Below are positions 1 through 64,000 of a stretch of 64,000 nucleotides of DNA, piece by piece. The position numbers were made by a program, and so were the translations under genes. Every line of letters begins with the position of its first letter. The stretch's first letter is position 1. The stretch covers positions 25,388 to 89,387 of the forward strand of contig JASBSN010000042.1 of assembly GCA_030148915.1 (NCBI GenBank). The letters are read 5' to 3'. Source of the DNA: Thiogranum sp. (lineage in GTDB: Bacteria > Pseudomonadota > Gammaproteobacteria > DSM-19610). The notes under the pieces were generated by a model. The model was given only the letters and a program-made list of their open reading frames with translations. It did not search any database and had not been told where the DNA came from.

Positions 1-1471
1 CGCGCTGCTGTAGCGCCGGCGTATTGCACGCCTGGCCGGCGACCTCGATGACCAATTGCACCGTTTTTTGCAGCCGCTCACAGAGCGCCGCCTGCAGACG
101 CTGCAAGCGTTCCTGGTTGAGCAACTGCCGGCAGGCGGGGTCCAGCACCATGGTCCAACGGCTCTCTTCACGCTGTCCGATGGCGCAGTTCATGGCCAGT
201 TCCCGCAACATGCCCTTGAGCCGCATGTCTTCGACCAGCGAGCGCCATTCGTCGCCGTGCGCGGGCGACGGCGCGCGCGGTGACGCTGCCGTGTTCACCG
301 GTGAGGGTGCGGCGGCGCTGCGCCGCGGGCCCGCAGCAGGATCCGGGGCCGCGCCTGCCGGCGGCGCCAGTGAGGCCGGCGCCTGTTGCAGCGGCCGGAA
401 CGCCAGCATGCGCAACAACAGCATTTCCAGGCCGGCGCGCGGATCGGGCGCCAGCGGCAAATCACGCCGACCGAGCAGCCCGATCTGGTAATACAGCTGC
501 ACGTCTTCGGCACTCATCTGCGCGGCGAGCGTCAGAATCGCTTCGCGCTCATCCAGGTTTTCATCCACGGCCTCGACGACTGTCTGGGCAACGGCGATCT
601 GTTGCAGGCCGGAGAGCAATTCGGCGAGCAGATCCTGGTAATCCGGCGCCTGTTGCGCCAGCTCATCGACCAGGTGCAACAGGCCGGCGGCGTCCGCCGC
701 GGCCAGCGCCTTGAGCAGGGCGATGACCCGGCCCCGCTCGATGCTACCGAGCATCGTGCGCATATCGGCCTCACCCACTGTGCCACCCCCGAAAGCAATC
801 GCCTGATCCAGCAGGCTGAGCGCATCGCGCATACTGCCATCGGCGGCGCGCGCCAGCAGTCTTAACGCCGGCTGCTCGTGATCGACCGCTTCGGCCTTGA
901 GCAGCCGCTGCAGATGGTCTTCGATCAGCGGCGCCGGCAAACGCTTGAGACTGAATTGCAGGCAGCGCGACAACACGGTAGCGGGGAGTTTCTGCGGATC
1001 GGTGGTCGCGAGCAGGAACTTGACGTGCGGCGGTGGCTCCTCCAGCGTTTTCAGCAGGGCATTGAAACTGTGCGCCGAGAGCATGTGCACCTCGTCGACC
1101 AGGTAGACCTTGTAACGACCCCGTGTCGGCGCGTATTGCACATTGTCGAGCAGCTCGCGGGTGTCCTCGACTTTGGTGCGCGAGGCGGCGTCCACTTCGA
1201 TCAGATCGACGAAACGCCCTTCGTCGATCTCCGTGCAGGTGCTGCAGCTACCGCAGGGCTCGGCGCTGACGCCGCTCTCGCAATTGAGCGATTTGGCGAA
1301 AATACGCGCCACCGTGGTCTTCCCGACGCCGCGGGTCCCGGTGAACAGGTAGGCGTGGTGCAGGCGATCGTTGTCCAACGCGTTGACCAGCGCGCGAAGA
1401 ACGTGCTCCTGGCCGACCATTTCAGCAAATTTTCGCGGCCGCCATTTGCGAGCCAGGACCTGATAACTCAT
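1..1471 (-). CDS. dnaX: DNA polymerase III subunits gamma/tau, 3' end missing
   Basis: This is the clamp-loader ATPase of the replicative polymerase. The minus-strand frame opens at ATG 1471 with MSYQVLARKWRPRKF, the standard DnaX N-terminus, and stays open to base 1, so about 490 codons are visible and the C-terminus lies outside the window; that is why the ORF track lacks it. Walker A is GTRGVGKT at residues 45-52. A four-cysteine zinc module follows (CESGVSAEPCGSCSTC), then DEVHML (Walker B) and the arginine-finger motif SRCLQF. After about residue 375 comes an Ala/Pro-rich linker, then the start of the tau-specific region. I see no canonical A_AAA_AAG frameshift site in the visible part. 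The 4.5S RNA gene lies directly upstream on the same strand. Confidence 0.96.
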   Translation of the reverse strand, partial: MSYQVLARKWRPRKFAEMVGQEHVLRALVNALDNDRLHHAYLFTGTRGVGKTTVARIFAKSLNCESGVSAEPCGSCSTCTEIDEGRFVDLIEVDAASRTKVEDTRELLDNVQYAPTRGRYKVYLVDEVHMLSAHSFNALLKTLEEPPPHVKFLLATTDPQKLPATVLSRCLQFSLKRLPAPLIEDHLQRLLKAEAVDHEQPALRLLARAADGSMRDALSLLDQAIAFGGGTVGEADMRTMLGSIERGRVIALLKALAAADAAGLLHLVDELAQQAPDYQDLLAELLSGLQQIAVAQTVVEAVDENLDEREAILTLAAQMSAEDVQLYYQIGLLGRRDLPLAPDPRAGLEMLLLRMLAFRPLQQAPASLAPPAGAAPDPAAGPRRSAAAPSPVNTAASPRAPSPAHGDEWRSLVEDMRLKGMLRELAMNCAIGQREESRWTMVLDPACRQLLNQERLQRLQAALCERLQKTVQLVIEVAGQACNTPALQQR

Positions 1472-1501
1472 AAGACAATCTGCGGTCTATCGGGAATTTA
1501 T

Positions 1502-1510
1502 ATTATAACA
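1502..1510 (-). promoter_or_regulatory. Extended -10 promoter candidate for dnaX
   Basis: On the minus strand TGTTATAAT, a perfect TATAAT preceded by TG-n, lies about 30 bases upstream of the dnaX ATG in the gap after the 4.5S RNA. No good -35 hexamer sits at 17 bases, which fits an extended -10 promoter. Assignment is by motif only. Confidence 0.45.
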
Positions 1511-1528
1511 GCACGATAGCAATAAGGA

Positions 1529-1640
1529 GGTGACCCACACCAGCCACACCCCGGCGCCCAAATCCACTGCTGCGGCTGCTCCCTTCCGGGCCTGACCGAG
1601 TTCACAGCTTATTGTCGCGGGGGGACCGATGCGGGCCACC
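1529..1640 (-). ncRNA. ffs: 4.5S signal recognition particle RNA
   Basis: The minus strand carries the diagnostic SRP apical domain GGTCAGGCCCGGAAGGGAGC, containing the GGAA tetraloop and the asymmetric internal loop bound by Ffh. The 5' end (GGTGGCCCGC) pairs with the 3' end (GTGTGGGTCACC), closing the long rod typical of bacterial 4.5S RNA, and the length of about 112 nt is normal. The RNA pairs with Ffh to target inner-membrane proteins. It is transcribed toward dnaX. Exact ends are inferred from the closing stem. Confidence 0.93.
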
Positions 1641-1679
1641 ATTACCGGTGTTGCCGGGCATAAGACGGCAAAGGGCGGG

Positions 1680-1708
1680 ATTGTACCCGCACTGCCGGTC
1701 GGGGTCAT
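1680..1708 (-). promoter_or_regulatory. Sigma-70 promoter candidate for 4.5S RNA
   Basis: The minus strand reads ATGACC, a 17-base spacer, then TACAAT. The predicted start lies about 33 bases before the mature 4.5S 5' end, leaving a short leader of the kind RNase P removes in E. coli. This is motif and spacing evidence only. Confidence 0.55.
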
Positions 1709-1885
1709 CCATCGCCGCGCCGGGCGAGTCAAAAACCACGCGTTTGGCAAGTTGGCCTCCCGCGGTGACTGATTCTCACAGAATTTGCAGGTATTTAATC
1801 CGGTGGGGTTCCCCCATAATACCTGATAATATTAGTCAACTATTAGTTACACGCAGCAGATTGCGTCACCAAGGAGCTACACCGC

Positions 1886-2221
1886 ATGCAGGCAGACGTC
1901 AACGGCAAAACCATCGAACTCAGCGAAGCTGGCTGGCTGGTCAATCTCGACGAGTGGAGTGAAGACTTGGCGGTCGAGATCGCCAAAAACGAAAAAATTC
2001 CGGAGCTGACCCAGGAACACTGGGATATTATCCACGTAGCGCGGGAATATTTCACCGACAACTGGACGGTCTGCGAACCACGCCAGTTTTCCAAAATCAT
2101 GAAAACCCGTTATGGTAAAGACCGCAGCGAGCAAAAATATATCTATTCGCTGTTTCCGACTGGGTTGATCAAATGCGCCAACAAAGTAGCCGGTTTGCCG
2201 CGCCCCAAAGGGTGCAGCTGA
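1886..2221 (+). CDS. tusE: TusE/DsrC-family sulfur relay protein, CysA position not cysteine
   Basis: This 111-residue protein has the full DsrC/TusE fold signature: EWSEDLAVEIAKNE, TQEHWDIIHVAREYF, then LFPTG and the C-terminal arm ending GLPRPKGCS. Family members carry persulfide sulfur on the penultimate cysteine (CysB), present here. In true DsrC a second cysteine (CysA) lies 11 residues before CysB; here that position is Asn, as TusE proteins also lack it, but another Cys sits two residues further upstream (KCANKVAG). A tRNA 2-thiouridine relay role (TusE) or a general sulfur-carrier role are both possible. The next gene is also a sulfur-related family. A clear terminator follows. The start was chosen for the RBS AAGGAG. 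Confidence 0.9.
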   Translation: MQADVNGKTIELSEAGWLVNLDEWSEDLAVEIAKNEKIPELTQEHWDIIHVAREYFTDNWTVCEPRQFSKIMKTRYGKDRSEQKYIYSLFPTGLIKCANKVAGLPRPKGCS

Positions 2222-2246
2222 ACGGAACCCTGCCAGGCGGGTGAAT

Positions 2247-2271
2247 AAAAGCTCCTTGACGGGGCTTTTTT
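2247..2271 (+). terminator. Rho-independent terminator after the tusE-like gene
   Basis: AAAAGCTCC and GGGGCTTTT pair (one G-U) around a five-base loop, followed by a run of six T, 26 bases after the stop codon. Confidence 0.82.
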
Positions 2272-2301
2272 CTCGCCATTCTGGTGCGCTAACCTCAGCC
2301 C

Positions 2302-3342
2302 ATGATCCCGCCCTCTCCGTTTCCGCCCGTTTTTCCCCGTCCCCGACTCGCCGTCAGCGCCTGCCTGCTGGGACAAACGGTACGCTATGACGGGGGACAC
2401 AAGCGCCACGGCTTTCTCACCGACGTGCTGGCCGAACATGTCGATTACCTGGCGCTCTGCCCCGAAACCGGCATCGGCATGGGCGTGCCGCGCGCGCCGA
2501 TTCAACTGGTCGAGTCCGGCATAGAGCTGCGCGCGCTCGATGCGGCCACCGGTTCGCCGGACGTTACCGATCGCCTGCGACAATTCGCCCGTCAACGCCT
2601 CGATGAGCTGCGCGGCGTCAGCGGCTACCTGTTCAAGCGGAATTCACCCAGCTGCGGGGTACGCCAAGTAGCGCTCTATGGCGCCGGCGGTGCCCGCCTG
2701 CAGCGTCGCGGCACCGGCATTTACGCGGCTGCCGTGCAGGCGGCACTGCCGCTGCTGCCGGTGGAGCAGGAAGATGCCCTGGACGACCCGCTCCGGCGGC
2801 GCACCTTTATCACCCGCCTGTATGTCTACCGGCGCTGGCAGTCCCTGCTGGAAACCGGCTTGAGCGAGGCGTCGCTGCAGAGGTTCCATGAGGCGCATAC
2901 GCATCTGCTCACGGCCCACTCCCAGGCCGCGTGCCAACGCCTGGCGCGCATGCTGCGGGGGTCCGGCGCGGACCTGTCAGGGGACTTGCCGCAACGCTAT
3001 ATCGGCGCTCTGCTCGCGGCACTCGGGCGTCCGCCCACCCGCGCCCGCCACCACCAGGTCCAGCAGCAGCTGCTCGCCCAGTTGGAGGCCGCGGGCGAGG
3101 CCCCAGGGCACGCTACGCTGAGGCGACAACTCCAGGCTTACGCCGGCGGTCGTCTGCCCCTGAAGGAGATAATCGACGCCCTGCGTATGGGGTTTCAGCA
3201 GGCCGGTCTTAGTGAGTTCCTCGGCGCCACTTATCTTTACCCCTTCCCGGATAAGCTTTTGCCTGGCGCTACGGAGCCGCCGCCGGTGCAGGAAAGCACT
3301 GACAGTGATTTCACACCCCCTCCACCCGCATCTGGTGCATAG
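2302..3342 (+). CDS. DUF523-DUF1722 protein (TudS/YbgA-like thiouracil desulfurase family)
   Basis: This 346-residue protein has two domains. Residues about 14-160 are DUF523, with the three conserved cysteine motifs SACLLG, ALCPE and NSPSCG. In the characterised member TudS these ligate a [4Fe-4S] cluster that removes sulfur from thiouracil. Residues about 170-320 are DUF1722, the YbgA domain of unknown function. The fused DUF523-DUF1722 arrangement is common in proteobacteria. Its position after a TusE-like sulfur carrier, whose pathway makes thiolated uridines, makes a role in thio-nucleobase salvage plausible, but that is inference. The Pro-rich tail after residue 330 looks disordered. 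No strong RBS is seen at the ATG. Confidence 0.85.
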   Translation: MIPPSPFPPVFPRPRLAVSACLLGQTVRYDGGHKRHGFLTDVLAEHVDYLALCPETGIGMGVPRAPIQLVESGIELRALDAATGSPDVTDRLRQFARQRLDELRGVSGYLFKRNSPSCGVRQVALYGAGGARLQRRGTGIYAAAVQAALPLLPVEQEDALDDPLRRRTFITRLYVYRRWQSLLETGLSEASLQRFHEAHTHLLTAHSQAACQRLARMLRGSGADLSGDLPQRYIGALLAALGRPPTRARHHQVQQQLLAQLEAAGEAPGHATLRRQLQAYAGGRLPLKEIIDALRMGFQQAGLSEFLGATYLYPFPDKLLPGATEPPPVQESTDSDFTPPPPASGA

Positions 3343-3622
3343 CCCCACTGAGCGGTTGCCGATCGTGCACACAGCCCCATCGTTCGCCCACCAGGGACGC
3401 ACTCAGATCCCGCCACTTCAACAGCATAGAGCCACCGCCGGGAAATGGCGTGAATTGTGCTTAGGATTACGGTGTCAGAACGGAACGCACCTTATTCGGC
3501 GCGCTGCCAACGGCGGGAACCGGCCCGAGGCGACACGCCGGTGTCACACAAAGCTGATAGGTTTTAGCGTCCGCGGACTGACGACGAACCCCTAACCGGC
3601 AGACAATGGATGAGGTGACCGG

Positions 3623-3838
3623 ATGATGACTGATTTTCAACTGCACGCTTTCGTCGACCATCAGTTGAGCGGCGTGGAACAGAGTGAAATTCTCCAGGAG
3701 GCGGCGGTCTCCGCGGACCTCGCCCGGCGTATCGCTACCCTGCAGCACCTCAAGGAGCTGGTGCGACACGCCTACCAGGACGCCCAGCCCCCCGACCGGC
3801 GGGACCTGCGCCGAGCGTCCTCCGGCGGACCCTCCTAA
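3623..3838 (+). CDS. Small anti-sigma-factor-like protein
   Basis: This 71-residue protein begins with MMTDFQLHAFVDHQLSGVEQ, which resembles the N-terminal helix pair of short anti-sigma factors (pattern LHAYVDGELxxxE). It lacks the HxxxCxxC zinc ligands and any membrane segment, and it ends in an Arg/Ser/Gly-rich tail. No sigma-factor gene is adjacent; the upstream 280 bases and downstream 136 bases contain no gene I can support. It may be an orphan anti-sigma domain or a truncated copy. The second ATG (3626) is an equally good start. Confidence 0.6.
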   Translation: MMTDFQLHAFVDHQLSGVEQSEILQEAAVSADLARRIATLQHLKELVRHAYQDAQPPDRRDLRRASSGGPS

Positions 3839-3973
3839 GGTGAGGCGAAAACAGCCTCTCGCGCCGCCTGGCTTCCAGGCCCGTTGTCGGCCTTGGTCGG
3901 CATGTGGCGCCACGCGCGCCCGGTACACCTGAATGCAGGTGCAATAAAACGGCGTTCGTAGTATTTTCACCGC

Positions 3974-4780
3974 ATGATAATGAAACGTTTTTGCCTCCTC
4001 GTTTTGAGCGGCTGCCTATTGGCCGCCTGTGCGACCAGCCCCACCGGCCGGCACCAACTCATGCTGGTCTCCGAAGCACAGGCCATCAACGCGTCTAAAG
4101 CCGCGTATGCCCAGACCCTCAAGCCGCTGCAGGCCGAGGGCAAGGTCGACAACGACCCGGCGTTGAAAAAACGCGTCACCAGGATTACCGAAAAACTGGT
4201 GGCCCAGGCGGTGAAAATGCGCCCGGATACAGCCAAGTGGGACTGGAGTATCAAGGTCATCGACGAACCCGAAGTAGTCAACGCCTGGGCGATGGCCGGC
4301 GGCAAAATGGCCATTTACACCGGCCTGATTAAGCAACTCGCGGCTACCGATGACGAAATCGCCCAGGTCATGGGCCACGAAATCGCCCACGCGCTGGCCA
4401 ACCATCAGGCCGAACAAATGTCGCTCGCCCTCGCCACCACGGTGGGCGTCGCCGCGGCGGGGGCGGTGTCGGATAAACCCGGGCTGGCGATGGCCGGCGC
4501 CTCGGCCGCAGCGGCACTGGCCATCAAGCTGCCGAACAGCCGCGCCGCGGAAAGCGAGGCCGACAGAATCGGCATAGAACTGGCCGCCAAAGCCGGTTAC
4601 GACCCCCGCGCCGCGGTCACCTTATGGACCAAAATGGCCAAGCTCGGCGGCGCGCGGCCGCCGGCGTTTCTGAGCACTCACCCCTCGCCGGACAACCGCC
4701 GCCAAACCCTCCAGGCACTGGTCCCGCAAATGCTGCCGTACTACCAGAGCAAGGCACCGCGCCCCACGTTCAAACTGTAA
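3974..4780 (+). CDS. M48-family metalloprotease, lipoprotein (LoiP/YggG-like)
   Basis: A lipoprotein signal with lipobox LLAAC precedes a periplasmic M48 peptidase domain. The zinc site HEIAH is in GHEIAHALANH, and the third ligand is the Glu of ESEADRIG about 60 residues later. A hydrophobic Ala-rich stretch lies between the two motifs, as is usual in this family. At 268 residues it matches LoiP/YggG-type outer-membrane-anchored proteases involved in envelope protein quality control. It stands alone, convergent with the thioredoxin-fusion gene. Start is ATG 3974 or the in-frame ATG at 3980, with no effect on the mature protein. Confidence 0.9.
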   Translation: MIMKRFCLLVLSGCLLAACATSPTGRHQLMLVSEAQAINASKAAYAQTLKPLQAEGKVDNDPALKKRVTRITEKLVAQAVKMRPDTAKWDWSIKVIDEPEVVNAWAMAGGKMAIYTGLIKQLAATDDEIAQVMGHEIAHALANHQAEQMSLALATTVGVAAAGAVSDKPGLAMAGASAAAALAIKLPNSRAAESEADRIGIELAAKAGYDPRAAVTLWTKMAKLGGARPPAFLSTHPSPDNRRQTLQALVPQMLPYYQSKAPRPTFKL

Positions 4781-4826
4781 GCTGGCGCTTTCTCATGCGC
4801 GCGCCGAAAGCGCACCGCCGGCTTGG

Positions 4827-5633
4827 TCAGGGCGTGCGTAGCCGCGCCAATTTACTGGACAGGGAGGCGGCTGATAAGGCGCCCAGGTGAGTGTCGACCA
4901 GCCGTCCGTTGCCGTCATAAAACAAGGTGGTGGGCAGCGCCCGCGAGCCGACGGCAAGCGCCAGGCGCGTACCGGGGTCGAGCAATACGTGGTCGAGGTG
5001 GAGTTCGGCGGCGTGCAGATAGTGTTGAATGTTTTCGCTCGGCTCACCCTGATTGACAAACACAAAGCGTACTCCGGTTTGCCGTTTCTGCGCCGCGGCG
5101 AGCACCGGCATTTCGCGTCGGCACGGCGGGCACCAGGTGGCCCACAGGTTGACCACCAGGGGCTTGCCTGCGGCCAGCCGCGCAAGCTGCGCCGGCTCGC
5201 CGTCAAGCCTCATCAGGGTTATGTCAGGCAGCTCAGGCCTCTCTGTCAGCCGCAGCACCGCGGACATCGCCCCCCACCCCAATGCGCCTGCGGCGAGCCC
5301 GACGATCAGCGGTTTGCGCAGTAGCGGCAGACGCCAGCCGCGCCATATCGCCACCGCCAGCGCGCCGATGACACCCGCCCAGGCGGTGAAACCCCCATCG
5401 CGTATATCCAACATCGACCAGGGGCTGGCGCGGTAACTGTCGTACCAGATAATGACAAAGGCAATGCGCGCGGCCAGCACTGCGGCGATCAGCATGTCGA
5501 GCAAGGTATTGAGCAGACCGGTTTGCTGCCCACGCCCAACCCAGTGGCCTACGCCAGCGGCCATCAGGCCGGCCACCAATAACAGCAACAAGTGACTCGA
5601 TAAGGCAAAAGGCCCCAGATTTACAGACAGCAT
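4827..5633 (-). CDS. Lgt-like membrane domain fused to TlpA-type thioredoxin
   Basis: The 268-residue protein has two parts. Residues 1-130 contain four hydrophobic segments and the stretch DIRDGGFTAWAGVIGAL, which resembles the N-terminal half of prolipoprotein diacylglyceryl transferase (Lgt) but lacks its catalytic second half. Residues about 135-268 are a TlpA/ResA thioredoxin with the active site WATWCPPC and a cis-Pro segment (RALPTT). It is probably a membrane-anchored periplasmic disulfide reductase, with the Lgt-like part serving as an anchor or electron conduit; that role is inference. I took ATG 5633 because AAGGGG precedes it; the ORF-track start adds 66 poor-quality residues. Confidence 0.83.
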   Translation of the reverse strand: MLSVNLGPFALSSHLLLLLVAGLMAAGVGHWVGRGQQTGLLNTLLDMLIAAVLAARIAFVIIWYDSYRASPWSMLDIRDGGFTAWAGVIGALAVAIWRGWRLPLLRKPLIVGLAAGALGWGAMSAVLRLTERPELPDITLMRLDGEPAQLARLAAGKPLVVNLWATWCPPCRREMPVLAAAQKRQTGVRFVFVNQGEPSENIQHYLHAAELHLDHVLLDPGTRLALAVGSRALPTTLFYDGNGRLVDTHLGALSAASLSSKLARLRTP

Positions 5634-5936
5634 ATTCACCCCTTTCCAGACCTGCTGATAGAGAAAAAATTTCGTCGCTCGGCTGTAACAATACCATGCG
5701 AGCATGTGCTGTAGTGGGTCCCGCCCGGGCGCGCCACGGCGAGGCCAGGGTAAAGACTCTCGGTGAAAATCCGCCAGGGAAACGTCTTCGCACACAGCCC
5801 GGCTGCAAACAGATTTTGAGGCTTTTCTCAACCTTAAACATCGTTTGTGTTTTCACTTGAACGGGCACGGTAGGCTATGCGCTCAGCCGGCCACCATCGG
5901 ATGCTTGGCCAATACGAACAACTCAGGAGATAGGTA
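5634..5936. other. 303-base divergent intergenic region
   Basis: This separates the divergent thioredoxin-fusion gene and the matrixin-like gene and must hold both promoters. I found no convincing promoter, terminator or RNA. The string CGGTGAAAATCCG at about 5760 resembles part of a cobalamin riboswitch, but the other conserved elements are missing. Confidence 0.5.
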
Positions 5937-6785
5937 ATGAGATCGACGCGAAATTCCCTAGCAGGCGTACTTGCCGTGGCACTGACAGGCGCCGTCACAC
6001 ACGTTGCTGCAAATAACAGTTGGTCCGGCTATCACTGGGCGCGGAGCACCAGTTCTTTCGATCTGACGATTATCAATAGCACCACCGCCGAGTGGGATGG
6101 ATATGTCTCCGCCGCGATCGGTGACTGGAGTCAATCGCAAAAATTAAATATGCTCGAAAACCACAACGGCGATACATCCAACGAAACCCGACTGCAATGC
6201 CAGGGCGGTAGCGGCACCGTACGCATCTGCAACCTCGCCTACGGTAACACCGGATGGCTCGGCATCGCCGGTATCTCCGTAGACGCCAATGGCCATATTT
6301 TCAGCGGCTATACGAAACTGAACGACACTTACTTCGCCGATCCCGCTTACGACAATTTCGAATGGCGCCAAAGCATCGCCTGTCAGGAACTCGGCCATGA
6401 TGTGGGCCTCAGCCATCAGGACGAAAACTTCAGCAACCAACCCTTGTATTCCTGCATGGATTATCAGAATCCACCCTATGCATACCCCGGCGCCCACGAC
6501 TACGATGAATTGGCGAGCGTATATGCCCACACCGACAGCTACGAGTCCTACGCCAGCACCAGTAGCGCCAGCGATAGCACTGGCAGCGGCTGCACGACCT
6601 CGCGGGGCAACGGCTGCAATAGCGGCAGAACGCGCAGCAGTACCAGCACCGGCTGGGGCGTCTCCATCGGTCGCCACGGCAACCACGAAACGTTTGTCCG
6701 CGTTGATGGAGACGGCATCACCCATCTCACCGACGTGCACTGGCTAGAGGGCCACGGTCGCAATGACGGGCACGGTCATCGCTGA
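5937..6785 (+). CDS. Secreted matrixin-like putative metalloprotease with QELGH motif
   Basis: The 282-residue protein starts with a signal peptide (cleavage near AAN, about residue 26) and RBS AGGAG. The central domain has the metzincin layout QELGHDVGLSHQDEN followed by YSCMDY, which matches the HExxHxxGxxH helix and Met-turn of matrixins except that the first zinc-ligand His is Gln. Bacterial relatives I recall also carry Gln there, so this looks like a family trait, not a one-off mutation, but that needs checking. After about residue 200 comes a low-complexity Ser/Thr/Gly region with CTTSRGNGC, then a His/Gly/Asp-rich tail (HGRNDGHGHR). It may be a noncanonical protease or a non-catalytic relative. 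Function unproven. Confidence 0.72.
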   Translation: MRSTRNSLAGVLAVALTGAVTHVAANNSWSGYHWARSTSSFDLTIINSTTAEWDGYVSAAIGDWSQSQKLNMLENHNGDTSNETRLQCQGGSGTVRICNLAYGNTGWLGIAGISVDANGHIFSGYTKLNDTYFADPAYDNFEWRQSIACQELGHDVGLSHQDENFSNQPLYSCMDYQNPPYAYPGAHDYDELASVYAHTDSYESYASTSSASDSTGSGCTTSRGNGCNSGRTRSSTSTGWGVSIGRHGNHETFVRVDGDGITHLTDVHWLEGHGRNDGHGHR

Positions 6786-6907
6786 GGAGTTGCTGGCGAG
6801 CTGGTCGAACCACAGCGGCGCTCGCGCGGGTCGGGGTTAGGAGGCCCGCAGCGGGTACGGCCGGCGGCTGTTAACCACGTGATTTTGGTGTCTTTGGTGT
6901 TGCGTTA

Positions 6908-6942
6908 GGCTAACGATAATTTGGCTGAGAAGGAGGGATTCG
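6908..6942 (-). repeat. Imperfect direct repeat of the tRNA-Ser 3' end plus flank (copy 1)
   Basis: These 35 bases match 8284-8318 at 33 positions, in the same orientation. The matched block is the last 21 bases of tRNA-Ser including encoded CCA, plus 14 bases of downstream flank. Beyond it, scattered matches to the tRNA (ACGCTAT, TGCTCC, CACACTG at roughly the right spacing) suggest either a decayed tRNA-Ser gene or an attachment-site copy left by an integrated element. Confidence 0.75.
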
Positions 6943-7063
6943 GCTGGCCTCACGCTATCCGTTTATGCCCCTCGGGTGCTCCACCCCACCCACACACTGC
7001 GCGGCATCCGAAGCGGCGAAGCTCAGGGTCTGATGCGGCCGCCCGGGGGTAGGCAATTCCCGC

Positions 7064-7069
7064 TATAAT
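7064..7069 (+). promoter_or_regulatory. TATAAT -10 box for the PDC-sensor gene
   Basis: A perfect TATAAT lies 37 bases before the chosen ATG 7106. No clear -35 is present at 17 bases. Its position argues against the upstream TTG (7073) listed by the ORF track, which would fall at or before the transcription start. Confidence 0.4.
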
Positions 7070-7105
7070 CCGTTGTACATAGAAGTCACCTGGAACCCGG
7101 CAGGT

Positions 7106-8257
7106 ATGGACCCCGAACTTCAGCGCCAGATTACCCAACAGCGGACTATCATCAACGAGACCCTGCGCCCGCAGACGGTGAAACTGGCGATACGCTGTCG
7201 CCCGTTGCTGGGCGATCGTGAGGCGCTGGAACACGTCCTGCAAAAAGCCATGCTGTCACTCCCGTACTGCAAATACCTGTATGTGCTGGACGCCGAATGT
7301 CGCCAGATCACTTCCAATATCACCCGCAACGGCACCCAGCCCGACCAATACGGGCGGGACCGGTCCGGGCGTCCCTATATGCACGGAATAAATGATGCCG
7401 AGCTCGATTTCAGCCTGTCCACCGCCTATATCAGCCGCAACAAGCGACGCCCCTCGCTGACCGCCGTACAGCTCATCCGTACCCGGGAGGGTGAAATCGC
7501 CGGCTACCTGGGGGTCGATTATGACCTGCGCGAATTGCCCCATGTGGAAAGACTGCACGACGCAGAGAAACGCTGGACGCAGGCCAAGGGCGATCCGTCA
7601 ATCCGCGGCAATCTGTTCAACCAGAGTCGCGTGGACAGCCTCCTGGACAGCCGTGTTGACGAGATCATCGCGCTGCTCGTGGAACTCATGTCATGCCATG
7701 GAGTTTTTCATGGAAAACTGCACTTCGCCAGCAGCCGCGCCACGATCTGGACGATGGATGACCCCTACAGTTATCGCATCCTCGACTTCGAAAGCCTGAC
7801 CGACCCAAACATCTGCCTGGCCTACCCGCAGCGGGAGTATCCCGCCAGGGCGACGGTTCCGGTTGGAAAAATCGCCGCAATTTTCGCCATAATTCGGGCG
7901 CTACGCTTCGCGGATGAAACCATTTATCTGCGTGCCGGATCGCTCAATCTGTGCAATGGTATGGTGTCATTGAACTTTTCTTGTGATGGCTCGCACTACA
8001 TCCCTTACGACGAGTTTCTGGCCAAAGACCTGGAGTTCTGGTTCGGAGGCGACAGCGGCCAGACCCGCACGGCCTCGATCGAGGCCGACGTCGAGCGTAT
8101 CTGCGACCTGGGGTGTACGAGAGTGAACGAAATCATCGCCAGATCGCGCGATGGCCAACCGGTGCCGGAACTCGCCGGCCTGAGCGCGGCAGACAGTGGA
8201 GAAGTGCTGGACCGATTAAAAGACATTATGGCGATCTACGACATCGGTGAAAACTGA
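7106..8257 (+). CDS. PDC-sensor (Cache-like) domain protein, soluble
   Basis: This 383-residue protein has no signal peptide or membrane segment. Residues about 40-160 look like a PDC/Cache sensor fold: YLYVLDAECRQITSNI, then GRDRSGRPYM and GYLGVDYDLRELP, the classic Cache strand pattern. The C-terminal 220 residues match nothing I recognise. PDC domains usually sense small ligands outside the cell, so a cytoplasmic stand-alone version is unusual; it may act as a signal-binding partner protein. The gene is alone between the tRNA-Ser remnant and the intact tRNA-Ser. The start is uncertain (TTG 7073 is in frame). Confidence 0.75.
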   Translation: MDPELQRQITQQRTIINETLRPQTVKLAIRCRPLLGDREALEHVLQKAMLSLPYCKYLYVLDAECRQITSNITRNGTQPDQYGRDRSGRPYMHGINDAELDFSLSTAYISRNKRRPSLTAVQLIRTREGEIAGYLGVDYDLRELPHVERLHDAEKRWTQAKGDPSIRGNLFNQSRVDSLLDSRVDEIIALLVELMSCHGVFHGKLHFASSRATIWTMDDPYSYRILDFESLTDPNICLAYPQREYPARATVPVGKIAAIFAIIRALRFADETIYLRAGSLNLCNGMVSLNFSCDGSHYIPYDEFLAKDLEFWFGGDSGQTRTASIEADVERICDLGCTRVNEIIARSRDGQPVPELAGLSAADSGEVLDRLKDIMAIYDIGEN

Positions 8258-8283
8258 CAGTGTCGCCCGCATTTTTTTCAGTC

Positions 8284-8318
8284 GGCTAACGATCATTTGG
8301 CGGAGAAGGAGGGATTCG
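8284..8318 (-). repeat. Imperfect direct repeat of the tRNA-Ser 3' end plus flank (copy 2)
   Basis: This is the intact partner of the repeat at 6908-6942 (33 of 35 identical), spanning the 3' end of tRNA-Ser and 14 bases beyond its CCA. Confidence 0.75.
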
Positions 8319-8388
8319 AACCCTCGATACGCTATTCACGTATACACACTTTCCAGGCGTGCTCCTTCAGCCACTCGGACACTTCTCC
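8298..8388 (-). tRNA. tRNA-Ser (anticodon GGA)
   Basis: The minus strand folds as a class II tRNA. The acceptor GGAGAAG pairs with CTTCTCC, followed by G and an encoded CCA. The D arm reads GAGTGGCTGAAGG, the anticodon loop CTGGAAA gives GGA, there is a long variable arm (TATACGTGAATAGCGTA), and the T arm is GAGGGTTCGAATCCCTC. It reads serine codons UCC/UCU. The 91-base length is normal. Confidence 0.97.
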
Positions 8389-8402
8389 GGAAAACGCGGC
8401 AG

Positions 8403-8429
8403 GTTATACCAGATGCGGGCGACTTGCAA
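8403..8429 (-). promoter_or_regulatory. Promoter candidate for tRNA-Ser
   Basis: The minus strand has TTGCAA, a 15-base spacer, then TATAAC preceded by TG-n (extended -10) and followed by a GC-rich discriminator, as is typical of stable-RNA promoters. The -10 lies 15 bases before the tRNA 5' end. Confidence 0.5.
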
Positions 8430-8434
8430 CGCGC

Positions 8435-9103
8435 TTACTGAGCCACCCGCGTCGGGAAACGCCGCGCCACGCGTTTATTGCCGCGTTCGGTTTTTTCCTG
8501 GGCGCGCTCACTGAGACGGCCGGACAGGGCGTGCAGGGTTTCGGCGGCCTGCAGGTAGTCGCGGGCCAATTCGGCGATTTTGCGCCGCTGCGAGCGTGCT
8601 TCGTCGCGCAGCGCGTCGAATGCCTGGATCGGGCTCAGATTACAGCGTTCCATGAAAATGCCCACCACCATGCTGATTTCACGACTCTGCGACAAGGCCT
8701 TGTCCATCTGTCGCATGGCCTCTTTCAACTCGCGCAGCTCCACCGCGCGACTGAGCGCGGACTGAACCGCCGGTAGCAGTTGCTCGATATCCAGCGGCTT
8801 GACCAGGTACGCCAGCGCACCCGCGTCTGTGGCGCGTTGCACCATCTCCTGTTCGGCGTAGGAAGTCAGGGAAATAAACGGCAGATCGGCCTCGCGCAAA
8901 CTTAAGGCGACTTCAAAACCGTCTTTGAGCGGCATGCGCAAGTCGAGGATAGTCAGGTCGGGGCGGTGTTCGTGTGCCAGACGTTCGGCCTGTTCCCCGT
9001 TGCTGGCCTGCAATATTTCGTAACCGGCCGCCCGCAGGCCGTTACTGATCATGCTCAGCACTTCCTGGTCATCGTCAGCCACGAGTACGCGCAACAAACT
9101 CAT
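8435..9103 (-). CDS. Response regulator with ANTAR RNA-binding output domain
   Basis: Residues about 5-120 form a receiver domain: acidic pocket DDD near residue 10, phospho-acceptor Asp in LTILDLRMP, Thr/Ser switch in SLTSYAEQ and Lys in LVKPLD. After a coiled linker, residues about 140-195 form an ANTAR domain (SREISMVVGIFMERCNLSPIQAFDALR). ANTAR regulators such as AmiR and NasT bind nascent RNA two-hairpin motifs to prevent termination. No histidine kinase is adjacent. The last about 25 residues are basic. It is divergent from glucokinase, with 132 bases between the starts. Confidence 0.92.
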   Translation of the reverse strand: MSLLRVLVADDDQEVLSMISNGLRAAGYEILQASNGEQAERLAHEHRPDLTILDLRMPLKDGFEVALSLREADLPFISLTSYAEQEMVQRATDAGALAYLVKPLDIEQLLPAVQSALSRAVELRELKEAMRQMDKALSQSREISMVVGIFMERCNLSPIQAFDALRDEARSQRRKIAELARDYLQAAETLHALSGRLSERAQEKTERGNKRVARRFPTRVAQ

Positions 9104-9235
9104 TCGACGCTCTCCTCTCGCAGAGGTATAGTAACCGCAGACAGGGCCCGGGCTAGTAGGGGGCTGTCATGGTGCACTCTAAAAGAAATGTGCGCTTTTT
9201 TCCAGGCTGTGCACTGGCGACCAAGGGACAACGCA

Positions 9236-10219
9236 TTGTACATTCTTAGCGGCGATATCGGCGGCACCCATACGCGCCTGGCGCTGGGCTCGGCGGCGCA
9301 CGGCGGCATCGCTATCGAGCAGCGCGAAACCTTCTCCAGCCCCGCCTTCACCAGCCTCGGCGAGATCGTCGGCGATTATCTCTCGGCGCACCAGATCGAG
9401 GCCTCAGTGGCGGCCTTCGGCGTCGCTGGGCCGGTCCGAGAGGGCATCAGCCGGATCACCAATCTGCCCTGGGAGATTTCCGTCCAAGCGCTGCGCCAGC
9501 AATTGGGTTTGCGGGCGGTGTACCTGATGAATGACCTGGAAGCGCTCGCCTGGGGTATCGAGTGTCTCGCCGAGGACGAACTGGTGAGTCTGCACGCGGG
9601 TGATGCACTGGCCAACGGCAACCGTGCGGTGATCGCCGCCGGCACCGGACTCGGCCAGGCCGGTCTGTACGCCGGGGCGCGCAGCTGGCACCCGTTCGCC
9701 ACCGAAGGTGGGCATTGCGATTTCGCACCGGAGACCGAGCGCGAATGGCGGTTGTTGCAACACTTACACCGGCAATTCACCCATGTCAGCTGGGAGCGGG
9801 TGCTCTCCGGCCCCGGCCTGGTGGGGCTGTATGAATTTCTGCTACTGGAGCACAATGCGGCGACGCCCGACTGGTTGAGCTCCGCCGAAACCACGTCAGG
9901 GGCGGAGATCACCGCTCGCGCCCTGCACCAGAGCGACGCCCTGTGCGTGGAGGCGCTGCGGTGGTTCGTTCACCTGTACGGCCGGGAAGCGGGCAATATC
10001 GCCCTGAAGATGAACGCCACCGGCGGTGTTTTCCTCGGCGGGGGCATCGCCCCACAGATTCTGCCCGCCCTGCAGGACGGGACGTTCGTCGAAGCCTTTC
10101 TGAATAAAGGGCGGATGCGACCGTTGCTGGAAGATATCCCCGTTAAAGTGGTTTGTAGCGATCTGGTGGCCTTACAAGGCCTGAGCCACTACGCCACCCT
10201 GAAGGCGGGCGCAAAATAA
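9236..10219 (+). CDS. glk: Glucokinase
   Basis: This phosphorylates glucose with ATP in the cytoplasm. The protein shows the bacterial Glk pattern: ATP-binding LSGDIGGTHTRLALG at the N-terminus, LMNDLEALAWG with the catalytic Asp, AAGTGLGQAGLY, the EGGHCDFAP glucose-binding motif and the C-terminal TGGVFLGGGIAP. I chose TTG 9236, which puts the phosphate-binding strand close to the start and gives 327 residues, the usual length; AGGGA precedes it. The ORF-track start would overlap the divergent ANTAR gene. It is convergent with sspB, with 2 bases between the stop codons. Confidence 0.93.
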   Translation: MYILSGDIGGTHTRLALGSAAHGGIAIEQRETFSSPAFTSLGEIVGDYLSAHQIEASVAAFGVAGPVREGISRITNLPWEISVQALRQQLGLRAVYLMNDLEALAWGIECLAEDELVSLHAGDALANGNRAVIAAGTGLGQAGLYAGARSWHPFATEGGHCDFAPETEREWRLLQHLHRQFTHVSWERVLSGPGLVGLYEFLLLEHNAATPDWLSSAETTSGAEITARALHQSDALCVEALRWFVHLYGREAGNIALKMNATGGVFLGGGIAPQILPALQDGTFVEAFLNKGRMRPLLEDIPVKVVCSDLVALQGLSHYATLKAGAK

Positions 10220-10221
10220 AG

Positions 10222-10599
10222 CTACTTGACCACCTTCAGTGACGGCCGGGCGGGCTTATCCTCCGGCTCGGTCGGTGGCGGATCGCCACCCTCTTCCTCG
10301 CTGAACATCATCCCGCGACCGTTTTCCTTGGCGTAGATCGCCAGCACCGCGTCGGTCGGCAATGACACCAGTTGAGACACGCCGCTGAAACGCGCCATGA
10401 ATGTCACTTCGTCGTTGCTCACGCGCAGACCCTCCACCGCATTCGGGCCGATATTCAGCACGATCTTGCCGTCCTCGATGTACTGGCGCGGCACATCCAC
10501 GCCCGGCGCCTCGGCATTGACCAGCAGATGCGGCGTACAACGGTTGTCCAGCAGCCATTCATTGACGGCGCGGATCAGATAAGGCCGGTTGGGAGTCAT
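10222..10599 (-). CDS. sspB: ClpXP adaptor SspB
   Basis: The 125-residue protein starts MTPNRPYLIRAVNEWLLDN and matches SspB, which delivers ssrA-tagged peptides from stalled ribosomes to ClpXP. The C-terminal RPSLKVVK is the conserved ClpX-binding tail, joined to the dimer domain by an acidic, Pro-rich linker. The start at ATG 10599 was chosen by family alignment; the ORF track adds 12 residues. It follows sspA on the same strand with a 28-base gap, the usual sspAB pair. Confidence 0.94.
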   Translation of the reverse strand: MTPNRPYLIRAVNEWLLDNRCTPHLLVNAEAPGVDVPRQYIEDGKIVLNIGPNAVEGLRVSNDEVTFMARFSGVSQLVSLPTDAVLAIYAKENGRGMMFSEEEGGDPPPTEPEDKPARPSLKVVK

Positions 10600-10627
10600 A
10601 GCGGAACAACACTGCCGCAACAGCGTG

Positions 10628-11254
10628 CTATTCACCCATTTCCTTTTCGGCTTCTGTCAGGCTGGCCTTGAAGGACTCACGGGCAAACATGCGCTCTGCG
10701 TATTCTCTGACAGCTTTGGCCGGAGCGGGCAGATCGATGTTGTAGTGTTTCAGCCGCCACAACACCGGCGCGATGGTGGCGTCCACCAGGGAAAACTCGT
10801 CGCTGAGAAAAAACGGTTTGGCGCTGAACACTTCGGCGCTGGCGGTGAGACTGTCGCGCAGCGCCTTGCGCGCCTTGCTGACCACCTTTTCACTGCGCGA
10901 TTCGAGATCGGTGATCAACGAGTACCAGTCTTTCTCGATGCGGTACAACGCGAGCCGGCTGCGCGCCCGGGAGACGGGGTCCACAGGCATCAGCGGCGGG
11001 TGCGGAAAACGCTCGTCCAGGTACTCGGTGACGACCTGGGGATCGTAGAGCACCAGCTCGCGGTCCACGAGGGTGGGTACGCTCTGATAGGGGTTCAGAT
11101 CGATCAGGTCCTCGGGCAGACTACCGGGCTCGATATTGACGATTTCTACCGTAATTCCTTTTTCGGCAAGGACCATGCGCACTCGATGGCTCTGCGGGCA
11201 ACTTGCATCGGAAAACAGCGTCATCACCGAACGGCGATTGGCGATTACAGCCAT
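10628..11254 (-). CDS. sspA: Stringent starvation protein A
   Basis: This 208-residue glutathione-S-transferase-fold protein has the N-terminal thioredoxin-like region (MTLFSDASCPQSHRVRMVLAEKG) and the SspA signature PYQSVPTLVDRELVLYD. SspA binds RNA polymerase and alters transcription in starvation and acid stress; it has no transferase activity in E. coli. It lies downstream of petC and upstream of sspB, an order common in gammaproteobacteria where petABC-sspAB form a conserved block. Confidence 0.95.
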   Translation of the reverse strand: MAVIANRRSVMTLFSDASCPQSHRVRMVLAEKGITVEIVNIEPGSLPEDLIDLNPYQSVPTLVDRELVLYDPQVVTEYLDERFPHPPLMPVDPVSRARSRLALYRIEKDWYSLITDLESRSEKVVSKARKALRDSLTASAEVFSAKPFFLSDEFSLVDATIAPVLWRLKHYNIDLPAPAKAVREYAERMFARESFKASLTEAEKEMGE

Positions 11255-11279
11255 GATTTTCTCCAGTAACTAAAGTTGA

Positions 11280-11315
11280 CAATGCCAGCGGCGGGTTGAC
11301 CGCTCGCTGGCATTG
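11280..11315 (-). other. Strong intercistronic hairpin between petC and sspA
   Basis: CAATGCCAGCG pairs perfectly with CGCTGGCATTG (11 bp), with an inner GCGG/CCGC extension. No T-run follows on the minus strand, so it is not a typical terminator. It may protect the petABC message 3' end, act as a processing site, or partly attenuate readthrough into sspAB. Confidence 0.6.
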
Positions 11316-11343
11316 CCGAACCAACAGATGTCCTTGCAGAAAT

Positions 11344-12084
11344 CTAGTGGACGTCTTTCCAATACTCTTTTTTCAGCAAATAGGCAATCACGAAGAACAC
11401 CAGCAGAAACAGTAGCACCTTGACCCCGAGCGCCATGCGCTGGTGTTTGATCGGCTCACCCATGTAGGCCAGGTAATTTACCAGATCGCGTACGGTGCGG
11501 TCGAACTCGGCCGGCGATTGCAGCCCGACGTCCTTGAGCTCGAGGCCTTCCAGCGCTTGGTGCTCACGGCCCTCGTCGTCGGTGATAGTCTCGTAGACCG
11601 GCTCCTGAATGCCCTGCAGGCGCCAAAGTACGTTGGGCATGCCAACATTGGGAAAGACCCGGTTGTTGACCCCGAACGGGCGCGATGCATCACGATAGAA
11701 GCTGCGCAGGTAAGTGTATAGCCAATCCACGCCACGCACACGCGCCACCAGGGTGAGATCCGGCGGTGCCGCGCCAAACCAGTTCTTGGCGTCGGCGGGG
11801 GTCATGGCGATGTCCATGTGATCGCCGAGCTTTTCGCCGGTGAACATCAGGTTGTGCAGCACTTCGTCATCGCTCAGGCCGAGATCACGAGCCGTGCGAT
11901 TGTAGCGCTGATACTTCGCCGAGTGGCAACCCATGCAGTAATTGACAAAGGTACGTACGCCGCGCTGTAACGATTCCTTGTTTTGCGGATCGATGTTGGC
12001 TTTGTCCAGGTGGATATTGCCGCCGCTGGCCAGAGAGACGGTCGGGGCGACAAGCAACAGGATAGCGAGCAGGTGTTTTTTCAT
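11344..12084 (-). CDS. petC: Cytochrome c1 of the bc1 complex
   Basis: The 246-residue protein has a signal peptide (cut near SLASG), the haem c motif CMGCH at about residues 51-55, the distal Met ligand region (FPNVGMPNVLW), and a C-terminal membrane anchor (VLLFLLVFFVIAYLL). It accepts electrons from the Rieske protein in ubiquinol:cytochrome c reductase. It is the last gene of petABC, one base after petB. Confidence 0.97.
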   Translation of the reverse strand: MKKHLLAILLLVAPTVSLASGGNIHLDKANIDPQNKESLQRGVRTFVNYCMGCHSAKYQRYNRTARDLGLSDDEVLHNLMFTGEKLGDHMDIAMTPADAKNWFGAAPPDLTLVARVRGVDWLYTYLRSFYRDASRPFGVNNRVFPNVGMPNVLWRLQGIQEPVYETITDDEGREHQALEGLELKDVGLQSPAEFDRTVRDLVNYLAYMGEPIKHQRMALGVKVLLFLLVFFVIAYLLKKEYWKDVH

Positions 12085-12085
12085 G

Positions 12086-13336
12086 TCAGTGGGACCCCAT
12101 CGTCACCCGTTCCGGGACCGGTTTGGTTGGATCGAACTTGGTATAGATCGGCATCAGCAGGAAGAAGGCGAAATATACCGCGGTGCCCACCTGCGCGAGC
12201 AGGGTCTTGAGGTCAGTCGGTGCCTGCGTGCCCAGATAACCGAGCACGGCAAAAGAGACGACAAACAACGCCAGCATGATCTTGTAGATGGGGCCGCGAT
12301 AGCGGATGGACTTGACCGGACTGCGATCCAGCCACGGCAGGAAGAACAGGATCACCACCGCCGCGCCCATGACGATAACGCCGAGGAACTTGGAGCTCAG
12401 CGGGCCGATATCAAAGGTAATGGCGCGCAACATGGCGTAGTACGGCGTGAAATACCACACCGGGGCGATGTGCTCCGGGGTCTTCAGCGGATTGGCCGGT
12501 TCGAAATTAGGCGCTTCGAGGAAATAGCCGCCGCCTTCGGGGATGAAAAAGAGCACAAAAGCGAAGAACATCAGGAACATCACCACGCCGGCAATGTCCT
12601 TGACAGTGTAGTAAGGGTGGAAGGGGATGCCATCTCTGGGGATACCGTTCTCATCCTTGTTTTTCTTGATTTCGACGCCGTCGGGGTTATTCGAGCCCAC
12701 TTCGTGCAGCGCCAGGATATGCATCACCACCAGCGCCACCAGTACCAGCGGCACGGCGATCACGTGCAGGGCGAAGAAGCGGTTGAGCGTCACGTCGGAA
12801 ATCACATAGTCACCGCGAATCCACAGCGACAGACTGTCGCCGATTCCCGGGATGGCGCCGAACAGCGACACGATGACCTGGGCGCCCCAATAAGACATCT
12901 GCCCCCACGGCAACAGGTAGCCGAAGAACGCCTCCGCCATCAGCGCCAGATAGATCATCATGCCGAACAACCAGATCAGCTCGCGAGGCCCCTTGTAGGA
13001 ACCGTACAGCATGCCGCGGAACATATGCAGGTAGACGACAATAAAGAACGCCGAGGCCCCCGTGGAATGCATGTAGCGGATCAGCCAGCCCCAGTCGACG
13101 TCGCGCATGATGTACTCGACAGAGGCGAACGCCTGGGTGGCGTCGGGCTTGTAGTTCATGGTGAGGAAGATGCCGGTAATGATCTGGATCACCAGCACCA
13201 GCAGCGCCAGTGAACCGAAAAAGTACCAGAAGTTGAAATTCTTCGGCGCGTAATACTTAGACAGGTGCTCTTCCCACATTTTGGTCATTGGGAAACGAGC
13301 GTCGACCCAGTCGCGCATACTTATTAGCATACCCAT
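12086..13336 (-). CDS. petB: Cytochrome b of the bc1 complex
   Basis: The 416-residue integral membrane protein carries the b-type haem His pairs (RYMHSTGAS and HVIAVPLVLVALVVMHI), the Qo-site segment GYLLPWGQMSYWGAQV, and the PEWY-equivalent reading PVWYFTPYYAML. The PEWY Glu is therefore Val here. The family usually has PEWY, and a PVWY/PPWY variant occurs in some bacteria. The length covers the fused N- and C-terminal halves typical of proteobacteria. Start codon overlaps the petA stop. Confidence 0.96.
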   Translation of the reverse strand: MGMLISMRDWVDARFPMTKMWEEHLSKYYAPKNFNFWYFFGSLALLVLVIQIITGIFLTMNYKPDATQAFASVEYIMRDVDWGWLIRYMHSTGASAFFIVVYLHMFRGMLYGSYKGPRELIWLFGMMIYLALMAEAFFGYLLPWGQMSYWGAQVIVSLFGAIPGIGDSLSLWIRGDYVISDVTLNRFFALHVIAVPLVLVALVVMHILALHEVGSNNPDGVEIKKNKDENGIPRDGIPFHPYYTVKDIAGVVMFLMFFAFVLFFIPEGGGYFLEAPNFEPANPLKTPEHIAPVWYFTPYYAMLRAITFDIGPLSSKFLGVIVMGAAVVILFFLPWLDRSPVKSIRYRGPIYKIMLALFVVSFAVLGYLGTQAPTDLKTLLAQVGTAVYFAFFLLMPIYTKFDPTKPVPERVTMGSH

Positions 13337-13935
13337 TATGCGGCTCCTCCGTCTTCACCGACACCGATCTGCACCAGGGTGTCGCTGATGTACTTGTAAG
13401 GCGGCACGACAAGATTCAGCGGCGCGGGCACACCTTTAAATACGCGCCCGGCCAGATCGAACCTGGAGCCGTGACAGGGGCAGAAGAAACCGCCCTTCCA
13501 GTCCGGATCATAAGGCTGCGGCAGTGCTTCGGGCACGAAACCGGGCGAACAGCCCAGGTGGGTACAAATACCGACCAGCACCAGTATTTCCGGCTTAATG
13601 GAGCGTACCGGATTCTGACAATAAGTAGGCTGCTGGGCCTCTAGCGAGTTGGGGTCGCGCAGACGGTCATCCAGCGTCGGCAAGGCCTGCAACATCTCCT
13701 CGGTTCGCTTGACCAGCCAGACCGGCTTGCCGCGCCATTGCACACGGATCATCTGCCCGGGTTCGAGCTTGCTGATATCCGCCTCGACCGGCGCGCCGGC
13801 CGCCTTGGCGCGCTCGCTGGGTAACCAGGAAGCCAGGAAAGGAACCGCTGTATACACGGCACCCACGCCACCGACAACCGTGGTCGCGGCTATCAGGAAT
13901 CGGCGTTTGCTGGTATCTACACCGTCGCCACTCAT
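13336..13935 (-). CDS. petA: Rieske iron-sulfur subunit of the bc1 complex
   Basis: The 199-residue protein has a Tat-like N-terminus ([21 protein letters not shown]) that stays as a membrane anchor, and the [2Fe-2S] ligand boxes CTHLGCSP and CPCHGSRFD. It moves electrons from ubiquinol to cytochrome c1. It is the first gene of petABC. Confidence 0.97.
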
Positions 13936-14003
13936 TCACATTCTCCAAACAAAATTCACCGGCTGACGCCTGATTAGCGGGAACCTGGCGCCGATGAATA
14001 TTA

Positions 14004-14019
14004 GAATATTCAGATATTC
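14004..14019. promoter_or_regulatory. AT-rich inverted repeat upstream of petABC
   Basis: GAATAT-TCAG-ATATTC is a perfect 6-bp inverted repeat about 70 bases before the petA start, with a third GAATATT just upstream. In this GC-rich sequence it stands out as a possible operator or promoter element. No regulator is assigned. Confidence 0.35.
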
Positions 14020-14111
14020 AAACCCATAATCGGATAGCGGGCATAGCATGTAGGAACTGCCCGTTTAGGTCAAGTAATACACCGGTAAAAGTCCCCTTCT
14101 TAGCGCTTTCT

Positions 14112-14870
14112 TCACACAGGATTATCTATGTCCAGAAAAGTATGTTGTATCCCGAATTCCGCCGCCAGGTGCTCGCCCAGGGCCTGCACGCCATAGCGTT
14201 CCGTGGCGTGATGACCGGCGGCAAAGTAGTGGATGCCGTATTCGCGGGCAATGTGCGTGCTGGGTTCGGAAATCTCGCCGCTGATGAAAGCGTCGAGCCC
14301 GCGCCGGGCGGCGGCTTCAAGATACGACTGGGCCGCGCCGGTGCACCAACCGAGGGTTTCGATCAGCGCTGGTCCCCGACCTACCCGCAAGGGTTCGCGG
14401 TCCAGGACCTGCGCCAGCTGCCGCCCCAACTGAGAGGCGCTCAGCGGCGCGTCCAGTCGGGCGAAGCAGGCCAGTTCGGGGCCCTCACCGGTACCGAAGC
14501 AGCCCGCCTGCCGCCAACCCAAACGCGCCGCCAGCTGGGCGTTGTTGCCCAGCTGCGGGTGAGCATCCAGCGGCAGATGATAGGCCAGCAGACTGAGATC
14601 GGCGCCGAGCAGCGTGCCCACACGGCGCCGACGCATGCCGGTTAACGCCGGGCTCTCGCCCTTCCAGAAATAGCCGTGGTGTACCAACAACAGATCCGCC
14701 TGCGCATCGAGTGCGGCGTCGATCAGCGCCTGACTGGCGGTCACGCCGCTGACGATGCGCGCAATCTCGGCGCGCCCCTCCACCTGCAAGCCGTTCGGAC
14801 AGTAGTCCTGGAACTGACGCACGTCCAACAGTCTGTCGCAATAATCCACCAGTGATTGCAGCCCGACCAC
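14112..14870 (-). CDS. Nif3-like dinuclear metal centre protein (YbgI family)
   Basis: The 252-residue protein has the NIF3 fold motifs: YCPNGLQVEG, LLLVHHGYFWKG (two His metal ligands), LLAYHLPLDAHPQLGNN and the C-terminal YFAAGHHATERYGVQAL. The family binds two metal ions, and roles including GTP cyclohydrolase-I-type-2-like naming and cell-wall or radiation phenotypes have been proposed but none is settled. I chose GTG 14870, preceded by GGGAG; the ORF-track start runs 45 residues further and overlaps the divergent protease gene. Confidence 0.9.
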   Translation of the reverse strand: MVGLQSLVDYCDRLLDVRQFQDYCPNGLQVEGRAEIARIVSGVTASQALIDAALDAQADLLLVHHGYFWKGESPALTGMRRRRVGTLLGADLSLLAYHLPLDAHPQLGNNAQLAARLGWRQAGCFGTGEGPELACFARLDAPLSASQLGRQLAQVLDREPLRVGRGPALIETLGWCTGAAQSYLEAAARRGLDAFISGEISEPSTHIAREYGIHYFAAGHHATERYGVQALGEHLAAEFGIQHTFLDIDNPV

Positions 14871-14961
14871 CTGCGCTCCCTTTGTCCATGTTTTACATTC
14901 GCCATCGCCGTCACGTTCGGCGATAATCTGCGCCTGCCGAGCAGCCTCAAGCAAGAGTCCA

Positions 14962-16116
14962 ATGAATATACGTGATACCGCGTCCTTTTTCCTCCAAGCC
15001 GCCACCGTAGGGATCGTGGCCGCCTTCCTGCTGTTGCTGATTAAGCCGCAATGGTTCGACGCCGGTCACTCGGTCATCGAAATCCGCGAGGCGCCGCCGC
15101 ACGTCGCCGGCGGCGCCAGCGCCCCGGCACCGGCCTCTTACGCCGACGCCGTGGCCCGGGCGGCGCCGGCTGTGGTCAATATTTACACCACCAAGGTGAT
15201 TACCCGCGACCGTCATCCGCTGCTGGACGATCCGCTGTTTCGCTATTTCTTCGGCGACCAGGCACAGGCGCCGCGCCGGCAGACGCAGACCAGCCTCGGC
15301 TCGGGAGTCATTGTCTCGCCTCAGGGTTATGTCCTGACCAACAATCACGTTATCGCCGGCGCCGACGAAATCCAGGTCCTGCTGCAAGACGGGCGCAGCG
15401 CGCGGGCTGTAGTGGTGGGGGTGGACAAGGATACCGACCTGGCAGTGCTTCGCATCGATCTGAAAGACCTGCCGACGATTGACATCAGCGCGGTGGAAAA
15501 TCAGCGCGTCGGCGATATCGCCCTGGCCATCGGCAACCCTTTTGGCGTCGGCCAGACAGTGACGCTCGGTATCATCAGCGCCACCGGGCGCACCCATCTG
15601 GGCATCAACCGCTACGAAGATTTCATCCAGACCGACGCGGCGATCAACCCCGGCAACTCGGGCGGCGCGCTGATCAACGCCTATGGTGAGTTGATTGGCA
15701 TCAACACCGCCATCTACAGCCAGTCGGGTGGTTCGCAGGGTATCGGCTTCGCCATTCCGACCCACCTGGCGTCCAACGTGATGAAGCAGATCATCGAGAA
15801 CGGCCATGTCGAGCGCGGCTGGCTGGGCATAGAGGCCCAGGACCTGACGCCGCAACTGGCGCAAAGTTTTAACCTCGAAGGAACCCGCGGCATGCTCATC
15901 GCCGGGGTGCTGCGCGGCGGCCCGGCCGATCAGGCCGGCATCAGGCCCGGCGATGTCATCGAGCGCCTGGACGGACGCCCGGTGGAAAACGCCCGTGCGG
16001 CCATGAGCCAGATCGCTCAGTCGGCACCCGGTACCACACTGAAGCTGGAGGGGCGACGCGATGGCAAGCCGCTGGCAATGAGCGTGACGACGGGGCGGCG
16101 CCCGGCCGGGCAGTAA
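14962..16116 (+). CDS. Membrane-anchored periplasmic serine protease (AlgW/DegS-like)
   Basis: One N-terminal membrane helix (residues about 8-27) leads to a trypsin-like domain with the catalytic triad His in LTNNHV, Asp in DTDLAVL and Ser in NPGNSGGAL, then a single PDZ domain (about 280-375). One PDZ plus an N-terminal anchor fits DegS/AlgW, the site-1 protease that senses misfolded porins and cuts RseA/MucA-type anti-sigma factors. No rseA is nearby. It is 384 residues, as usual for the family, and divergent from the Nif3-like gene. Confidence 0.92.
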   Translation: MNIRDTASFFLQAATVGIVAAFLLLLIKPQWFDAGHSVIEIREAPPHVAGGASAPAPASYADAVARAAPAVVNIYTTKVITRDRHPLLDDPLFRYFFGDQAQAPRRQTQTSLGSGVIVSPQGYVLTNNHVIAGADEIQVLLQDGRSARAVVVGVDKDTDLAVLRIDLKDLPTIDISAVENQRVGDIALAIGNPFGVGQTVTLGIISATGRTHLGINRYEDFIQTDAAINPGNSGGALINAYGELIGINTAIYSQSGGSQGIGFAIPTHLASNVMKQIIENGHVERGWLGIEAQDLTPQLAQSFNLEGTRGMLIAGVLRGGPADQAGIRPGDVIERLDGRPVENARAAMSQIAQSAPGTTLKLEGRRDGKPLAMSVTTGRRPAGQ

Positions 16117-16140
16117 TGGCGCAGCGGTGGCGCCGTCCTG

Positions 16141-16620
16141 TTAGCGGGAAGCGTTGGCCTTTTTCTTTTGCGCAATATAATCTTCGAGCTGTTTGTCGGT
16201 GATCGGCCCGACCTGTCGGGCCACCGGCGTGCCCTGCGGATCGATAATAAAGGTGGTCGGTAAACCGGGTATAGAACCCAAGGGCGTCAGGGGTAAGGGC
16301 TTGGAGCGCCAGATCGGGTAACTGATCATGAACGAGTCGACGAACGCTTTGAGCTGTTCGCTACCGATGTCCTCGTAATTGATGCCGATGACCATGACAT
16401 CCTTGTCTTTGTAGCGTTCGTAAAAATCGACCAGATCCGGAATCTCTTCCTGACACGGCGGACACCAGGTCGCCCAGTAGTTGACCACCACCCATTTGCC
16501 GCGATAGTCGGCCAACTCGTGCGTTTTACCCTCCAGATCCGGCAGGCTGTAATCCACCGCCTCAGCGGCGGCGATCCCGCTCCACAGGACCAACAGGGTA
16601 AAAGCTGTCAACAATCGCAT
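16141..16620 (-). CDS. Periplasmic TlpA/ResA-like thioredoxin
   Basis: The 159-residue protein has a signal peptide (cut near IAAAEA) and a thioredoxin domain with active site WATWCPPC and cis-Pro in IPGLPTTF. It probably reduces periplasmic disulfides, for example in cytochrome c maturation. I chose ATG 16620 because it starts right at the signal peptide; the longer ORF adds 32 residues of unlikely sequence. Convergent with the AlgW-like gene. Confidence 0.88.
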   Translation of the reverse strand: MRLLTAFTLLVLWSGIAAAEAVDYSLPDLEGKTHELADYRGKWVVVNYWATWCPPCQEEIPDLVDFYERYKDKDVMVIGINYEDIGSEQLKAFVDSFMISYPIWRSKPLPLTPLGSIPGLPTTFIIDPQGTPVARQVGPITDKQLEDYIAQKKKANASR

Positions 16621-16853
16621 AGAGGAATACCTTAAATGTGAGGACAGACCGTTGCTTTGCAGTCCGAGCCTGATTTTTATTCGCAACCCAGTGACCGCTT
16701 TAAGACACCGAAGCATGTCCAGGGTTCATTTTACGCACAGCATGACGGGCACAGGTCCGGCCATCAAGCTGTTTCGCGGCGCGCGCGAGGCTGAGTGCAG
16801 ATTTCCCTGCAACGACCGCTAACAGGCGAGTATCCTCCGTCTTTGTCGAGCTT

Positions 16854-18410
16854 ATGGAAACTCTTCAACTTACTATCCCGGCCCAGGAAGGCGACAGCGC
16901 CCGCGTCAAGATCCGGCCCCGGGAAGTGCGGGCGTGGCTGGACAATCTTCCCTTACTGGACCTTCCGCGCACCACCCGGCTGGTCCACAAACAGCTGCGG
17001 TTGATGAACCGGCAAACGGTCCCGGCAGCGCTGCGCCTGACCGTGCTCGGCGACTTTCTTAATACCTATCAGCGGCTTGAAGACACGCGAAGCGTCGATC
17101 CCGCGCTCAAATCACAACTAAAATATCTTTGTCAGGATATCGGTTTCGGCTACAAAATCGCCACCACCGATCTGGCCAATAAGCCCGGCAGCTTCCTCGA
17201 AGGCCGTCATCTGCCGCTGGCGCTGCTCGGATCGATTCACATTCTCGGCCTGCAACTGCTCGACTGTTATGCCAACTACCAGCGCGCCCCGCGTGCCGTC
17301 TGGGGCGAATGCCTGGCGCTGTACACTTACGCCTGGCGCAACGAGAAGGAAGGCCTGTCGGCCGAATTGACCGGTATCGGCAAACAACAGATCGACAGCA
17401 GTTTCCGGCTCATCGCCTTGTTACGCCTCGCCGACCCGTACCGGCTGCCGCCGGGGATGGCGGGGGCATTGCGCACGTACTTTCTGCAGCGTATCGAGTT
17501 GTGCAGCGTGCACAGCGAGATTCCCGAGGGTAAAAGGTACTTTGAACTCAAAGAAACGTTCGGGCAAGCCGGCGGCGACCAGGACCCACCCCTCTATCTT
17601 GAACTAGACGCGCTGTTGGCGCGCATGCAGCGCGACACCGCCAGCCTGGAGAAATACCGTGAGCCACACCGTATCGGGATGGCTCGAGAGATTCCCGCCG
17701 CGGCGCTGCTGCGCAGCCTGCAACAGACCATGACCTGTTGGCGCAACGATCAGCACCGTGGCAGTGGACGCGAAGACGCTCAGGCCCGCATAGAACTGGT
17801 CTACGGGCTGGAGGCGGTGTACTGCGTGGTTAACCAGGGACGCCATTTCGATGCTTCGTTGTTTCTCGAAGCGGGCGATCAAGCGCCAATCGATCTGGGC
17901 GCCGCGCCGGCACCCGAACCCACCCGCTCGCAGAGCTTACCCACGCCACTGGAGTGCACCGGAATCAACCGCAGTAATGGCGGCCTGGCACTACGCTACC
18001 ACGGCCAGCAGAGCGCCCCGCCGCAAGTTGGGCAGCTGGTCGCGCTACGCCGCTGCGGGGGGCGTGCCGCTGCCGGCTGGGTGGTGGCGGCGTGTCGCTG
18101 GCTGGTACACAACGAAGACCAGGGCGGTTTCGATATGGGTCTACAGTATCTGGCGCGCGAGCCGCGCGCCGTCGTGGTACGCCGGAGCGAACCCGTAGGG
18201 TGCGAATCCGAAGGGGGGTTCCAGGCCGGTATCGCCGCCACCCAGAAGCGTGGCGAACAGCGAATTCACACGCTGATTCTGCGCACCACCAAACTGCCGA
18301 TCGGTAGCCGCTTGACCCTCTACGATCAGGGACACCAACAGCAAATCCACTGCAGCGAACAGCTCGAAGCAGGCGCCAGTTTCGTGCGCTTTGTAACGCA
18401 GCCCGTATAA
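16854..18410 (+). CDS. Unknown 518-residue protein with PilZ-like C-terminal region
   Basis: I do not recognise the first 330 residues, which are helical, soluble and rich in Leu/Arg. Around residue 365 the motif NRSNGG fits the PilZ (D/N)xSxxG box, followed by beta-strand patterns (QVGQLVALRR, AAGWVVAACRW). The RxxxR box that completes a c-di-GMP site is not evident, so binding is doubtful. No signal peptide. The gene stands alone between the TlpA-like gene and the LysM lipoprotein gene. A c-di-GMP or surface-related regulatory role is possible but unproven. Confidence 0.7.
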   Translation: METLQLTIPAQEGDSARVKIRPREVRAWLDNLPLLDLPRTTRLVHKQLRLMNRQTVPAALRLTVLGDFLNTYQRLEDTRSVDPALKSQLKYLCQDIGFGYKIATTDLANKPGSFLEGRHLPLALLGSIHILGLQLLDCYANYQRAPRAVWGECLALYTYAWRNEKEGLSAELTGIGKQQIDSSFRLIALLRLADPYRLPPGMAGALRTYFLQRIELCSVHSEIPEGKRYFELKETFGQAGGDQDPPLYLELDALLARMQRDTASLEKYREPHRIGMAREIPAAALLRSLQQTMTCWRNDQHRGSGREDAQARIELVYGLEAVYCVVNQGRHFDASLFLEAGDQAPIDLGAAPAPEPTRSQSLPTPLECTGINRSNGGLALRYHGQQSAPPQVGQLVALRRCGGRAAAGWVVAACRWLVHNEDQGGFDMGLQYLAREPRAVVVRRSEPVGCESEGGFQAGIAATQKRGEQRIHTLILRTTKLPIGSRLTLYDQGHQQQIHCSEQLEAGASFVRFVTQPV

Positions 18411-18412
18411 CG

Positions 18413-18435
18413 AAACAAAGCCCCGACGGGGCCTT
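18413..18435 (-). terminator. Rho-independent terminator for the LysM gene
   Basis: On the minus strand AAGGCCCC and GGGGCTTT form a short GC-rich hairpin followed by TTTGTTT, 27 bases after the LysM stop codon. It sits between convergent genes and may also slow the plus-strand transcript. Confidence 0.55.
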
Positions 18436-18461
18436 CAGTAAGCACTCGGTTGAACCCGTTG

Positions 18462-19223
18462 TTACTGTAAATCGAGACTCCCACCCAGGTAGCTGCGGTC
18501 CGATTCCTCCGTCACGCCAACCGACCAGGCACCGCGGTTTTTGGCATGATTGACGGCCATTTCGGCCTCAGCCGCCGAAGCGCTGCGGTTGATGCCGAAG
18601 TCCTGGCCCGGGTAGATCAGATCCGCGTCCTTGATCTGATTGCGGTTGGCTTTGTATATCAGCGGCCATTCGTAGGGGTTGCCGTACACCTCCTGCCGGC
18701 CGGCGATCGACCACAGACTGTCGCCGCGCACCACCCGGTAATCGGTGGTGTTCGAGCTGCTGTGCATACCACCCATCATCGGCGTCAGCATATCGTAGGC
18801 TTTACGGCCCTCGGCGTTGCGGATTGCATCGCTTGCACGAGAGAGCGTGGCGCGCTGCTCGGCGCTTAATTTGGACGCCTTGCTGAGACTGCCGTACATG
18901 ACCTTGGCGTGTTCCAGATAGTACTGGTTGACCGCCAGCTCGGCCTGGCCGCGCGCCTTGTTGGCTTTCTTGACGGCGGCATCGACGTTGCCCGCGGCCG
19001 CGTCTTTCTCGGCATCGGCAAGAATGGACTCGGTGTCGCGCCAGATCCAGTCAACGGACTTGGCCTTGGCGACGGCTGACTTAGCGGAGTCTATGGCCTG
19101 TGTGGCAGCGGCGGCGGCCGAGGTATCCTGCTTGGGTGCCGGTGGGTTCGATGAGCAGCCTACCACCATGCCCAGCGCTACAACGACGGGAACCAGTTGC
19201 TTGCCAAAAATCATTCTTTTCAT
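18462..19223 (-). CDS. DUF4398/LysM lipoprotein
   Basis: The 253-residue protein has a lipoprotein signal (VVGCSS), an Ala/Lys-rich helical DUF4398 region (about residues 40-130) and a LysM domain (YRVVRGDSLWSIAG...IYPGQDF, about 165-220) that binds peptidoglycan. It likely links an outer-membrane complex to the cell wall. The start at ATG 19223 was chosen because GGAG sits 7 bases ahead; the GTG three codons earlier overlaps that RBS. A smaller DUF4398 lipoprotein gene lies 199 bases upstream on the same strand. Confidence 0.86.
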   Translation of the reverse strand: MKRMIFGKQLVPVVVALGMVVGCSSNPPAPKQDTSAAAAATQAIDSAKSAVAKAKSVDWIWRDTESILADAEKDAAAGNVDAAVKKANKARGQAELAVNQYYLEHAKVMYGSLSKASKLSAEQRATLSRASDAIRNAEGRKAYDMLTPMMGGMHSSSNTTDYRVVRGDSLWSIAGRQEVYGNPYEWPLIYKANRNQIKDADLIYPGQDFGINRSASAAEAEMAVNHAKNRGAWSVGVTEESDRSYLGGSLDLQ

Positions 19224-19422
19224 GAATGTCACTCCGCTAGTGGTTGTTCCATGAGTACTTTTTACTCATTTTTAATTTGTTACCCGAAGCTAACACCCGA
19301 TTCCACCGAGTGTCAAGCTGTGCGGGTTTGGTCGCACGATTAGGCGTCTCTAGTCCACAAAGACGTAGCAGGCCGAAAAAAATTCCGTCCTCGCGGGGAA
19401 ATGCCGCGGCCGCCGCAGGACT

Positions 19423-19758
19423 TCATTCGGAATCGGCCTGCTGCGCGGTTTCCCGCGCACGGATGGCGGCGTCCCGAGCCAGCGCGGCGCTCTCCCGGGC
19501 TTTGCGGAAATGGCGCTCGTTGAGCATCGCTTCGGCCCGCTTGAGTAGCTCCCCGGCTTGGCGGTAACTGTCCGCGGCACGCTGTTCGGCCCCGGCCACC
19601 CGCGCGGCCTCGATAGCCTGGCGTGCCTCGCTCATTTCCTGTACCGGCGCCGACCCGCAGCCGACCAGCGTAGCCGCCAGCAGCAACGCCGCCGCCCGTA
19701 CCGCGGCCCGCCGTGCAGTCAGCCGGACTTTCGAGAAACACAAATAGGTTGAGTGCAT
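19423..19758 (-). CDS. Small DUF4398 lipoprotein
   Basis: The 111-residue protein has a lipoprotein signal with lipobox LVGCGS and an Ala/Arg/Glu-rich helical body (EARQAIEAARVAGAEQ and following) typical of DUF4398. It is a short paralogue of the helical part of the LysM lipoprotein next to it, so the two may work together at the envelope. Start choice ATG 19758 puts a basic n-region before the signal. Confidence 0.78.
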   Translation of the reverse strand: MHSTYLCFSKVRLTARRAAVRAAALLLAATLVGCGSAPVQEMSEARQAIEAARVAGAEQRAADSYRQAGELLKRAEAMLNERHFRKARESAALARDAAIRARETAQQADSE

Positions 19759-19890
19759 AGGTACTGCAACTGTAGGGTCAGAGCGACACGCTAGCACCGC
19801 GCCCGGGGGCGGTCAAGAATGCGGCGCCGGGCGCGTGGACGCCTAAGGGCGGATAGCGGACAATACTCCCCCCGTTCGAGGAGAAGACCT

Positions 19891-21194
<1,304 letters not shown>

Positions 21195-21259
21195 GCGGTG
21201 GCGCTGGCCGGCGCGGAGGGTTGTATACAATGAGGGCCCGGGAATGAGGCAGCGTTGAC

Positions 21260-21955
21260 TTATTTCAGCTTGAGGACGGATTTTACAAACGGCACGGTCA
21301 ACTTGCGTTGCGCGGCCAGCGAGGCGCTGTCCAGATGTTCGAGTAAGCTCATCAATGCCGGCAGGTCGCGCGGCAGACGCCGTAGCAGATAGCGACCGGT
21401 TTCCTCGGGCAACTCAAAGCCTGCCTGCCAGGCACGCAGACACATCGCTTGCAGACTCTGATCATCGTTTAAGGGCTGTAAATGATAGACCAGCGCCGCG
21501 GCCAGCCGTGATACCAGATCAGGCAAGCCAATGCCCGCTTGCGCGGGCGCCAGGCGGGCGCTGAGCACCAGCCGATTACCGCGCTGCGCGACGCGATTAT
21601 ACAGATGGAACAGCGCCTCCTCCCAAGCCGGCTGCCCGGCCACCGCCTCGACATCGTCGATACACAGCAGTTGAAAGTTCTCCCAACCCTCGAGTGCCCC
21701 GGGAGAGAGCTTGGCGTATTCGCGCAGCGAAAGATAAGCCGCCTTGAGGCCCGCGCTGTCCGCGCAGTAACAACTGGCCTGCAGCAGGTGGGTCTTGCCG
21801 GTTGCCGGCGCCCCCCAGCAATACACGGGCCCCGGCGCCTGACCGACGGCGATCTGCTGGAGCTGTCGGTACAACTCGCCGTGGGCGGCGGAAACAAAAC
21901 TTGAAAAGCGCGCTGAGGCCCGCAGTTGCAGCCCCAGCGGTAGCTGCTCGTTCAT
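21260..21955 (-). CDS. hda: DnaA regulatory inactivator Hda
   Basis: The 231-residue DnaA-paralogue AAA+ protein opens with the clamp-binding peptide QLPLGL, then YCWGAPATGKTHLLQA (Walker A) and LLCIDDVEAV (Walker B). With the sliding clamp it stimulates ATP hydrolysis by DnaA after initiation. The start overlaps the stop of the CDP-alcohol transferase gene by four bases, so the three minus-strand genes form an operon. Confidence 0.95.
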   Translation of the reverse strand: MNEQLPLGLQLRASARFSSFVSAAHGELYRQLQQIAVGQAPGPVYCWGAPATGKTHLLQASCYCADSAGLKAAYLSLREYAKLSPGALEGWENFQLLCIDDVEAVAGQPAWEEALFHLYNRVAQRGNRLVLSARLAPAQAGIGLPDLVSRLAAALVYHLQPLNDDQSLQAMCLRAWQAGFELPEETGRYLLRRLPRDLPALMSLLEHLDSASLAAQRKLTVPFVKSVLKLK

Positions 21956-22497
21956 CGGCCGTGACGCGCCCGCCGGCTCCAGGTGATAACGTAATCCAGG
22001 CCACTCCAGAGGACACTGAGGGTCACCGCGTAAATCAACGCACGGTTCCAGTCGGTACTGAGCGACGGGAAGATCTGCTGCACAATGACCAGCAATACCA
22101 ACAGTATCTGCAGCAAGGTATTCAGTTTGCTGATCACGGTCGGCTGCGCCTCGAGGCGCTCAATGCGGAAATTATAGACGACAGCTCCGGCGACGATCAC
22201 CACGTCGCGTAATACCACCAGCAGCAGCAACCACACAGGCAACAGACCGATCAGGGTCAGCGCCGCGTAACAGGCCACCAGCAGCAGCTTGTCGGCCAAC
22301 GGATCGAGCAAGGCGCCGAGACGGCTGGTCCAACCGTAACGTTTGGCCAGAAATCCGTCCACCGCATCCGAAAAGCCGGCGACAAAGAACAACGTCAGCG
22401 CCGGCAGGAACTCGTGCCGAACCAGCAGCCAGGCGACCGGCGCCACCAGCACGATGCGCAGGGCGGTAACCAGATTGGGGATATCGCTGCGCGTCAC
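21952..22497 (-). CDS. CDP-alcohol phosphatidyltransferase family protein
   Basis: The 181-residue membrane protein carries the family motif DAVDGFLAKRYGWTSRLGAL with DPLADK, i.e. DGxxA(R/K)x8Gx3Dx3D, and five or six hydrophobic segments. It transfers a phosphatidyl group from CDP-diacylglycerol to an alcohol. It resembles PgsA-like proteins that sit between DUF2066 and hda, but the acceptor cannot be told from sequence. Confidence 0.92.
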   Translation of the reverse strand: MTRSDIPNLVTALRIVLVAPVAWLLVRHEFLPALTLFFVAGFSDAVDGFLAKRYGWTSRLGALLDPLADKLLLVACYAALTLIGLLPVWLLLLVVLRDVVIVAGAVVYNFRIERLEAQPTVISKLNTLLQILLVLLVIVQQIFPSLSTDWNRALIYAVTLSVLWSGLDYVITWSRRARHGR

Positions 22498-23531
22498 GGT
22501 TGCAGGCGAAAGTGCCAGAGCGCCGGATCATCCACCTGGCGCAGCACACGGCCGAGTGCCAGCAGTTGTCGCAGGCTGCGTTCGTCGGCGCTCAACAGCA
22601 GATTGAATTCGACCGTACCTTGCCGCACGCGCACCACATTAACCCGATCCACGGGGCTCAATGCGCCAAGGTAGTCCGATACCCGCGCATAGTTCTCGAG
22701 ATCCTGCACGCCCTCGACCACCAGGGAGCGGGTGGCCGCGGCGCTCGCCACCACCGCGTAACGCTGCGCCAGCCACTCGGCGCTGGCGCCGATACCCGCC
22801 TGCAACGCCCCCGCGAATTCGTCACCGTGGGTACTCCAGGCTTGCCGCTCGGCGCCGTCGAGCAACTGCCAATCGGCGCGCCAGCCACCGGCGGAGCGTC
22901 GTTGCAGACGCCCGGTCAGTATCGCCTGGGGCCGATAACGTTGCGAGGCCGTCTCGATGCGGGAGAGAAAACCGCCCCAGACATCGGTAAAATCCACCTC
23001 GCGTTGATCCTCGAGATCGATCAGCGGCAGGCGCAGCGGCACACCGAAACGCTGCGCCGCCTGTTGCACCACGGCATTGGCCGGTCGCGCCCCATTTTCA
23101 GCGGCCAAATAGCGCTGGCCGCGGTCATCGACAGCCAACCACAGCAGCACATCCGGTCGTTGCGCGCCCCAATAGGGTAATCCGGCGGCGCGTAATTCGC
23201 GCTCCAGCGACACACCGTCGAACTGCACCCACAGCCGCAACCCCGCCCGGCGCTGGCCGGCCGGCGGCTCAATGAAGCGGTACTGCTCGACAAAGCGCCC
23301 CGGATTTTTCCTCAGCTCGGCGCCGGCGGCATCGCTCAACACCGCGCGACTGCCGGTCAGACGCACCAGCAGGTTTTCCATGGCGCGCCCCAGGGCCGCC
23401 TCGCGTGCCTGACGATCGCGCCCGGTGGCAGCGACGCTGACTTCGAACAGATGCTCGAGGCGCTGTGCGCCGGCGCTCATCGCCACCGCCAGCAGACTCG
23501 CCACTATCAGCATAAACGAGAGCTTTTTCAA
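22494..23531 (-). CDS. DUF2066 periplasmic protein
   Basis: The 345-residue protein has a signal peptide (cut near MSAGAQR) and the DUF2066 domain with [12 protein letters not shown] and LRLWVQFD. The domain's role is unknown; it commonly precedes a CDP-alcohol transferase and hda, as here, and stop and start overlap. I chose TTG 23531, which gives a Lys-Lys n-region; ATG 23513 is the alternative. It is divergent from purM. Confidence 0.86.
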
Positions 23532-23650
23532 ACCAGTACCCTGCTGTTCCTGTTGGAACCGTACCATACCATAGCCTCCGCACCCGTGGCGCTCTGGCGA
23601 AGCCGCCCGGTTTACTTGTAAAATCACCTTTTGCCCACGCGGAGCCTGAA

Positions 23651-24709
23651 GTGTCAGGACAGCAGCCCTCTTCCCCCGATACACCGATCAGTTATCGCGA
23701 CGCCGGCGTCGATATCGATGCCGGCAACGCGCTGGTAGAACGCATCAAACCGATCGTGGCGCGCACGCACCGTGCCGGCGTAGTCAGCGGACTGGGCGGT
23801 TTCGGCGCCCTGTTCGAGTTGCCCCTGGACCGTTACCGGCAACCGCTGCTGGTCTCGGGCACCGACGGTGTCGGTACCAAGCTGAAACTGGCCATCGACA
23901 GCGCCCGGCACGACACCATCGGGATAGACCTGGTCGCGATGTGCGTCAACGACATCGTCGTGCAAGGCGCTGAACCCCTGTTCTTCCTCGACTATTATGC
24001 GACCGCCAAGCTGGATGTGGACATCGCCGCCGAGGTGGTCAAGGGTATCGGCCGCGGTTGCGAGCTGGCCGGCGCGGCGCTGATCGGCGGCGAAACAGCG
24101 GAAATGCCCGGGCTGTATCAACGCGACGATTACGACCTGGCGGGCTTTTGTGTCGGGGTCGTGGAAAAAGAGCGGCTGATCGACGGTCAGTCGGTGAGAC
24201 CCGGCGACACACTCATCGGTATCGCCTCTTCCGGACCACATTCCAATGGCTATTCACTGATCCGCAAGATTATCGAAGTGGCCGGCACCGGCACCGATCT
24301 GCTGCTGGACGGCAAACCGCTGCTGGATTGGTTGATGGCACCGACACGCATTTATGTCAAACCGCTGCTGGCACTGTTGCGGCAGATCGAGGTACGCAGT
24401 CTGTGCCACATTACCGGTGGCGGGCTGCCGGAAAACCTACCGCGCATGCTGCCGGCGCACAGTATCGCACGCATCGACACCGCCAGCTGGCAGTGGCCGA
24501 CCGTGTTCCAGTGGCTACAGGAACACGGCCACGTGGAGAACGCGGAAATGTATCGCACCTTTAACTGCGGCGTCGGCATGGTCGCCTGCGTGCCGGCAAA
24601 CCAGGTCGAGGCCTGTCTGGCCCTGCTGCAATCGCAGGGCGAAAGCGCCTGGGTACTCGGTACTGTGGAAGGCGGCCAGGGTGAGGCGCGCGTCGAATTG
24701 AATGACTGA
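23651..24709 (+). CDS. purM: Phosphoribosylformylglycinamidine cyclo-ligase
   Basis: This is AIR synthetase, step five of purine synthesis. The 352-residue protein starts (GTG) with [20 protein letters not shown] and has GTDGVGTKL, the [19 protein letters not shown] core and [12 protein letters not shown]-type ([14 protein letters not shown]) motifs. It overlaps purN by eight bases, so purMN form an operon. Confidence 0.97.
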
Positions 24710-25382
24710 AGCACCACATCGGTTATCGGAAGCACCACATCGGTTATCGCTGGTAGTGCTGATTTCCGGGCGGGGCTCCAATCTCAAGGCGATCCTGCAG
24801 GCTATTGAGGCGGGCCGGTTGCATGCACGGGTCGAGGCGGTGATCAGTAGCCGGCACGACGCCGGCGGTCTGCAATACGCGCAACGCGCCGCCATCGACA
24901 CACTGGTGCTGGATGGCTGCGACTATCCACGGCGCGAGGACTACGATCACGCCCTGCAGGGGCTGATTGAACGCTTCAAACCCGATCTGGTGTTACTGGC
25001 CGGCTTCATGCGCATCCTCACGGCGGGCTTCGTCCGCCAATTTCGCGGCCGTCTGATCAATATCCACCCGTCGCTGCTACCGCAGCTGCGTGGTCTGCGC
25101 ACCCACGAGCGGGCGATTGAACAAGCACTGCCGATGCACGGCGCCAGCGTGCATTTTGTCACTGAGGAACTTGACAGCGGTCCGGTGTTCCTACAGGTAC
25201 GCGTACCGGTGCTGGCCGAAGATGACGCCGCCTCGCTGGCCGCGCGCGTGCTGCAACAGGAACACCGATTATATGTACAGGCACTGCAGTTGCTCGCCGA
25301 CGGCCAGCTTGGCTGGAAAGACGGGCAGGTGCTTTATCAGGGGCAGCCCCTCCATGAACCTTTACAAATCAACGCCGGATAA
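24702..25382 (+). CDS. purN: Phosphoribosylglycinamide formyltransferase
   Basis: GAR transformylase uses 10-formyl-tetrahydrofolate. The 226-residue protein has [12 protein letters not shown], the catalytic Asn-His in [10 protein letters not shown], and [12 protein letters not shown] with the catalytic Asp. The usual triad reads N...H...D. The consensus SLLPxFxG is [12 protein letters not shown] here, a small departure. An exact 21-base tandem duplication adds seven residues (EAPHRLS twice) before the first strand. Confidence 0.95.
24708..24749 (+). repeat. Exact 21-base tandem duplication at the 5' end of purN
   Basis: GAAGCACCACATCGGTTATCG-type 21-base unit occurs at 24708-24728 and again at 24729-24749 without mismatch. 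It is in frame, so purN encodes EAPHRLS twice and stays open. Confidence 0.97.
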
Positions 25383-25393
25383 CCGGATCGACT

Positions 25394-26155
25394 ATGCGTT
25401 ACACACTTGTCATTAGCTTTTTCCTGCTATGGTCTGTCACCGTCCTGAGCCGCGCGGATGCCGACGGCGCACCGCTACCCTATCCCGACTTTAAGGCCGA
25501 GTACGACGTCAGCGCCAATGGCATCGGCATCGGCACGGTCACCGTCAGCCTGAAACACGAAGCCGACGGTCAGTATCTGTACCGGCAGGAATCGGCCAGC
25601 AGCGGGCTGGTCTCGTTGTTTGCCGCCGGCAACTCGGTGGAGACCAGCCGTTGGCGGCTGCGGGATGGGCGTATCATCCCGCTGGAATACCGTTCGCAAC
25701 GCAAGGGCGGGGATGACGATGACAACGAACACCTGTTATTCGACTGGCAAACACACAAAGTGACGAATGTCGGCGCCGGAGAGCATTGGCAAACCGATCT
25801 GCCGCCGGGCACGCTGGACCGCCTGGTAATGCAACTGGCGATGCTTTTCGATCTGCGCGACGGCGCGCAACGCTTCGACTACCGTGTGCCGCGCCACGGC
25901 CGTCTGAAGGAGTACCGCTTCGCGCTGGTCGGCGAGGATCGCGTCGAGCTCACCTCCGGTGTCTATCGCACCCTGAAAGTCGCGCGCACCAACGACGACA
26001 ATGACCGCAACCTGGTATGGAGCGCACCGGAGCTCGATTACTTTCCGGTACGGTTTCTCAAGGACAAGAAAAACGGGCTGAAAATCAGCCTCTCGCTACG
26101 CAAACTGGATTTCGCCCCGTTCGGCGACAGCCAGTCTCTGGAAGTTGCACCCTGA
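25394..26155 (+). CDS. DUF3108 secreted protein
   Basis: The 253-residue protein has a signal peptide (cut near SRADA) and a DUF3108 domain: FKAEYDVSANGIGIGTVTVSL, then LLFDWQTHKV, the TLDRLVMQLAML segment and YFPVRFLKDKKNGLKI near the end. The family is periplasmic and of unknown function, and often lies after purN. It starts 11 bases after purN and may share its transcript. Confidence 0.88.
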   Translation: MRYTLVISFFLLWSVTVLSRADADGAPLPYPDFKAEYDVSANGIGIGTVTVSLKHEADGQYLYRQESASSGLVSLFAAGNSVETSRWRLRDGRIIPLEYRSQRKGGDDDDNEHLLFDWQTHKVTNVGAGEHWQTDLPPGTLDRLVMQLAMLFDLRDGAQRFDYRVPRHGRLKEYRFALVGEDRVELTSGVYRTLKVARTNDDNDRNLVWSAPELDYFPVRFLKDKKNGLKISLSLRKLDFAPFGDSQSLEVAP

Positions 26156-26162
26156 GTCAGCC

Positions 26163-26732
26163 TCAGGTTTTGGGCAGCGTCACGCCGGTCTGTCCCTGGT
26201 ACTTACCGCCACGATCCTTATACGAGGTTTCGCAAACCTCGTCGGATTCCAGAAACAGCACCTGCGCGACGCCTTCGTTGGCATAAATCTTCGCCGGTAG
26301 CGGCGTGGTGTTGGAAAACTCCAGCGTCACATGCCCTTCCCACTCGGGCTCCAGCGGCGTCACGTTGACGATAATGCCGCAGCGCGCGTAGGTCGATTTA
26401 CCCAGACAGATGGTCAGCACGTTACGTGGAATACGGAAGTATTCAACGGTGCGCGCCAGGGCGAAGGAGTTAGGCGGAATGATACAGACCTCGGCGTTGA
26501 CGTTGACGAAGCTGTTGTCGTCGAAATTTTTCGGATCCACGATCGCCGAATTGATATTGGTGAAAATCTTGAACTCGGCGGCACAACGTATATCGTAACC
26601 GTAGCTCGATGTGCCGTAGGAGATCACTCGACCGGTGCCTTCGTGTTGGCGTATCTGCCCGGGCACGAACGGCTCGATCATGCCGTGCTGCTGCGCCATG
26701 CGGCGGATCCAGTTATCTGATTTGATTGACAT
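26163..26732 (-). CDS. dcd: dCTP deaminase
   Basis: The 189-residue protein starts [22 protein letters not shown] and has [10 protein letters not shown] and the catalytic Glu region [20 protein letters not shown]. It deaminates dCTP to dUTP to feed dTMP synthesis. It is last in a minus-strand pair with mrp, though a terminator lies between them, so it likely has its own promoter. Convergent with the DUF3108 gene. Confidence 0.97.
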
Positions 26733-26782
26733 TAGAGGTTCCGCAAAAATCGAAGCGGCAACAATACCCGGAAATGGGCGCT

Positions 26783-26812
26783 AAAAAAAGCCGCGCACGC
26801 GACGCGCGCAGC
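26783..26812 (-). terminator. Rho-independent terminator after mrp
   Basis: On the minus strand a 10-bp stem with two G-U pairs (GCTGCGCGCG / CGTGCGCGGC, loop TCG) is followed directly by seven T, 33 bases after the mrp stop. Confidence 0.85.
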
Positions 26813-26844
26813 GAATCGCCCGCCGCGGCGTTGCGCCCGCCCGC

Positions 26845-27936
26845 TCAGTTGTTCTGAATAACGATCTGCGGAAACTTGGCCGCGTGGTTTTTCGACCTCA
26901 ACGCCAGCTTGGCGGCGGTGCGGCGGGCGATTTCGCGGTAAATCTGCGCAATCCGGCCGTCCGGCTCGGCGATCACGGAGGGCTTCCCGGAATCGACCTG
27001 TTCGCGGATCTTGCGATCCAACGGCAAAGCACCGAGAAAGTCGACGTCGTAATCATCCGACATACGCTGACCGCCGCCTTCGCCGAAGATATGTTCTTCG
27101 TGGCCACACTCGCTGCAGATATGGATGCTCATGTTCTCGATGATACCGAGTACCGGTACCTCCACCTTCTCGAACATCTTAAGGCCCTTGCGCGCATCCA
27201 GCAGGGCGATATCCTGCGGCGTGGTGACAATGACCGCACCGCTGACCGGCACCTGCTGGGCCAGTGTCAGCTGCACGTCGCCGGTGCCGGGCGGCAGGTC
27301 GATCACCAGGTAATCGAGATTTTTCCAGTTGGTGTCACCCAGCAATTGCTGCAACGCCTGGGTGACCATCGGCCCGCGCCAGATCATCGGCGTTTCCTCA
27401 TCGACCAGAAAGCCGATAGACATGGCTTGCACGCCATAACTGACCAGCGGCTCCAGGGTCTTGCCGTCTTTGGACTCCGGCTTGCCATGGAGACCAAGCA
27501 TGCGCGGCTGACTGGGGCCGTAGATATCGGCGTCCAGCATACCGACGCTGGCGCCCTCGGCCGATAACGCCAGAGCCAGATTGGTGGCGGTGGTCGATTT
27601 GCCGACGCCGCCCTTGCCCGATGCCACGGCGATGATATTCTTGATTCCCTCCAGCGTCTTGACGCCCTTTTGCACCGAGTGCGCCTCAATGGCCATACTC
27701 ACGTTGGCGCGCGCCTGAGTGACCCCGTCAATGGACTCGATCAGAGTCTTGAGCTTGGCGGACAACTCTTCCATGTAACCCTTGGCGGGAAACCCCAACA
27801 CCACATCAACCACCACCTGATCGTCTTCGATCATCACGTTGCGCACGCACTTGGCGGACACCAGGTCCTTTTCCATGTACGGATCGATGTACTCCTTGAG
27901 CTTTGTTTCAATCTGCTCTCTGGACAGGTCTGCCAT
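26845..27936 (-). CDS. mrp: Mrp/ApbC iron-sulfur carrier ATPase
   Basis: The 363-residue protein has an N-terminal MIP18/DUF59 domain (about 1-90) and a deviant-Walker P-loop ATPase (SGKGGVGKSTTATNLA, about 105-125), with the metal-binding CxxC in HICSECGHEEHIFG. ApbC/Mrp carries [4Fe-4S] clusters to apo-proteins, which suits a genome with Rnf, Nth, HemN and TudS-like targets. The cluster is bound between two subunits. In E. coli mrp adjoins metG; here about 9.5 kb separates them. Confidence 0.95.
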   Translation of the reverse strand: MADLSREQIETKLKEYIDPYMEKDLVSAKCVRNVMIEDDQVVVDVVLGFPAKGYMEELSAKLKTLIESIDGVTQARANVSMAIEAHSVQKGVKTLEGIKNIIAVASGKGGVGKSTTATNLALALSAEGASVGMLDADIYGPSQPRMLGLHGKPESKDGKTLEPLVSYGVQAMSIGFLVDEETPMIWRGPMVTQALQQLLGDTNWKNLDYLVIDLPPGTGDVQLTLAQQVPVSGAVIVTTPQDIALLDARKGLKMFEKVEVPVLGIIENMSIHICSECGHEEHIFGEGGGQRMSDDYDVDFLGALPLDRKIREQVDSGKPSVIAEPDGRIAQIYREIARRTAAKLALRSKNHAAKFPQIVIQNN

Positions 27937-28171
27937 GGCTGAGTTCCTCGTCAGTGTTCTGGTAAGCGGCCGTCGGGCCTTGAAAATCTTTGAAAAATTG
28001 AGGCGCGATTGTACACAATTTGGAAAAACCGGTCTCCATTCCGTTTTGTGCGGTTAAGCACCTGGAACGAGCGGGTGCAACATCGGCCCCCCCCGGGGTG
28101 CGAGCCTTGTCTGTAAAGGGATTTTCCACCGCAGCTCCCGCCTTCGGAGCGCCGTGACGGTGCCCACGCAC

Positions 28172-28639
28172 TCAGCCGGGTGCGGCGGGCCGGGTGTGTT
28201 TCTTGATCAGGCGCTCCACCCGCGCTTCCAGCGACCGGTATTTGAGGTGCAGCTGTTGCGGGGGCAGGGCGCCGCTGCGCACCGACTGCTCCCAGCGTTG
28301 CAGGCCAACGGTAATGGCGTTGATTTCTTCCAGGTCGCCCGGATCGGAGGCCGCCGCCTGGTGCAGCCAGTTGATGGAAGCTCTGAGCGCATCGGTGCCG
28401 TGCTGGTCTTCGTTGGCCATGATTTCCATGTCATGGTGATAAATATCCAGCTCGCGGCTGGCCTGCAACAGATCAGTGCGAGTGCCGTCGTAGAGATTCG
28501 GGCGATGTCGATAGAGGTAAATCACCGCCGGGGCCGCTACCAGACACAACAGCACGACGCCCTGCACCGCGCGCCGACGCCGCGAGCGAGCGCCGCCCAT
28601 GCGCCGCTTGCGCGGTGGCAAGTGTGACTTACCAGTCAT
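28172..28639 (-). CDS. Unknown membrane-anchored protein
   Basis: The 155-residue protein has a very basic N-terminus (KSHLPPRKRRMGGARSRRRR), one membrane helix (about residues 25-45) and a helical C-terminal domain with no recognised motif. The topology suggests the basic end is cytoplasmic and the helical part periplasmic. I do not recognise the family. Start ATG 28639 is preferred over TTG 28666. The 135 bases upstream to the kinase stop hold no gene. Confidence 0.6.
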   Translation of the reverse strand: MTGKSHLPPRKRRMGGARSRRRRAVQGVVLLCLVAAPAVIYLYRHRPNLYDGTRTDLLQASRELDIYHHDMEIMANEDQHGTDALRASINWLHQAAASDPGDLEEINAITVGLQRWEQSVRSGALPPQQLHLKYRSLEARVERLIKKHTRPAAPG

Positions 28640-28774
28640 ACCCGAACCATCAACGTCAACATACAATCCATCACGACTACGGCAGGAACTTGCCGGCCGC
28701 CCCCGTAGCTGTGACCCCGCCGGAGGCTGTTGGTTCGTGGTAGCGATCCCGGCATCAGCTGACAGCGGCGCATC

Positions 28775-30193
28775 TCAGCGCCCGCGCTGTTGCGCCGGCG
28801 CGCAAAATCGCAGGCAGACGCGCAACCCGGGCCGGTTGTCGGCAAAGGAAATGGTCGCCGCATGCAACTCGGCGATGGCATTCACCAAAGCCAGCCCCAA
28901 GCCGTTGCCGGGGCTGCTGCGTGCCTGATCAAGGCGCGCGAAACGCTGCAGGACCCGCTGCCGGTCGGCGGCGGGAATCCCCGGCCCGTTATCGGCTACG
29001 CTGATACGCGCACAGCTGTTGGTGCGCTCCACCTGTACCCTTACAAGCCCGCCCTGCGGCGAGTACTTGATGGCGTTGTCGAGCAGGTTTCCCAGCGCCT
29101 GGGAGAGCAAATCGCGGTTGCCGCGCACTATTACCGGGCGCGCTGCATCGACCAGCAGCCGTTGCGCGCGTTGTTGCGCCACCGGCAGGTAGAACTCGGC
29201 CACCTGCTGCACAATTGCCGTGAGATCGACCTCCTGCAGTGTCACCCGTAACGCCCCGGCTTCGGCCTGTGCGATCTGCAAAATGGCGTTGAAGCTCTTC
29301 ATCAGTTCTTCGGTATCGCGGATGGACTCCTCTATGGTGTGCCTGTACTCGGCGGCGCTGCGCTCGCCCAACAACATCACATCCAGACGATTGCGCAGCC
29401 GCGCCAACGGTCGGCGCAGATCATGCGCCACGTTGTCGGTGACATCGCGCATGCCCTGGAGCAACTGCTGGATCCGCTCCAGCATGGCGTTCAACCGCCC
29501 CGCCAGTTCGTCGAACTCGTCGTTGCGCCCGCTCAGGGGCACGCGCCGCGACAGGTCTCCGCGGATGATGGTCTCGGAGGTGGCGCTGATGTTGTCAATA
29601 CGCGAAAGAATCGTGCGTCCCATGAACAGGCCCATCGCCAGGGCCAGCAACACGATCACCAGCAGTAACCCGGACAGCGCATAAATACTGAACATCTGCA
29701 TTTCCTCAGCCTGGGCGACGCTGCGCGTCAGCACCAGCACCGCACCATCGGCGAAGCGTTTGCCGATCACCGGCCAATAGGCGTCCTCGTCTTCCTCGGA
29801 CGGATACATATCGTCATCAATCCAGGTCGCGTGCACGGTTTCATCCACCGGCACCTGATCGTCGCGCTCTTTGGGCCAGCCCTTCAGATTGCCGGCGACT
29901 TTGCGCCGGTGCTTGTCGACCAGCAGATAATAACGACCGTCCTGTCCGCCCGCCCGGCTTCGCGAGACCACCTCCCGGGTCAGTGCAGCGAAGCCCTCGT
30001 TGGCGGCGATATTGCGCAAATCGACGAATTCGTCGTGTAGCCCGGCGTACAACTGAGCGTCGACGTAGCGGCTGGTGGCCCAGTGATAGGTACCCAGCGC
30101 GGCGCCGGCCAGCAGTATATACAGGCTGGCATACCACAACGAGGTGCGAACCGCGGTGGTACGCAACAGGCGTTCGAGTTCAGGGCGCTTCAC
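28775..30193 (-). CDS. Sensor histidine kinase
   Basis: The 472-residue protein has two membrane helices (about 18-38 and 168-190) flanking a periplasmic sensor of 130 residues with an acidic patch (DDDMYPSEEDEDAYWP), then a HAMP domain, the H-box DNVAHDLRRPLARLRNRLD and the ATPase boxes LGNLLDNAIKYSP, DNGPGIP and GNGLGLALV. The acidic patch could bind cations; that is inference. It overlaps the response regulator gene by 14 bases, so they are a two-component operon. It probably controls the adjacent RND exporter. Confidence 0.93.
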   Translation of the reverse strand: MKRPELERLLRTTAVRTSLWYASLYILLAGAALGTYHWATSRYVDAQLYAGLHDEFVDLRNIAANEGFAALTREVVSRSRAGGQDGRYYLLVDKHRRKVAGNLKGWPKERDDQVPVDETVHATWIDDDMYPSEEDEDAYWPVIGKRFADGAVLVLTRSVAQAEEMQMFSIYALSGLLLVIVLLALAMGLFMGRTILSRIDNISATSETIIRGDLSRRVPLSGRNDEFDELAGRLNAMLERIQQLLQGMRDVTDNVAHDLRRPLARLRNRLDVMLLGERSAAEYRHTIEESIRDTEELMKSFNAILQIAQAEAGALRVTLQEVDLTAIVQQVAEFYLPVAQQRAQRLLVDAARPVIVRGNRDLLSQALGNLLDNAIKYSPQGGLVRVQVERTNSCARISVADNGPGIPAADRQRVLQRFARLDQARSSPGNGLGLALVNAIAELHAATISFADNRPGLRVCLRFCAPAQQRGR

Positions 30194-30857
30194 CGAGCTT
30201 GTATCCTACACCGCGAATGGTGTGCAGCAGGGGGGTGGCGAAACCCCGATCAATTTTGGTTCGCAAACGACTGATATGCACGTCGACGACATTGGTCTGC
30301 GGATCGAAGTGATAGTCCCACACCTGCTCCAGCAGCATGGTGCGCGTCACTACCTGCTCCCGATGCCGCAGCAGATAGTTCAACAAACGGTATTCACGCG
30401 CCTGCAGTCGGATGACGCGTGCCGCGCGCGTCACCCGATGTGCGTTGAGATCCATCACCAGGTCGGCCAGTTGCAGGCGCGATTCGCACTCCTCGGCGCG
30501 CTTGCGCCGGGCCAGCGCCGCCAGACGGGCCAGCAGTTCGCTGAACGCATAGGGCTTGACCAGGTAATCATCGCCGCCGGCCTGCAATCCGGTGACGCGG
30601 TCGTCGACTTCACCCAGCGCCGAGAGCACCAGCGCCGGCGTCTGATCGCCATCGGCACGCAGCATTTTGATCACGGTCAGACCGTCGCGCCCCGGCAGCA
30701 TGCGATCGACGATGATCACTTCATAGCCGCCGGCCAGCGCAAGCTGCAGCCCCTCCTCGCCATCGGCCGCATGATCAACGCTGTGGCCGCTTTCGTTAAG
30801 TCCCTTCAGCAGGTACCCGGCCGCCTCGCGGTCGTCTTCGATCAACAGGATATGCAT
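30180..30857 (-). CDS. OmpR/PhoB-type response regulator
   Basis: The 225-residue protein has a receiver domain with EDD (8-10), phospho-acceptor in VIIVDRMLPGRDG, and Lys in YLVKPYAF, followed by a winged-helix DNA-binding domain with the recognition helix NVVDVHISRLRTKID. It is of the CusR/CopR-like group in layout. A perfect 11-bp-arm palindrome lies 32 bases upstream, and a similar one precedes the RND operon, which suggests autoregulation and pump control. Confidence 0.94.
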   Translation of the reverse strand: MHILLIEDDREAAGYLLKGLNESGHSVDHAADGEEGLQLALAGGYEVIIVDRMLPGRDGLTVIKMLRADGDQTPALVLSALGEVDDRVTGLQAGGDDYLVKPYAFSELLARLAALARRKRAEECESRLQLADLVMDLNAHRVTRAARVIRLQAREYRLLNYLLRHREQVVTRTMLLEQVWDYHFDPQTNVVDVHISRLRTKIDRGFATPLLHTIRGVGYKLGEAP

Positions 30858-30888
30858 AAGATGCTTATCATAGCCGCCGCGGCCTTTT

Positions 30889-30914
30889 CCCGCATTACCG
30901 TATGGTAATGCGGG
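30889..30914. promoter_or_regulatory. Palindromic operator upstream of the response regulator
   Basis: CCCGCATTACC-GTAT-GGTAATGCGGG is a perfect inverted repeat with 11-bp arms. The core fits CATTAC-N6-GTAATG, the form reported for CopR/PcoR/CusR-type regulators as I recall it. No T-run follows, so it is not a terminator of the RND gene. Confidence 0.65.
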
Positions 30915-30949
30915 CGTCTGGGGCGCAGACCGCTTCGCCGCCCAATGCT

Positions 30950-33900
30950 CTAGCGCCTTTTGAGCGCTTTGCCGCCCAATCGGCCAAGGCCGCGGTAGAC
31001 CAACGGCATGACAACCACCACCAGTGGAATCTGCACCAGGAGACCGGAGATGATAGCCACCGCCAGCGGCTGCTGCATGGCCGAGCCCTGGCCGAGCGCC
31101 AGGGCCAGGGGCAGCAGCGCCAGAATCGCCGCCAGCGTGGTCATGGCGATAGGGCGCAGGCGATTGTAGCCCGCTTGCACCAGGGCGGTCGGTTTGTCCA
31201 TCTTGCCACGCAGCAGTTCGTGGTATTCCGAGAAATAGAAAATCGATACCTCGGTGACAATTCCGACAATCATGGTCATACCCATCATGGCGGTGAGGTT
31301 GAGCTCAATCCCGGTGAGCCAAAGGCCGGTGAACACCGCCGCCATGGCCAGCAGCGGCGTCGTCATAATGGCGATGGCGGCGGCAAATTCCTCGTAGAGG
31401 AACAACAGCAGGAGAAACACCAGCGCCAGGGCAGCGACAAACACCGCAATCAGGCCGCGAAAAGCGATCTGCTGCTGTTTGTAGAGACCCCCGAGTTCAT
31501 AATACATATCGCCCGGCAACAGGCCGGATTGGGCCAGGACCTGCTTGACGTCGCGGATAGTCGAGCCCAAATCCCGCCCGCTGATGCGGGCGGTGACCGC
31601 CACCATGCGCTTGAGATTGTCGCGCGCAATCTGCGCCTGGCCGATTTCCAGCGATACGTGCGCCACCCGCTTGAGCGGGAACCGGTGACCGTCCGGGGCG
31701 CGCAGCCAGATGTCGCTGATCGCCGAGCTTCGATCCCGTGCCGCCGCCGGCACCCACACGCGCACCCCGACCAGCTTGAGATTTTCCTGGATCCGCGTGG
31801 TCACCAGGCCGGTGAACCAGGCGTCGAGTTGCCGGGTCACCGCGTCGGGGTCGATGCCCTCCAGGGCGGCTTTATCGCGATCGACGATGATATTGAGCGC
31901 GTCGCCGGCGAGCACAATACCGTCTTTCACATCGACCACACCGTCAAGCTTGCCGATCGCCGCGGCAACCTTCGGTGCCACCGAAGAGAGCTCATCGAGT
32001 TTATCGCTGTAGAGTTTGATCTCGATCGGCTGGGGAACCGCGGTCAGATCGCCGATCAGATCCTCCATCAGCAACGCCATTTCCACCTGCAGACCCGGCA
32101 CCCGTGTTTCGATCTTGCCACGGATTTCGTCCATGACCTGGTCTATGGGCTTACGCGGCAACGGTTTCAGACGCACGAACATATCGCCCTCGTTGGCCTC
32201 GGTGAGACCGCCGCCCAACTGCAGCCCGGTACGTCGCGAGTAAGTCTCGACCGCCGGGTTGGCGCTGATAATCGTCTCCACCTGTTGCAGCAGGCGGTTG
32301 GTTTCAGTCAGTGAGGTGCCCGCGGGCGAGCGGTAATCGAGAATAAAGCCTCCCTCATCCATATGCGGCATAAACCCGGAGCCGACCTGATGGTAGGCGA
32401 AATAGCCGAGGACCAGCAGCGGCACGATGCCGATAACCACCAGCGCCGGCGCCCGCATCAGGCGCTCCATCAGCCGCCGATAGCCGGCCAACAGACGGTT
32501 AAACCACTTGCCGACGTCTTCTTTGGCCGCGTCTTTTTCGCTCAACAAGTGTTCGGCAAGCAGCGGCACGGCCAGCCACGCCAGTAGAAAGGAAATAAAC
32601 AGGCTGCTCGCCATAGTCAGTGACAGGGCTTTGAAAAACGCCCCGGTCACGCCGCTGAGAAACGCCAACGGGGCGAAAATCACTATGGTGGCGGCGGACG
32701 AACCGACCAGCGGTGGGGTGAACTCTATGGCCGCCTCGCGAATACTCAGCGCCAGGTCATCGCTGCGCTGGCGCAGCCGACGAATAATGTGCTCGATCAT
32801 CACAATCGCGTCATCGACAATCAGCCCTACCGCCGCCGCCATACCGCCGAGCGTCATAATGTTAAAGCTCATATGCAGCACGTTGAGCAATAAAATGGTG
32901 CTGGCCAACACCGAGGGCACTACCAGGATCGCCACCAGGGTGATTTTCAGGCTGCGCAGAAACACCAGCAGCACCAGCGCGGCCAGCCCAACGCCAATGG
33001 CGATGGCATCGCGCACGCTGGTGGCCGCGGCGGTGATCAGTTGGCTCTGATCGTACCAGTTGGCCACCTGGACGCCCTGGGGCAGCTTTTTCCGATAGTC
33101 GTCCAGGCGCTGCTTGACGCCTTTGACGATCTGCACGGTATTGCCGCCCGGCTGCTGATAGATCTGCACCAGCACCGCGTCGTGACCGTCGGCGGTGACC
33201 CGCAACCACTGTGGCGCCGTGGTCGGGTAGACACGGGCGATATCATCGAGGCGCACCAGCCCGTCGGCGCCGCTGCGCAACACCGTGTTTTCGATATTTT
33301 GCAGCGAGCGCAGGCGCGTATCGGACAACAACAGATAGAGTTTGTAATGATCCTCCATGCGCCCGACCGCCTGCAGAACGTTGCTGGCCGACACAGAACT
33401 CGCCACATCCTTGAAAGTAAGGCCGTAGGCGGCCAGTTTTTCCGGGTCGATCTCCACGCGGTATTCCGCCTGCTCGCCACCGAGCACCGCCACCCGCGCC
33501 ACGCCATTGATCGACGAGAGCAGCGGCACCAACTGATAACTGGCCAGATCGCGCAACTGCACCAGCGACTCGCTGTCCGAGGTAAGACTGTAAGCGGAGA
33601 CGGGGAAAACCGTGGGATCCATGCGCCGCACGCTGAAACGCGTGCCACTCGGCAATTCCGGCAGGCTTTGGTTAATGGCCGATTCCACCTGCAGCATGGC
33701 GGCGATCATATCGTCGCCCCAACCGAAGTTAATCGACAGCTCGGCGCTGCCGCGGCTGGTGGTCGAGCGCAGCCCCACCACCCCCGGCACCGAGCGCACC
33801 GCCTGCTCGACAGGACGGGTGACGGCAATGACCATCTGGTCGGCGGGGCGATCGCCGGCGTCCAAGGTCACCACCACACGCGGAAAATCTACGTGCGGGA

Positions 33901-34009
33901 ACAAGGCGACGGGCAACTTGAGCCCCGCGGCGATACCGGCCAGCGCCAGAATGGCCACCAGGAACAGAATCGAGCGACGGTGCCCCGCCGCCCAGTGGGC
34001 AATATCCAT
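30950..34009 (-). CDS. RND efflux permease (HAE1-like)
   Basis: The 1019-residue inner-membrane pump has the RND plan: helix 1 (SILFLVAILALAGIA), large periplasmic loops after helices 1 and 7, and TM4 with the proton-relay Asp pair GLIVDDAIVMIEHI. The Asp-Asp pair is typical of the HAE group, which exports organic compounds; heavy-metal pumps such as CusA have a different TM4 motif. So although the nearby regulator looks metal-type, the pump does not clearly export metals. It is the last gene of TolC-adaptor-pump, each overlapping or abutting the next. Confidence 0.93.
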   Translation of the reverse strand: MDIAHWAAGHRRSILFLVAILALAGIAAGLKLPVALFPHVDFPRVVVTLDAGDRPADQMVIAVTRPVEQAVRSVPGVVGLRSTTSRGSAELSINFGWGDDMIAAMLQVESAINQSLPELPSGTRFSVRRMDPTVFPVSAYSLTSDSESLVQLRDLASYQLVPLLSSINGVARVAVLGGEQAEYRVEIDPEKLAAYGLTFKDVASSVSASNVLQAVGRMEDHYKLYLLLSDTRLRSLQNIENTVLRSGADGLVRLDDIARVYPTTAPQWLRVTADGHDAVLVQIYQQPGGNTVQIVKGVKQRLDDYRKKLPQGVQVANWYDQSQLITAAATSVRDAIAIGVGLAALVLLVFLRSLKITLVAILVVPSVLASTILLLNVLHMSFNIMTLGGMAAAVGLIVDDAIVMIEHIIRRLRQRSDDLALSIREAAIEFTPPLVGSSAATIVIFAPLAFLSGVTGAFFKALSLTMASSLFISFLLAWLAVPLLAEHLLSEKDAAKEDVGKWFNRLLAGYRRLMERLMRAPALVVIGIVPLLVLGYFAYHQVGSGFMPHMDEGGFILDYRSPAGTSLTETNRLLQQVETIISANPAVETYSRRTGLQLGGGLTEANEGDMFVRLKPLPRKPIDQVMDEIRGKIETRVPGLQVEMALLMEDLIGDLTAVPQPIEIKLYSDKLDELSSVAPKVAAAIGKLDGVVDVKDGIVLAGDALNIIVDRDKAALEGIDPDAVTRQLDAWFTGLVTTRIQENLKLVGVRVWVPAAARDRSSAISDIWLRAPDGHRFPLKRVAHVSLEIGQAQIARDNLKRMVAVTARISGRDLGSTIRDVKQVLAQSGLLPGDMYYELGGLYKQQQIAFRGLIAVFVAALALVFLLLLFLYEEFAAAIAIMTTPLLAMAAVFTGLWLTGIELNLTAMMGMTMIVGIVTEVSIFYFSEYHELLRGKMDKPTALVQAGYNRLRPIAMTTLAAILALLPLALALGQGSAMQQPLAVAIISGLLVQIPLVVVVMPLVYRGLGRLGGKALKRR

Positions 34010-35037
34010 CAGGGCTTGTCCCGGACAGCCATGCCATCTTTGAGCTGGTAATTACCGGATATCACTACCGGGTCGCCGGCCTGCAGAGGGCCGCTCACCT
34101 CGATCAGCTCGCCCTGGGTGGTGCCGGTCACAACCTGCACGCGGTGCGCTTTGTTTGCCACCACCGTATACAGATAAGTGTGCGGGGCCGTACCGAGCAC
34201 AGCGCTGCGCGGCACTACCAGGACGTTGCGCGAAGCCAGCTGAATGCGTCCGAGCACACGGCTGCCCAGCACCAGCTGATCGACCTGTTTGGCCGGGATC
34301 GGCGCCAGCACTTCCACCAGGTGGGTGGCCGGATCGATCATGGCGTGAACTTCACGCACCTTCGACTCCACTTTGACATCCGGACCGAATACCGAGGTGA
34401 TACTGACTACGGTGCCCGGCTGTACGCCGCCCAGATCCTCGGGCTCGACGCCCAGGCGCGCAATCAAGCGCTTCTCGGCGGCAATCAGCATCGCCGCGGT
34501 ATCGGCCTGCACCCGCTGGCCCTGCGAGACATCCAGCCGCGTGACGATACCGTCCATGGGCGCGCGCAGCGTTTCGCTGGCCCGATCCATACCCCGCTTG
34601 CGCAGCGATTCGAGCGTGGCGCGCGCGTCCTGCAGGTTCTTTTTCGCCACATCCACCTGTGATTTGGTCGCCAGTTGCTCGTCCAGCAGTCGTTGCTGAC
34701 GCTGCTGTTCGCGCCGGGCGTAATCGACCGCGCTTTGCGCCTGCAGGTACTGCATGCGCGCGTCCGGCGCCGTGACCACCTCGAGCAGCCGGTCGCCCCT
34801 GTTGACGCGCTGACCGAGACGTACCCAGACGCGGTTGATCAGACCGGCGTGCGGCAATGATAGGCTCAGCACCTGGTCGGGATCCGGATCCAGAACGCCG
34901 AATGCGCTCAGGCTGTCGCTCACGCTGTGCTGTTGCACCGGCGCCGTTTTGATCAACACACTGGGGGTCGCCGCGCCACCGGCCAGTGGCAACAACCCAC
35001 ACAAGCACACAAGGGCGCGGCCCAACAGCGTTTTCAT
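34009..35037 (-). CDS. RND periplasmic adaptor (MFP)
   Basis: The 342-residue HlyD-type adaptor has a signal peptide, a barrel-sandwich lipoyl half (LPHAGLINRVWVRLGQRVNRGDRL), a coiled-coil hairpin (about 95-150) and the second lipoyl half (LRAPMDGIVTRLDVSQGQRV), then a beta-barrel region. It bridges the inner-membrane pump and the outer-membrane channel. It overlaps the TolC gene by 4 bases and shares one base with the RND gene. Confidence 0.93.
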   Translation of the reverse strand: MKTLLGRALVCLCGLLPLAGGAATPSVLIKTAPVQQHSVSDSLSAFGVLDPDPDQVLSLSLPHAGLINRVWVRLGQRVNRGDRLLEVVTAPDARMQYLQAQSAVDYARREQQRQQRLLDEQLATKSQVDVAKKNLQDARATLESLRKRGMDRASETLRAPMDGIVTRLDVSQGQRVQADTAAMLIAAEKRLIARLGVEPEDLGGVQPGTVVSITSVFGPDVKVESKVREVHAMIDPATHLVEVLAPIPAKQVDQLVLGSRVLGRIQLASRNVLVVPRSAVLGTAPHTYLYTVVANKAHRVQVVTGTTQGELIEVSGPLQAGDPVVISGNYQLKDGMAVRDKP

Positions 35038-36452
35038 GGTCGCACCTCTTTTTTGTCATCAACGAATGTGGTGAGCGGTTCGCCCGGAAACCCCGGCAGC
35101 GCCAACAGCGCTTCCAGGGCGATACGGTTTTCCCAGCCGGACTGCTCCAGGCTGATCTGCTCGAGGCGCTTGTTGACCCAGGTGGATTCCATATTAAGGA
35201 AGGTCAATGCCTGGATATCACCGCGGCCGTAGGCGCTACGCCCGCGATCGACGAGCGTTTTCAACCGGGGTAAATAGGTCTGCAAACTGTTCTGCTGACG
35301 CCGGAGGATCGTTTGCAGTTCCAGTAGTCGGTCGACATCCACCGCGGTCTGCGCCAGGCGCGCGCGGTACTCCGCGCGCAGCTGGTCGCGCGTCGCTCGC
35401 TCAATGGCAATAGGACCACGATTGCCGCTGAACAGCGGCAGCGTCAGGCTGACGCTCACACCGATGGTCTCGACATTGCCGGTATCGCGGGCACGGTTGA
35501 TGCCGATGCCCAGGGACGGAAACTGCGCCAGCACCGCCGCTCTCACACTGGCTTCCTGACTGGCATAACCGGCTTTCAGCGCCAATAGATCAGGTCTCAG
35601 CCGCGGCAACGCCGACAGTTGCTTGCGCGCCAGGGCGGCGGCCACAGGCGGCGGTTCGGTCAACGGTGATATGTCCACGTTCACCGCGGGATCCAGCCCC
35701 AGCAACAGGTTGAAATCATGCCGGGTCTGATTGTGCGTCTGTTCCAGCTGGTTGATCTGGCTCAACGTATCGACCAGTGCCGTCAGGTCCGTGCCATTGA
35801 CATCCAGGGTGAGATCACCGTCTTTTAGCGCCCGTGCCGAACGCCGATAGCGCTCCCGATAGAGGCCGCGCATACGCTGTAACAACGCCAGACGTTGTTG
35901 CTCGAGGCGCAGGCGCACCGCCAGAGAGCGGGCCTGCTGAATGACCTGCCATTCCTGCCAGAGCAGATCCAGACGGACTTTCTCCTGAGTCCGGCGCGTC
36001 GCTTCGCGGCGCGCCGGACGTGTTAGAAGGGGAATGATGTCGTAGCTGAGCCCCAACGACCACGCATTGACCAGGCCGGCCGTCTGGCCCGTCGGCTTGT
36101 CGAAGCCGGCACTGAGTTGGGGGTCAGGCAACAATCCGGCGGCAAACGCCTGCGCGTCGGCCACCGCCAGGCGCGCGCGTTGGGCACTGAGTTTGGGGTT
36201 ATTGAGGACGGCGAGAGTCCCCACCTCGGTAAGATCCAAGCCGTCAGCGGGATTGAACGGATGGGCCGTTTCAGTGGCGCCAGAGGCGGGCGCCGCCCCG
36301 ACGCGCAAACTGTGGAGATCCACCGCCAGCGGCGATCGCTCCTCGAGCGGCCGCGGCTGGTAAGTGGCACAGCCGCCCAACCACAGCAGGGTGACGGCCG
36401 CGGCCAACAATCGGCTTGCCGGCCCCGGTTGGACGGTCATCGCTTGACTCAC
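35034..36452 (-). CDS. TolC-family outer-membrane channel lipoprotein
   Basis: The 472-residue protein has a lipoprotein signal (LGGCATYQ) and two repeats of the outer-membrane efflux domain, with long helical stretches that form the periplasmic tunnel. Start GTG 36452 has GGGGA ahead. It is the first gene of the tripartite efflux operon, with the CATTACC palindrome about 190 bases upstream in the divergent promoter region. Confidence 0.92.
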   Translation of the reverse strand: MSQAMTVQPGPASRLLAAAVTLLWLGGCATYQPRPLEERSPLAVDLHSLRVGAAPASGATETAHPFNPADGLDLTEVGTLAVLNNPKLSAQRARLAVADAQAFAAGLLPDPQLSAGFDKPTGQTAGLVNAWSLGLSYDIIPLLTRPARREATRRTQEKVRLDLLWQEWQVIQQARSLAVRLRLEQQRLALLQRMRGLYRERYRRSARALKDGDLTLDVNGTDLTALVDTLSQINQLEQTHNQTRHDFNLLLGLDPAVNVDISPLTEPPPVAAALARKQLSALPRLRPDLLALKAGYASQEASVRAAVLAQFPSLGIGINRARDTGNVETIGVSVSLTLPLFSGNRGPIAIERATRDQLRAEYRARLAQTAVDVDRLLELQTILRRQQNSLQTYLPRLKTLVDRGRSAYGRGDIQALTFLNMESTWVNKRLEQISLEQSGWENRIALEALLALPGFPGEPLTTFVDDKKEVRP

Positions 36453-36642
36453 TTTGTGATCCCCTGAATAAATGCATCGAATCGGCCCAAGAGGCCGCCG
36501 AGCGATGGCCGCCTACCGGATCGACCGGATGACGCAAGGCCTGCGGGTTCTTCTGCTAGTGCTTCCGGCCACAGTATAGCCACATCCGAGACGCTGGCCA
36601 GCGGCCAGGAAAGGTGTGGATTGTGCCGTACAGCGCCCCCCC

Positions 36643-36670
36643 CCGGACATTACCATTCGGTAATCTCGGG
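36643..36670. promoter_or_regulatory. Second CATTACC-type operator, divergent RND/ICMT promoter region
   Basis: CATTACC-ATTC-GGTAAT repeats the core of the palindrome at 30889-30914. A half-site GGTAATGCGCGGG follows at 36681. The elements sit between the divergent tolC and ICMT-like genes, so they could control both. Confidence 0.6.
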
Positions 36671-36710
36671 TCAAGGCCGTGGTAATGCGCGGGTTGCTAA
36701 GCTTCCCGGC

Positions 36711-37400
36711 ATGAAACAACAAGATCAGCATTTCGCCAGCGGCGAACCGGCCTCCGATGTCACTGAGGTGCGCCTGAAACGCGCCCGCACCGTGCGCTTG
36801 TCGCTGCTGCGACGTACCCTCGTCGGAGTGATTATTACCAGCGGTGTCCTGCTGACCCCGCTCACCTCGCGCTGGCCCGGCACCCACCCGCTGCTACGCG
36901 ACCTCGTGCTTATGTCGGGCATGCTGCTGATCGTCTCGGGCGCGGCTTTGCGGCTCTGGGCCGGTCTCTATATCGGCGGGCACAAGGAACGGCGCCTGGT
37001 CACCGGCGGCCCCTACAGCTGCGTGCGCAACCCGCTCTATCTGGGCAATCTGCTCGCCGCCGGCGGCATCGCCCTGATCAGCGGGTCACCCTACGTGCTG
37101 GTCCTGACGCTCGGCGCCACCAGCGCGGTCTACCTTGCCACCATCCGGCAGGAGGAAGACAAGCTGCAACCGATCTTCGGCGCCGATTACCGTCGTTATT
37201 TGCAAGCCGCGCCAGCGCTGCTGCCGCGGCTCTCGGACATTCGCCGGTTGATCAGCGACACCACCCCCTGCAGCGTCACCCACTTCAGCCTCGCGCGCGA
37301 ACTCAAGCGCTGCCTGGGCCTGGTCGCCCTCGGCTTCACCGCCTTTCTCCTGGCGATGAGCTCGCCGCTACTGCACGCGCACCTACCCGCATTCCTCTGA
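36711..37400 (+). CDS. ICMT-like membrane methyltransferase
   Basis: The 229-residue protein has several hydrophobic segments and the isoprenylcysteine carboxyl methyltransferase-like pattern GPYSCVRNPLYLGN, then RQEEDKLQPIFGADYRRY. The family binds S-adenosylmethionine, but substrates in bacteria are mostly unknown. ATG 36711 is the start; GGAG-like RBS is weak. It is divergent from the efflux operon and shares its operator region. Confidence 0.88.
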   Translation: MKQQDQHFASGEPASDVTEVRLKRARTVRLSLLRRTLVGVIITSGVLLTPLTSRWPGTHPLLRDLVLMSGMLLIVSGAALRLWAGLYIGGHKERRLVTGGPYSCVRNPLYLGNLLAAGGIALISGSPYVLVLTLGATSAVYLATIRQEEDKLQPIFGADYRRYLQAAPALLPRLSDIRRLISDTTPCSVTHFSLARELKRCLGLVALGFTAFLLAMSSPLLHAHLPAFL

Positions 37401-37493
37401 CTCACCTGCGCGGGCGGCGGCCCGCCGCCCTGATCCGTCCGCCAACTATCTGGCATAATGGCCGCTTATCTGCGGATCCGTACGGGACATTAC

Positions 37494-39545
37494 ATGCCGG
37501 AACACCCACGCACCATGCTGGTCACCAGCGCCCTCCCCTATGCCAACGGCTCGATCCATCTGGGGCACCTGGTGGAGTACATTCAGACCGACATCTGGGT
37601 GCGCTTTCAGAAAATGCGCGGCCACGACTGTGTGTATGTCTGCGCCGACGATGCCCACGGCACGCCGATCATGTTGCGCGCCCAGCACGAAGGCATCGAG
37701 CCGGAGGCGCTGATCGCCAGAGTGGCCGCCGAGCACCGCGCCGATTTTGCCGATTTCCTCATCGACTTCGACAACTATCACAGCACCCATTCGGATGAAA
37801 ACCGCGCGCTGTCGACGCTGATATATACCCGTCTGTGTGAGGCTGGACACATCGAAACGGCCACCATCACGCAGGCCTACGATCCCCAAAAGCACATGTT
37901 TCTCCCCGACCGCTTCATCAAAGGCGAGTGCCCGCGCTGCGGCGCCGCCGACCAGTATGGCGATTCCTGCGAGGTCTGCGGCGCCACCTACTCACCGACC
38001 GAGCTGAAGCATCCGGTTTCGGCGGTTTCCGGCGCCACCCCGGTGGAAAAACAATCCCTGCACTACTTCTTCAAACTGGCGGATTTCGAGGACGAACTGC
38101 GCACCTGGACCACCGCCGGGCACCTGCAGCCGGAAGTCAGCAACAAACTCGGCGAATGGTTCAACGATGGCCTGCGCAACTGGGACATCTCCCGCGATGC
38201 GCCCTATTTCGGCTTCGAAATCCCCGCGGCGCCGGGCAAGTATTTTTATGTCTGGCTGGACGCCCCCATCGGTTACCTGGCCAGCTTCAAGCAGTACTGC
38301 GAGCGCACCGGCCGGGATTTCGATGCATACCTGAAAGCGGACAGCCAGAACGAGCTGTACCATTTCATCGGCAAAGACATTATTTATTTCCACGCGCTGT
38401 TTTGGCCGGCGATGCTGAGCGGGGCCCAGTTACGTACCCCCACGGCGGTCTTCGCCCACGGCTTTCTCACCGTGGACGGCCAGAAAATGTCCAAGTCGCG
38501 CGGCACCTTCATCAAGGCGCGCACCTATCTGGATCACCTGAACCCGGAGTATCTGCGCTACTACTTCGCCGCCAAATTGGACAGCGGCATTGGCGACATC
38601 GATCTGAACCTGGAGGACTTCACCCAGCGGGTCAACAGTGATCTGGTCGGCAAATACGTCAACATCGCCAGCCGCAGCGCCAATTTTATTGTCAAACTGT
38701 TTGACGGTCGGCTGCTCGCAGTCGACGAATTCGGGGAAGATCAGGCAGCGACAACTAACTACCTGGCGAGCATTGATAATCAGGCGCGTGAGATTGCCGG
38801 CCTGTATGAGGCACGCGAATACAGCCAGGCCATGCGCAAGATCATGGAAATCGCCGCGGCCATTAATCAGGACTTCGATGAACAGGAGCCGTGGAAGCTG
38901 GCTAAGGATGAGGCGCAGCATGAACGGCTGCACAGGGTCTGTTCGCGCATTCTGCACGGTTTTTACCGGGTGTCGATTTTCCTTGCGCCGGTACTGCCCG
39001 GCATCACGTCGCGGGTGGCCACGGAGTTGTTCGGCCAGCCGCGCAACCTCACCTGGGCTGACTTGGACCCAGCACGCTTCCCGACCCGCATTAACAAATT
39101 CAAACACCTCGCTCAGCGTATCGAGGCCGACAAGGTACAAGCCATGATCGATGCATCCAAACAGGATCTCACTGACATCGAGGCGCCGACCGGCACCCCG
39201 GGCGCCGAACCGATTGCCGAGACCATCAGCTTTGACGATTTCGCCAAACTGGATCTGCGCATAGCGCGCATTATCAGAGCCGAAGCCGTACCCGAGGCCG
39301 ATAAGCTGCTGCGCCTGACATTGGATCTGGGCGGGGATACCCGCAACGTCTTTGCGGGCATCAAAAGCGCCTATCGGCCCGAGGATCTGGAAGGCAAGTT
39401 GACGGTCGTGGTCGCCAACCTGGCCCCGCGCAAAATGCGCTTCGGCGTTTCCGAAGGCATGGTGCTGGCGGCCGGCCCCGGCGGCAGCGAGCTGTATATA
39501 CTTGAGCCACATCAAGGCGCGCAACCGGGCATGCGGGTCAAATAG
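37494..39545 (+). CDS. metG: Methionyl-tRNA synthetase
   Basis: The 683-residue protein starts with [21 protein letters not shown] (HIGH-type motif HLGH), has a two-knuckle zinc site [19 protein letters not shown], the KMSKS loop ([12 protein letters not shown]) and a C-terminal tRNA-binding (EMAP-like) domain from about residue 580. ATG 37494 is preferred to 37458 because the family starts close to this point. It lies just upstream of rnf, but has no obvious link. Confidence 0.97.
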
Positions 39546-39652
39546 GCGTCCGTCCCAACCGTGCCGGGAACGCGACAATGGCCCGTAAATCACCGAAAAT
39601 CCGGGCGGTTAATCACCCTGTGCCGGCTTTAATCTGGGTTACCATCTGAGCC

Positions 39653-40234
39653 ATGAGCGAACTCGCCCTTATTCTCGTCAGCACCGTGCTGGTGAACAAC
39701 TTCGTGCTGGTGAAGTTCCTCGGCCTGTGCCCCTTTATGGGCGTGTCGCGCAACATCGAGACCGCCACCGGCATGGCGCTGGCGACCACCTTCGTGCTGA
39801 CGCTCTCCTCGGTGTGCAGCTATCTGGCCAATGAATACCTGCTGGCACCACTGGGCCTGGAATATTTGCGCACCATCACCTTCATTCTGGTCATCGCCGT
39901 GGTGGTGCAGTTCACCGAAATGGTGGTGCACAAGACAAGCCCGCTGCTCTACCAGGTGCTGGGCATTTTCCTGCCGCTGATCACCACCAACTGCGCCGTA
40001 CTGGGTGTGGCCCTGCTGAACGTGCAGGAACGCCACGGCTTTCTCGAGTCAGCGGTCTACGGCTTCGGCGCCGCTGTCGGTTTCTCCCTGGTGATGATTC
40101 TGTTCGCCGGCATCCGCGAACGCGTCGCCGTGGCAGACGTGCCCGAGGCCTTCAAAGGCTCGGCCATCGCCCTGGTGACCGCCGGTCTGATGTCACTGGC
40201 GTTCATGGGCTTTTCCGGGCTGATCAAGGGTTAG
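39653..40234 (+). CDS. rnfA: Electron transport complex subunit RnfA
   Basis: The 193-residue membrane protein has six helices and starts [32 protein letters not shown]. It is the paralogue of RnfE, and together they hold a membrane [2Fe-2S] site in solved Rnf/Nqr structures. First gene of rnfABCDGE, which couples ferredoxin oxidation to NAD with ion transport. Confidence 0.97.
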
Positions 40235-40242
40235 GCGCAGCG

Positions 40243-40806
40243 ATGCTTACCGCGATTATCGCGCTCGGTACCCTGGCGGCTGTGTTCGGGCTACTGCTGG
40301 GTTATTCGGCCATCCGCTTTCGCGTCGAAGGCGATCCAATAGTGGAACGGATCGACGCACTGCTGCCGCAGACGCAGTGCGGGCAGTGCGGCTTCGCCGG
40401 CTGTCGACCCTACGCCGAAGCCATCGCCGGTGGCGAGGCCGATATCAACCAGTGCCCACCGGGCGGTGATGCCGGCATCCAGGCACTGGCCGAACTGCTG
40501 GGCGTAGAGCCCAAACCGCTGAACGCCGAACACGGTGAACACACCGAGTTGCGCCTGGCGGTCATTGACGAACAGACTTGCATCGGCTGCACCCTGTGCA
40601 TTCAGGCCTGTCCGGTAGACGCCATCCTCGGCGCCGCCAAACAAATGCATACGGTGATCGCCAGCGAGTGCACCGGCTGCGATCTGTGCGTAGCGCCCTG
40701 TCCGGTGGATTGCATTCATATGCTTGCGCCCGGACAGGTCATCGCCACCTGGAAGTGGCCGTACCCCGGCAGCGAGCAGCGCTTGACGGCGGGCGACAGC
40801 GCCTGA
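40243..40806 (+). CDS. rnfB: Electron transport complex subunit RnfB
   Basis: The 187-residue protein has an N-terminal membrane helix, an Fe-S domain with [17 protein letters not shown], and two [4Fe-4S] sites [14 protein letters not shown] and [15 protein letters not shown]. It is the ferredoxin-entry subunit. The stop overlaps the rnfC start (TGATG). Confidence 0.96.
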
Positions 40807-42422
40807 TGATCGAAATCCTCGAACAGCCTCGGCAGATTTTCGGCGGCCTGCGCCTGGCCGCCAACAAGGCGCAGTCGCTGCGCACGCCCTTGCGCAGCGC
40901 ACCGCTGCCGGAACGCCTGATCGTGCCGCTCAGCCAGCACATCGGCGAACCCGCCGAAACACTGGTGCAGGTCGGTGACAAAGTTCTCAAGGGACAGCCC
41001 ATCGCCCGCTCGTTGAACTACATCAGCGCGCCCGTGCATGCCCCCACCTCCGGCACTGTCACCGATATCGGCGAGTATGCCGTTCCTCATCCCTCGGGCC
41101 TGAAGGCCACGTGCGTGGTGATTCATGCCGACGGCGCGGACCGTAGCGCCGACACCGGCCTGAAAATGGACGACGTATTTTGCGCCGACCCCGCCGACAT
41201 TCGCCAGCGCGTACGCGAGGCCGGCATCGTCGGTCTGGGCGGGGCGGGATTCCCCACCGCCGTCAAGCTCAACCCGGGGCGCCCGGTCGAGCTGCTGGTG
41301 ATCAACGCCGCCGAATGCGAACCCTACATCAGCTGTGACGAAGCGCTGATGTGTGAGCGCACCGCCGAGGTCATCGACGGCGTACGTATCATGCGCCATG
41401 CCTTGCAGGCCCAACAGGTGGTGATCGGCGTAGAGGACAACATGCCGCGCGCTGTTGACTGTTTGCGGCGGGGTCTGGAGGCGGCCGGCGAGCGCGACAT
41501 CCGGTTGCTGGCGGTACCGACGGTGTATCCGGCGGGCGGTGAAAAGCAGTTGATCTATGCGCTGACCGGCAAAGAGATCCCCAGCCAGGGGCTGCCCGCC
41601 GATCTCGGCATGGTCTGCCATAATGTCGGCACCGCCGCGGCCGTCGCCCGTGCGCTGTTGCAGGGCGAACCACTGATATCGCGTATCGTCACCATCACCG
41701 GCGCCGGAGTGAGTCAGCCGTGCAACCTCGAAGTGCGCATTGGCACCCCCATCGCCGATGTCATTGCCAGCTGCGGCGGCTACACCGAACAGGCCGCGCA
41801 TCTGCTGATGGGCGGACCGATGATGGGCATTCCACTGCCCAACGACCGCATGCCGGTCATCAAGACCAGCAACTGTCTGCTCGCCGCGAGCGTCGAGGAA
41901 ATACCGCCCCCGCCGGCGGCCCTGCCGTGTATCCGCTGCGCTCGGTGCACCGAGGTCTGTCCAGCCTACCTGCTGCCGCAACAGCTGTTCTGGTATGCCC
42001 GCAGCCGCGATTTCGACAAGGTGCAGGACTACAATCTGTTTGACTGTATTGAGTGCGGCTGCTGCGCCCGGGTCTGTCCCAGCCACATTCCGCTGGTGCA
42101 GTACTACCGCTTCGCCAAAACCGAAATCTGGGATCTGGAACGTCAGCGCACCAAGGCCGACCTGGCGCGTCAGCGCCATGAGTTCCGTGTGGAACGCCTC
42201 GAACGTGAGAAAAAAGCCCTCGAAGAGCGCCGCGCGGCAGCCAAAAAAGGTCTGGCGGCGCGGCCCAAAAGCGGCGATGCCGAAGCCAAGAAAGCTGAAA
42301 TCGCCGCGGCATTGGCGCGCGTCAAAGGCAAAAAAACGCAGCCGGCGACGGTCTCCGCCATGCGCGGGAGCGCCGACAGCGAACAAGGCCCCGGCAGCGA
42401 CACCGGGAGCGACAGCCGGTAA
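40806..42422 (+). CDS. rnfC: Electron transport complex subunit RnfC
   Basis: The 538-residue protein has an NqrA-like N-terminus, the flavin/NAD site GLGGAGFPTAVKL, then two [4Fe-4S] motifs (CIRCARCTEVCP and CIECGCCARVCP), and a Lys/Glu/Ala-rich coiled C-terminal tail (EREKKALEERRAAAKKG). ATG 40806 is the start; the ORF-track extension overlaps rnfB. Confidence 0.97.
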   Translation: MIEILEQPRQIFGGLRLAANKAQSLRTPLRSAPLPERLIVPLSQHIGEPAETLVQVGDKVLKGQPIARSLNYISAPVHAPTSGTVTDIGEYAVPHPSGLKATCVVIHADGADRSADTGLKMDDVFCADPADIRQRVREAGIVGLGGAGFPTAVKLNPGRPVELLVINAAECEPYISCDEALMCERTAEVIDGVRIMRHALQAQQVVIGVEDNMPRAVDCLRRGLEAAGERDIRLLAVPTVYPAGGEKQLIYALTGKEIPSQGLPADLGMVCHNVGTAAAVARALLQGEPLISRIVTITGAGVSQPCNLEVRIGTPIADVIASCGGYTEQAAHLLMGGPMMGIPLPNDRMPVIKTSNCLLAASVEEIPPPPAALPCIRCARCTEVCPAYLLPQQLFWYARSRDFDKVQDYNLFDCIECGCCARVCPSHIPLVQYYRFAKTEIWDLERQRTKADLARQRHEFRVERLEREKKALEERRAAAKKGLAARPKSGDAEAKKAEIAAALARVKGKKTQPATVSAMRGSADSEQGPGSDTGSDSR

Positions 42423-43459
42423 TGGATTTTCCGACCCAGAGCTCACCTTATTTACCGGTCGATAACGGCGTCGGCCGCCTCATGGCCCGCGTCTCGGTGG
42501 CCTTGTTGCCGGGCGCGCTGTGCCTGTTCTGGTTTTTTGGCTGGGGGGTGGTGTTCAATCTGCTCATCAGCACATTAACAGCACTCGGCGCCGAAGCCCT
42601 CATGTTGCTGCTGCGCCGGCGTCCGGTAAAAGCCTCGCTGTTGGACGGCAGCGCGCTGCTCACCGGCCTGCTGCTGGCACTGACGCTGCCGCCCCTGGCG
42701 CCCTGGTGGCTACCGATGCTGGGCGCAGGATTCGCCATCGTTGTCGCCAAGCACCTTTACGGCGGACTGGGATACAACCCGTTCAACCCGGCCATGGTCG
42801 GCTTCGTGGTGCTGATCATTTCCTTCCCGCTGCAGATGACGCTGTGGCCGCCACCGCAGGGTCTGCAGCACGACTACGCGCTGCACTTCGGCGACACCCT
42901 GCAACTGGTATTCGGCGGTACGCTGCCCGAAGGCCGCGCGCTTGACAGCCTGACCATGGCCACGCCGCTGGATAACGCCAAAACCCAGTTCGGGCTCGAC
43001 TACACCTGGAGTGAAATCACCGCCACGCCGTTGTTCGGCCGCTTTGGCGGCTACGGCTGGGAATGGATCAACCTGGCCTACCTCGCCGGCGGCCTGTGGC
43101 TGTGGCGCAAACGCGCTATCCAGTGGCAGATCCCCACCGGCATGCTGGGCGCCCTGTTCACCATAGCGCTCCTGTTTTTCATCGCCGACAGCGACAGCTT
43201 CGGTTCCCCGCTGTTTCATCTGTTCAGCGGCGCCACCATGCTCGGGGCGTTTTTCATTGCCACCGACCCGGTATCCGCGGCGACCACGCCGCGCGGGCGT
43301 CTGTACTACGGCGCCGGCATCGGCGTCCTCACCTACGCGATTCGCACCTGGGGCGGTTATCCGGACGCCATCGCCTTCTCGGTGTTGCTGATGAACATGG
43401 CCGCACCCACCATTGACTATTACACCCAGCCGCGGGTTTTCGGGCACCCGGATAAATAA
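42422..43459 (+). CDS. rnfD: Electron transport complex subunit RnfD
   Basis: The 345-residue membrane protein is an NqrB/RnfD subunit. The covalent FMN attachment motif S-G-A-T is present in LFSGATMLGAFFIATDP (Thr is the FMN site). Shares the base A42422 with the end of rnfC and is followed by rnfG after 6 bases. Confidence 0.96.
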   Translation: MDFPTQSSPYLPVDNGVGRLMARVSVALLPGALCLFWFFGWGVVFNLLISTLTALGAEALMLLLRRRPVKASLLDGSALLTGLLLALTLPPLAPWWLPMLGAGFAIVVAKHLYGGLGYNPFNPAMVGFVVLIISFPLQMTLWPPPQGLQHDYALHFGDTLQLVFGGTLPEGRALDSLTMATPLDNAKTQFGLDYTWSEITATPLFGRFGGYGWEWINLAYLAGGLWLWRKRAIQWQIPTGMLGALFTIALLFFIADSDSFGSPLFHLFSGATMLGAFFIATDPVSAATTPRGRLYYGAGIGVLTYAIRTWGGYPDAIAFSVLLMNMAAPTIDYYTQPRVFGHPDK

Positions 43460-43465
43460 CCACCA

Positions 43466-44098
43466 ATGCGTTATCGACCCATTGTCATTTCCGCCGTCCT
43501 TCTGTTTCTGTTCGCCGTGCTCGGCAGCGGTCTGGTGGCCTTCATGCACGACAACACCGCCGCACGGATTGCCGAAAACCAGCGCCGCGCGCTGCTGAGA
43601 AGCCTCAACGAACTGGTCCCGCGCGACCAGTACGACAATGATATCTATACCGATATTATCTATGTCCGCGACGCGGAACTGCTGGGTACCCGCGACCCGG
43701 TGCCGGTCTATCGCGCGCGCCTGAACGGCTGGCCGGTCGCCGCGGTGTTCGCGCCGCTGGCGCCCGACGGCTACAACGGCAATATCCGCCTGCTGGTCGC
43801 GGTGAAGATGGACGGCACCCTGGCCGGCGTGCGCGTTTTGGCGCATCGCGAAACACCCGGTCTCGGTGATCATATCGAGAGCGAGCGTTCCGACTGGATC
43901 CTCGGCTTTAACGGCAAATCGCTGCGCCATCCCAGCGTGGAAAACTGGAAAGTGAAGCGCGACGGGGGTGTCTTCGATCAATTTACCGGCGCCACCATTA
44001 CACCGCGAGCGGTCGTGGCAGCCGTCAAGAACACCCTGTTATACTATCGCGCACACGGACAGAGCCTGTTCGAAAAGCATCCTGCGAAGGCCTCATGA
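43466..44098 (+). CDS. rnfG: Electron transport complex subunit RnfG
   Basis: The 210-residue protein has one N-terminal membrane helix and a periplasmic FMN-binding domain with the covalent flavin motif TGATITP in [14 protein letters not shown]. Overlaps rnfE by 4 bases. Confidence 0.96.
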
Positions 44099-44775
44099 GC
44101 AACTACGGAACTATTATGCGCGACGGTCTGTGGACCAACAACGTCGGCCTGGTACAGCTGCTGGGCTTGTGCCCGCTGCTGGCGGTGACCGGCACCTTTA
44201 TCAACGGCCTGGGCCTGGGTCTGGCGACGTTGGTCACGCTGGTGGCCTCGAACGTCATTATTTCGCTGATCCGCAACCTGGTCCGCCCGGAAGTGCGTAT
44301 TCCGGTGTTCGTGTTGGTGATCGCCTCGGTGGTCACCGTTATCGAGCTGACGATGAGCGCCTACCTGTACGGCCTGTATAAAGTGCTCGGCATTTTCATT
44401 CCGCTGATCGTCACCAACTGCTCAATTATTGGCCGGGCAGAGGCGTTTGCCTCCAAAAACAACGTCGGGCGCGCCTTTGTCGATGGACTGAGTATGGGGC
44501 TGGGTTTTCTCCTCGTGCTGGTCACGCTCGGTGGCCTGCGTGAAGCGGTCGGTCAGGGAACCCTGTTTTCGGGGGCTCATCTGATGTTCGGGGAAGCTGC
44601 GCGCACTTGGACGCTAACCCTGATTGGCGACTACAGCGGTTTTCTGCTGGCCGTGCTCCCCCCGGGCGCTTTTATCGGGCTCGGTCTGCTGATCGCCCTG
44701 AAAAACGTCATCGAAAGGCCCGCACAGCGCCGCCCGGCAGCTGTCGCTTTGAAGGACGCTGCCAGCGCTGCCTGA
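44095..44775 (+). CDS. rnfE: Electron transport complex subunit RnfE
   Basis: The 226-residue membrane protein has six helices, starts with [20 protein letters not shown] and has [15 protein letters not shown]. It is the RnfA paralogue. It is followed by nth after 7 bases, the same order as in E. coli. Confidence 0.96.
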
Positions 44776-44782
44776 ATGCGCC

Positions 44783-45418
44783 ATGAACAAACTCAAGCGC
44801 ACCGAGATTTTCACCCGTTTGCGACATGACAATCCGCACCCCGCCACCGAACTTGAATACACCAACCCCTACCAGCTGCTGGTGGCGGTAACCCTCTCGG
44901 CGCAGGCCACCGATGTCGGGGTCAACAAAGCCACTCGGGCGCTGTTTCAAAAAGTGCGCACCCCACAGGCCCTGCTCAAGCTTGGCGAGACCGGGCTGAA
45001 GGAATATATAAAAACCATCGGCCTGTTCAACACCAAGGCCAGGAATCTGATCGCCGCCGCGCGGATTCTGGTCAGGGAGCATAATGGCGAAGTGCCCGCC
45101 ACCCGCGAGGCGCTCGAAGCGCTGCCCGGCGTCGGGCGCAAAACCGCCAATGTCGTTCTCAACACCGCCTTCGGACAGCCGACCATCGCCGTCGATACGC
45201 ATATTTTCCGCGTTTCCAACCGCACCGGTATCGCTCCGGGAAAAAATGTCAACGAAGTCGAGCGCCGGCTGGAGCGCTGCGTACCGGAGGCGTTCAGGCA
45301 AGATGCGCATCACTGGCTGATTCTGCACGGGCGCTATACCTGCGTGGCGCGCACTCCGCGTTGCGGCAGCTGCACCATCGAGGACTTGTGCGAATACCGG
45401 CACAAGACAGAACTCTGA
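44783..45418 (+). CDS. nth: Endonuclease III
   Basis: The 211-residue DNA glycosylase/AP lyase removes oxidised pyrimidines. It has the helix-hairpin-helix LPGVGRKTANVVL with the catalytic Lys, the catalytic Asp in VDTHIFRVSNR, and the C-terminal [4Fe-4S] cluster loop CVARTPRCGSCTIEDLC (C-x6-C-x2-C-x5-C type). Translationally close to rnfE. Confidence 0.97.
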   Translation: MNKLKRTEIFTRLRHDNPHPATELEYTNPYQLLVAVTLSAQATDVGVNKATRALFQKVRTPQALLKLGETGLKEYIKTIGLFNTKARNLIAAARILVREHNGEVPATREALEALPGVGRKTANVVLNTAFGQPTIAVDTHIFRVSNRTGIAPGKNVNEVERRLERCVPEAFRQDAHHWLILHGRYTCVARTPRCGSCTIEDLCEYRHKTEL

Positions 45419-45487
45419 CATACGTCGGCCAGAAACTGCGCTTGCCGTGCCTTCGCCCGTCCGCCTGAGCTTCCACGTGAGCTGAGC

Positions 45488-45928
45488 ATGTTATTCGGAC
45501 AGGATCGCGATCAGCTGCGCAGTCTCTACTGTCGGGCCTGGCGGCGGCACCGTCAGCGCCAGGTATTGGATCCCCTGCAGGCCCAGATCGTCGCCGTGGT
45601 GCAACGCCACCCCGAATACCAGCCGCTGCTGGAGCAACCGCAACAGGCGCTTGGACGGGAATATCCGCCGGAGTTCGGTGAAACCAATCCGTTTCTGCAC
45701 ATGGGCCTGCATCTGGCCGTTCAGGAGCAGATCAGCACCGACCGTCCGGCCGGTATTCGCGATCTCTACCAGCGCCTGGCCTCTACGAGCAGCGACAGGC
45801 ATACGCTCGATCACCGCCTGATGGACTGTCTGGCGGAAATACTCTGGCAGGCGCAGCGTGACGGTCAGCCCCCGGACGAGGAACGTTACTTGCGGTGTAT
45901 CGGAGAAGGAGTGCCGAGCGGGCGCTGA
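45488..45928 (+). CDS. DUF1841 family protein
   Basis: The 146-residue cytoplasmic protein matches DUF1841, with MLFGQDRDQLRSLYCRAWRRH, the GETNPFLHMGLHLAVQEQ motif and a C-terminal PPDEERYLRCI. Function unknown. It often follows nth in gammaproteobacteria. It lies 69 bases after nth. Confidence 0.9.
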   Translation: MLFGQDRDQLRSLYCRAWRRHRQRQVLDPLQAQIVAVVQRHPEYQPLLEQPQQALGREYPPEFGETNPFLHMGLHLAVQEQISTDRPAGIRDLYQRLASTSSDRHTLDHRLMDCLAEILWQAQRDGQPPDEERYLRCIGEGVPSGR

Positions 45929-45985
45929 GGCCAACACCCGCTCTCAGCTTGTGAACTCACACCGGCAAAAAATGTTATTCTTAAC

Positions 45986-46016
45986 GGAAACTTTACTTCT
46001 CCAGCCCGGTCGTAAA
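45986..46016 (+). promoter_or_regulatory. ECF-sigma-like promoter candidate before hvfA
   Basis: GGAAACTT and CGTAAA are separated by a 17-base spacer, close to the GGAACTT-N16/17-CGTC/A form of ECF promoters. The predicted start is about 90 bases before hvfA and just ahead of the leader hairpin. No mapped start site, so this is motif evidence. Confidence 0.35.
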
Positions 46017-46025
46017 GATTGTTAT

Positions 46026-46067
46026 CCACATCGGAACGGTGGGTTTGATCCCAACCGCTCGATGTGG
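46026..46067 (+). other. Strong hairpin in the hvfA leader
   Basis: CCACATCG pairs exactly with CGATGTGG (8 bp); inside, CGGTGGG pairs with CCCAACCG with one bulge around TTTGAT. No T-run follows, so it is not a terminator. It sits in the predicted untranslated leader 46 bases before the hvfA start and could affect stability or translation. Confidence 0.65.
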
Positions 46068-46112
46068 TATTTGAAGACCAAATTACTAATCAATTCCTTA
46101 GGAGGCTTACCC

Positions 46113-46421
46113 ATGAAAAGTCCTGTAAAATCTTTATCGGTAGCAGTCGGCGCAGCGTTCATCTCCTCACTGGCTGGCGCAGGCGTCGCCACTGCCACCG
46201 AGAATCCCTTCGGCATGACGCAATTATCCAGCGGCTACATGGTAGCGGACAATCACGAAGGTAAATGCGGTGAAGGTAAATGCGGTGGCAACAAAAACCA
46301 AGCCAGTGCCGAGGGCAAAGGTGCTGTGGACGAAGCCCATGAAAATAACGCTGACAGCGATATGAACAAGACCAAAGCCGAAGGCAAATGCGGTGAAGGC
46401 AAGTGCGGCGGCGCTAAGTAA
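46113..46421 (+). CDS. hvfA: HvfA-type copper RiPP precursor with four EGKCG motifs
   Basis: The 102-residue secreted precursor has a Sec signal peptide (about 1-29), a conserved segment (NPFGMTQLSSGYMVAD), then EGKCG at 49-53, 54-58, 90-94 and 95-99, in two pairs. All four Cys in the protein lie in these motifs. A degenerate EGKGA at 67-71 looks like a fifth copy that lost its Cys. In Haemophilus-type HvfA, MNIO enzymes convert the Cys of EGKCG to a thiooxazole that binds copper. RBS is AGGAGG. First of hvfABCX. Confidence 0.9.
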   Translation: MKSPVKSLSVAVGAAFISSLAGAGVATATENPFGMTQLSSGYMVADNHEGKCGEGKCGGNKNQASAEGKGAVDEAHENNADSDMNKTKAEGKCGEGKCGGAK

Positions 46422-46433
46422 TCAGGCCCAGCC

Positions 46434-47294
46434 GTGAGGGTTTCACGCTACCCCGTTCATGGCGCCGGCCTGGGCCTGCGGCGGACCCTGATGGGTCCGC
46501 TGGCGGACCAGCCGCCGGAGCAGGTCGGTTTTTACGAAATCGCGCCCGAGAATTGGATCGGCATCGGCGGGCGCCACGGTAAACAGTTGCGCGCCTTTAC
46601 CGAGCGCTACCCTTTTGTCACCCACGGCCTGTCATTGTCTATCGGCGGACCGGCGCCCCTGGATGAAACCTTCCTGCAGCGCGTGAAGCGTTTCCTCGAC
46701 CAACACGGCATCGCCACCTACACCGAACACCTGAGCTACTGCAGCGACGAGGGTCATCTCTACGATCTGATGCCGATCCCCTTCACCGCCGAGGCGGTAC
46801 ACCACACCGCGGCGCGCATCCGCCGCGCCCAGGAGATACTCGAACGGCGAATCGCCATGGAGAACGTTTCTTATTATGCCGCGCCCGGGCAGGAAATGGC
46901 GGAAATCGATTTCATCCGCGCGGTGTTGGAAGAGGCCGACTGCGACCTGCTGCTGGACGTCAACAATATTTACGTCAACAGCGTCAACCACGGCTACGAC
47001 GCCGAGCAATTTTTGGCCGCGCTGCCCGCCGAGCGGCTCGTATACTGCCATATCGCCGGCCACTACAACGAGGCCGACGACCTGATTGTCGACACTCACG
47101 GTGCCGATGTCATCGAACCGGTCTGGCAATTGCTGGACAGCGCCTATACGCGCTTTGGCGTGGCGCCTACGCTGTTGGAGCGCGACTTCAATGTCCCGCC
47201 GTTGCCACAGCTGCTGAGCGAAGTCGAGCGCATTAACGAGCTGCAGGCCTGCCACGCCGATAAGGGGATTAGCGGGCATGTCGGGCGCGTCTAA
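46434..47294 (+). CDS. hvfB: MNIO-family (DUF692) RiPP-modifying iron oxidase, HvfB-type
   Basis: The 286-residue TIM-barrel enzyme has the DUF692/MNIO metal-ligand motifs: [53 protein letters not shown] and ERDFN. MNIO enzymes carry two or three iron ions and modify cysteines of small precursors. Start is GTG 46434, 12 bases after the precursor stop. It overlaps hvfC by 17 bases, so the two are translated together, as is usual for this pair. Confidence 0.95.
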
Positions 47295-48054
47295 GCCGGG
47301 CTTTATCGACCAACAGTACGCGTTCGCGGCCCACATCCGCGACCCGCGGACCCACCCACCGCCGGCGGGCATCGAGGAGCGGCGCCTGGCCATTTACCGC
47401 GAGCTGTTTTTCAACAATGTCGAAGGCTTCCTCGCCAGCAGTTTTCCGGTGCTCAAGCGTCTGCTGGACGAAGCCCGCTGGCTGGCCCTGGCGCGCGATT
47501 TCTTCGCCCGCCATCATTGCCATTCCCCCCTGTTTCTGGAAATTCCGCGCGAATTTCTCGCCTACCTGGAACAGGAACGCGGCGAGCCGGCCGGTGATCC
47601 ACCGTTCATGCGCGAGTTGGCGCACTACGAATGGGTAGAACTGGCCCTGTCGATCGCCGAAGACACAGCGCTCGGCGAAATCGATCCCCAGGGCGATCTG
47701 CTCGCCGGGCGACCGGTATTGTCGACCCTCGCCTGGCCGCTGGCTTATCGCTACCCGGTGCATAAAATCGGTCCGGACTTCCAGCCTCGTCAGCCCGGTG
47801 AACAATCCGTGTATCTGCTGGTCTATCGAGACAGCGACGACGAAGTCGGCTTTATCGAGTTGAACCCGGTCAGCGCGCGCCTGTTTGCGTTGTTGCAGGA
47901 GCACCCCCAGCGCAGCGGTCTGTCGCTGTTACACCAGATCGCCGCCGAGCTACAGCACCCGCAAGCCGACGTCGTGGTGCGCGGTGGCGGCGAGATTCTC
48001 GAGCAATGGCGACAGCTGGGCATAGTGCGCGGTGTCAGCGCCGAACCCCACTAA
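47278..48054 (+). CDS. hvfC: DUF2063 partner protein, HvfC-type
   Basis: The 258-residue protein has an N-terminal DUF2063 domain: [20 protein letters not shown] and [25 protein letters not shown]-terminal part has a RiPP-recognition-like role in relatives. HvfC binds the precursor and is needed for MNIO activity in characterised systems. Overlap with hvfB supports a fixed pair. Confidence 0.93.
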
Positions 48055-48077
48055 CCATCGCCCAGGGAGTCCCCCGG

Positions 48078-48671
48078 ATGTATCCACTCGTACAATTGCA
48101 ACGCCTGCTCGACCGCACCCGGATTTTTGACTTTCTTGCCCCGCTGGGCCTGCGTCTGTATCTGGTTCCCATTTTCTGGATGGCCGGCACGAAAAAACTG
48201 CAGGACATGGACAGCACCGTCGCCTGGTTCGCTAACCCCGACTGGGGCCTCGGCCTGCCCTTTCCCGAATTGCTCGCCTGGGCCGCGGCGCTGAGCGAGG
48301 CGGGCGGCGCGGTGCTGCTGCTGATCGGTCTGGCGGTACGCTGGATTTCGGTGCCGCTGATGATCACCATGGTCGTGGCCGCGTTCAGCGTCCACTGGCA
48401 GAATGGCTGGCTGGCGATTGCCGAGGGCGGCGGCCCGTTCGCCACCGAGCGCACCCAGGGCGCTATAGAACGCCTGGACCGGGCGAAGGAAATCCTGCAA
48501 ACGCACGGCAACTACGAGTGGCTGACAGAGACCGGCAATTTCGTCGTTCTCAATAATGGCATCGAATTCGCCGTCACGTATTTTCTCATGCTGCTGGTGC
48601 TGTTCTTTGTCGGCGCCGGGCGCTTTTTTAGTATGGACTACTGGGTCCGCAACGCTTTCATGGGCCGATAG
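48078..48671 (+). CDS. hvfX: DoxX-family membrane protein, HvfX-type
   Basis: The 197-residue protein has four hydrophobic helices and the DoxX pattern near PIFWMAGTKKLQDM and AWAAALSEAGGAVLLLIGL. A hydrophilic insert (about 115-150) separates the later helices. DoxX-like proteins commonly close hvfABC operons; they may deal with redox or export but the role is unsettled. Start ATG 48078, 23 bases after the hvfC stop. Confidence 0.9.
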   Translation: MYPLVQLQRLLDRTRIFDFLAPLGLRLYLVPIFWMAGTKKLQDMDSTVAWFANPDWGLGLPFPELLAWAAALSEAGGAVLLLIGLAVRWISVPLMITMVVAAFSVHWQNGWLAIAEGGGPFATERTQGAIERLDRAKEILQTHGNYEWLTETGNFVVLNNGIEFAVTYFLMLLVLFFVGAGRFFSMDYWVRNAFMGR

Positions 48672-48759
48672 CCGAGCATGGTTTCAGGCAGCACCGGGTG
48701 GGCTGTAATACCAGCAAACATACGTCTTTAGGTCGCGCCTGATTCAGTATACTGGAGCC

Positions 48760-51513
48760 ATGACCAGTCAATCCTATACCACCAGCGCGCCGCCACCGGT
48801 TGCAGACTATGCGCTGGCCATCGAGGGCATGACCTGTCAGCACTGCGTGGGCCGCGTCAAAGCGGCCATCAGTGCGGTGGCCGGTGTCGAAGCCGTGGAC
48901 GTGCAGCTCGAGCCCGGCCGCGCCCGGATCAGCGGCGGACTGCCGCATCAGGTGATCGAGGCGATAACCAACGCCGGCTACAGCGCCCGCCCGCTGACGC
49001 AGGAACCCGAGAGTTGCGCACTGCCGAACAGCGCCGAGGCGACACCCGCGCCCACCCCGGTCACCGGGGGCTATCGCGTTGATATCGACGATATGACTTG
49101 CGCGAGCTGTGTGGCCCGGGTCGAAAAAGCCATCCTCGCCGTGGAGGGCGTCGACACCGCTGCGGTCAATCTGGTGGAAGGGGCGGCGTATGTAAGCGGC
49201 GGCGACGTCGAGCGCGTGGTCAATGCGATTGTCGATCAGGGTTACCCGGCACGCGCGGCCACGAATCCTGTCGCCGCCCAGGTGACCCTGGCTTTTGCCG
49301 AGCCGCTGGACAGTCCCCGCCGGCAGCGCGCCGAGGCACTGCTGCGAGATGTCTGGGCAGACACCGATATCACCTGGGAAGAAGCGTCTGTTTGCCGTCT
49401 GACCGGTCGTGCGCACCCGGCCGACTATCTGCTGGCGCTGCGCGAGGACGGCTTCGCCGTCACTTTCGTTGAAAGCGGCGAAGACCCCTACCTGGCGCAG
49501 GAACGCCAGGCGCGGCGGCATATCCGTCAAGCCCTGAGCCGCGCCGCGCTGGCGGCAACGGTCGGTTTCGGGCTGATGGGCGCGATGCTCGCCGGTATTC
49601 TTCCGGGTGTGGACCCGGCTTCGCCGTTAAGCGATATCAGCGGCCGGGGTTTCTGGCTGGGCATGGCCGCCGTGACGCTGCTCACCATGCTCTACAGCGG
49701 CCACCACTACTACACCGGCGCCTGGAAACAGTTCCGCCACGCGCGGGCGAACATGGACACCCTGGTGGCGGTCGGCACGGGCGCGGCCTGGTTGGCCTCG
49801 TTGCTGTTGATTCTGGCTCCGGATTTCGTCCCCGCACCGCAGCGCCACCTGTATCTGGAAACCGCGGTGCTGATCCTCGCTTTTCTGCAGTTCGGGCGCG
49901 CCTTGGAAGTGCGTGCCAAGGCGCAGACCTCGCGCGCCATCGGCGCACTGGTAGCGCTGGCACCGAAAACCGCGCACCTGGTGCGGGGCGCGCACGAGCT
50001 GGATATACCGGTCTCGCTGCTGCAACCCGGGGACTTGTTCCGGGCCCGGCCCGGGGATGCCCTCGCCACCGACGGTGAGGTCGCCGAAGGCGCCTCGAGC
50101 GTCGACGAATCCATGCTCAGCGGCGAGCCACTGGCGGTTACCAAGCAGCCCGGCGATGCGGTTACCGGCGGCACCATCAACCAGTCTGGGGCCCTCCTGG
50201 TACGCGTCACGCACGTCGGTGCGGACACTACGCTGGCAGGTATTATCCAGGCGGTCAAACAGGCGCAGATGAGTAAGCCGCCGATCGGCCGCCTGGTGGA
50301 TCGCATCGCCGGGGTGTTCGTGCCGGTGGTCATGCTGATCGCCCTGATGACTTTCGGCGTCTGGCTGCTGTGGGGGCCGGAACCTCATCTGCCCTACGCC
50401 CTGACCACGGCGATCGCGGTGCTGGTCATCGCCTGCCCTTGCGCGCTGGGCCTGGCAACGCCGATCGCCATTATGGTCGGCATGGGACGCGCCGCCCGCT
50501 TTGGTATTCTGATCCGCAACGGCGACGCCTTACAGACGGCAACCGCCATCACCCACGTGGTAGTCGACAAAACCGGTACCCTCACCGAAGGGCGGCCGCG
50601 GGTGACGGCCATTTACCCTGCCGAGGGACTCGAGGAGCAACAGGCGCTGCTATGGGCGGCCAGTCTGGAGAAGCTCTCGGGGCACCCGCTGGCGCAAGCG
50701 GTGCTGGCCTCGGCACGACAACGCGGCCTCGAACCGCTGCCGGTGGAGGATTTTCATGCCGAAAGCGGTGAGGGCGTCCGGGCAGTGCTGGACGGGCGCG
50801 AGCTCTTCCTCGGCCGGCTGGAATGGCTGGAGGAACTCGGTATCAGTAGCGACGAACTGCTCGCGCGGCAGTCGAGCGCGCTTGCCCGCGGCGGCGTCAC
50901 GCCGGTGTGGCTGGCCGACCGCCAGCGTATTCTGTGCGTCCTCGGTCTGAGCGACCCGGTGCGCCTCGACACGCCCGCCGCTATCGATGCGCTGCGGGCG
51001 CAAGGTATTCACATTGTCATGTGTACCGGCGACCACCCCGATACGGCCCAGGCGGTGGCCTCACAACTGGGTATCGAGGAAGTGCATAGCCGCGTACTGC
51101 CGCAGCATAAAGCCGACGTGGTCGAACAACTCCAGGCACAGGGGCACACCGTGGGCATGGTCGGCGACGGCGTCAACGACGCCCCGGCCCTGGCGCAGGC
51201 ACACGTCGGCTTTGCCATCGGCGCGGGCACCGACGTGGCCATAGAGAGCGCCGACGTTACTCTGGCCAGCGACTCGCTTACCAGTGTCGCCAGCGCCATT
51301 GCGCTGTCGCGCGCCACCTTGCGCAACATCCGCCAAAACCTGTTTGGCGCCTTTATCTACAATGTCATCGGCATACCGCTGGCAGCCGGTGTGCTCTACC
51401 CCTTTAGCGGCTGGCTGCTGAGCCCGGTTTTCGCCAGTCTTGCCATGGCGCTGTCGTCGGTGACGGTGGTCACGAACGCCAATCGTTTGCGGCTGTTCAA
51501 ACCCGTGGAGTAA
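48760..51513 (+). CDS. copA: Copper-exporting P1B-type ATPase with two metal-binding domains and a degenerate third
   Basis: The 917-residue ATPase has HMA domains with MTCQHC (Cys 26 and 29) and MTCASC (Cys 114 and 117), then a third HMA-like stretch (about 170-240) with no CxxC. The core has the CPC site in IACPCALGLATP, the phosphorylation motif DKTGTLTEG, TGE-equivalent LSGEPL, and the HP motif in SGHPLAQ. CPC plus N-terminal HMA fits Cu(I) export. 89 bases after hvfX and 5 bases before a CopZ-like gene. Confidence 0.95.
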   Translation: MTSQSYTTSAPPPVADYALAIEGMTCQHCVGRVKAAISAVAGVEAVDVQLEPGRARISGGLPHQVIEAITNAGYSARPLTQEPESCALPNSAEATPAPTPVTGGYRVDIDDMTCASCVARVEKAILAVEGVDTAAVNLVEGAAYVSGGDVERVVNAIVDQGYPARAATNPVAAQVTLAFAEPLDSPRRQRAEALLRDVWADTDITWEEASVCRLTGRAHPADYLLALREDGFAVTFVESGEDPYLAQERQARRHIRQALSRAALAATVGFGLMGAMLAGILPGVDPASPLSDISGRGFWLGMAAVTLLTMLYSGHHYYTGAWKQFRHARANMDTLVAVGTGAAWLASLLLILAPDFVPAPQRHLYLETAVLILAFLQFGRALEVRAKAQTSRAIGALVALAPKTAHLVRGAHELDIPVSLLQPGDLFRARPGDALATDGEVAEGASSVDESMLSGEPLAVTKQPGDAVTGGTINQSGALLVRVTHVGADTTLAGIIQAVKQAQMSKPPIGRLVDRIAGVFVPVVMLIALMTFGVWLLWGPEPHLPYALTTAIAVLVIACPCALGLATPIAIMVGMGRAARFGILIRNGDALQTATAITHVVVDKTGTLTEGRPRVTAIYPAEGLEEQQALLWAASLEKLSGHPLAQAVLASARQRGLEPLPVEDFHAESGEGVRAVLDGRELFLGRLEWLEELGISSDELLARQSSALARGGVTPVWLADRQRILCVLGLSDPVRLDTPAAIDALRAQGIHIVMCTGDHPDTAQAVASQLGIEEVHSRVLPQHKADVVEQLQAQGHTVGMVGDGVNDAPALAQAHVGFAIGAGTDVAIESADVTLASDSLTSVASAIALSRATLRNIRQNLFGAFIYNVIGIPLAAGVLYPFSGWLLSPVFASLAMALSSVTVVTNANRLRLFKPVE

Positions 51514-51518
51514 AAATC

Positions 51519-51728
51519 ATGAGTAATAAGGTAACGCTGAACATCGAAGGCATGACCTGCCAACATTGTGTGGCGGCGGTTGGCAAAGCGCTGGCGGCGG
51601 TCGACGGGGTCGATGAGGTGATTGAAGTCTCGTTGCAGAAAAACAGCGCGACGGTGCGCGGTGACGCCGCGATCCCGGCGCTGATCAGCGCGGTGCAGCA
51701 GAGCGGCTATACGGCCACTGTCGGTTAA
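51519..51728 (+). CDS. copZ: CopZ-like copper chaperone
   Basis: The 69-residue HMA protein has MTCQHC and the beta-alpha-beta layout of CopZ/Atx1. Its MTCQHC site matches that of HMA1 of the adjacent CopA, as expected for transfer between them. It starts 5 bases after copA. The stop overlaps the stop of the convergent outer-membrane gene (TTAA). Confidence 0.94.
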   Translation: MSNKVTLNIEGMTCQHCVAAVGKALAAVDGVDEVIEVSLQKNSATVRGDAAIPALISAVQQSGYTATVG

Positions 51729-52933
51729 AAATAGCGCGACAGGCGCAGCGTGAAGTGACTGTCATCGCGAAATACCGCGATGAAGTCCTCGCCGCCGTAG
51801 CCGGGGAACCAGCGGCTTTCCAGCGCCAGGCTCCAATGATTGCTCAGACGCCGCTCGGCCTCGATTGACAGTTGCATGGCGCGGCTGTCGCGGTCTACGA
51901 TCACGCCGGCCAGCAGGGTGGTCGTCTGCACATCGTTTAAGCTCAGGCGGGCACCGAAAAACAGATCGTCGTCAAGCAGCACCGGGGGTTGCTCGGCGGG
52001 ATTATTACTGCGGGCATCGCGCGAATACTCCAGCAGCAGACCCAGATCAACGTCAGAATCCAGTATTTGGTACAGCGTGTATTCGAAACCCCCAACCGCC
52101 GCCGCATAGTGATCACCGTGCTGGGCGCGCCACAGCGCCTCAAATTTCCACAACCAGCTGCCGCGGGTATACTGGATGTCCGTGCCGACTTGTCGCATCA
52201 GGTCATAGAAGGGCACCAGCCGGTCGCCGCCGGCGTCGACGAGCAAGCGCGGCTCCCGCGCGGTGCCGTCAAAATAATAGATACCGAAATCCCAGTCGCC
52301 CAAATAATGTGAGTAACGCAACGCCGTGTCGAGATGCCGCTGCCGGTCGCCGGACTGGTACTGCGCATCGCCGTCAGTGACCAGCGGAAAACGCAGGCGT
52401 CCGTGGCGCCCGGGAAAGGTGCGCTCGCGAAACCCGGGCAACAGGTAAACATCCAGCGTCCCCCAGTCGCGCTGCGCAGACAGGCGGAGCATCGGCTGAC
52501 CCAGTTTATCCTCACCGTCCAGATCCTCGACGAAGTCGGTCTGATTGATGACATCCACCAGGTGATTCGACTCGGCCACCCCCCAAAATACCCGGTCGAG
52601 GCCGACCAGCACTTCCCAGTCGCCACTTTGTCGTCGCCAGTAGGCTTCGCGGATGTCGGCATGCGTACGCCGAGCGTCCTGACTGTCCACATGGAGGTAG
52701 GGGATAAAGCTGTACTGATCGTCGCCTGCGCCGCTGCTCCAGCTGAACTCCGGTTGCACCAGCAGCGAACTCTGCAGCGTCTCGAACTGATCGGCATAGC
52801 GGCCGTCCTGGAAAAAGACGCGTGCCTCGGCAGCGACAACACCGGACAACCGGTAGTCGGCCAGGCCAACCGACGGCAGGCAGCCTATCGCGCAGATAAA
52901 CATACCCGTTTTCCAGTCTCCTCTAGTCGACAT
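51725..52933 (-). CDS. Outer-membrane beta-barrel protein
   Basis: The 402-residue protein has a signal peptide and many amphipathic strands with aromatic girdles, ending in SHFTLRLSRYF, the C-terminal Phe of outer-membrane proteins. It has no recognised family domain. ATG 52933 overlaps the MFS stop and gives a basic n-region; ATG 52903 is an alternative. It is encoded right after an MFS gene on the same strand, so they may act together, but the substrate is unknown. Confidence 0.8.
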   Translation of the reverse strand: MSTRGDWKTGMFICAIGCLPSVGLADYRLSGVVAAEARVFFQDGRYADQFETLQSSLLVQPEFSWSSGAGDDQYSFIPYLHVDSQDARRTHADIREAYWRRQSGDWEVLVGLDRVFWGVAESNHLVDVINQTDFVEDLDGEDKLGQPMLRLSAQRDWGTLDVYLLPGFRERTFPGRHGRLRFPLVTDGDAQYQSGDRQRHLDTALRYSHYLGDWDFGIYYFDGTAREPRLLVDAGGDRLVPFYDLMRQVGTDIQYTRGSWLWKFEALWRAQHGDHYAAAVGGFEYTLYQILDSDVDLGLLLEYSRDARSNNPAEQPPVLLDDDLFFGARLSLNDVQTTTLLAGVIVDRDSRAMQLSIEAERRLSNHWSLALESRWFPGYGGEDFIAVFRDDSHFTLRLSRYF

Positions 52934-54053
52934 CCCGAATACCCCGCCAGGCAACCGCGAACGCCAGCCCCGCGCTCAGCGCCGCCGCCAGATACATCCA
53001 CTGGGAACCCACGCCCTCCCAGAGATAACCCGCGGCAACGCTGCCCATGGCGCCCCCCGCGCCGAAGCTGACGCTGCTGTAGAGTGCCTGCCCGCGCCCC
53101 TGAAGCCGCCCGGGGAACAAGCGGTGGAACATGTGAATGGAGACGGCATGATACAGGCCAAAACTGGCCGCGTGCAGGGTTTGCGCCAGGAGCATCGCAC
53201 CCAGACTATCGACCAGCAGCGCCACCAGTGCCCAACGCAACGCCGTCAGCGCGGTGGCCGTCAGCAACAGCCGGCGCGCGCCGTAGCGCGGCAGCCAGCG
53301 ATGCATATTCAGAAAGACGCCGATTTCCGCCACTACACCCAGCGCCCAGAGCTGACCGATCAGCGTTTCGCTGTAGCCGTGAGCGGAGAGGTAGATCGTG
53401 TAAAAGGTGTAATAGGGGCCGTGGCTGGCTTGAACCAGAAAACACACCAGCAACAGCGCTATCACCGCTGGTTGACGCAATACCGCGCCGAGCGGCGGAT
53501 GAGCTTGCCCGGCAGGCGTCTTGGATTTTTCCGGCACCCCCAGACTCGTCAGCCAGATAGCGGCAAATAACCCGGTCAGTATCAACGGCAGAACGCCGGT
53601 GCCGAATTGCTCGAACAGCGGCCCCAGCGACGCCACCGTGAGAATAAAACCAATCGAACCCCAGAGACGGATGGTGCTGTAGCGATGGGTGTCTGCGGCG
53701 AGGTGATTGAGTGTGTTGACCTCGAACTGCGGTAGCGCCGCGTTCCAGAAAAAACTGAAACCCGTCATCACCAGTGCCATGGCCCAATAGCCCTGTACGG
53801 CAAATACAGCGCTGAATACCAGCAACGACATCAGACAGGCGGTGCGCACGATTTTCATGCTCCGCCCGGTGTGATCGGCGATCCAGCCCCAGATATTCGG
53901 CGCCACAATTTTGGTGGCCATGAGAATCGCCACCAGTTCGCCGATTTCCACCAGGCTGAAACCCAGCGACTGCAGGTACAGGCCCCAATAAGGCATCAGC
54001 GCGCCCAGCGAGGCGAAATAAAAGAAATAGAATCCGGACAGCCGCCAGTACAT
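52923..54053 (-). CDS. MFS transporter, PPP/HcaT-like
   Basis: The 376-residue protein has 12 predicted hydrophobic segments and resembles the phenylpropionate permease (HcaT-like) MFS branch, opening with YWRLSGFYFFYFASLGALMPYWGLYL. Substrate not predictable. It is translationally coupled to the barrel gene and is 83 bases downstream of aroC on the same strand. Confidence 0.9.
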   Translation of the reverse strand: MYWRLSGFYFFYFASLGALMPYWGLYLQSLGFSLVEIGELVAILMATKIVAPNIWGWIADHTGRSMKIVRTACLMSLLVFSAVFAVQGYWAMALVMTGFSFFWNAALPQFEVNTLNHLAADTHRYSTIRLWGSIGFILTVASLGPLFEQFGTGVLPLILTGLFAAIWLTSLGVPEKSKTPAGQAHPPLGAVLRQPAVIALLLVCFLVQASHGPYYTFYTIYLSAHGYSETLIGQLWALGVVAEIGVFLNMHRWLPRYGARRLLLTATALTALRWALVALLVDSLGAMLLAQTLHAASFGLYHAVSIHMFHRLFPGRLQGRGQALYSSVSFGAGGAMGSVAAGYLWEGVGSQWMYLAAALSAGLAFAVAWRGIRDVD

Positions 54054-54136
54054 GGGGAGTGGTTAGCGTCTCGGCAACACCGCACGGGGCACGCCGAAGC
54101 GGGCGCGGACCCATGCGTGCTGGGCGCGCCCGGGCA

Positions 54137-55237
54137 TCACTCGCCGCTGGCGGGGATTACCGGGGTAACCGAGACAACATCGGCGTTCTGCGCGCGTTGT
54201 CGCAGCCAGTGATCCATCAGCACAATCGCCAACATCGCCTCGGCGATGGGCGTGGCGCGAATGCCGACACAGGGGTCATGACGACCGGTAGTCACCACTT
54301 CGACGGGTTTGCCATGGCGATCGACGGTGCGTCCCGGCAAACGGATACTGGAGGTCGGTTTGAGCGCAATACTGACGAGAATATCCTGGCCCGAGGAAAT
54401 CCCGCCGAGCACACCGCCGGCGTGATTGCTGAGGAAACCCTGCGGGGTGATTTCGTCGCGGTGTTCGGTGCCTTTCTGGGCGACGCAAGCAAAGCCCGCG
54501 CCGATTTCCACGCCCTTGACGGCGTTGATACTCAGCATCGCCTGGCCGATATCGGCATCCAGCCGGTCGAACACCGGCTCGCCCAGCCCTGGAGGTACAC
54601 CGGTGGCCACCACGTTGACCCTGGCGCCGACGGAATTGCCCTCTTTGCGCAGTGCGTCCATGTAGTCTTCCAGCTCTGCGACACGCTCGGGGTCCGGGCA
54701 GAAAAAAGCGTTCTCCTCGACACTGGCCCAGTCTTTCAGCGCCAGCGCCAGTGGTCCGAGCTGGGCCAGATAGCCGCGGATCTCGATGCCGAGGGTTTCG
54801 CGCAGGTACTTTCTGGCGATGGCACCCGCTGCCACGCGCATAGCGGTTTCGCGGGCCGAAGAGCGCCCCCCGCCCCGATAGTCGCGGACCCCATACTTCT
54901 GCTGATAGGTATAGTCGGCATGGCCAGGCCGGAAGCGGTCCATGATTTTCGAGTAATCCTTGGAGCGCTGGTCGGTGTTGTGGATCAGCAGGCCGATGGG
55001 CGCCCCGGTAGTGCGGCCTTCGAATACCCCGGAGAGAATCTGTACTTCGTCGGCCTCGCGCCGCTGAGTGGTGTGGCGTGACTGCCCCGGCTTGCGACGG
55101 TCCAGGTCGTGTTGCATATCGGCCGCCGCAAGCGCCAGCCCGGGCGGACAACCGTCTACCACACAGCCGATGGCGGGGCCGTGGCTCTCGCCGAAGCTCG
55201 TGACCGTAAAGAGTTTTCCGATACTGTTCCCCGACAT
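54137..55237 (-). CDS. aroC: Chorismate synthase
   Basis: The 366-residue enzyme converts EPSP to chorismate with reduced FMN. It has [20 protein letters not shown], the [16 protein letters not shown] motif and [15 protein letters not shown]. Start at ATG 55237. Confidence 0.97.
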
Positions 55238-55383
55238 GGGGCGTATTGTACAGGAGTTTTAGCACCGTGCTATTGGCCGCGACAAGGGTGCGGGACTGGG
55301 GTTAAAGCCTGTCCGGCCAGCGCCGCTAAGCTGGTTGACACTCAGTCACTTGATCCAGACATAGCCAATAAAAGGAGAACACC

Positions 55384-55572
55384 GTGAGCCAGCAAGGTCA
55401 CGCTATCGGTTACTACCTCGGCAGGCCGATTTTCGAATCCATCGAGGTCCAGGATGAAGCTTATGTCTTCGACCGCATCGCCGAATACGAAGACGACGAG
55501 TTCCCCCTCGATCGCCTGAGTGCCAACGAACTGCTGGTCGAACCCGGGCTGATTTACCGCCATAAAGGCTAA
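55384..55572 (+). CDS. Small acidic conserved-looking protein
   Basis: The 62-residue protein starts at GTG 55384 with a strong AAAGGAG RBS. It is acidic with aromatic residues (YVFDRIAEYEDDEFPLDRL) and has no signal or membrane segment. I do not recognise it. It faces away from aroC and converges with hemN. A possible TTGACA-N17-GACATA promoter lies just upstream at 55335-55363. Confidence 0.65.
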   Translation: MSQQGHAIGYYLGRPIFESIEVQDEAYVFDRIAEYEDDEFPLDRLSANELLVEPGLIYRHKG

Positions 55573-55623
55573 GGGGGCCCTGCGCGGCGGCAGACCCCAG
55601 CCCAGCCCAGCCCGCGGCGAGTT

Positions 55624-57006
55624 TTAGATCATCGCCGCGCAGGCCCGCGCGCTCCGGCGACGGTAGGCATCGAACAGCGCGCAGATATTGCGAATCAATA
55701 AGCGCCCACGCGGCGTCACCAGCACTTGCTGTTGCTCCAGTTCCACAAGACCGTCGGCCTGCATGACCCTGAGCTGCTCCAACTCAGTGGCGAAATACGC
55801 CTCGAAACGGATGCCCTGTTCAGCCTCAAGGCGGGCGCCGTCCAGCCGGTTGTGGCAGATAAGCTGCTGAATCACGAAAGCGCGCAGGCGGTCGTCCTGG
55901 CGCAGACTCACGCCGCGCGCGACCGGCAGACGCCCGGCGTCGAGATCATGATAATAAGCATCCAGTGACACCTGATTCTGACAGAAGCCCGCCGCCGTCG
56001 CACTGATGGCACTCACGCCCATGCCTATCAGGTCGGCGTCGGCGTGGGTCGAATAACCCTGGAAGTTGCGCTGCAGCGTACCGTTGCGTTGCGCCTTGGC
56101 CAGTTCGTCGTCAACCAGCGCAAAATGGTCCATGCCGATATACTGATAGCCTGCGGCGGTCAGTCTGTCGACCGTCAAAGCCAGAATCTCCAGGCGGCTG
56201 CGGGCGTCCGGCAGGTCTTCGGAATGGATGCGCCGCTGCGGCCGGAAACGTTCCGGCAGATGCGCATAACCGAACACCGACAGGCGCTCGGGCCGCGCCT
56301 CGATGACGGTATCGAGGGTGGCCGAAAAACTCTCGACTGTCTGCAGCGGCAGTCCGTACATCAGATCGACATTGATGGAGCGAAAACCCAGCTCGCGCGC
56401 CTGGCGCAACGCGCCGAGCGTCTGGGTATCGCTCTGCACCCGGTGTACCGCCCGCTGCACCTCGGGGTTGAAATCCTGTACCCCCAGGCTGATGCGGTTA
56501 AATCCGCTTTCCCGCAATACGGCCAGCGTGTTCTCACGCAGCTCGCGCGGGTCGATCTCCACGGAAAACTCGCCACTGTCATCCGGCGCCAGATTGAACG
56601 ATTCGCCGAGCATACCCATCAGCTGGCGCAACTGCGCGTCGCTAAGAAAGGTCGGCGTTCCACCGCCCCAATGCAGCTGTTCGACTCGTCGCTCGGGATC
56701 CAGCAGCGCCGCGCGCAGGTGGATCTCGCGCTGCAGGCTTTCCAGGTAAGCCTCCGCCCTGCCACGGTCGGCGGTAACCACCTTGTTGCAGGCGCAGAAA
56801 TAACAAACATGAGCGCAAAACGGCACGTGCACATAGAGCGACAGCGGGCGGTGACCCTGGTTACTCTGTCGCAACCAGGTCCGGCACTGCTCGGCGCCCA
56901 CGGCCGGTGAGAATTCCATCGCCGTCGGATAAGACGTGTAGCGCGGCCCATTGCCGTCATAGCGGCTGATCAGCGCGGCGTCGAACTCTACCCGGTTGTC
57001 AAACAT
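55624..57006 (-). CDS. hemN: Oxygen-independent coproporphyrinogen III oxidase
   Basis: The 460-residue radical SAM enzyme makes protoporphyrinogen IX without oxygen. It has the CxxxCxxC site in CAHVCYFCAC, the GGGTP motif in HWGGGTPTFL and the HemN N-terminus SRYDGNGPRYTSYPTA. ATG 57006 has GGAGG five bases ahead. An FNR/ANR box lies 53 bases upstream, fitting anaerobic induction. Confidence 0.96.
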   Translation of the reverse strand: MFDNRVEFDAALISRYDGNGPRYTSYPTAMEFSPAVGAEQCRTWLRQSNQGHRPLSLYVHVPFCAHVCYFCACNKVVTADRGRAEAYLESLQREIHLRAALLDPERRVEQLHWGGGTPTFLSDAQLRQLMGMLGESFNLAPDDSGEFSVEIDPRELRENTLAVLRESGFNRISLGVQDFNPEVQRAVHRVQSDTQTLGALRQARELGFRSINVDLMYGLPLQTVESFSATLDTVIEARPERLSVFGYAHLPERFRPQRRIHSEDLPDARSRLEILALTVDRLTAAGYQYIGMDHFALVDDELAKAQRNGTLQRNFQGYSTHADADLIGMGVSAISATAAGFCQNQVSLDAYYHDLDAGRLPVARGVSLRQDDRLRAFVIQQLICHNRLDGARLEAEQGIRFEAYFATELEQLRVMQADGLVELEQQQVLVTPRGRLLIRNICALFDAYRRRSARACAAMI

Positions 57007-57058
57007 ACAGGCCTCCACGGACTTTGTTGCAGACTAATCCGGTGCGCCGCGCCGCGCC

Positions 57059-57072
57059 TTGACTTGGGTCAA
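57059..57072. promoter_or_regulatory. FNR/ANR box upstream of hemN
   Basis: TTGAC-TTGG-GTCAA is a perfect palindrome and close to the FNR consensus TTGAT-N4-ATCAA. Its distance to the hemN start (53 bases) allows the class II position near -41.5. Confidence 0.7.
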
Positions 57073-57243
57073 CCCGTAGCGCTCAGGCCTGCATGTGGAG
57101 ACCTTGGCCGCGCCCACGGAATCCCTGTCGTACTCGGCGAATATCCGAAAATCTTCGTTTTCAAACAGCGCCTGATCGACCTGATCCGCGTACTGTTCAG
57201 CGCTTTCGGCCCATCCGAGCCGCTAGGGTTTTCCTGGGATTAT

Positions 57244-58164
57244 TTATTGGAGTGCCGCTGCAAACAACGCCTGACAGGCCTTGGCCTGGGAGGCTTCCAG
57301 CAGTAACACACCGTGGCCGCCACGCTCGAACTCGAGCCAGGTGAACGGGACATCCGGAAAACACTCGACCAACAGTTCCTCGCTGTTGCCCACCTCGATC
57401 ACCAGAATGCCCTCGTCACTGAGAAAATCCGGCGCACGGGCCAGAATCCGCACCACAATCGCCAGCCCTTCCTGGTCAGCGAGCAGGCCGATTTGCGGCT
57501 CGTGGCGGTATTCCGCCGGCAGGCTCTGCAGTTCGGCCGCCGAAACATAGGGCGGGTTACTAATGATCAACTGATAATGCGCCGCCGGCAGCGCGTCGAA
57601 CAAATCGGAGTGAATCAGGCGTACCCAGTCATCCAGGTCGTGGCGCGTGACATTACGGCGCGCCACTTCCAGAGCGTCGGTGGAAAGCTCTACGGCGTCG
57701 ACTTCGGCGTGGTCAAAATGCGCCGCGCAGGCAATCGCAATGCAGGCGCTACCGGTACACAGATCGAGTACGCGCTCGACATCATCGCTCATCAGCCAGG
57801 GCGCGAAACCGCGCTCGATCCATTCGGCCAGCGGCGAACGCGGCACCAGTACGCGTTCGTCAACATAAAACGGCAGCCCCGCGAACCAGGCTTCGCCGGT
57901 CAAATACGCCGCCGGTTTACGGCTCTCGATCCGCGCCTGAAACAACCGGGCGACCGCCTCGCGCTCGCCTGCGCTCAGGCGGGCACCCAGGTAACTGTCG
58001 GCAAAATTGAACGGCAGGTGCAAAGCATGGCAGAGCAGCTGGCGCGCCTCGTCAAAGGCATTGTCGGTGCCGTGGCCGAAACTCAGCCCGGCGGCGCTGA
58101 AGCGGCTGGCGCCCCAGCGTATCAGGTCGCGAATAGTCAGTAATTCCTGCGGCAATGCGCTCAA
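57244..58164 (-). CDS. prmB: 50S ribosomal protein L3 glutamine methyltransferase
   Basis: The 306-residue methyltransferase has the SAM-binding LDLCTGSACIAIACA and the catalytic motif SNPPYVSAAE. PrmB modifies a Gln in ribosomal protein L3. Start is TTG 58164 with GGAGACG upstream; family length supports it. The 237 bases between it and hemN hold only the FNR box. Confidence 0.94.
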   Translation of the reverse strand: MSALPQELLTIRDLIRWGASRFSAAGLSFGHGTDNAFDEARQLLCHALHLPFNFADSYLGARLSAGEREAVARLFQARIESRKPAAYLTGEAWFAGLPFYVDERVLVPRSPLAEWIERGFAPWLMSDDVERVLDLCTGSACIAIACAAHFDHAEVDAVELSTDALEVARRNVTRHDLDDWVRLIHSDLFDALPAAHYQLIISNPPYVSAAELQSLPAEYRHEPQIGLLADQEGLAIVVRILARAPDFLSDEGILVIEVGNSEELLVECFPDVPFTWLEFERGGHGVLLLEASQAKACQALFAAALQ

Positions 58165-58230
58165 TTAGCGTCTCCTGTACACGGGCCGCGCACTATCGCC
58201 TGCCCGCCATCGATGAGATAATCCGGCGCT

Positions 58231-58866
58231 ATGACTGATCACAACACCGCAGTGTGGCTGGCGCGGATTATACCGCTGCTGCTGATAACTGCACTGCTGC
58301 CCGCCTGCGGCCCGCCCCCGCCGCCCTCTCTGCAACAGGCCACATTGCTGCCCACGGCCAAAACCATCGCCGACTTCAACCTTATAAATGACAAGGGTGA
58401 GCCCTTTCACCTGGATAATCTCAAGGGTCGCTGGACGTTTGCCTTTTTCGGCTACACCCACTGCCCCGACGTCTGCCCGACCTCGCTGGCGATGCTCGCC
58501 CGGGTGATGAAACGACTGGCCCAGCGCAACGACCTCGATCGCCTGCCCCGGGGCTTGTTTGTCAGCGTCGACCCGGAGCGCGACACGCCGGCCAAGCTGG
58601 CCCGTTATGTCGCCTACTTTGACCCCGCTTTCAGCGCTGTCACAGGCGACCCGGAGCAGCTCAAACTGCTGACCCGCCAACTTGGCATCCTGTTCCTGAA
58701 GTCCCCCGGTGACAGCAGCCAGGATTACCTCATCGATCACAGCGCCGCGATCGTGCTGTTCGACCCCCAAGGCAAGTTTCACGCGCTATTCAATGTGCCG
58801 CACGAGGCGGATAAAATCGCCAGCGACTTTGTGTTGATAAAAAACTATTACGAGGAAAACGGATGA
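58231..58866 (+). CDS. SCO1/SenC copper chaperone
   Basis: The 211-residue thioredoxin-fold protein has a lipoprotein-like signal (LLPACG) and the copper site CPDVCP in YTHCPDVCPTSL with the later His in IDHSAAIVLF. Sco proteins deliver copper to cytochrome oxidase CuA or keep its Cys reduced. It overlaps the PCuAC gene by 4 bases. Confidence 0.95.
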   Translation: MTDHNTAVWLARIIPLLLITALLPACGPPPPPSLQQATLLPTAKTIADFNLINDKGEPFHLDNLKGRWTFAFFGYTHCPDVCPTSLAMLARVMKRLAQRNDLDRLPRGLFVSVDPERDTPAKLARYVAYFDPAFSAVTGDPEQLKLLTRQLGILFLKSPGDSSQDYLIDHSAAIVLFDPQGKFHALFNVPHEADKIASDFVLIKNYYEENG

Positions 58867-59288
58867 AATATTTTTTCGCTGCCCTGCTGCTGAGCCTGTG
58901 TATCTCTCCAGCGATCGCCGAGCAGGGCCTGACGGTCAAACAGGCCTGGATCCGCGAAGCGCCGCCGGGCGCCGCTATGATGGCCGCCTATCTGACCATC
59001 GACAATACCAGCGCGCGCGATCAGGCGCTGCTCAGCGTCAGCAGTCCGCGCTTCGCGCACATCACCTTACACCGATCTCTGAACGTGGATGGTGTCGCGC
59101 GGATGCGCAGCCTGGAGCGCATCGCGCTACCGGCCCACAGTAGCGTGACGCTGGAGCCGGGCGGCTACCATCTGATGATGTCGATGCCCGACAAACGGCT
59201 AGCCAGCGGCGAGCGCGTGCCGCTGGTGCTGCACTTGGCCGATCACAGCGAAATACGGGTGACGGCGCAAGTCAGAAAAAAGCCTTGA
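58863..59288 (+). CDS. PCuAC periplasmic copper chaperone
   Basis: The 141-residue protein has a signal peptide (cut near AIAEQ) and the PCuAC motif with LHRSLNVDGVARM then GGYHLMMSM, giving the H(M)x10Mx21HxM-like copper ligands. It passes Cu(I) to CuA or Sco1. Directly follows and overlaps the Sco gene and overlaps psd by 4 bases, forming a Sco-PCuAC-psd operon. Confidence 0.93.
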   Translation: MKYFFAALLLSLCISPAIAEQGLTVKQAWIREAPPGAAMMAAYLTIDNTSARDQALLSVSSPRFAHITLHRSLNVDGVARMRSLERIALPAHSSVTLEPGGYHLMMSMPDKRLASGERVPLVLHLADHSEIRVTAQVRKKP

Positions 59289-60175
59289 ACCGCCGGTCAC
59301 CGCAAACGGCCGCCAACTGGCTGGACCGACTCAAGTCATGGCCACTCTATGTGTTGCCGCAGCACGCCATTTCCCGGCTCGTGTTCCGCTTGACGCGCGT
59401 TCAGGCGCCGTGGTTCAAAAATGCACTGATCGGTTGGTTTGCCTCCACCTATAAGATCAACTGGGAGGAAGCGAAATATTCTCGCCCCGAGGACTACCCC
59501 AGTTTTAACGCGTTCTTTACCCGTGCCCTGCGCGCAGGCGCCAGGCCGCTCAGCGCAGACGAACAGACGCCCGTCAGTCCGGCCGATGGCCGAATCAGTC
59601 AAATTGGCCGTATCGACCGCGACGCGGTGTTCCAGGCCAAAGGCCACACTTTCAGCGTGACCGACTTATTGGGCGGCGACCCGGCACGCGCGGCGCAGTT
59701 TCGCGACGGTAACTTTGTCACCGTGTACCTTTCACCGCGCGATTACCACCGCGTGCACATGCCGCTCACCGGAACGCTGCGCGAAACGGTCTACGTGCCG
59801 GGCCGTCTGTTCAGCGTCGCCGCCCATACGGTGCGCAGCGTGCCCCGCCTGTTCGCCCGTAACGAGCGCCTGGTCGCCATTTTCGACACCGCGGCCGGAC
59901 CGATGGCCATGGTCCTGGTCGGCGCCATCAATGTTGCCGCTATCGAGACCGTCTGGTCCGGTCTGGAGACCCCGCCACAGCGCCCCAACGTCGAGGCGAT
60001 CGACCGCCGTGAGGAGGGTATCACCCTGCAACGGGGCGCCGAGATGGGTCGTTTCAATATGGGTTCGACGGTGATCGTGCTGTTTGCCCGGCAACAAATC
60101 GACTGGCTGGATGCGCTGCAGGCCGAGCAACCGGTAAAGATCGGGCAGGCCATCGGCGCGCTGCGTCACCGTTAA
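59285..60175 (+). CDS. psd: Phosphatidylserine decarboxylase proenzyme
   Basis: The 296-residue protein makes phosphatidylethanolamine in the inner membrane. It has the self-cleavage site GST in FNMGSTVIVLF (usually LGST), the triad region SPADGRIS and YHRVHMPLTG. Start TTG 59285 overlaps the PCuAC stop; the family N-terminus (WLDRLKSWPLYVLPQHAISRL) supports it. Confidence 0.94.
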   Translation: MNRRSPQTAANWLDRLKSWPLYVLPQHAISRLVFRLTRVQAPWFKNALIGWFASTYKINWEEAKYSRPEDYPSFNAFFTRALRAGARPLSADEQTPVSPADGRISQIGRIDRDAVFQAKGHTFSVTDLLGGDPARAAQFRDGNFVTVYLSPRDYHRVHMPLTGTLRETVYVPGRLFSVAAHTVRSVPRLFARNERLVAIFDTAAGPMAMVLVGAINVAAIETVWSGLETPPQRPNVEAIDRREEGITLQRGAEMGRFNMGSTVIVLFARQQIDWLDALQAEQPVKIGQAIGALRHR

Positions 60176-60277
60176 GGGAGCACCCCGAGCCATCCCCGGG
60201 CGGACACCCTGCGCAAGGCGCTAAGCGCCAGCTTAGGCCTCGCGCTCGCCCCGATAGCGCAAAAAAATCCTCCCTTG

Positions 60278-60306
60278 TGTTAACCCCTGTGGCGCCCAGG
60301 CGTTAG
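60278..60306 (+). promoter_or_regulatory. ECF-like promoter candidate for the His/Tyr-rich gene
   Basis: TGTTAACC and CGTTAG are separated by 15 bases, a spacing and base pattern like ECF promoters with an AACC -35 element. It could be recognised by the adjacent ECF sigma. Motif only. Confidence 0.3.
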
Positions 60307-60336
60307 TAGGCCAGGTAACCACAAGAGGATCGACCG

Positions 60337-60702
60337 ATGCGAAACCTGTACAAAACACTGGCTGCTGTGGCGCTGTCGGCCGGTACACTGGGTCTGGCCC
60401 AGCCCACCCACGCCAGCGACGGGCTGACCGTGATTTACTCGACCGGCAGACACGCGGAATACGCACCTGTGTACGGCTATCCGTATCACCATTCTTATCG
60501 TCACGCGCCGGTCTACAGCTATCCTCAGCCGTATCATCAGCCTCAGGCTTATCATCATGAGGAATACCGAGAGCATCACCGTGAGGCGCGATATTGGTCA
60601 TATGCCGGGCCGCACGCGCGTCGTCACGAAAACCGTCGACACGGCGGCCACGATGACCGCCGGGATCACCATCAGACTCATGCCAAGCGCTATCGGGACT
60701 GA
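60337..60702 (+). CDS. His/Tyr-rich secreted protein
   Basis: The 121-residue protein has a signal peptide (cut near THASDG), then a mature part with about 16 His and 14 Tyr in about 95 residues, for example PVYGYPYHHSYRH and HHEEYREHHREARYW, and a basic end. It could bind metal. No family recognised. It precedes the ECF sigma, anti-sigma and DUF3106 genes and overlaps in region with the longer ORF of the sigma gene, whose real start is later. Confidence 0.75.
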   Translation: MRNLYKTLAAVALSAGTLGLAQPTHASDGLTVIYSTGRHAEYAPVYGYPYHHSYRHAPVYSYPQPYHQPQAYHHEEYREHHREARYWSYAGPHARRHENRRHGGHDDRRDHHQTHAKRYRD

Positions 60703-60760
60703 GGATGCCATTCTGTCGGCAGCTGGCTGCCTGGGTGGAGACGGCGTATTCTTGAAGCTG

Positions 60761-61372
60761 ATGGACGCCCAACCCACCGGCGACGGGCGCATGCAGAGGC
60801 CGCTGTCACTGGACAACTTTCTCGCCCAAGTACGGCGTAAGGCCTATCAGGTTGCCTACGGCGCGCTGTGGGACCGGGAAACCGCCCTGGACGTGGTGCA
60901 GGAGAGCATGCTGCGCTTTGTCGAATACTATCGCCACAAGCCCGCGAAGGACTGGCCGGCCCTGTTTCGCAGCGTGCTCAACAGCCGTATTAACGATCAG
61001 CGGCGCAAGCGTCTGCTGAGCACGACCGGGCGCAGGCTGCTGTCGCTGACGGGCCTGAAGCTGGCCGACGCCGCTAGCGACGAGCAGCTACAAGAAGCCG
61101 AGCTGCCCGCCTCCGCGGACGGGCGCCGGGCGACGACCCCCGAGGGCGAAGCGGCCGCCGGCCAGTTGCAGCGCACCATCGACCGGGCCGTGGGCGGTCT
61201 CTCGCAGCGCCAGCGACAGGTGTTCCTGTTGCGCGAACAGTTGGGCCTGAGCATTCAGGAAACGGCGGACACCCTCGGGTGCTCCGTGAACAGCATCAAG
61301 CAGCATCACTTTCGCGCTCTGCGCGCGCTGCGTATACAACTGGCAGAGGTATGGCGACATGAACGGCTTTGA
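60761..61372 (+). CDS. ECF-type RNA polymerase sigma factor
   Basis: The 203-residue protein has sigma region 2 (TALDVVQESMLRFVEYYRH, LFRSVLNSRINDQRRK) and region 4 (LSQRQRQVFLLREQLGLSIQETADTLGCSVNSIKQHHFRALRALR). I took ATG 60761; the ORF-track start overlaps the His/Tyr-rich gene. The start is not certain. It overlaps the anti-sigma gene by 14 bases, so the two are co-translated. Confidence 0.9.
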   Translation: MDAQPTGDGRMQRPLSLDNFLAQVRRKAYQVAYGALWDRETALDVVQESMLRFVEYYRHKPAKDWPALFRSVLNSRINDQRRKRLLSTTGRRLLSLTGLKLADAASDEQLQEAELPASADGRRATTPEGEAAAGQLQRTIDRAVGGLSQRQRQVFLLREQLGLSIQETADTLGCSVNSIKQHHFRALRALRIQLAEVWRHERL

Positions 61373-61787
61373 GCAGCATCCGGCGGGGGAACTGCTGGAC
61401 CGGCTACGTTGCGGTTTACTCGACGATGACCCGCGCGAGCGCGCCCGGCTCGAACAACACCTGCGACACTGCGCGGACTGTCGACGGGCTTACGATTGGC
61501 CTAACACCCTGCTGGCCGCCGGCGACATTCCCGAGGCGCGGCTGCAGCGCCTGCGCCGGCACGCCTTAAACGCGCCCGTACGCCGCGCCCGCCGGCTACT
61601 GCCGCTGGCCGCCGCGGCCGCCCTGATAGTGGCCGTGGCTGGCCTGGTGAATTTGAGCCACCAGTCGGCCTCGTCCCCCCCCGCGCGGGTGGCCGCTGGC
61701 GGGCAGAAAGTACCGGATCTCTACGAGGATCTGGACTTCTACCTGTGGCTGGCCGACCATAAGGGCAATCGTGACTCTTCTACCTGA
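61359..61787 (+). CDS. Membrane anti-sigma factor with zinc motif
   Basis: The 142-residue protein has the ZAS-type zinc motif HLRHCADCRRAYD, one membrane helix (about residues 79-98) and a short periplasmic tail. It probably holds the upstream ECF sigma at the membrane and releases it on a signal. The zinc-type motif allows redox or metal sensing; which one is unknown. Confidence 0.9.
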   Translation: MNGFEQHPAGELLDRLRCGLLDDDPRERARLEQHLRHCADCRRAYDWPNTLLAAGDIPEARLQRLRRHALNAPVRRARRLLPLAAAAALIVAVAGLVNLSHQSASSPPARVAAGGQKVPDLYEDLDFYLWLADHKGNRDSST

Positions 61788-61792
61788 CACGT

Positions 61793-62137
61793 ATGCGCCA
61801 CAAGCGACTGATCACACTGCTACTTACTCTGCTCTGCCTGTACGCCGCTGAGCTGCGCGCGCAGGTCGACAGTGACCGCCTGTACCTGGCGCAAAGCGGG
61901 CAGATCCCCTGGCAATCTCTGTCGCCCGAGGAGCAGGCTGCATTGCGGCGCTACCGCGGTCAGTGGACTGACTACGACGGCGATCGTCAGCAGGAGTTGC
62001 AGCGCGGCGCCCGACGCTACCTGGAACTGCCCCAGCAAAAACGCCGCGAAGTCGAACAACAACAACGTCAGTACCAGAATTTAAGCCCACAAGAACGTCA
62101 GCGGCTGCGCGAGGAATACCAGCGCCAGCACGACTGA
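61793..62137 (+). CDS. DUF3106 secreted protein
   Basis: The 114-residue protein has a signal peptide (cut near ELRAQ) and a DUF3106 domain with PWQSLSPEEQAALRRY and NLSPQERQRLREEYQRQ, helical and Gln/Arg-rich. DUF3106 genes often follow ECF sigma/anti-sigma pairs, and the protein may take part in the periplasmic signal. Six bases after the anti-sigma gene. Confidence 0.88.
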   Translation: MRHKRLITLLLTLLCLYAAELRAQVDSDRLYLAQSGQIPWQSLSPEEQAALRRYRGQWTDYDGDRQQELQRGARRYLELPQQKRREVEQQQRQYQNLSPQERQRLREEYQRQHD

Positions 62138-62234
62138 GCCGGGTTCGGCGCTGTGGCCGGAGCAGCGGTGCTATTCACAGCCCGCGACCAACCCGGTACA
62201 ATCATTGCGCTAAACTCTGACAGCGAACCCTCCT

Positions 62235-63035
62235 ATGCAACCCATGCTGAACATTGCGGTGCGCGCGGCGCGCAACGCCGGAGAGATTATTGTCCGGCAT
62301 TCCAGCCGCATCGATGAGCTGACCATCGCCAGCAAGGAGCGCAATGATTTTGTCTCCGAGGTCGACCGCCAGGCCGAAAACGAAATCATCGCCATTATCC
62401 GCAAGGCGTACCCCGGCCACGGCATCCTTGCCGAAGAAAGCGGTCAGCACGGCAAAAGCGATGAGTTCCTGTGGATTATTGATCCACTCGACGGTACCAC
62501 CAATTTCTTGCACGGTTTTCCGCAATTCTCGGTCTCCATCGCCCTGCAGCACAAGGGACGCCTCGAGCAGGCGGTGGTCTACGATCCGATGCGTCAGGAA
62601 CTGTACACCGCCAGCCGCGGCAGTGGCGCATTTCTCGACAACCGCCGCATCCGCGTCAGCAAACAGGTCGGTCTCGGGGGGGCGCTGCTCGGCACGGGCT
62701 TCCCTTACAAGGACCAGCAGCACATGGCCGCCTATCTGGAAATGTTCAAAGCTCTGAGCGTCGACAGCGCCGGTATCCGGCGTCCCGGCTCGGCCGCGCT
62801 GGATCTGGCCTACGTGGCTGCTGGACGCTTCGACGGTTTCTGGGAGATAGGCCTCAGCCCCTGGGATATGGCCGCAGGCATCCTGCTGGTGCGTGAAGCC
62901 GGCGGCCTGGTCGGAGATTTTGCCGGCGCCCACGATTTCATGAAAACCGGCAATATCGTCGCCGCCACGCCGAAACTCTTCCCCGCTATATTACGCGAAA
63001 TTCGCCCCCACCTGAGCCCTGCCCTGTCGTCCTGA
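62235..63035 (+). CDS. suhB: Inositol-1-monophosphatase SuhB
   Basis: The 266-residue enzyme has the metal-binding motifs EEESG-type (LAEESGQHG), DPLDGTTNFLHGFP, and SPWDMAAGILLVREAGG. It hydrolyses inositol monophosphates, and in E. coli SuhB also modulates rRNA transcription. Confidence 0.95.
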   Translation: MQPMLNIAVRAARNAGEIIVRHSSRIDELTIASKERNDFVSEVDRQAENEIIAIIRKAYPGHGILAEESGQHGKSDEFLWIIDPLDGTTNFLHGFPQFSVSIALQHKGRLEQAVVYDPMRQELYTASRGSGAFLDNRRIRVSKQVGLGGALLGTGFPYKDQQHMAAYLEMFKALSVDSAGIRRPGSAALDLAYVAAGRFDGFWEIGLSPWDMAAGILLVREAGGLVGDFAGAHDFMKTGNIVAATPKLFPAILREIRPHLSPALSS

Positions 63036-63162
63036 AACGCGCTTCGGCGCTCAAGGTCGGCACCTTGTCGCCGTTACTATTTGTATCGGCATCTACCGGC
63101 TGCCCACAGCCCCGCAGACGGTTTCGCCGGACAGATAATGATAAGGATAACGACAAGATTTT

Positions 63163-63351
63163 ATGAAGCTGAGCGACAAGGCACTCCGGCAGATCGGCCG
63201 GAAATTACTGGACCGCCCGGACAGCACCCCCCATCAGGATGACAGGCCACACACCGACCCCGCGCCGACCGGCACGCCTGGCCCGCTTACGCACAATTCC
63301 GGCCCGACCCGCACAGCTGCTGTATTGAACTTCCGCAAACGCCCCGACTGA
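63163..63351 (+). CDS. Small Pro/Thr-rich protein, unsure
   Basis: A 62-residue ORF begins MKLSDKALRQIGRKLLDR, then is rich in Pro, Thr and Asp. It has a possible RBS (AAGGATAACG) but 17 bases away, which is weak. No family known to me. A terminator-like hairpin directly follows, which supports it as the end of a transcript. Confidence 0.45.
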   Translation: MKLSDKALRQIGRKLLDRPDSTPHQDDRPHTDPAPTGTPGPLTHNSGPTRTAAVLNFRKRPD

Positions 63352-63352
63352 A

Positions 63353-63377
63353 CCCGGTCCCCGAACCGGGCGGTTCT
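63353..63377 (+). terminator. Terminator-like hairpin after the small Pro-rich ORF
   Basis: CCCGGT and ACCGGG form a 6-bp stem around a CCCCGA loop, followed by CGGTTCTTGTT. T content is modest, so termination may be partial. Confidence 0.45.
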
Positions 63378-63445
63378 TGTTATCTCTGACGGGTCTGTGC
63401 TATATCGTAAACAGACACACAGCGAATCAAGCCGAGAGAATAATA

Positions 63446-63781
63446 ATGAAACGCGCGCTCCTCGTTCTACTGACGCCACCCGTTGCGGCGTGCCGCTACG
63501 GTTGCGCCGGCTGCTGCGCCGCGCCCATCGGCGTATTCTGGATCACCGCCATCGTCGGCATCACCTACGGGCTGATCGGTGGCCCGACCAATCTGATGGG
63601 CCCCAGCGTGAACACCATCCTGCTCGGCCTCGGCCTGTGGGCCATCGCCAGTGTCTGGTCCGCGGTAACCATCCGCAGCGCCAAAGATGACCGCTGCACG
63701 GAACGGAAAACCGCCTTCTGTCGCCGCATCAGCGCCGAAGACGAAGCCGATCCCTTCGACGAAGTTCGCAAGGCGCGCTAA
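63446..63781 (+). CDS. Small Cys-rich membrane protein
   Basis: The 111-residue protein has an N-terminal CRYGCAGCCAAP cluster, two or three hydrophobic segments and an acidic C-terminus (EDEADPFDE). It resembles a conserved gammaproteobacterial protein of unknown function in my recollection. The start ATG 63446 is preceded by GAGAATAATA. The Cys cluster could bind metal but this is not shown. Confidence 0.7.
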   Translation: MKRALLVLLTPPVAACRYGCAGCCAAPIGVFWITAIVGITYGLIGGPTNLMGPSVNTILLGLGLWAIASVWSAVTIRSAKDDRCTERKTAFCRRISAEDEADPFDEVRKAR

Positions 63782-63929
63782 CCCTCCATCGCACTTCACG
63801 GATCCGATGTGGATGTGGCAGCACCAACCCTGAAGCGGGTGACACCCGCCGGCACCGAGCCAGGTAAGATTTTCACAGGATATCCTTACAAAAACAGCAG
63901 ATATTTCCAGCGAGCTTCGCGCAGAGGTT

Positions 63930-64000
63930 CCGTCGGGTAAGCCCTCGATGGCTTAGGGCGCCGCGAGCGGCACATGCACCATCGAGGGCTTACCCGACGG
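63930..64000. repeat. Long perfect inverted repeat at the window end
   Basis: CCGTCGGGTAAGCCCTCGAT (arm of 22 bases, 63930-63951) is repeated as its exact complement at 63979-64000, with 27 bases between. It runs to the last base, so it may be longer. Perfect 22-bp arms are far longer than most terminators and suggest a palindromic repeat or mobile foldback element. Confidence 0.85.

Follow-up and report, generated by a model that had tools for sequence, protein, structure and literature searches.

Gene content of the cluster

The window analysed here is a stretch of 64,000 nucleotides from a 3.2-Mb draft assembly of Thiogranum sp. It carries a cluster in which genes for an outer-membrane factor, a periplasmic adaptor, an RND permease, a response regulator (RR), a histidine kinase and a small conserved ORF follow one another in this order of transcription on the minus strand (Table 1). 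A gene for an ICMT/PEMT-family methyltransferase is located on the plus strand and is divergent from the outer-membrane-factor/adaptor/RND operon. The small ORF is 62-65% identical to its counterparts at two congeneric loci, and a profile search with it yielded no Pfam or NCBIfam family match.

Table 1. Features of the cluster, with positions in the window
Feature	Position	Strand	Basis
Small ORF 3' of the kinase gene	28172..28666	-	conserved at two congeneric loci
Sensor histidine kinase, periplasmic domain with acidic motif WIDDDMYPSEEDEDAYWPV	28775..30193	-	Pfam, alignment
OmpR/PhoB-type RR, helix NVVDVHISRLR	30180..30857	-	Pfam Response_reg and Trans_reg_C
Putative -10 TATGAT of the RR promoter	30867..30872	-	sequence; similar element in most orthologous promoters
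Perfect palindrome before the RR gene, proposed autoregulatory operator	30889..30914		sequence, conservation
RND permease, clade apart from HAE1 and HME	30950..34009	-	profiles, tree
Periplasmic adaptor (RND_mfp)	34009..35037	-	TIGR01730 above cut-off
Outer-membrane factor (OEP/TolC superfamily)	35034..36452	-	PF02321 above gathering score
Putative -10 CACAAT of the pump operon (weak, inference)	36620..36625	-	alignment
Second dyad CATTACC-ATTC-GGTAATC, between the divergent pump operon and ICMT gene	36648..36665		sequence
Half-site GGTAATG, ICMT side	36681..36687	+	identical in three species
ICMT/PEMT-family integral membrane methyltransferase, CzcN-like	36711..37400	+	PF04191, PF04140

The layout is of a known kind and is close to that of the czc metal-resistance cluster. 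In the pMOL30 version (czcN-czcI-czcCBA-czcD-czcRS-czcE), the same gene classes appear in corresponding order, N-(I)-C-B-A-(D)-R-S. However, the ICMT-like gene of the window is divergent and its cluster lacks CzcI, CzcD and CzcE. In addition, the RND permease and the RR fall outside the CusA/CzcA and CusR/CzcR clades, respectively, and the sensor domain of the kinase is unlike that of CzcS. The CusRS-cusCFBA system of E. coli is comparable in that the RR and kinase genes adjoin the RND operon and a palindromic operator is located in the intergenic region, but the window has no CusF, another kinase sensor domain, and a pump without the three CusA methionines.

In a tree of 42 permeases, the pump of the window belongs to a clade (support 100/100) that sits on a long stem apart from both AcrB/MdtBC and CusA/CzcA. 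Its fourth transmembrane helix (TM4) reads GLIVDDAIV, with an Asp-Asp pair as at AcrB D407/D408, and the clade as a whole has VDD, or IDD in some members. In TM10, all aligned clade members carry Glu at the position of AcrB Lys940, as does CusA. The residues aligned with the CusA methionine triad (M573, M623 and M672) are D, E and D, with the last Asp tentative because M672 falls in a gappy part of the alignment. Scores remain below the cut-offs of the HME model (TIGR00914, 453 bits against 701) and of the HAE1 models (NF033617, 584 against 1250; NF000282, 475 against 1250; TIGR00915, 401 against 940), and the best PDB sequence match is MdtB. The BaeSR-mdtABC system of E. coli likewise joins two-component genes to an RND pump with a VDD-type TM4, but both MdtB and MdtC carry the TM10 Lys where the window pump has Glu, and MdtBC groups with AcrB whereas the window pump does not. 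A preliminary description of this DNA had called the TM4 motif HAE1-like, which holds for the VDD residues but not for the TM10 Glu or the separate clade. On these sequence characters the pump is neither HAE1 nor HME, and CusA-type export of Cu or Ag is unlikely.

The kinase scores below the cut-off of TIGR01386. In alignments, its periplasmic domain is unlike those of both CusS and CzcS, and most of its nearer relatives carry the acidic stretch WIxDDxxP...DEDxxWP; that the signal is cationic is a guess. The ICMT-like protein exceeds the gathering scores of PF04191 (51.6 bits) and PF04140 (25.3 bits). Its nearest named relative found is CzcN of pMOL30 (38% identity over 152 aa), a czc-cluster protein that has been described as an isoprenylcysteine carboxyl methyltransferase (PMC7563307), and a czcN homologue of P. 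putida is located between cusF and copF (PMC3056050). As is the case for czcN, the gene adjoins an RND operon and a two-component system. Matches to the models for LmtA (a lipid A 1-phosphate methyltransferase), ICMT and MddA are far below cut-off, and the LmtA model also gives a weak match, far below cut-off, with CzcN.

Palindromes and candidate promoters

Direct reading confirms that a perfect palindrome precedes the RR gene and that a second copy of its core, together with a half-site, is located between the pump operon and the ICMT gene, as the preliminary description had stated. The first palindrome, CCCGCATTACC-GTAT-GGTAATGCGGG, has perfect 11-bp arms around a 4-bp centre and lies 35 bp upstream of the RR start, with its 18-bp core dyad at 30893-30910. 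The second dyad has the same core with one outer mismatch. On the ICMT side, the half-site sits 22 bp past the dyad's own GGTAAT, a distance of two helical turns that places the two in phase.

A search for RND permease orthologues gave hits in 16 of 186 related genomes; in the genome collection, 80 loci carry one. Two congeneric genomes, represented by loci L037 and L038, retain the RR, the kinase, the RND operon, the ICMT gene and both boxes. At these loci, a gene for an LbtU-type porin separates the RR from the RND gene, accompanied in L037 by a second ORF, and the intervening distance is 2.4 kb in L037 and 1.5 kb in L038. The RR-side dyad is nonetheless found 34-35 bp before the RR start in both. 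Because the box stays with the RR where the RND gene is this far away, we assign it to the RR promoter. The earlier view that the boxes bracket the pump and two-component genes therefore stands insofar as both sites are real, but the first is to be counted as part of the RR promoter rather than as the tail of the RND operon.

The first palindrome follows the RND stop codon and precedes the RR start, and its 11-bp arms with a 4-base loop could also form an RNA hairpin or the terminator of the RND operon, in which case the second copy would be coincidental. Against a terminator, neither strand has a T run, and a search for terminator-like sites found none. The retention of the box before the RR in L037 and L038 also speaks against a hairpin of the RND operon, as does the presence of an identical core in the divergent promoter region of three species. 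We consider this explanation extremely improbable and favor an operator of the RR gene.

Sequence comparison among the three species reveals a divergent region in which the dyad and the half-site are nearly invariant, with drift between and around them. The core of the second dyad is identical in the L037 and L038 alignments, and across the six box copies of the three species the inner C/G pair of ATTACC is always retained. The putative -10 element of the RR promoter follows the dyad by 20 bp and leaves 9 bp to the ATG, a placement which implies that the RR mRNA is probably leaderless or nearly so. Likewise, many orthologous RR promoters have a TATNAT-like element whose end is 6-9 bp upstream of the ATG, and this spacing suggests leaderless transcripts with the dyad near -42. 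The putative -10 of the pump operon lies 21-22 bp past the second dyad and reads CAGAAT in the two congeneric relatives.

The promoter of the ICMT gene is less clear. Its extended -10 is weak and its spacing to the dyad is about one helical turn off that of the RR promoter, which makes direct activation of this gene less sure. Perhaps the targets of the RR are only its own gene and the pump operon, with the ICMT gene a bystander that happens to be divergently placed. The ICMT gene stands beside the pump only in this genus among the loci examined, and elsewhere the pump and RR occur together without it. However, two elements on the ICMT side are identical in all three species, namely the in-phase half-site GGTAATG(C) and the sequence immediately around the ICMT ATG, and CzcN, the nearest named relative, is itself part of the czc cluster. 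We regard the bystander arrangement as the less likely one, though it retains appreciable weight, and prefer to include the ICMT gene among the predicted targets.

Rarity of the box and its relation to known operators

Exact matches to CATTAC-N6-GTAAT in the window are confined to the two palindromes. A genome scan for this pattern, which had been set beforehand as a check, identified just three places, with the third (C54:1311) in the promoter of a CopR-type paralogue, and the reversed control had no matches. The palindrome is therefore not common in this genome. The form ATTACC-N4-GGTAAT is present exactly at both window sites and nowhere else in the 3.2 Mb. Across 170 genomes it has 42 matches compared to 30 for its reversed control, or approximately 0.2 per genome by chance. 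Two such sites in a single genome, both within intergenic regions of one cluster, are thus far beyond chance.

Allowing two mismatches to the 18-mer adds six places in the genome. One is the box of the paralogue, and the other five are within or against ORFs with no clear promoter among them. At three mismatches there are 84 matches, slightly above the 66 of the control. A wider regulon in the Thiogranum genome was rejected on the basis of these results. Among the relatives, which were checked in part, the ATTACC-N4-GGTAAT sites of genomes G137 and G002 are inside ORFs. As a separate observation, a congeneric genome (G008) carries CATTACC-GATC-GGTAATG as part of a longer inverted repeat (L230:3862), approximately 250 bp before a gene for an LbtU-family siderophore porin, the porin family also encoded between the RR and RND genes in L037 and L038. 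That genome has no pump orthologue at the threshold used, and its closest RR is 48% identical.

The best NCBIfam model for the RR is TIGR01387 (cztR_silR_copR), at 250.8 bits and below the cut-off of 279.2. CusR, CzcR and the CopR-type paralogue form a separate supported clade (100/99) with the window RR outside it. The RR promoter nevertheless has a 6-4-6 inverted repeat with an ATTAC half-site, as seen for CopR/CusR/AgrR-type regulators. A resemblance to CopR/CusR-type sites had been proposed previously, and it is borne out by three known or candidate boxes. First, CusR and HprR recognize a common box, CATTACAAAATTGTAATG (PMC9302797), which has CATTAC/GTAATG in common with that of the window. 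Second, the footprinted box of AgrR is ATKACA-N4-TGTMAT, to which some operators add a half-site in phase (PMC7380067). Third, the paralogue box at G000:C54:1311-1328 (L052) is CATTACAATGTTGTAATG, which has 13-bp arms, lies upstream of the gene start at C54:1374, and differs from the window box by one base per half-site.

The silver-responsive AgrR/AgrS system of Cupriavidus metallidurans offers a detailed parallel (PMC7380067). It has a 6-bp inverted repeat with a 4-bp spacer (ATTACA-N4-TGTAAT), divergent operons, and the additional in-phase half-site mentioned above. AgrR acts as a type II activator, with its own gene among the targets (PMC7380067), and the RR of the window would share with it positive autoregulation and a mostly type II activator position. 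The differences are that the half-site in the window is ATTACC rather than ATTACA, a change of the last base that leaves the architecture the same, and that the window's pump falls outside the HME type. By analogy, the RR may work in the manner of the CopR/CusR/AgrR regulators from its place outside the CusR/CzcR clade. Judged by its letters, the box is of the AgrR/CopR-like type and constitutes its own specificity class.

In Pseudomonas, CopR, CusR and CzcR have one palindrome in common (PMC11195947), so cross-binding is possible and the paralogous CopR-type RR might also bind the boxes in the window. This precedent and the close similarity of the two boxes leave some room for the dyads being read mainly by another OmpR-family regulator, above all this paralogue, with a copper response arising via cross-regulation. 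However, the box of the window is found before the RR gene of the cluster itself and accompanies orthologues of that RR throughout the class, and the inner C/G pair of ATTACC is unchanged in every copy. Moreover, the paralogue belongs to a different well-supported clade and has a different recognition helix (DVAIRR compared to DVHISR in the window RR). A literature search on recognition-helix specificity in the OmpR family gave nothing useful. Control mainly by the paralogue is, in our estimation, quite unlikely, and the adjacent RR is preferred as the reader of both boxes.

Orthologous promoters and a proposed regulatory circuit

Within the class, a further 24 of 369 genomes carry RR orthologues of 65-70% identity. 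Promoters of orthologous RR genes were tested for CATTAMC-N4-GKTAATG, matching in at least 11 of 14 positions and located 29-37 bp before the start codon. Among RRs of Gammaproteobacteria with a DVH or DVQ helix, 12 of 28 promoters have such a dyad (shuffles: mean 0.02, maximum 1 of 200), a count to be read with the fact that the consensus was derived partly from the same promoters. When the three congeneric promoters are removed, the count becomes 9 of 25. Approximately half of the DVH-type promoters have no such dyad at that distance.

RRs with a DTQ helix have dyads resembling TCTTAC (or TCTTGC)-N6-GTAAGA at the same distance in five of eight promoters (shuffle mean 0.04), compared to ATTAC for the DVH group. 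Therefore, site and helix appear to change together. The DTQ representatives form one supported clade in the RR tree, so the joint change in helix and half-site is essentially one event. One row, L045_9385, actually has the helix DVVIRR, and its automatic DTQ label stems from an FDTQT string. At the DTQ loci L056, L060 and L062, some of the other good matches to the RR's own dyad are found upstream of the pump operon or its neighbours.

Several relatives have additional box-like sites. At L062:2644, a dyad separates a DedA/PAP2/LssY_C gene from a second adaptor-RND operon, and another, at L062:4901, is found before a PepSY-domain gene that precedes the outer-membrane factor. These two dyads suggest that the predicted regulon of relatives may extend to a larger set of envelope genes. 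Two degenerate tandem dyads (L060:4060 and L060:4112) lie upstream of an ORF that is followed in the list of neighbours by a DUF2231 gene and the gene for the pump's outer-membrane factor. One Hydrogenovibrio locus has nearly identical asymmetric dyads, CCTTACTAAATGGTAAT, upstream of the RR and immediately past the RND gene (L075:4674 and L075:11058).

Taken as a whole, we infer that the palindromes are very probably operators of the adjacent RR, through which it would control its own gene, the pump operon and the ICMT gene. The proposal of a single regulator for all three is supported by the fact that three species preserve both boxes and that the dyad occupies a similar position before RR genes across the class. 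An autoregulating RR acting on the pump and ICMT genes is the best reading because the 6-4-6 repeat and the in-phase half-site match those of AgrR. Presumably, the acidic periplasmic domain of the kinase senses a signal, probably cationic or related to envelope stress, and the kinase phosphorylates the RR, a dimer of which would then bind ATTACC-N4-GGTAAT. At the RR promoter, the dyad would be centred approximately 42-44 bp before the presumed transcription start and would replace the -35 element, which would permit type II activation and positive autoregulation. The second dyad would serve two divergent promoters, those of the outer-membrane-factor/adaptor/RND operon and of the ICMT-like gene, with the extra in-phase half-site contributing on the ICMT side.

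A broader reading can be offered only tentatively, and we think it more apt to fail in some part than to hold as a whole. The two-component system might be distinct from the known metal regulators, sense cations or envelope damage through its acidic periplasmic domain, and run an RND pump of a third type (TM4 Asp-Asp with TM10 Glu) and a CzcN/LmtA-like methyltransferase acting on lipid phosphates of the envelope. The regulon of relatives would add DedA/PAP2, PepSY and LbtU-type porin genes, and the change from DVH to DTQ would have switched the operator preference from ATTAC to CTTAC.

These findings provide a concrete candidate operator for a widespread and apparently uncharacterised branch of CopR-like regulators. 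This operator is tied to an RND clade that fits neither textbook class, which means that the regulon, and then the cargo of the pump, can be sought. In addition, the pairing of DVH to DTQ with ATTAC to CTTAC, beside a paralogue in the same cell with an ATTACA site, may offer a simple test case for how paralogues of the OmpR family are insulated from one another.

Follow-up and report, generated by a model that had tools for sequence, protein, structure and literature searches.

Homologous peptides with EGKCG motifs carry 5-thiooxazoles that are formed by an MNIO enzyme together with a DUF2063 partner protein; these peptides bind up to four copper atoms and have been given the class name captophorins (PMC13097082). 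Among them is oxazolin, the product of hvfABCX in Haemophilus influenzae, whose structure was revised from an oxazolone/thioamide to a 5-thiooxazole (PMC13097082), and thiooxazole is also named by a 2026 preprint (PMC13419390). Therefore, the term thiooxazole, which the first-pass annotation had used for the locus described here, is right by the current literature. The 5-thiooxazole and copper binding were likewise shown for fontiphorin from Fontimonas thermophila and gonophorin from Neisseria gonorrhoeae (PMC13097082). The bulbicupramide (mmr) cluster of Microbulbifer shares the MNIO/DUF2063 pair and the EGKCG repeats, has five to eight cysteines and yields a product that binds Cu(I); under laboratory conditions the cluster is not expressed, nor could it be credited with protection against copper (PMC12538549). 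The bufferins Buf1 and Buf2 of Caulobacter and the gig operon of Cupriavidus, which are linked to metal stress, also comprise an MNIO, a DUF2063 protein, a DoxX protein and a precursor with a signal peptide, although their precursor families differ from ours. The Caulobacter bufferins contain thiooxazole and are under sigma-F control.

The locus that we analyzed lies in a window of 64,000 nucleotides, by which we mean the whole stretch of DNA under study. Like hvfABCX of H. influenzae (PMC13097082; PMC13419390), it combines the same enzyme families, as recognized by curated models, with a precursor bearing a putative signal peptide and pairs of EGKCG, and a DoxX-like HvfX. Unlike the H. influenzae system, it has four EGKCG motifs plus a decayed fifth, its precursor falls short of the full-length HvfA equivalog model, and copA-copZ follows directly downstream. 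It shares the MNIO and DUF2063 partner with fontiphorin and gonophorin, and the EGKCG repeats with fontiphorin, whereas fontiphorin holds seven thiooxazoles, and the paper on these two peptides mentions no ATPase or CopA (PMC13097082). The mmr cluster is also without copA, and its flanking genes were judged unrelated (PMC12538549). A P1B-1 ATPase with a CopZ chaperone is typical of copA-copZ export operons, but here the pair sits behind a captophorin operon and no CueR-type operator was found in the gap. Literature text searches returned no paper that treats HvfA together with CopA. New here are the family-restricted copA-copZ neighbor pair, the conserved hvfA promoter, the decay of one motif to EGKGA, and a candidate −10 box of copA.

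Gene content and class of the locus

Six intact, close-packed genes on the plus strand make up the locus in the window, an arrangement already described in the first-pass annotation, with identities on which Pfam and NCBIfam agree:

46113–46421, plus strand: hvfA, predicted secreted RiPP precursor of 102 amino acids with four EGKCG motifs and an N-terminal signal-like region
46311–46325, plus strand: EGKGA, decayed fifth motif and putative remnant of a lost middle cassette (from homologue comparison)
46434–47294, plus strand: hvfB, MNIO (DUF692, MbnB_TglH_ChrH) maturase with a GTG start
47278–48054, plus strand: hvfC, DUF2063/NGO1945-type partner protein
48078–48671, plus strand: hvfX, DoxX-like membrane protein
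48760–51513, plus strand: copA, Cu(I)-exporting P1B-1 ATPase with two N-terminal metal-binding domains
51519–51728, plus strand: copZ, cytoplasmic copper chaperone with MTCQHC

Two details of the earlier description are corrected. The spacing between hvfX and copA, given as 89 bases, counts 88 (48672–48759), and the start of hvfA at 46026 was placed too early, as the ATG at 46113 stands behind a perfect AGGAGG and homologous precursors begin there. hvfB and hvfC overlap by 17 bases. On the minus strand, a gene for 409 amino acids (51725–52954) converges on copZ with overlapping stop codons; it has no match in Pfam or NCBIfam and is kept downstream of hvf across the family, whether copA is present or absent.

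The identity of the genes is supported because HvfB, HvfC, HvfX, CopA (as a member of the copper-translocating subfamily) and CopZ all pass curated models. HvfB (PF05114, 354 bits) scores 446 bits with NF003818 (cut-off 360) and aligns to the MNIO structure PDB 3bww over nearly its whole length, including the LLERDFN stretch (E 1.9e-74), while HvfC (PF09836 and PF22106) reaches 340 bits with NF050145 (cut-off 142) and HvfX (PF07681) 238 bits with NF050144 (cut-off 80). CopA passes TIGR01511 (593.7 bits, cut-off 397), has two MTCxxC domains, the CPC, DKTGT, GHP and GDGVND motifs and the YN...MALSS residues of Cu(I) P1B-1 pumps, and stays below the E. coli-type CopA equivalog NF007952 (800 vs. 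1316); CopZ barely passes its equivalog NF047957 (85.1 bits, cut-off 85). The NCBIfam identifications of HvfB, HvfC and HvfX uphold the earlier hvfABCX assignment, and the reading as a thiooxazole peptide is supported at the level of homologues by the 5-thiooxazole shown on EGKCG peptides (PMC13097082). Two other classes were considered and rejected: for the bufferins (BufAB), HvfB remains below the bufferin MNIO (BufB) model (268.7 vs. 310 bits) and the precursor has no DUF2282 or BufA2 match in Pfam or NCBIfam; for the methanobactins, the score with the MbnB equivalog TIGR04159 is 41.8 vs. 325 bits.

In HvfA, EGKCG occurs at residues 49, 54, 90, and 95, in agreement with the four motifs counted previously, and these contain all four cysteines of the protein. 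No other reading frame in the window contains the motif, and not one of 20000 shuffled precursors had even two copies. The N-terminus, judged by eye only, shows a basic start, a hydrophobic stretch and a small-residue end. The precursor passes the KCGExKCG_twice repeat-domain model NF050137 of NCBIfam (38.5 bits, cut-off 19.5) and fails the full-length HvfA equivalog NF050188 (42.5 bits, cut-off 95); we therefore assign it to the broader EGKCG/HvfA family without calling it an HvfA equivalog. Homologous precursors are very variable in length and repeat number. Taken together, these models support placing the locus in the EGKCG captophorin (HvfA/oxazolin, Buf_EGKCG) class, with its precursor as a further member.

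The suggestion that EGKGA is a decayed fifth motif is sustained by homologues, which hold EGKCG-type cassettes at that position, either EGKCGEGKCG (L007/L124) or EGKGGEGKCG (L006/L121), whereas in the window EGKGA is followed by unrelated sequence. This comparison points to a genuine decay of a cassette and not to chance. There are six EGKCG-type cysteines in L124, five in L121 and four in the window, and if the L124 form is ancestral, the window lineage would have lost two of six modifiable cysteines and kept four. In the precursors of two further loci (L017 and L061), EF-hand-like stretches (DKDGDGSVSRAEF; DADKDGKVTKEEF) lie between the EGKCG repeats; EGKCG/EF-hand fusions have been noted before (PMC12452194).

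The same genome has other MNIO loci, all on the minus strand of their contigs. A second hvf locus (L139; G000:C118, 2199–5086) comprises an ECF sigma factor, a zinc-finger anti-sigma factor, hvfA2 with three KCG motifs, hvfB2 and hvfC2, and hvfB2 has a frame disruption that is either a real break or an assembly error. There are two bufferin loci. One (L137; G000:C80, 6752–12352), which from its genes we take to be of the mercury type, encodes a MerC-BufA2 fusion (237 amino acids), a bufferin MNIO and a DUF2063-like partner. Two pyridine-nucleotide disulphide oxidoreductases are encoded beside them, and one of these carries a heavy-metal domain; MerC/Buf2 fusions are known from the literature (PMC12452194). 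The other (L138; G000:C27, 7999–9973), with a BufA2 precursor, a BufB-type MNIO and a DUF2063-like partner, is the fourth MNIO locus of the genome.

Candidate promoters of hvfA and copA

Conservation among relatives indicates two candidate promoters within the window:

45986–46011, plus strand: candidate ECF-sigma promoter of the hvf operon, GGAAACTTT-N13-GGTC (GAAACTT-N15-GTC), from conservation
48725–48753, plus strand: candidate copA promoter with a weak −35 TCTTTA, 17 nt and −10 TATACT, from sub-lineage conservation

The pattern GAAACTT-N15-GTC was present in 21 of the 69 distinct gammaproteobacterial hvfA upstream regions, a count inflated by the relatedness of the sequences, compared with a mean of 0.007 and a maximum of 1 in 300 first-order shuffles. 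None of the 69 regions had the two elements at spacers of 11–14 or 16–19, and several genera that do not belong to the window's family share the fixed N15 spacing. The geometry resembles that of sigma-E type ECF promoters (GGAACTT-N15-GTC). MNIO operons of Caulobacter are also under ECF sigma control, with a different motif, GTAACC-N16-CGAA, recognized by sigma-F. The window site is the sole exact copy of the motif in the 3.2 Mb genome; two one-mismatch matches were rejected as further copies, since they lie in unconvincing places and a backward control gave more. The motif does not precede the genes of the second hvf locus, though an ECF sigma gene adjoins them. On this sequence evidence, we regard the hvf operon as starting at a candidate ECF-type promoter.

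The TATACT box stands exactly 6 nt before the ATG of copA in all four sub-lineage members (the window, L121, L122, and L124) and belongs to the longest invariant run of the hvfX-copA gap, so that the copA message would be leaderless or nearly so. A sigma-70 scan did not report this box, which scores below threshold because of the poor −35. In the copA gap there is no CueR-type dyad (the best site is mismatched at 7 of 14 positions). Rfam gave no match; the genome encodes no CsoR-family protein and, for CueR, only MerR relatives below the cut-off. In two other family members, copA follows hvfX at 44 bases (L120) or about 0 bases (L130), which makes read-through more likely there. In the sub-lineage of the window, transcription of copA probably begins at a start of its own, and some may also run through from hvfX. 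The first-pass annotation suggested co-regulation of the peptide and CopA, and this part of its interpretation, unlike the hvfABCX/thiooxazole assignment, is not established, as hvfA and copA have separate candidate promoters; co-regulation is plausible, and copA may be transcribed by read-through, from a separate promoter or by both routes.

Occurrence of copA-copZ behind hvfX

In a survey of 80 loci (one genome per species), nth, the endonuclease III gene, commonly precedes the hvf genes across the gammaproteobacteria, in many cases separated from them by a DUF1841 gene. The window has nth and the DUF1841 gene upstream of hvf (44783–45928, plus strand), and this neighborhood is conserved over the gammaproteobacteria, for nth including the Methylococcales. 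The ancestral context is nth-(DUF1841)-hvf, without copA. A same-strand copA-copZ pair directly downstream was present in only 3 of the 80 loci (L006, L007, and L009), which are contigs of members of the window's own family (G015, G016, and G003). None of 60 loci drawn over the class had the pair behind hvfX, with one distant, opposite-strand P-type ATPase match, although some of these stretches are short downstream and an occasional linked case may escape.

Within the family, 17 hvfX loci were taken (family- and order-level sampling gave the same 20 genomes), and two were uninformative because their contigs end too soon (L123 and L132). Counting the window and leaving out the paralogous locus L131, copA-copZ follows hvfX in 10 of the 15 informative loci (the window, L120, L121, L122, L124, L127, L128, L129, L130, and L134) and is missing from five (L125, L126, L133, L135, and L136). 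CopA identity among the linked loci is 56–74%; G004, a complete genome, lacks a close CopA orthologue altogether (best 47%). In a tree of HvfB+HvfC+HvfX, the linked loci fall on several branches and three changes are needed. This fits a single gain in the family followed by losses; the pair may also have been gained repeatedly, the deep forks of the tree being open. As the linkage is confined to one bacterial family among the sampled genomes, it is no general feature of hvf systems.

Proposed role and alternatives

We consider it very probable that the hvfABCX genes here are functional, that they belong to the EGKCG captophorin class, and that a copper exporter with its chaperone was added to them in one bacterial family. 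By analogy with homologues, HvfB, guided by HvfC, would oxidize the four EGKCG cysteines to 5-thiooxazoles before export, and HvfA would then leave via Sec and hold excess Cu(I) in the periplasm, assisted in some way by HvfX. As is established for CopA and CopZ elsewhere, CopZ would pass cytoplasmic Cu(I) to CopA, which would pump it into the same compartment as HvfA, so that the locus would handle cytoplasmic as well as periplasmic copper, and copper might be transferred from CopA to HvfA. This explanation is favored by the gammaproteobacteria-wide gene order, the copA-copZ linkage in the family and the conserved ECF-type promoter; the missed NF050188 cut-off, the Microbulbifer mmr cluster without a copper-protective role and the absence of copA from five family loci speak against it. 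A stronger version, in which an envelope-stress ECF sigma factor drives the peptide, a separate and possibly leaderless promoter drives CopA-CopZ, and pumped copper goes straight to the peptide as a lineage-specific two-compartment module, seems to us rather unlikely.

Other readings differ in what they dispute. That copA-copZ is a passive neighbor with its own promoter and regulator, and without functional coupling to the peptide, is a serious possibility, though we would not bet on it, and it would leave the identity of the hvf genes untouched. It accords with an ancestral locus without copA, with the conserved TATACT box in four relatives and with the five informative relatives lacking copA at that place; however, peptide and pump both act on copper, the linkage persists in two thirds of the informative family loci (10 of 15) despite the divergence of CopA, and copA lies 44 or about 0 bases behind hvfX in L120 and L130. 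It is improbable that the peptide serves copper acquisition or cuproenzyme delivery in the manner of methanobactin, fed by CopA, instead of detoxification. Some P1B-1 pumps, such as CtpA1 and RdxI in C. metallidurans, do provide copper for periplasmic cuproproteins, and mmr gave no copper-protection phenotype; yet expression of Sec-exported EGKCG/bufferin systems rises under excess copper, gold or oxidative stress, no uptake receptor adjoining the locus was recognized by Pfam or NCBIfam, and the pairing of CopA with CopZ is the usual export layout. Finally, HvfA could be degenerating in this lineage, with the loss of the middle cassette marking a peptide on its way out, as the fall from six to five to four cysteines and the disrupted second hvf locus of the genome might suggest. 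We hold this to be very improbable, given that nothing is broken in the four remaining motifs, the enzyme genes or the promoter and that other family members with four or five motifs, such as L134 and L128, have intact operons.

The role of EGKCG thiooxazole peptides is debated, with detoxification favored, yet one genus shows no phenotype. The retention of an exporter and its chaperone behind the peptide genes in most members of the family provides independent genomic support for copper detoxification. The conserved ECF-type promoter offers a testable lead on the switch of many gammaproteobacterial hvf operons, and the copA-linked lineage lends itself to a natural test of whether copper leaving through the pump reaches the peptide.
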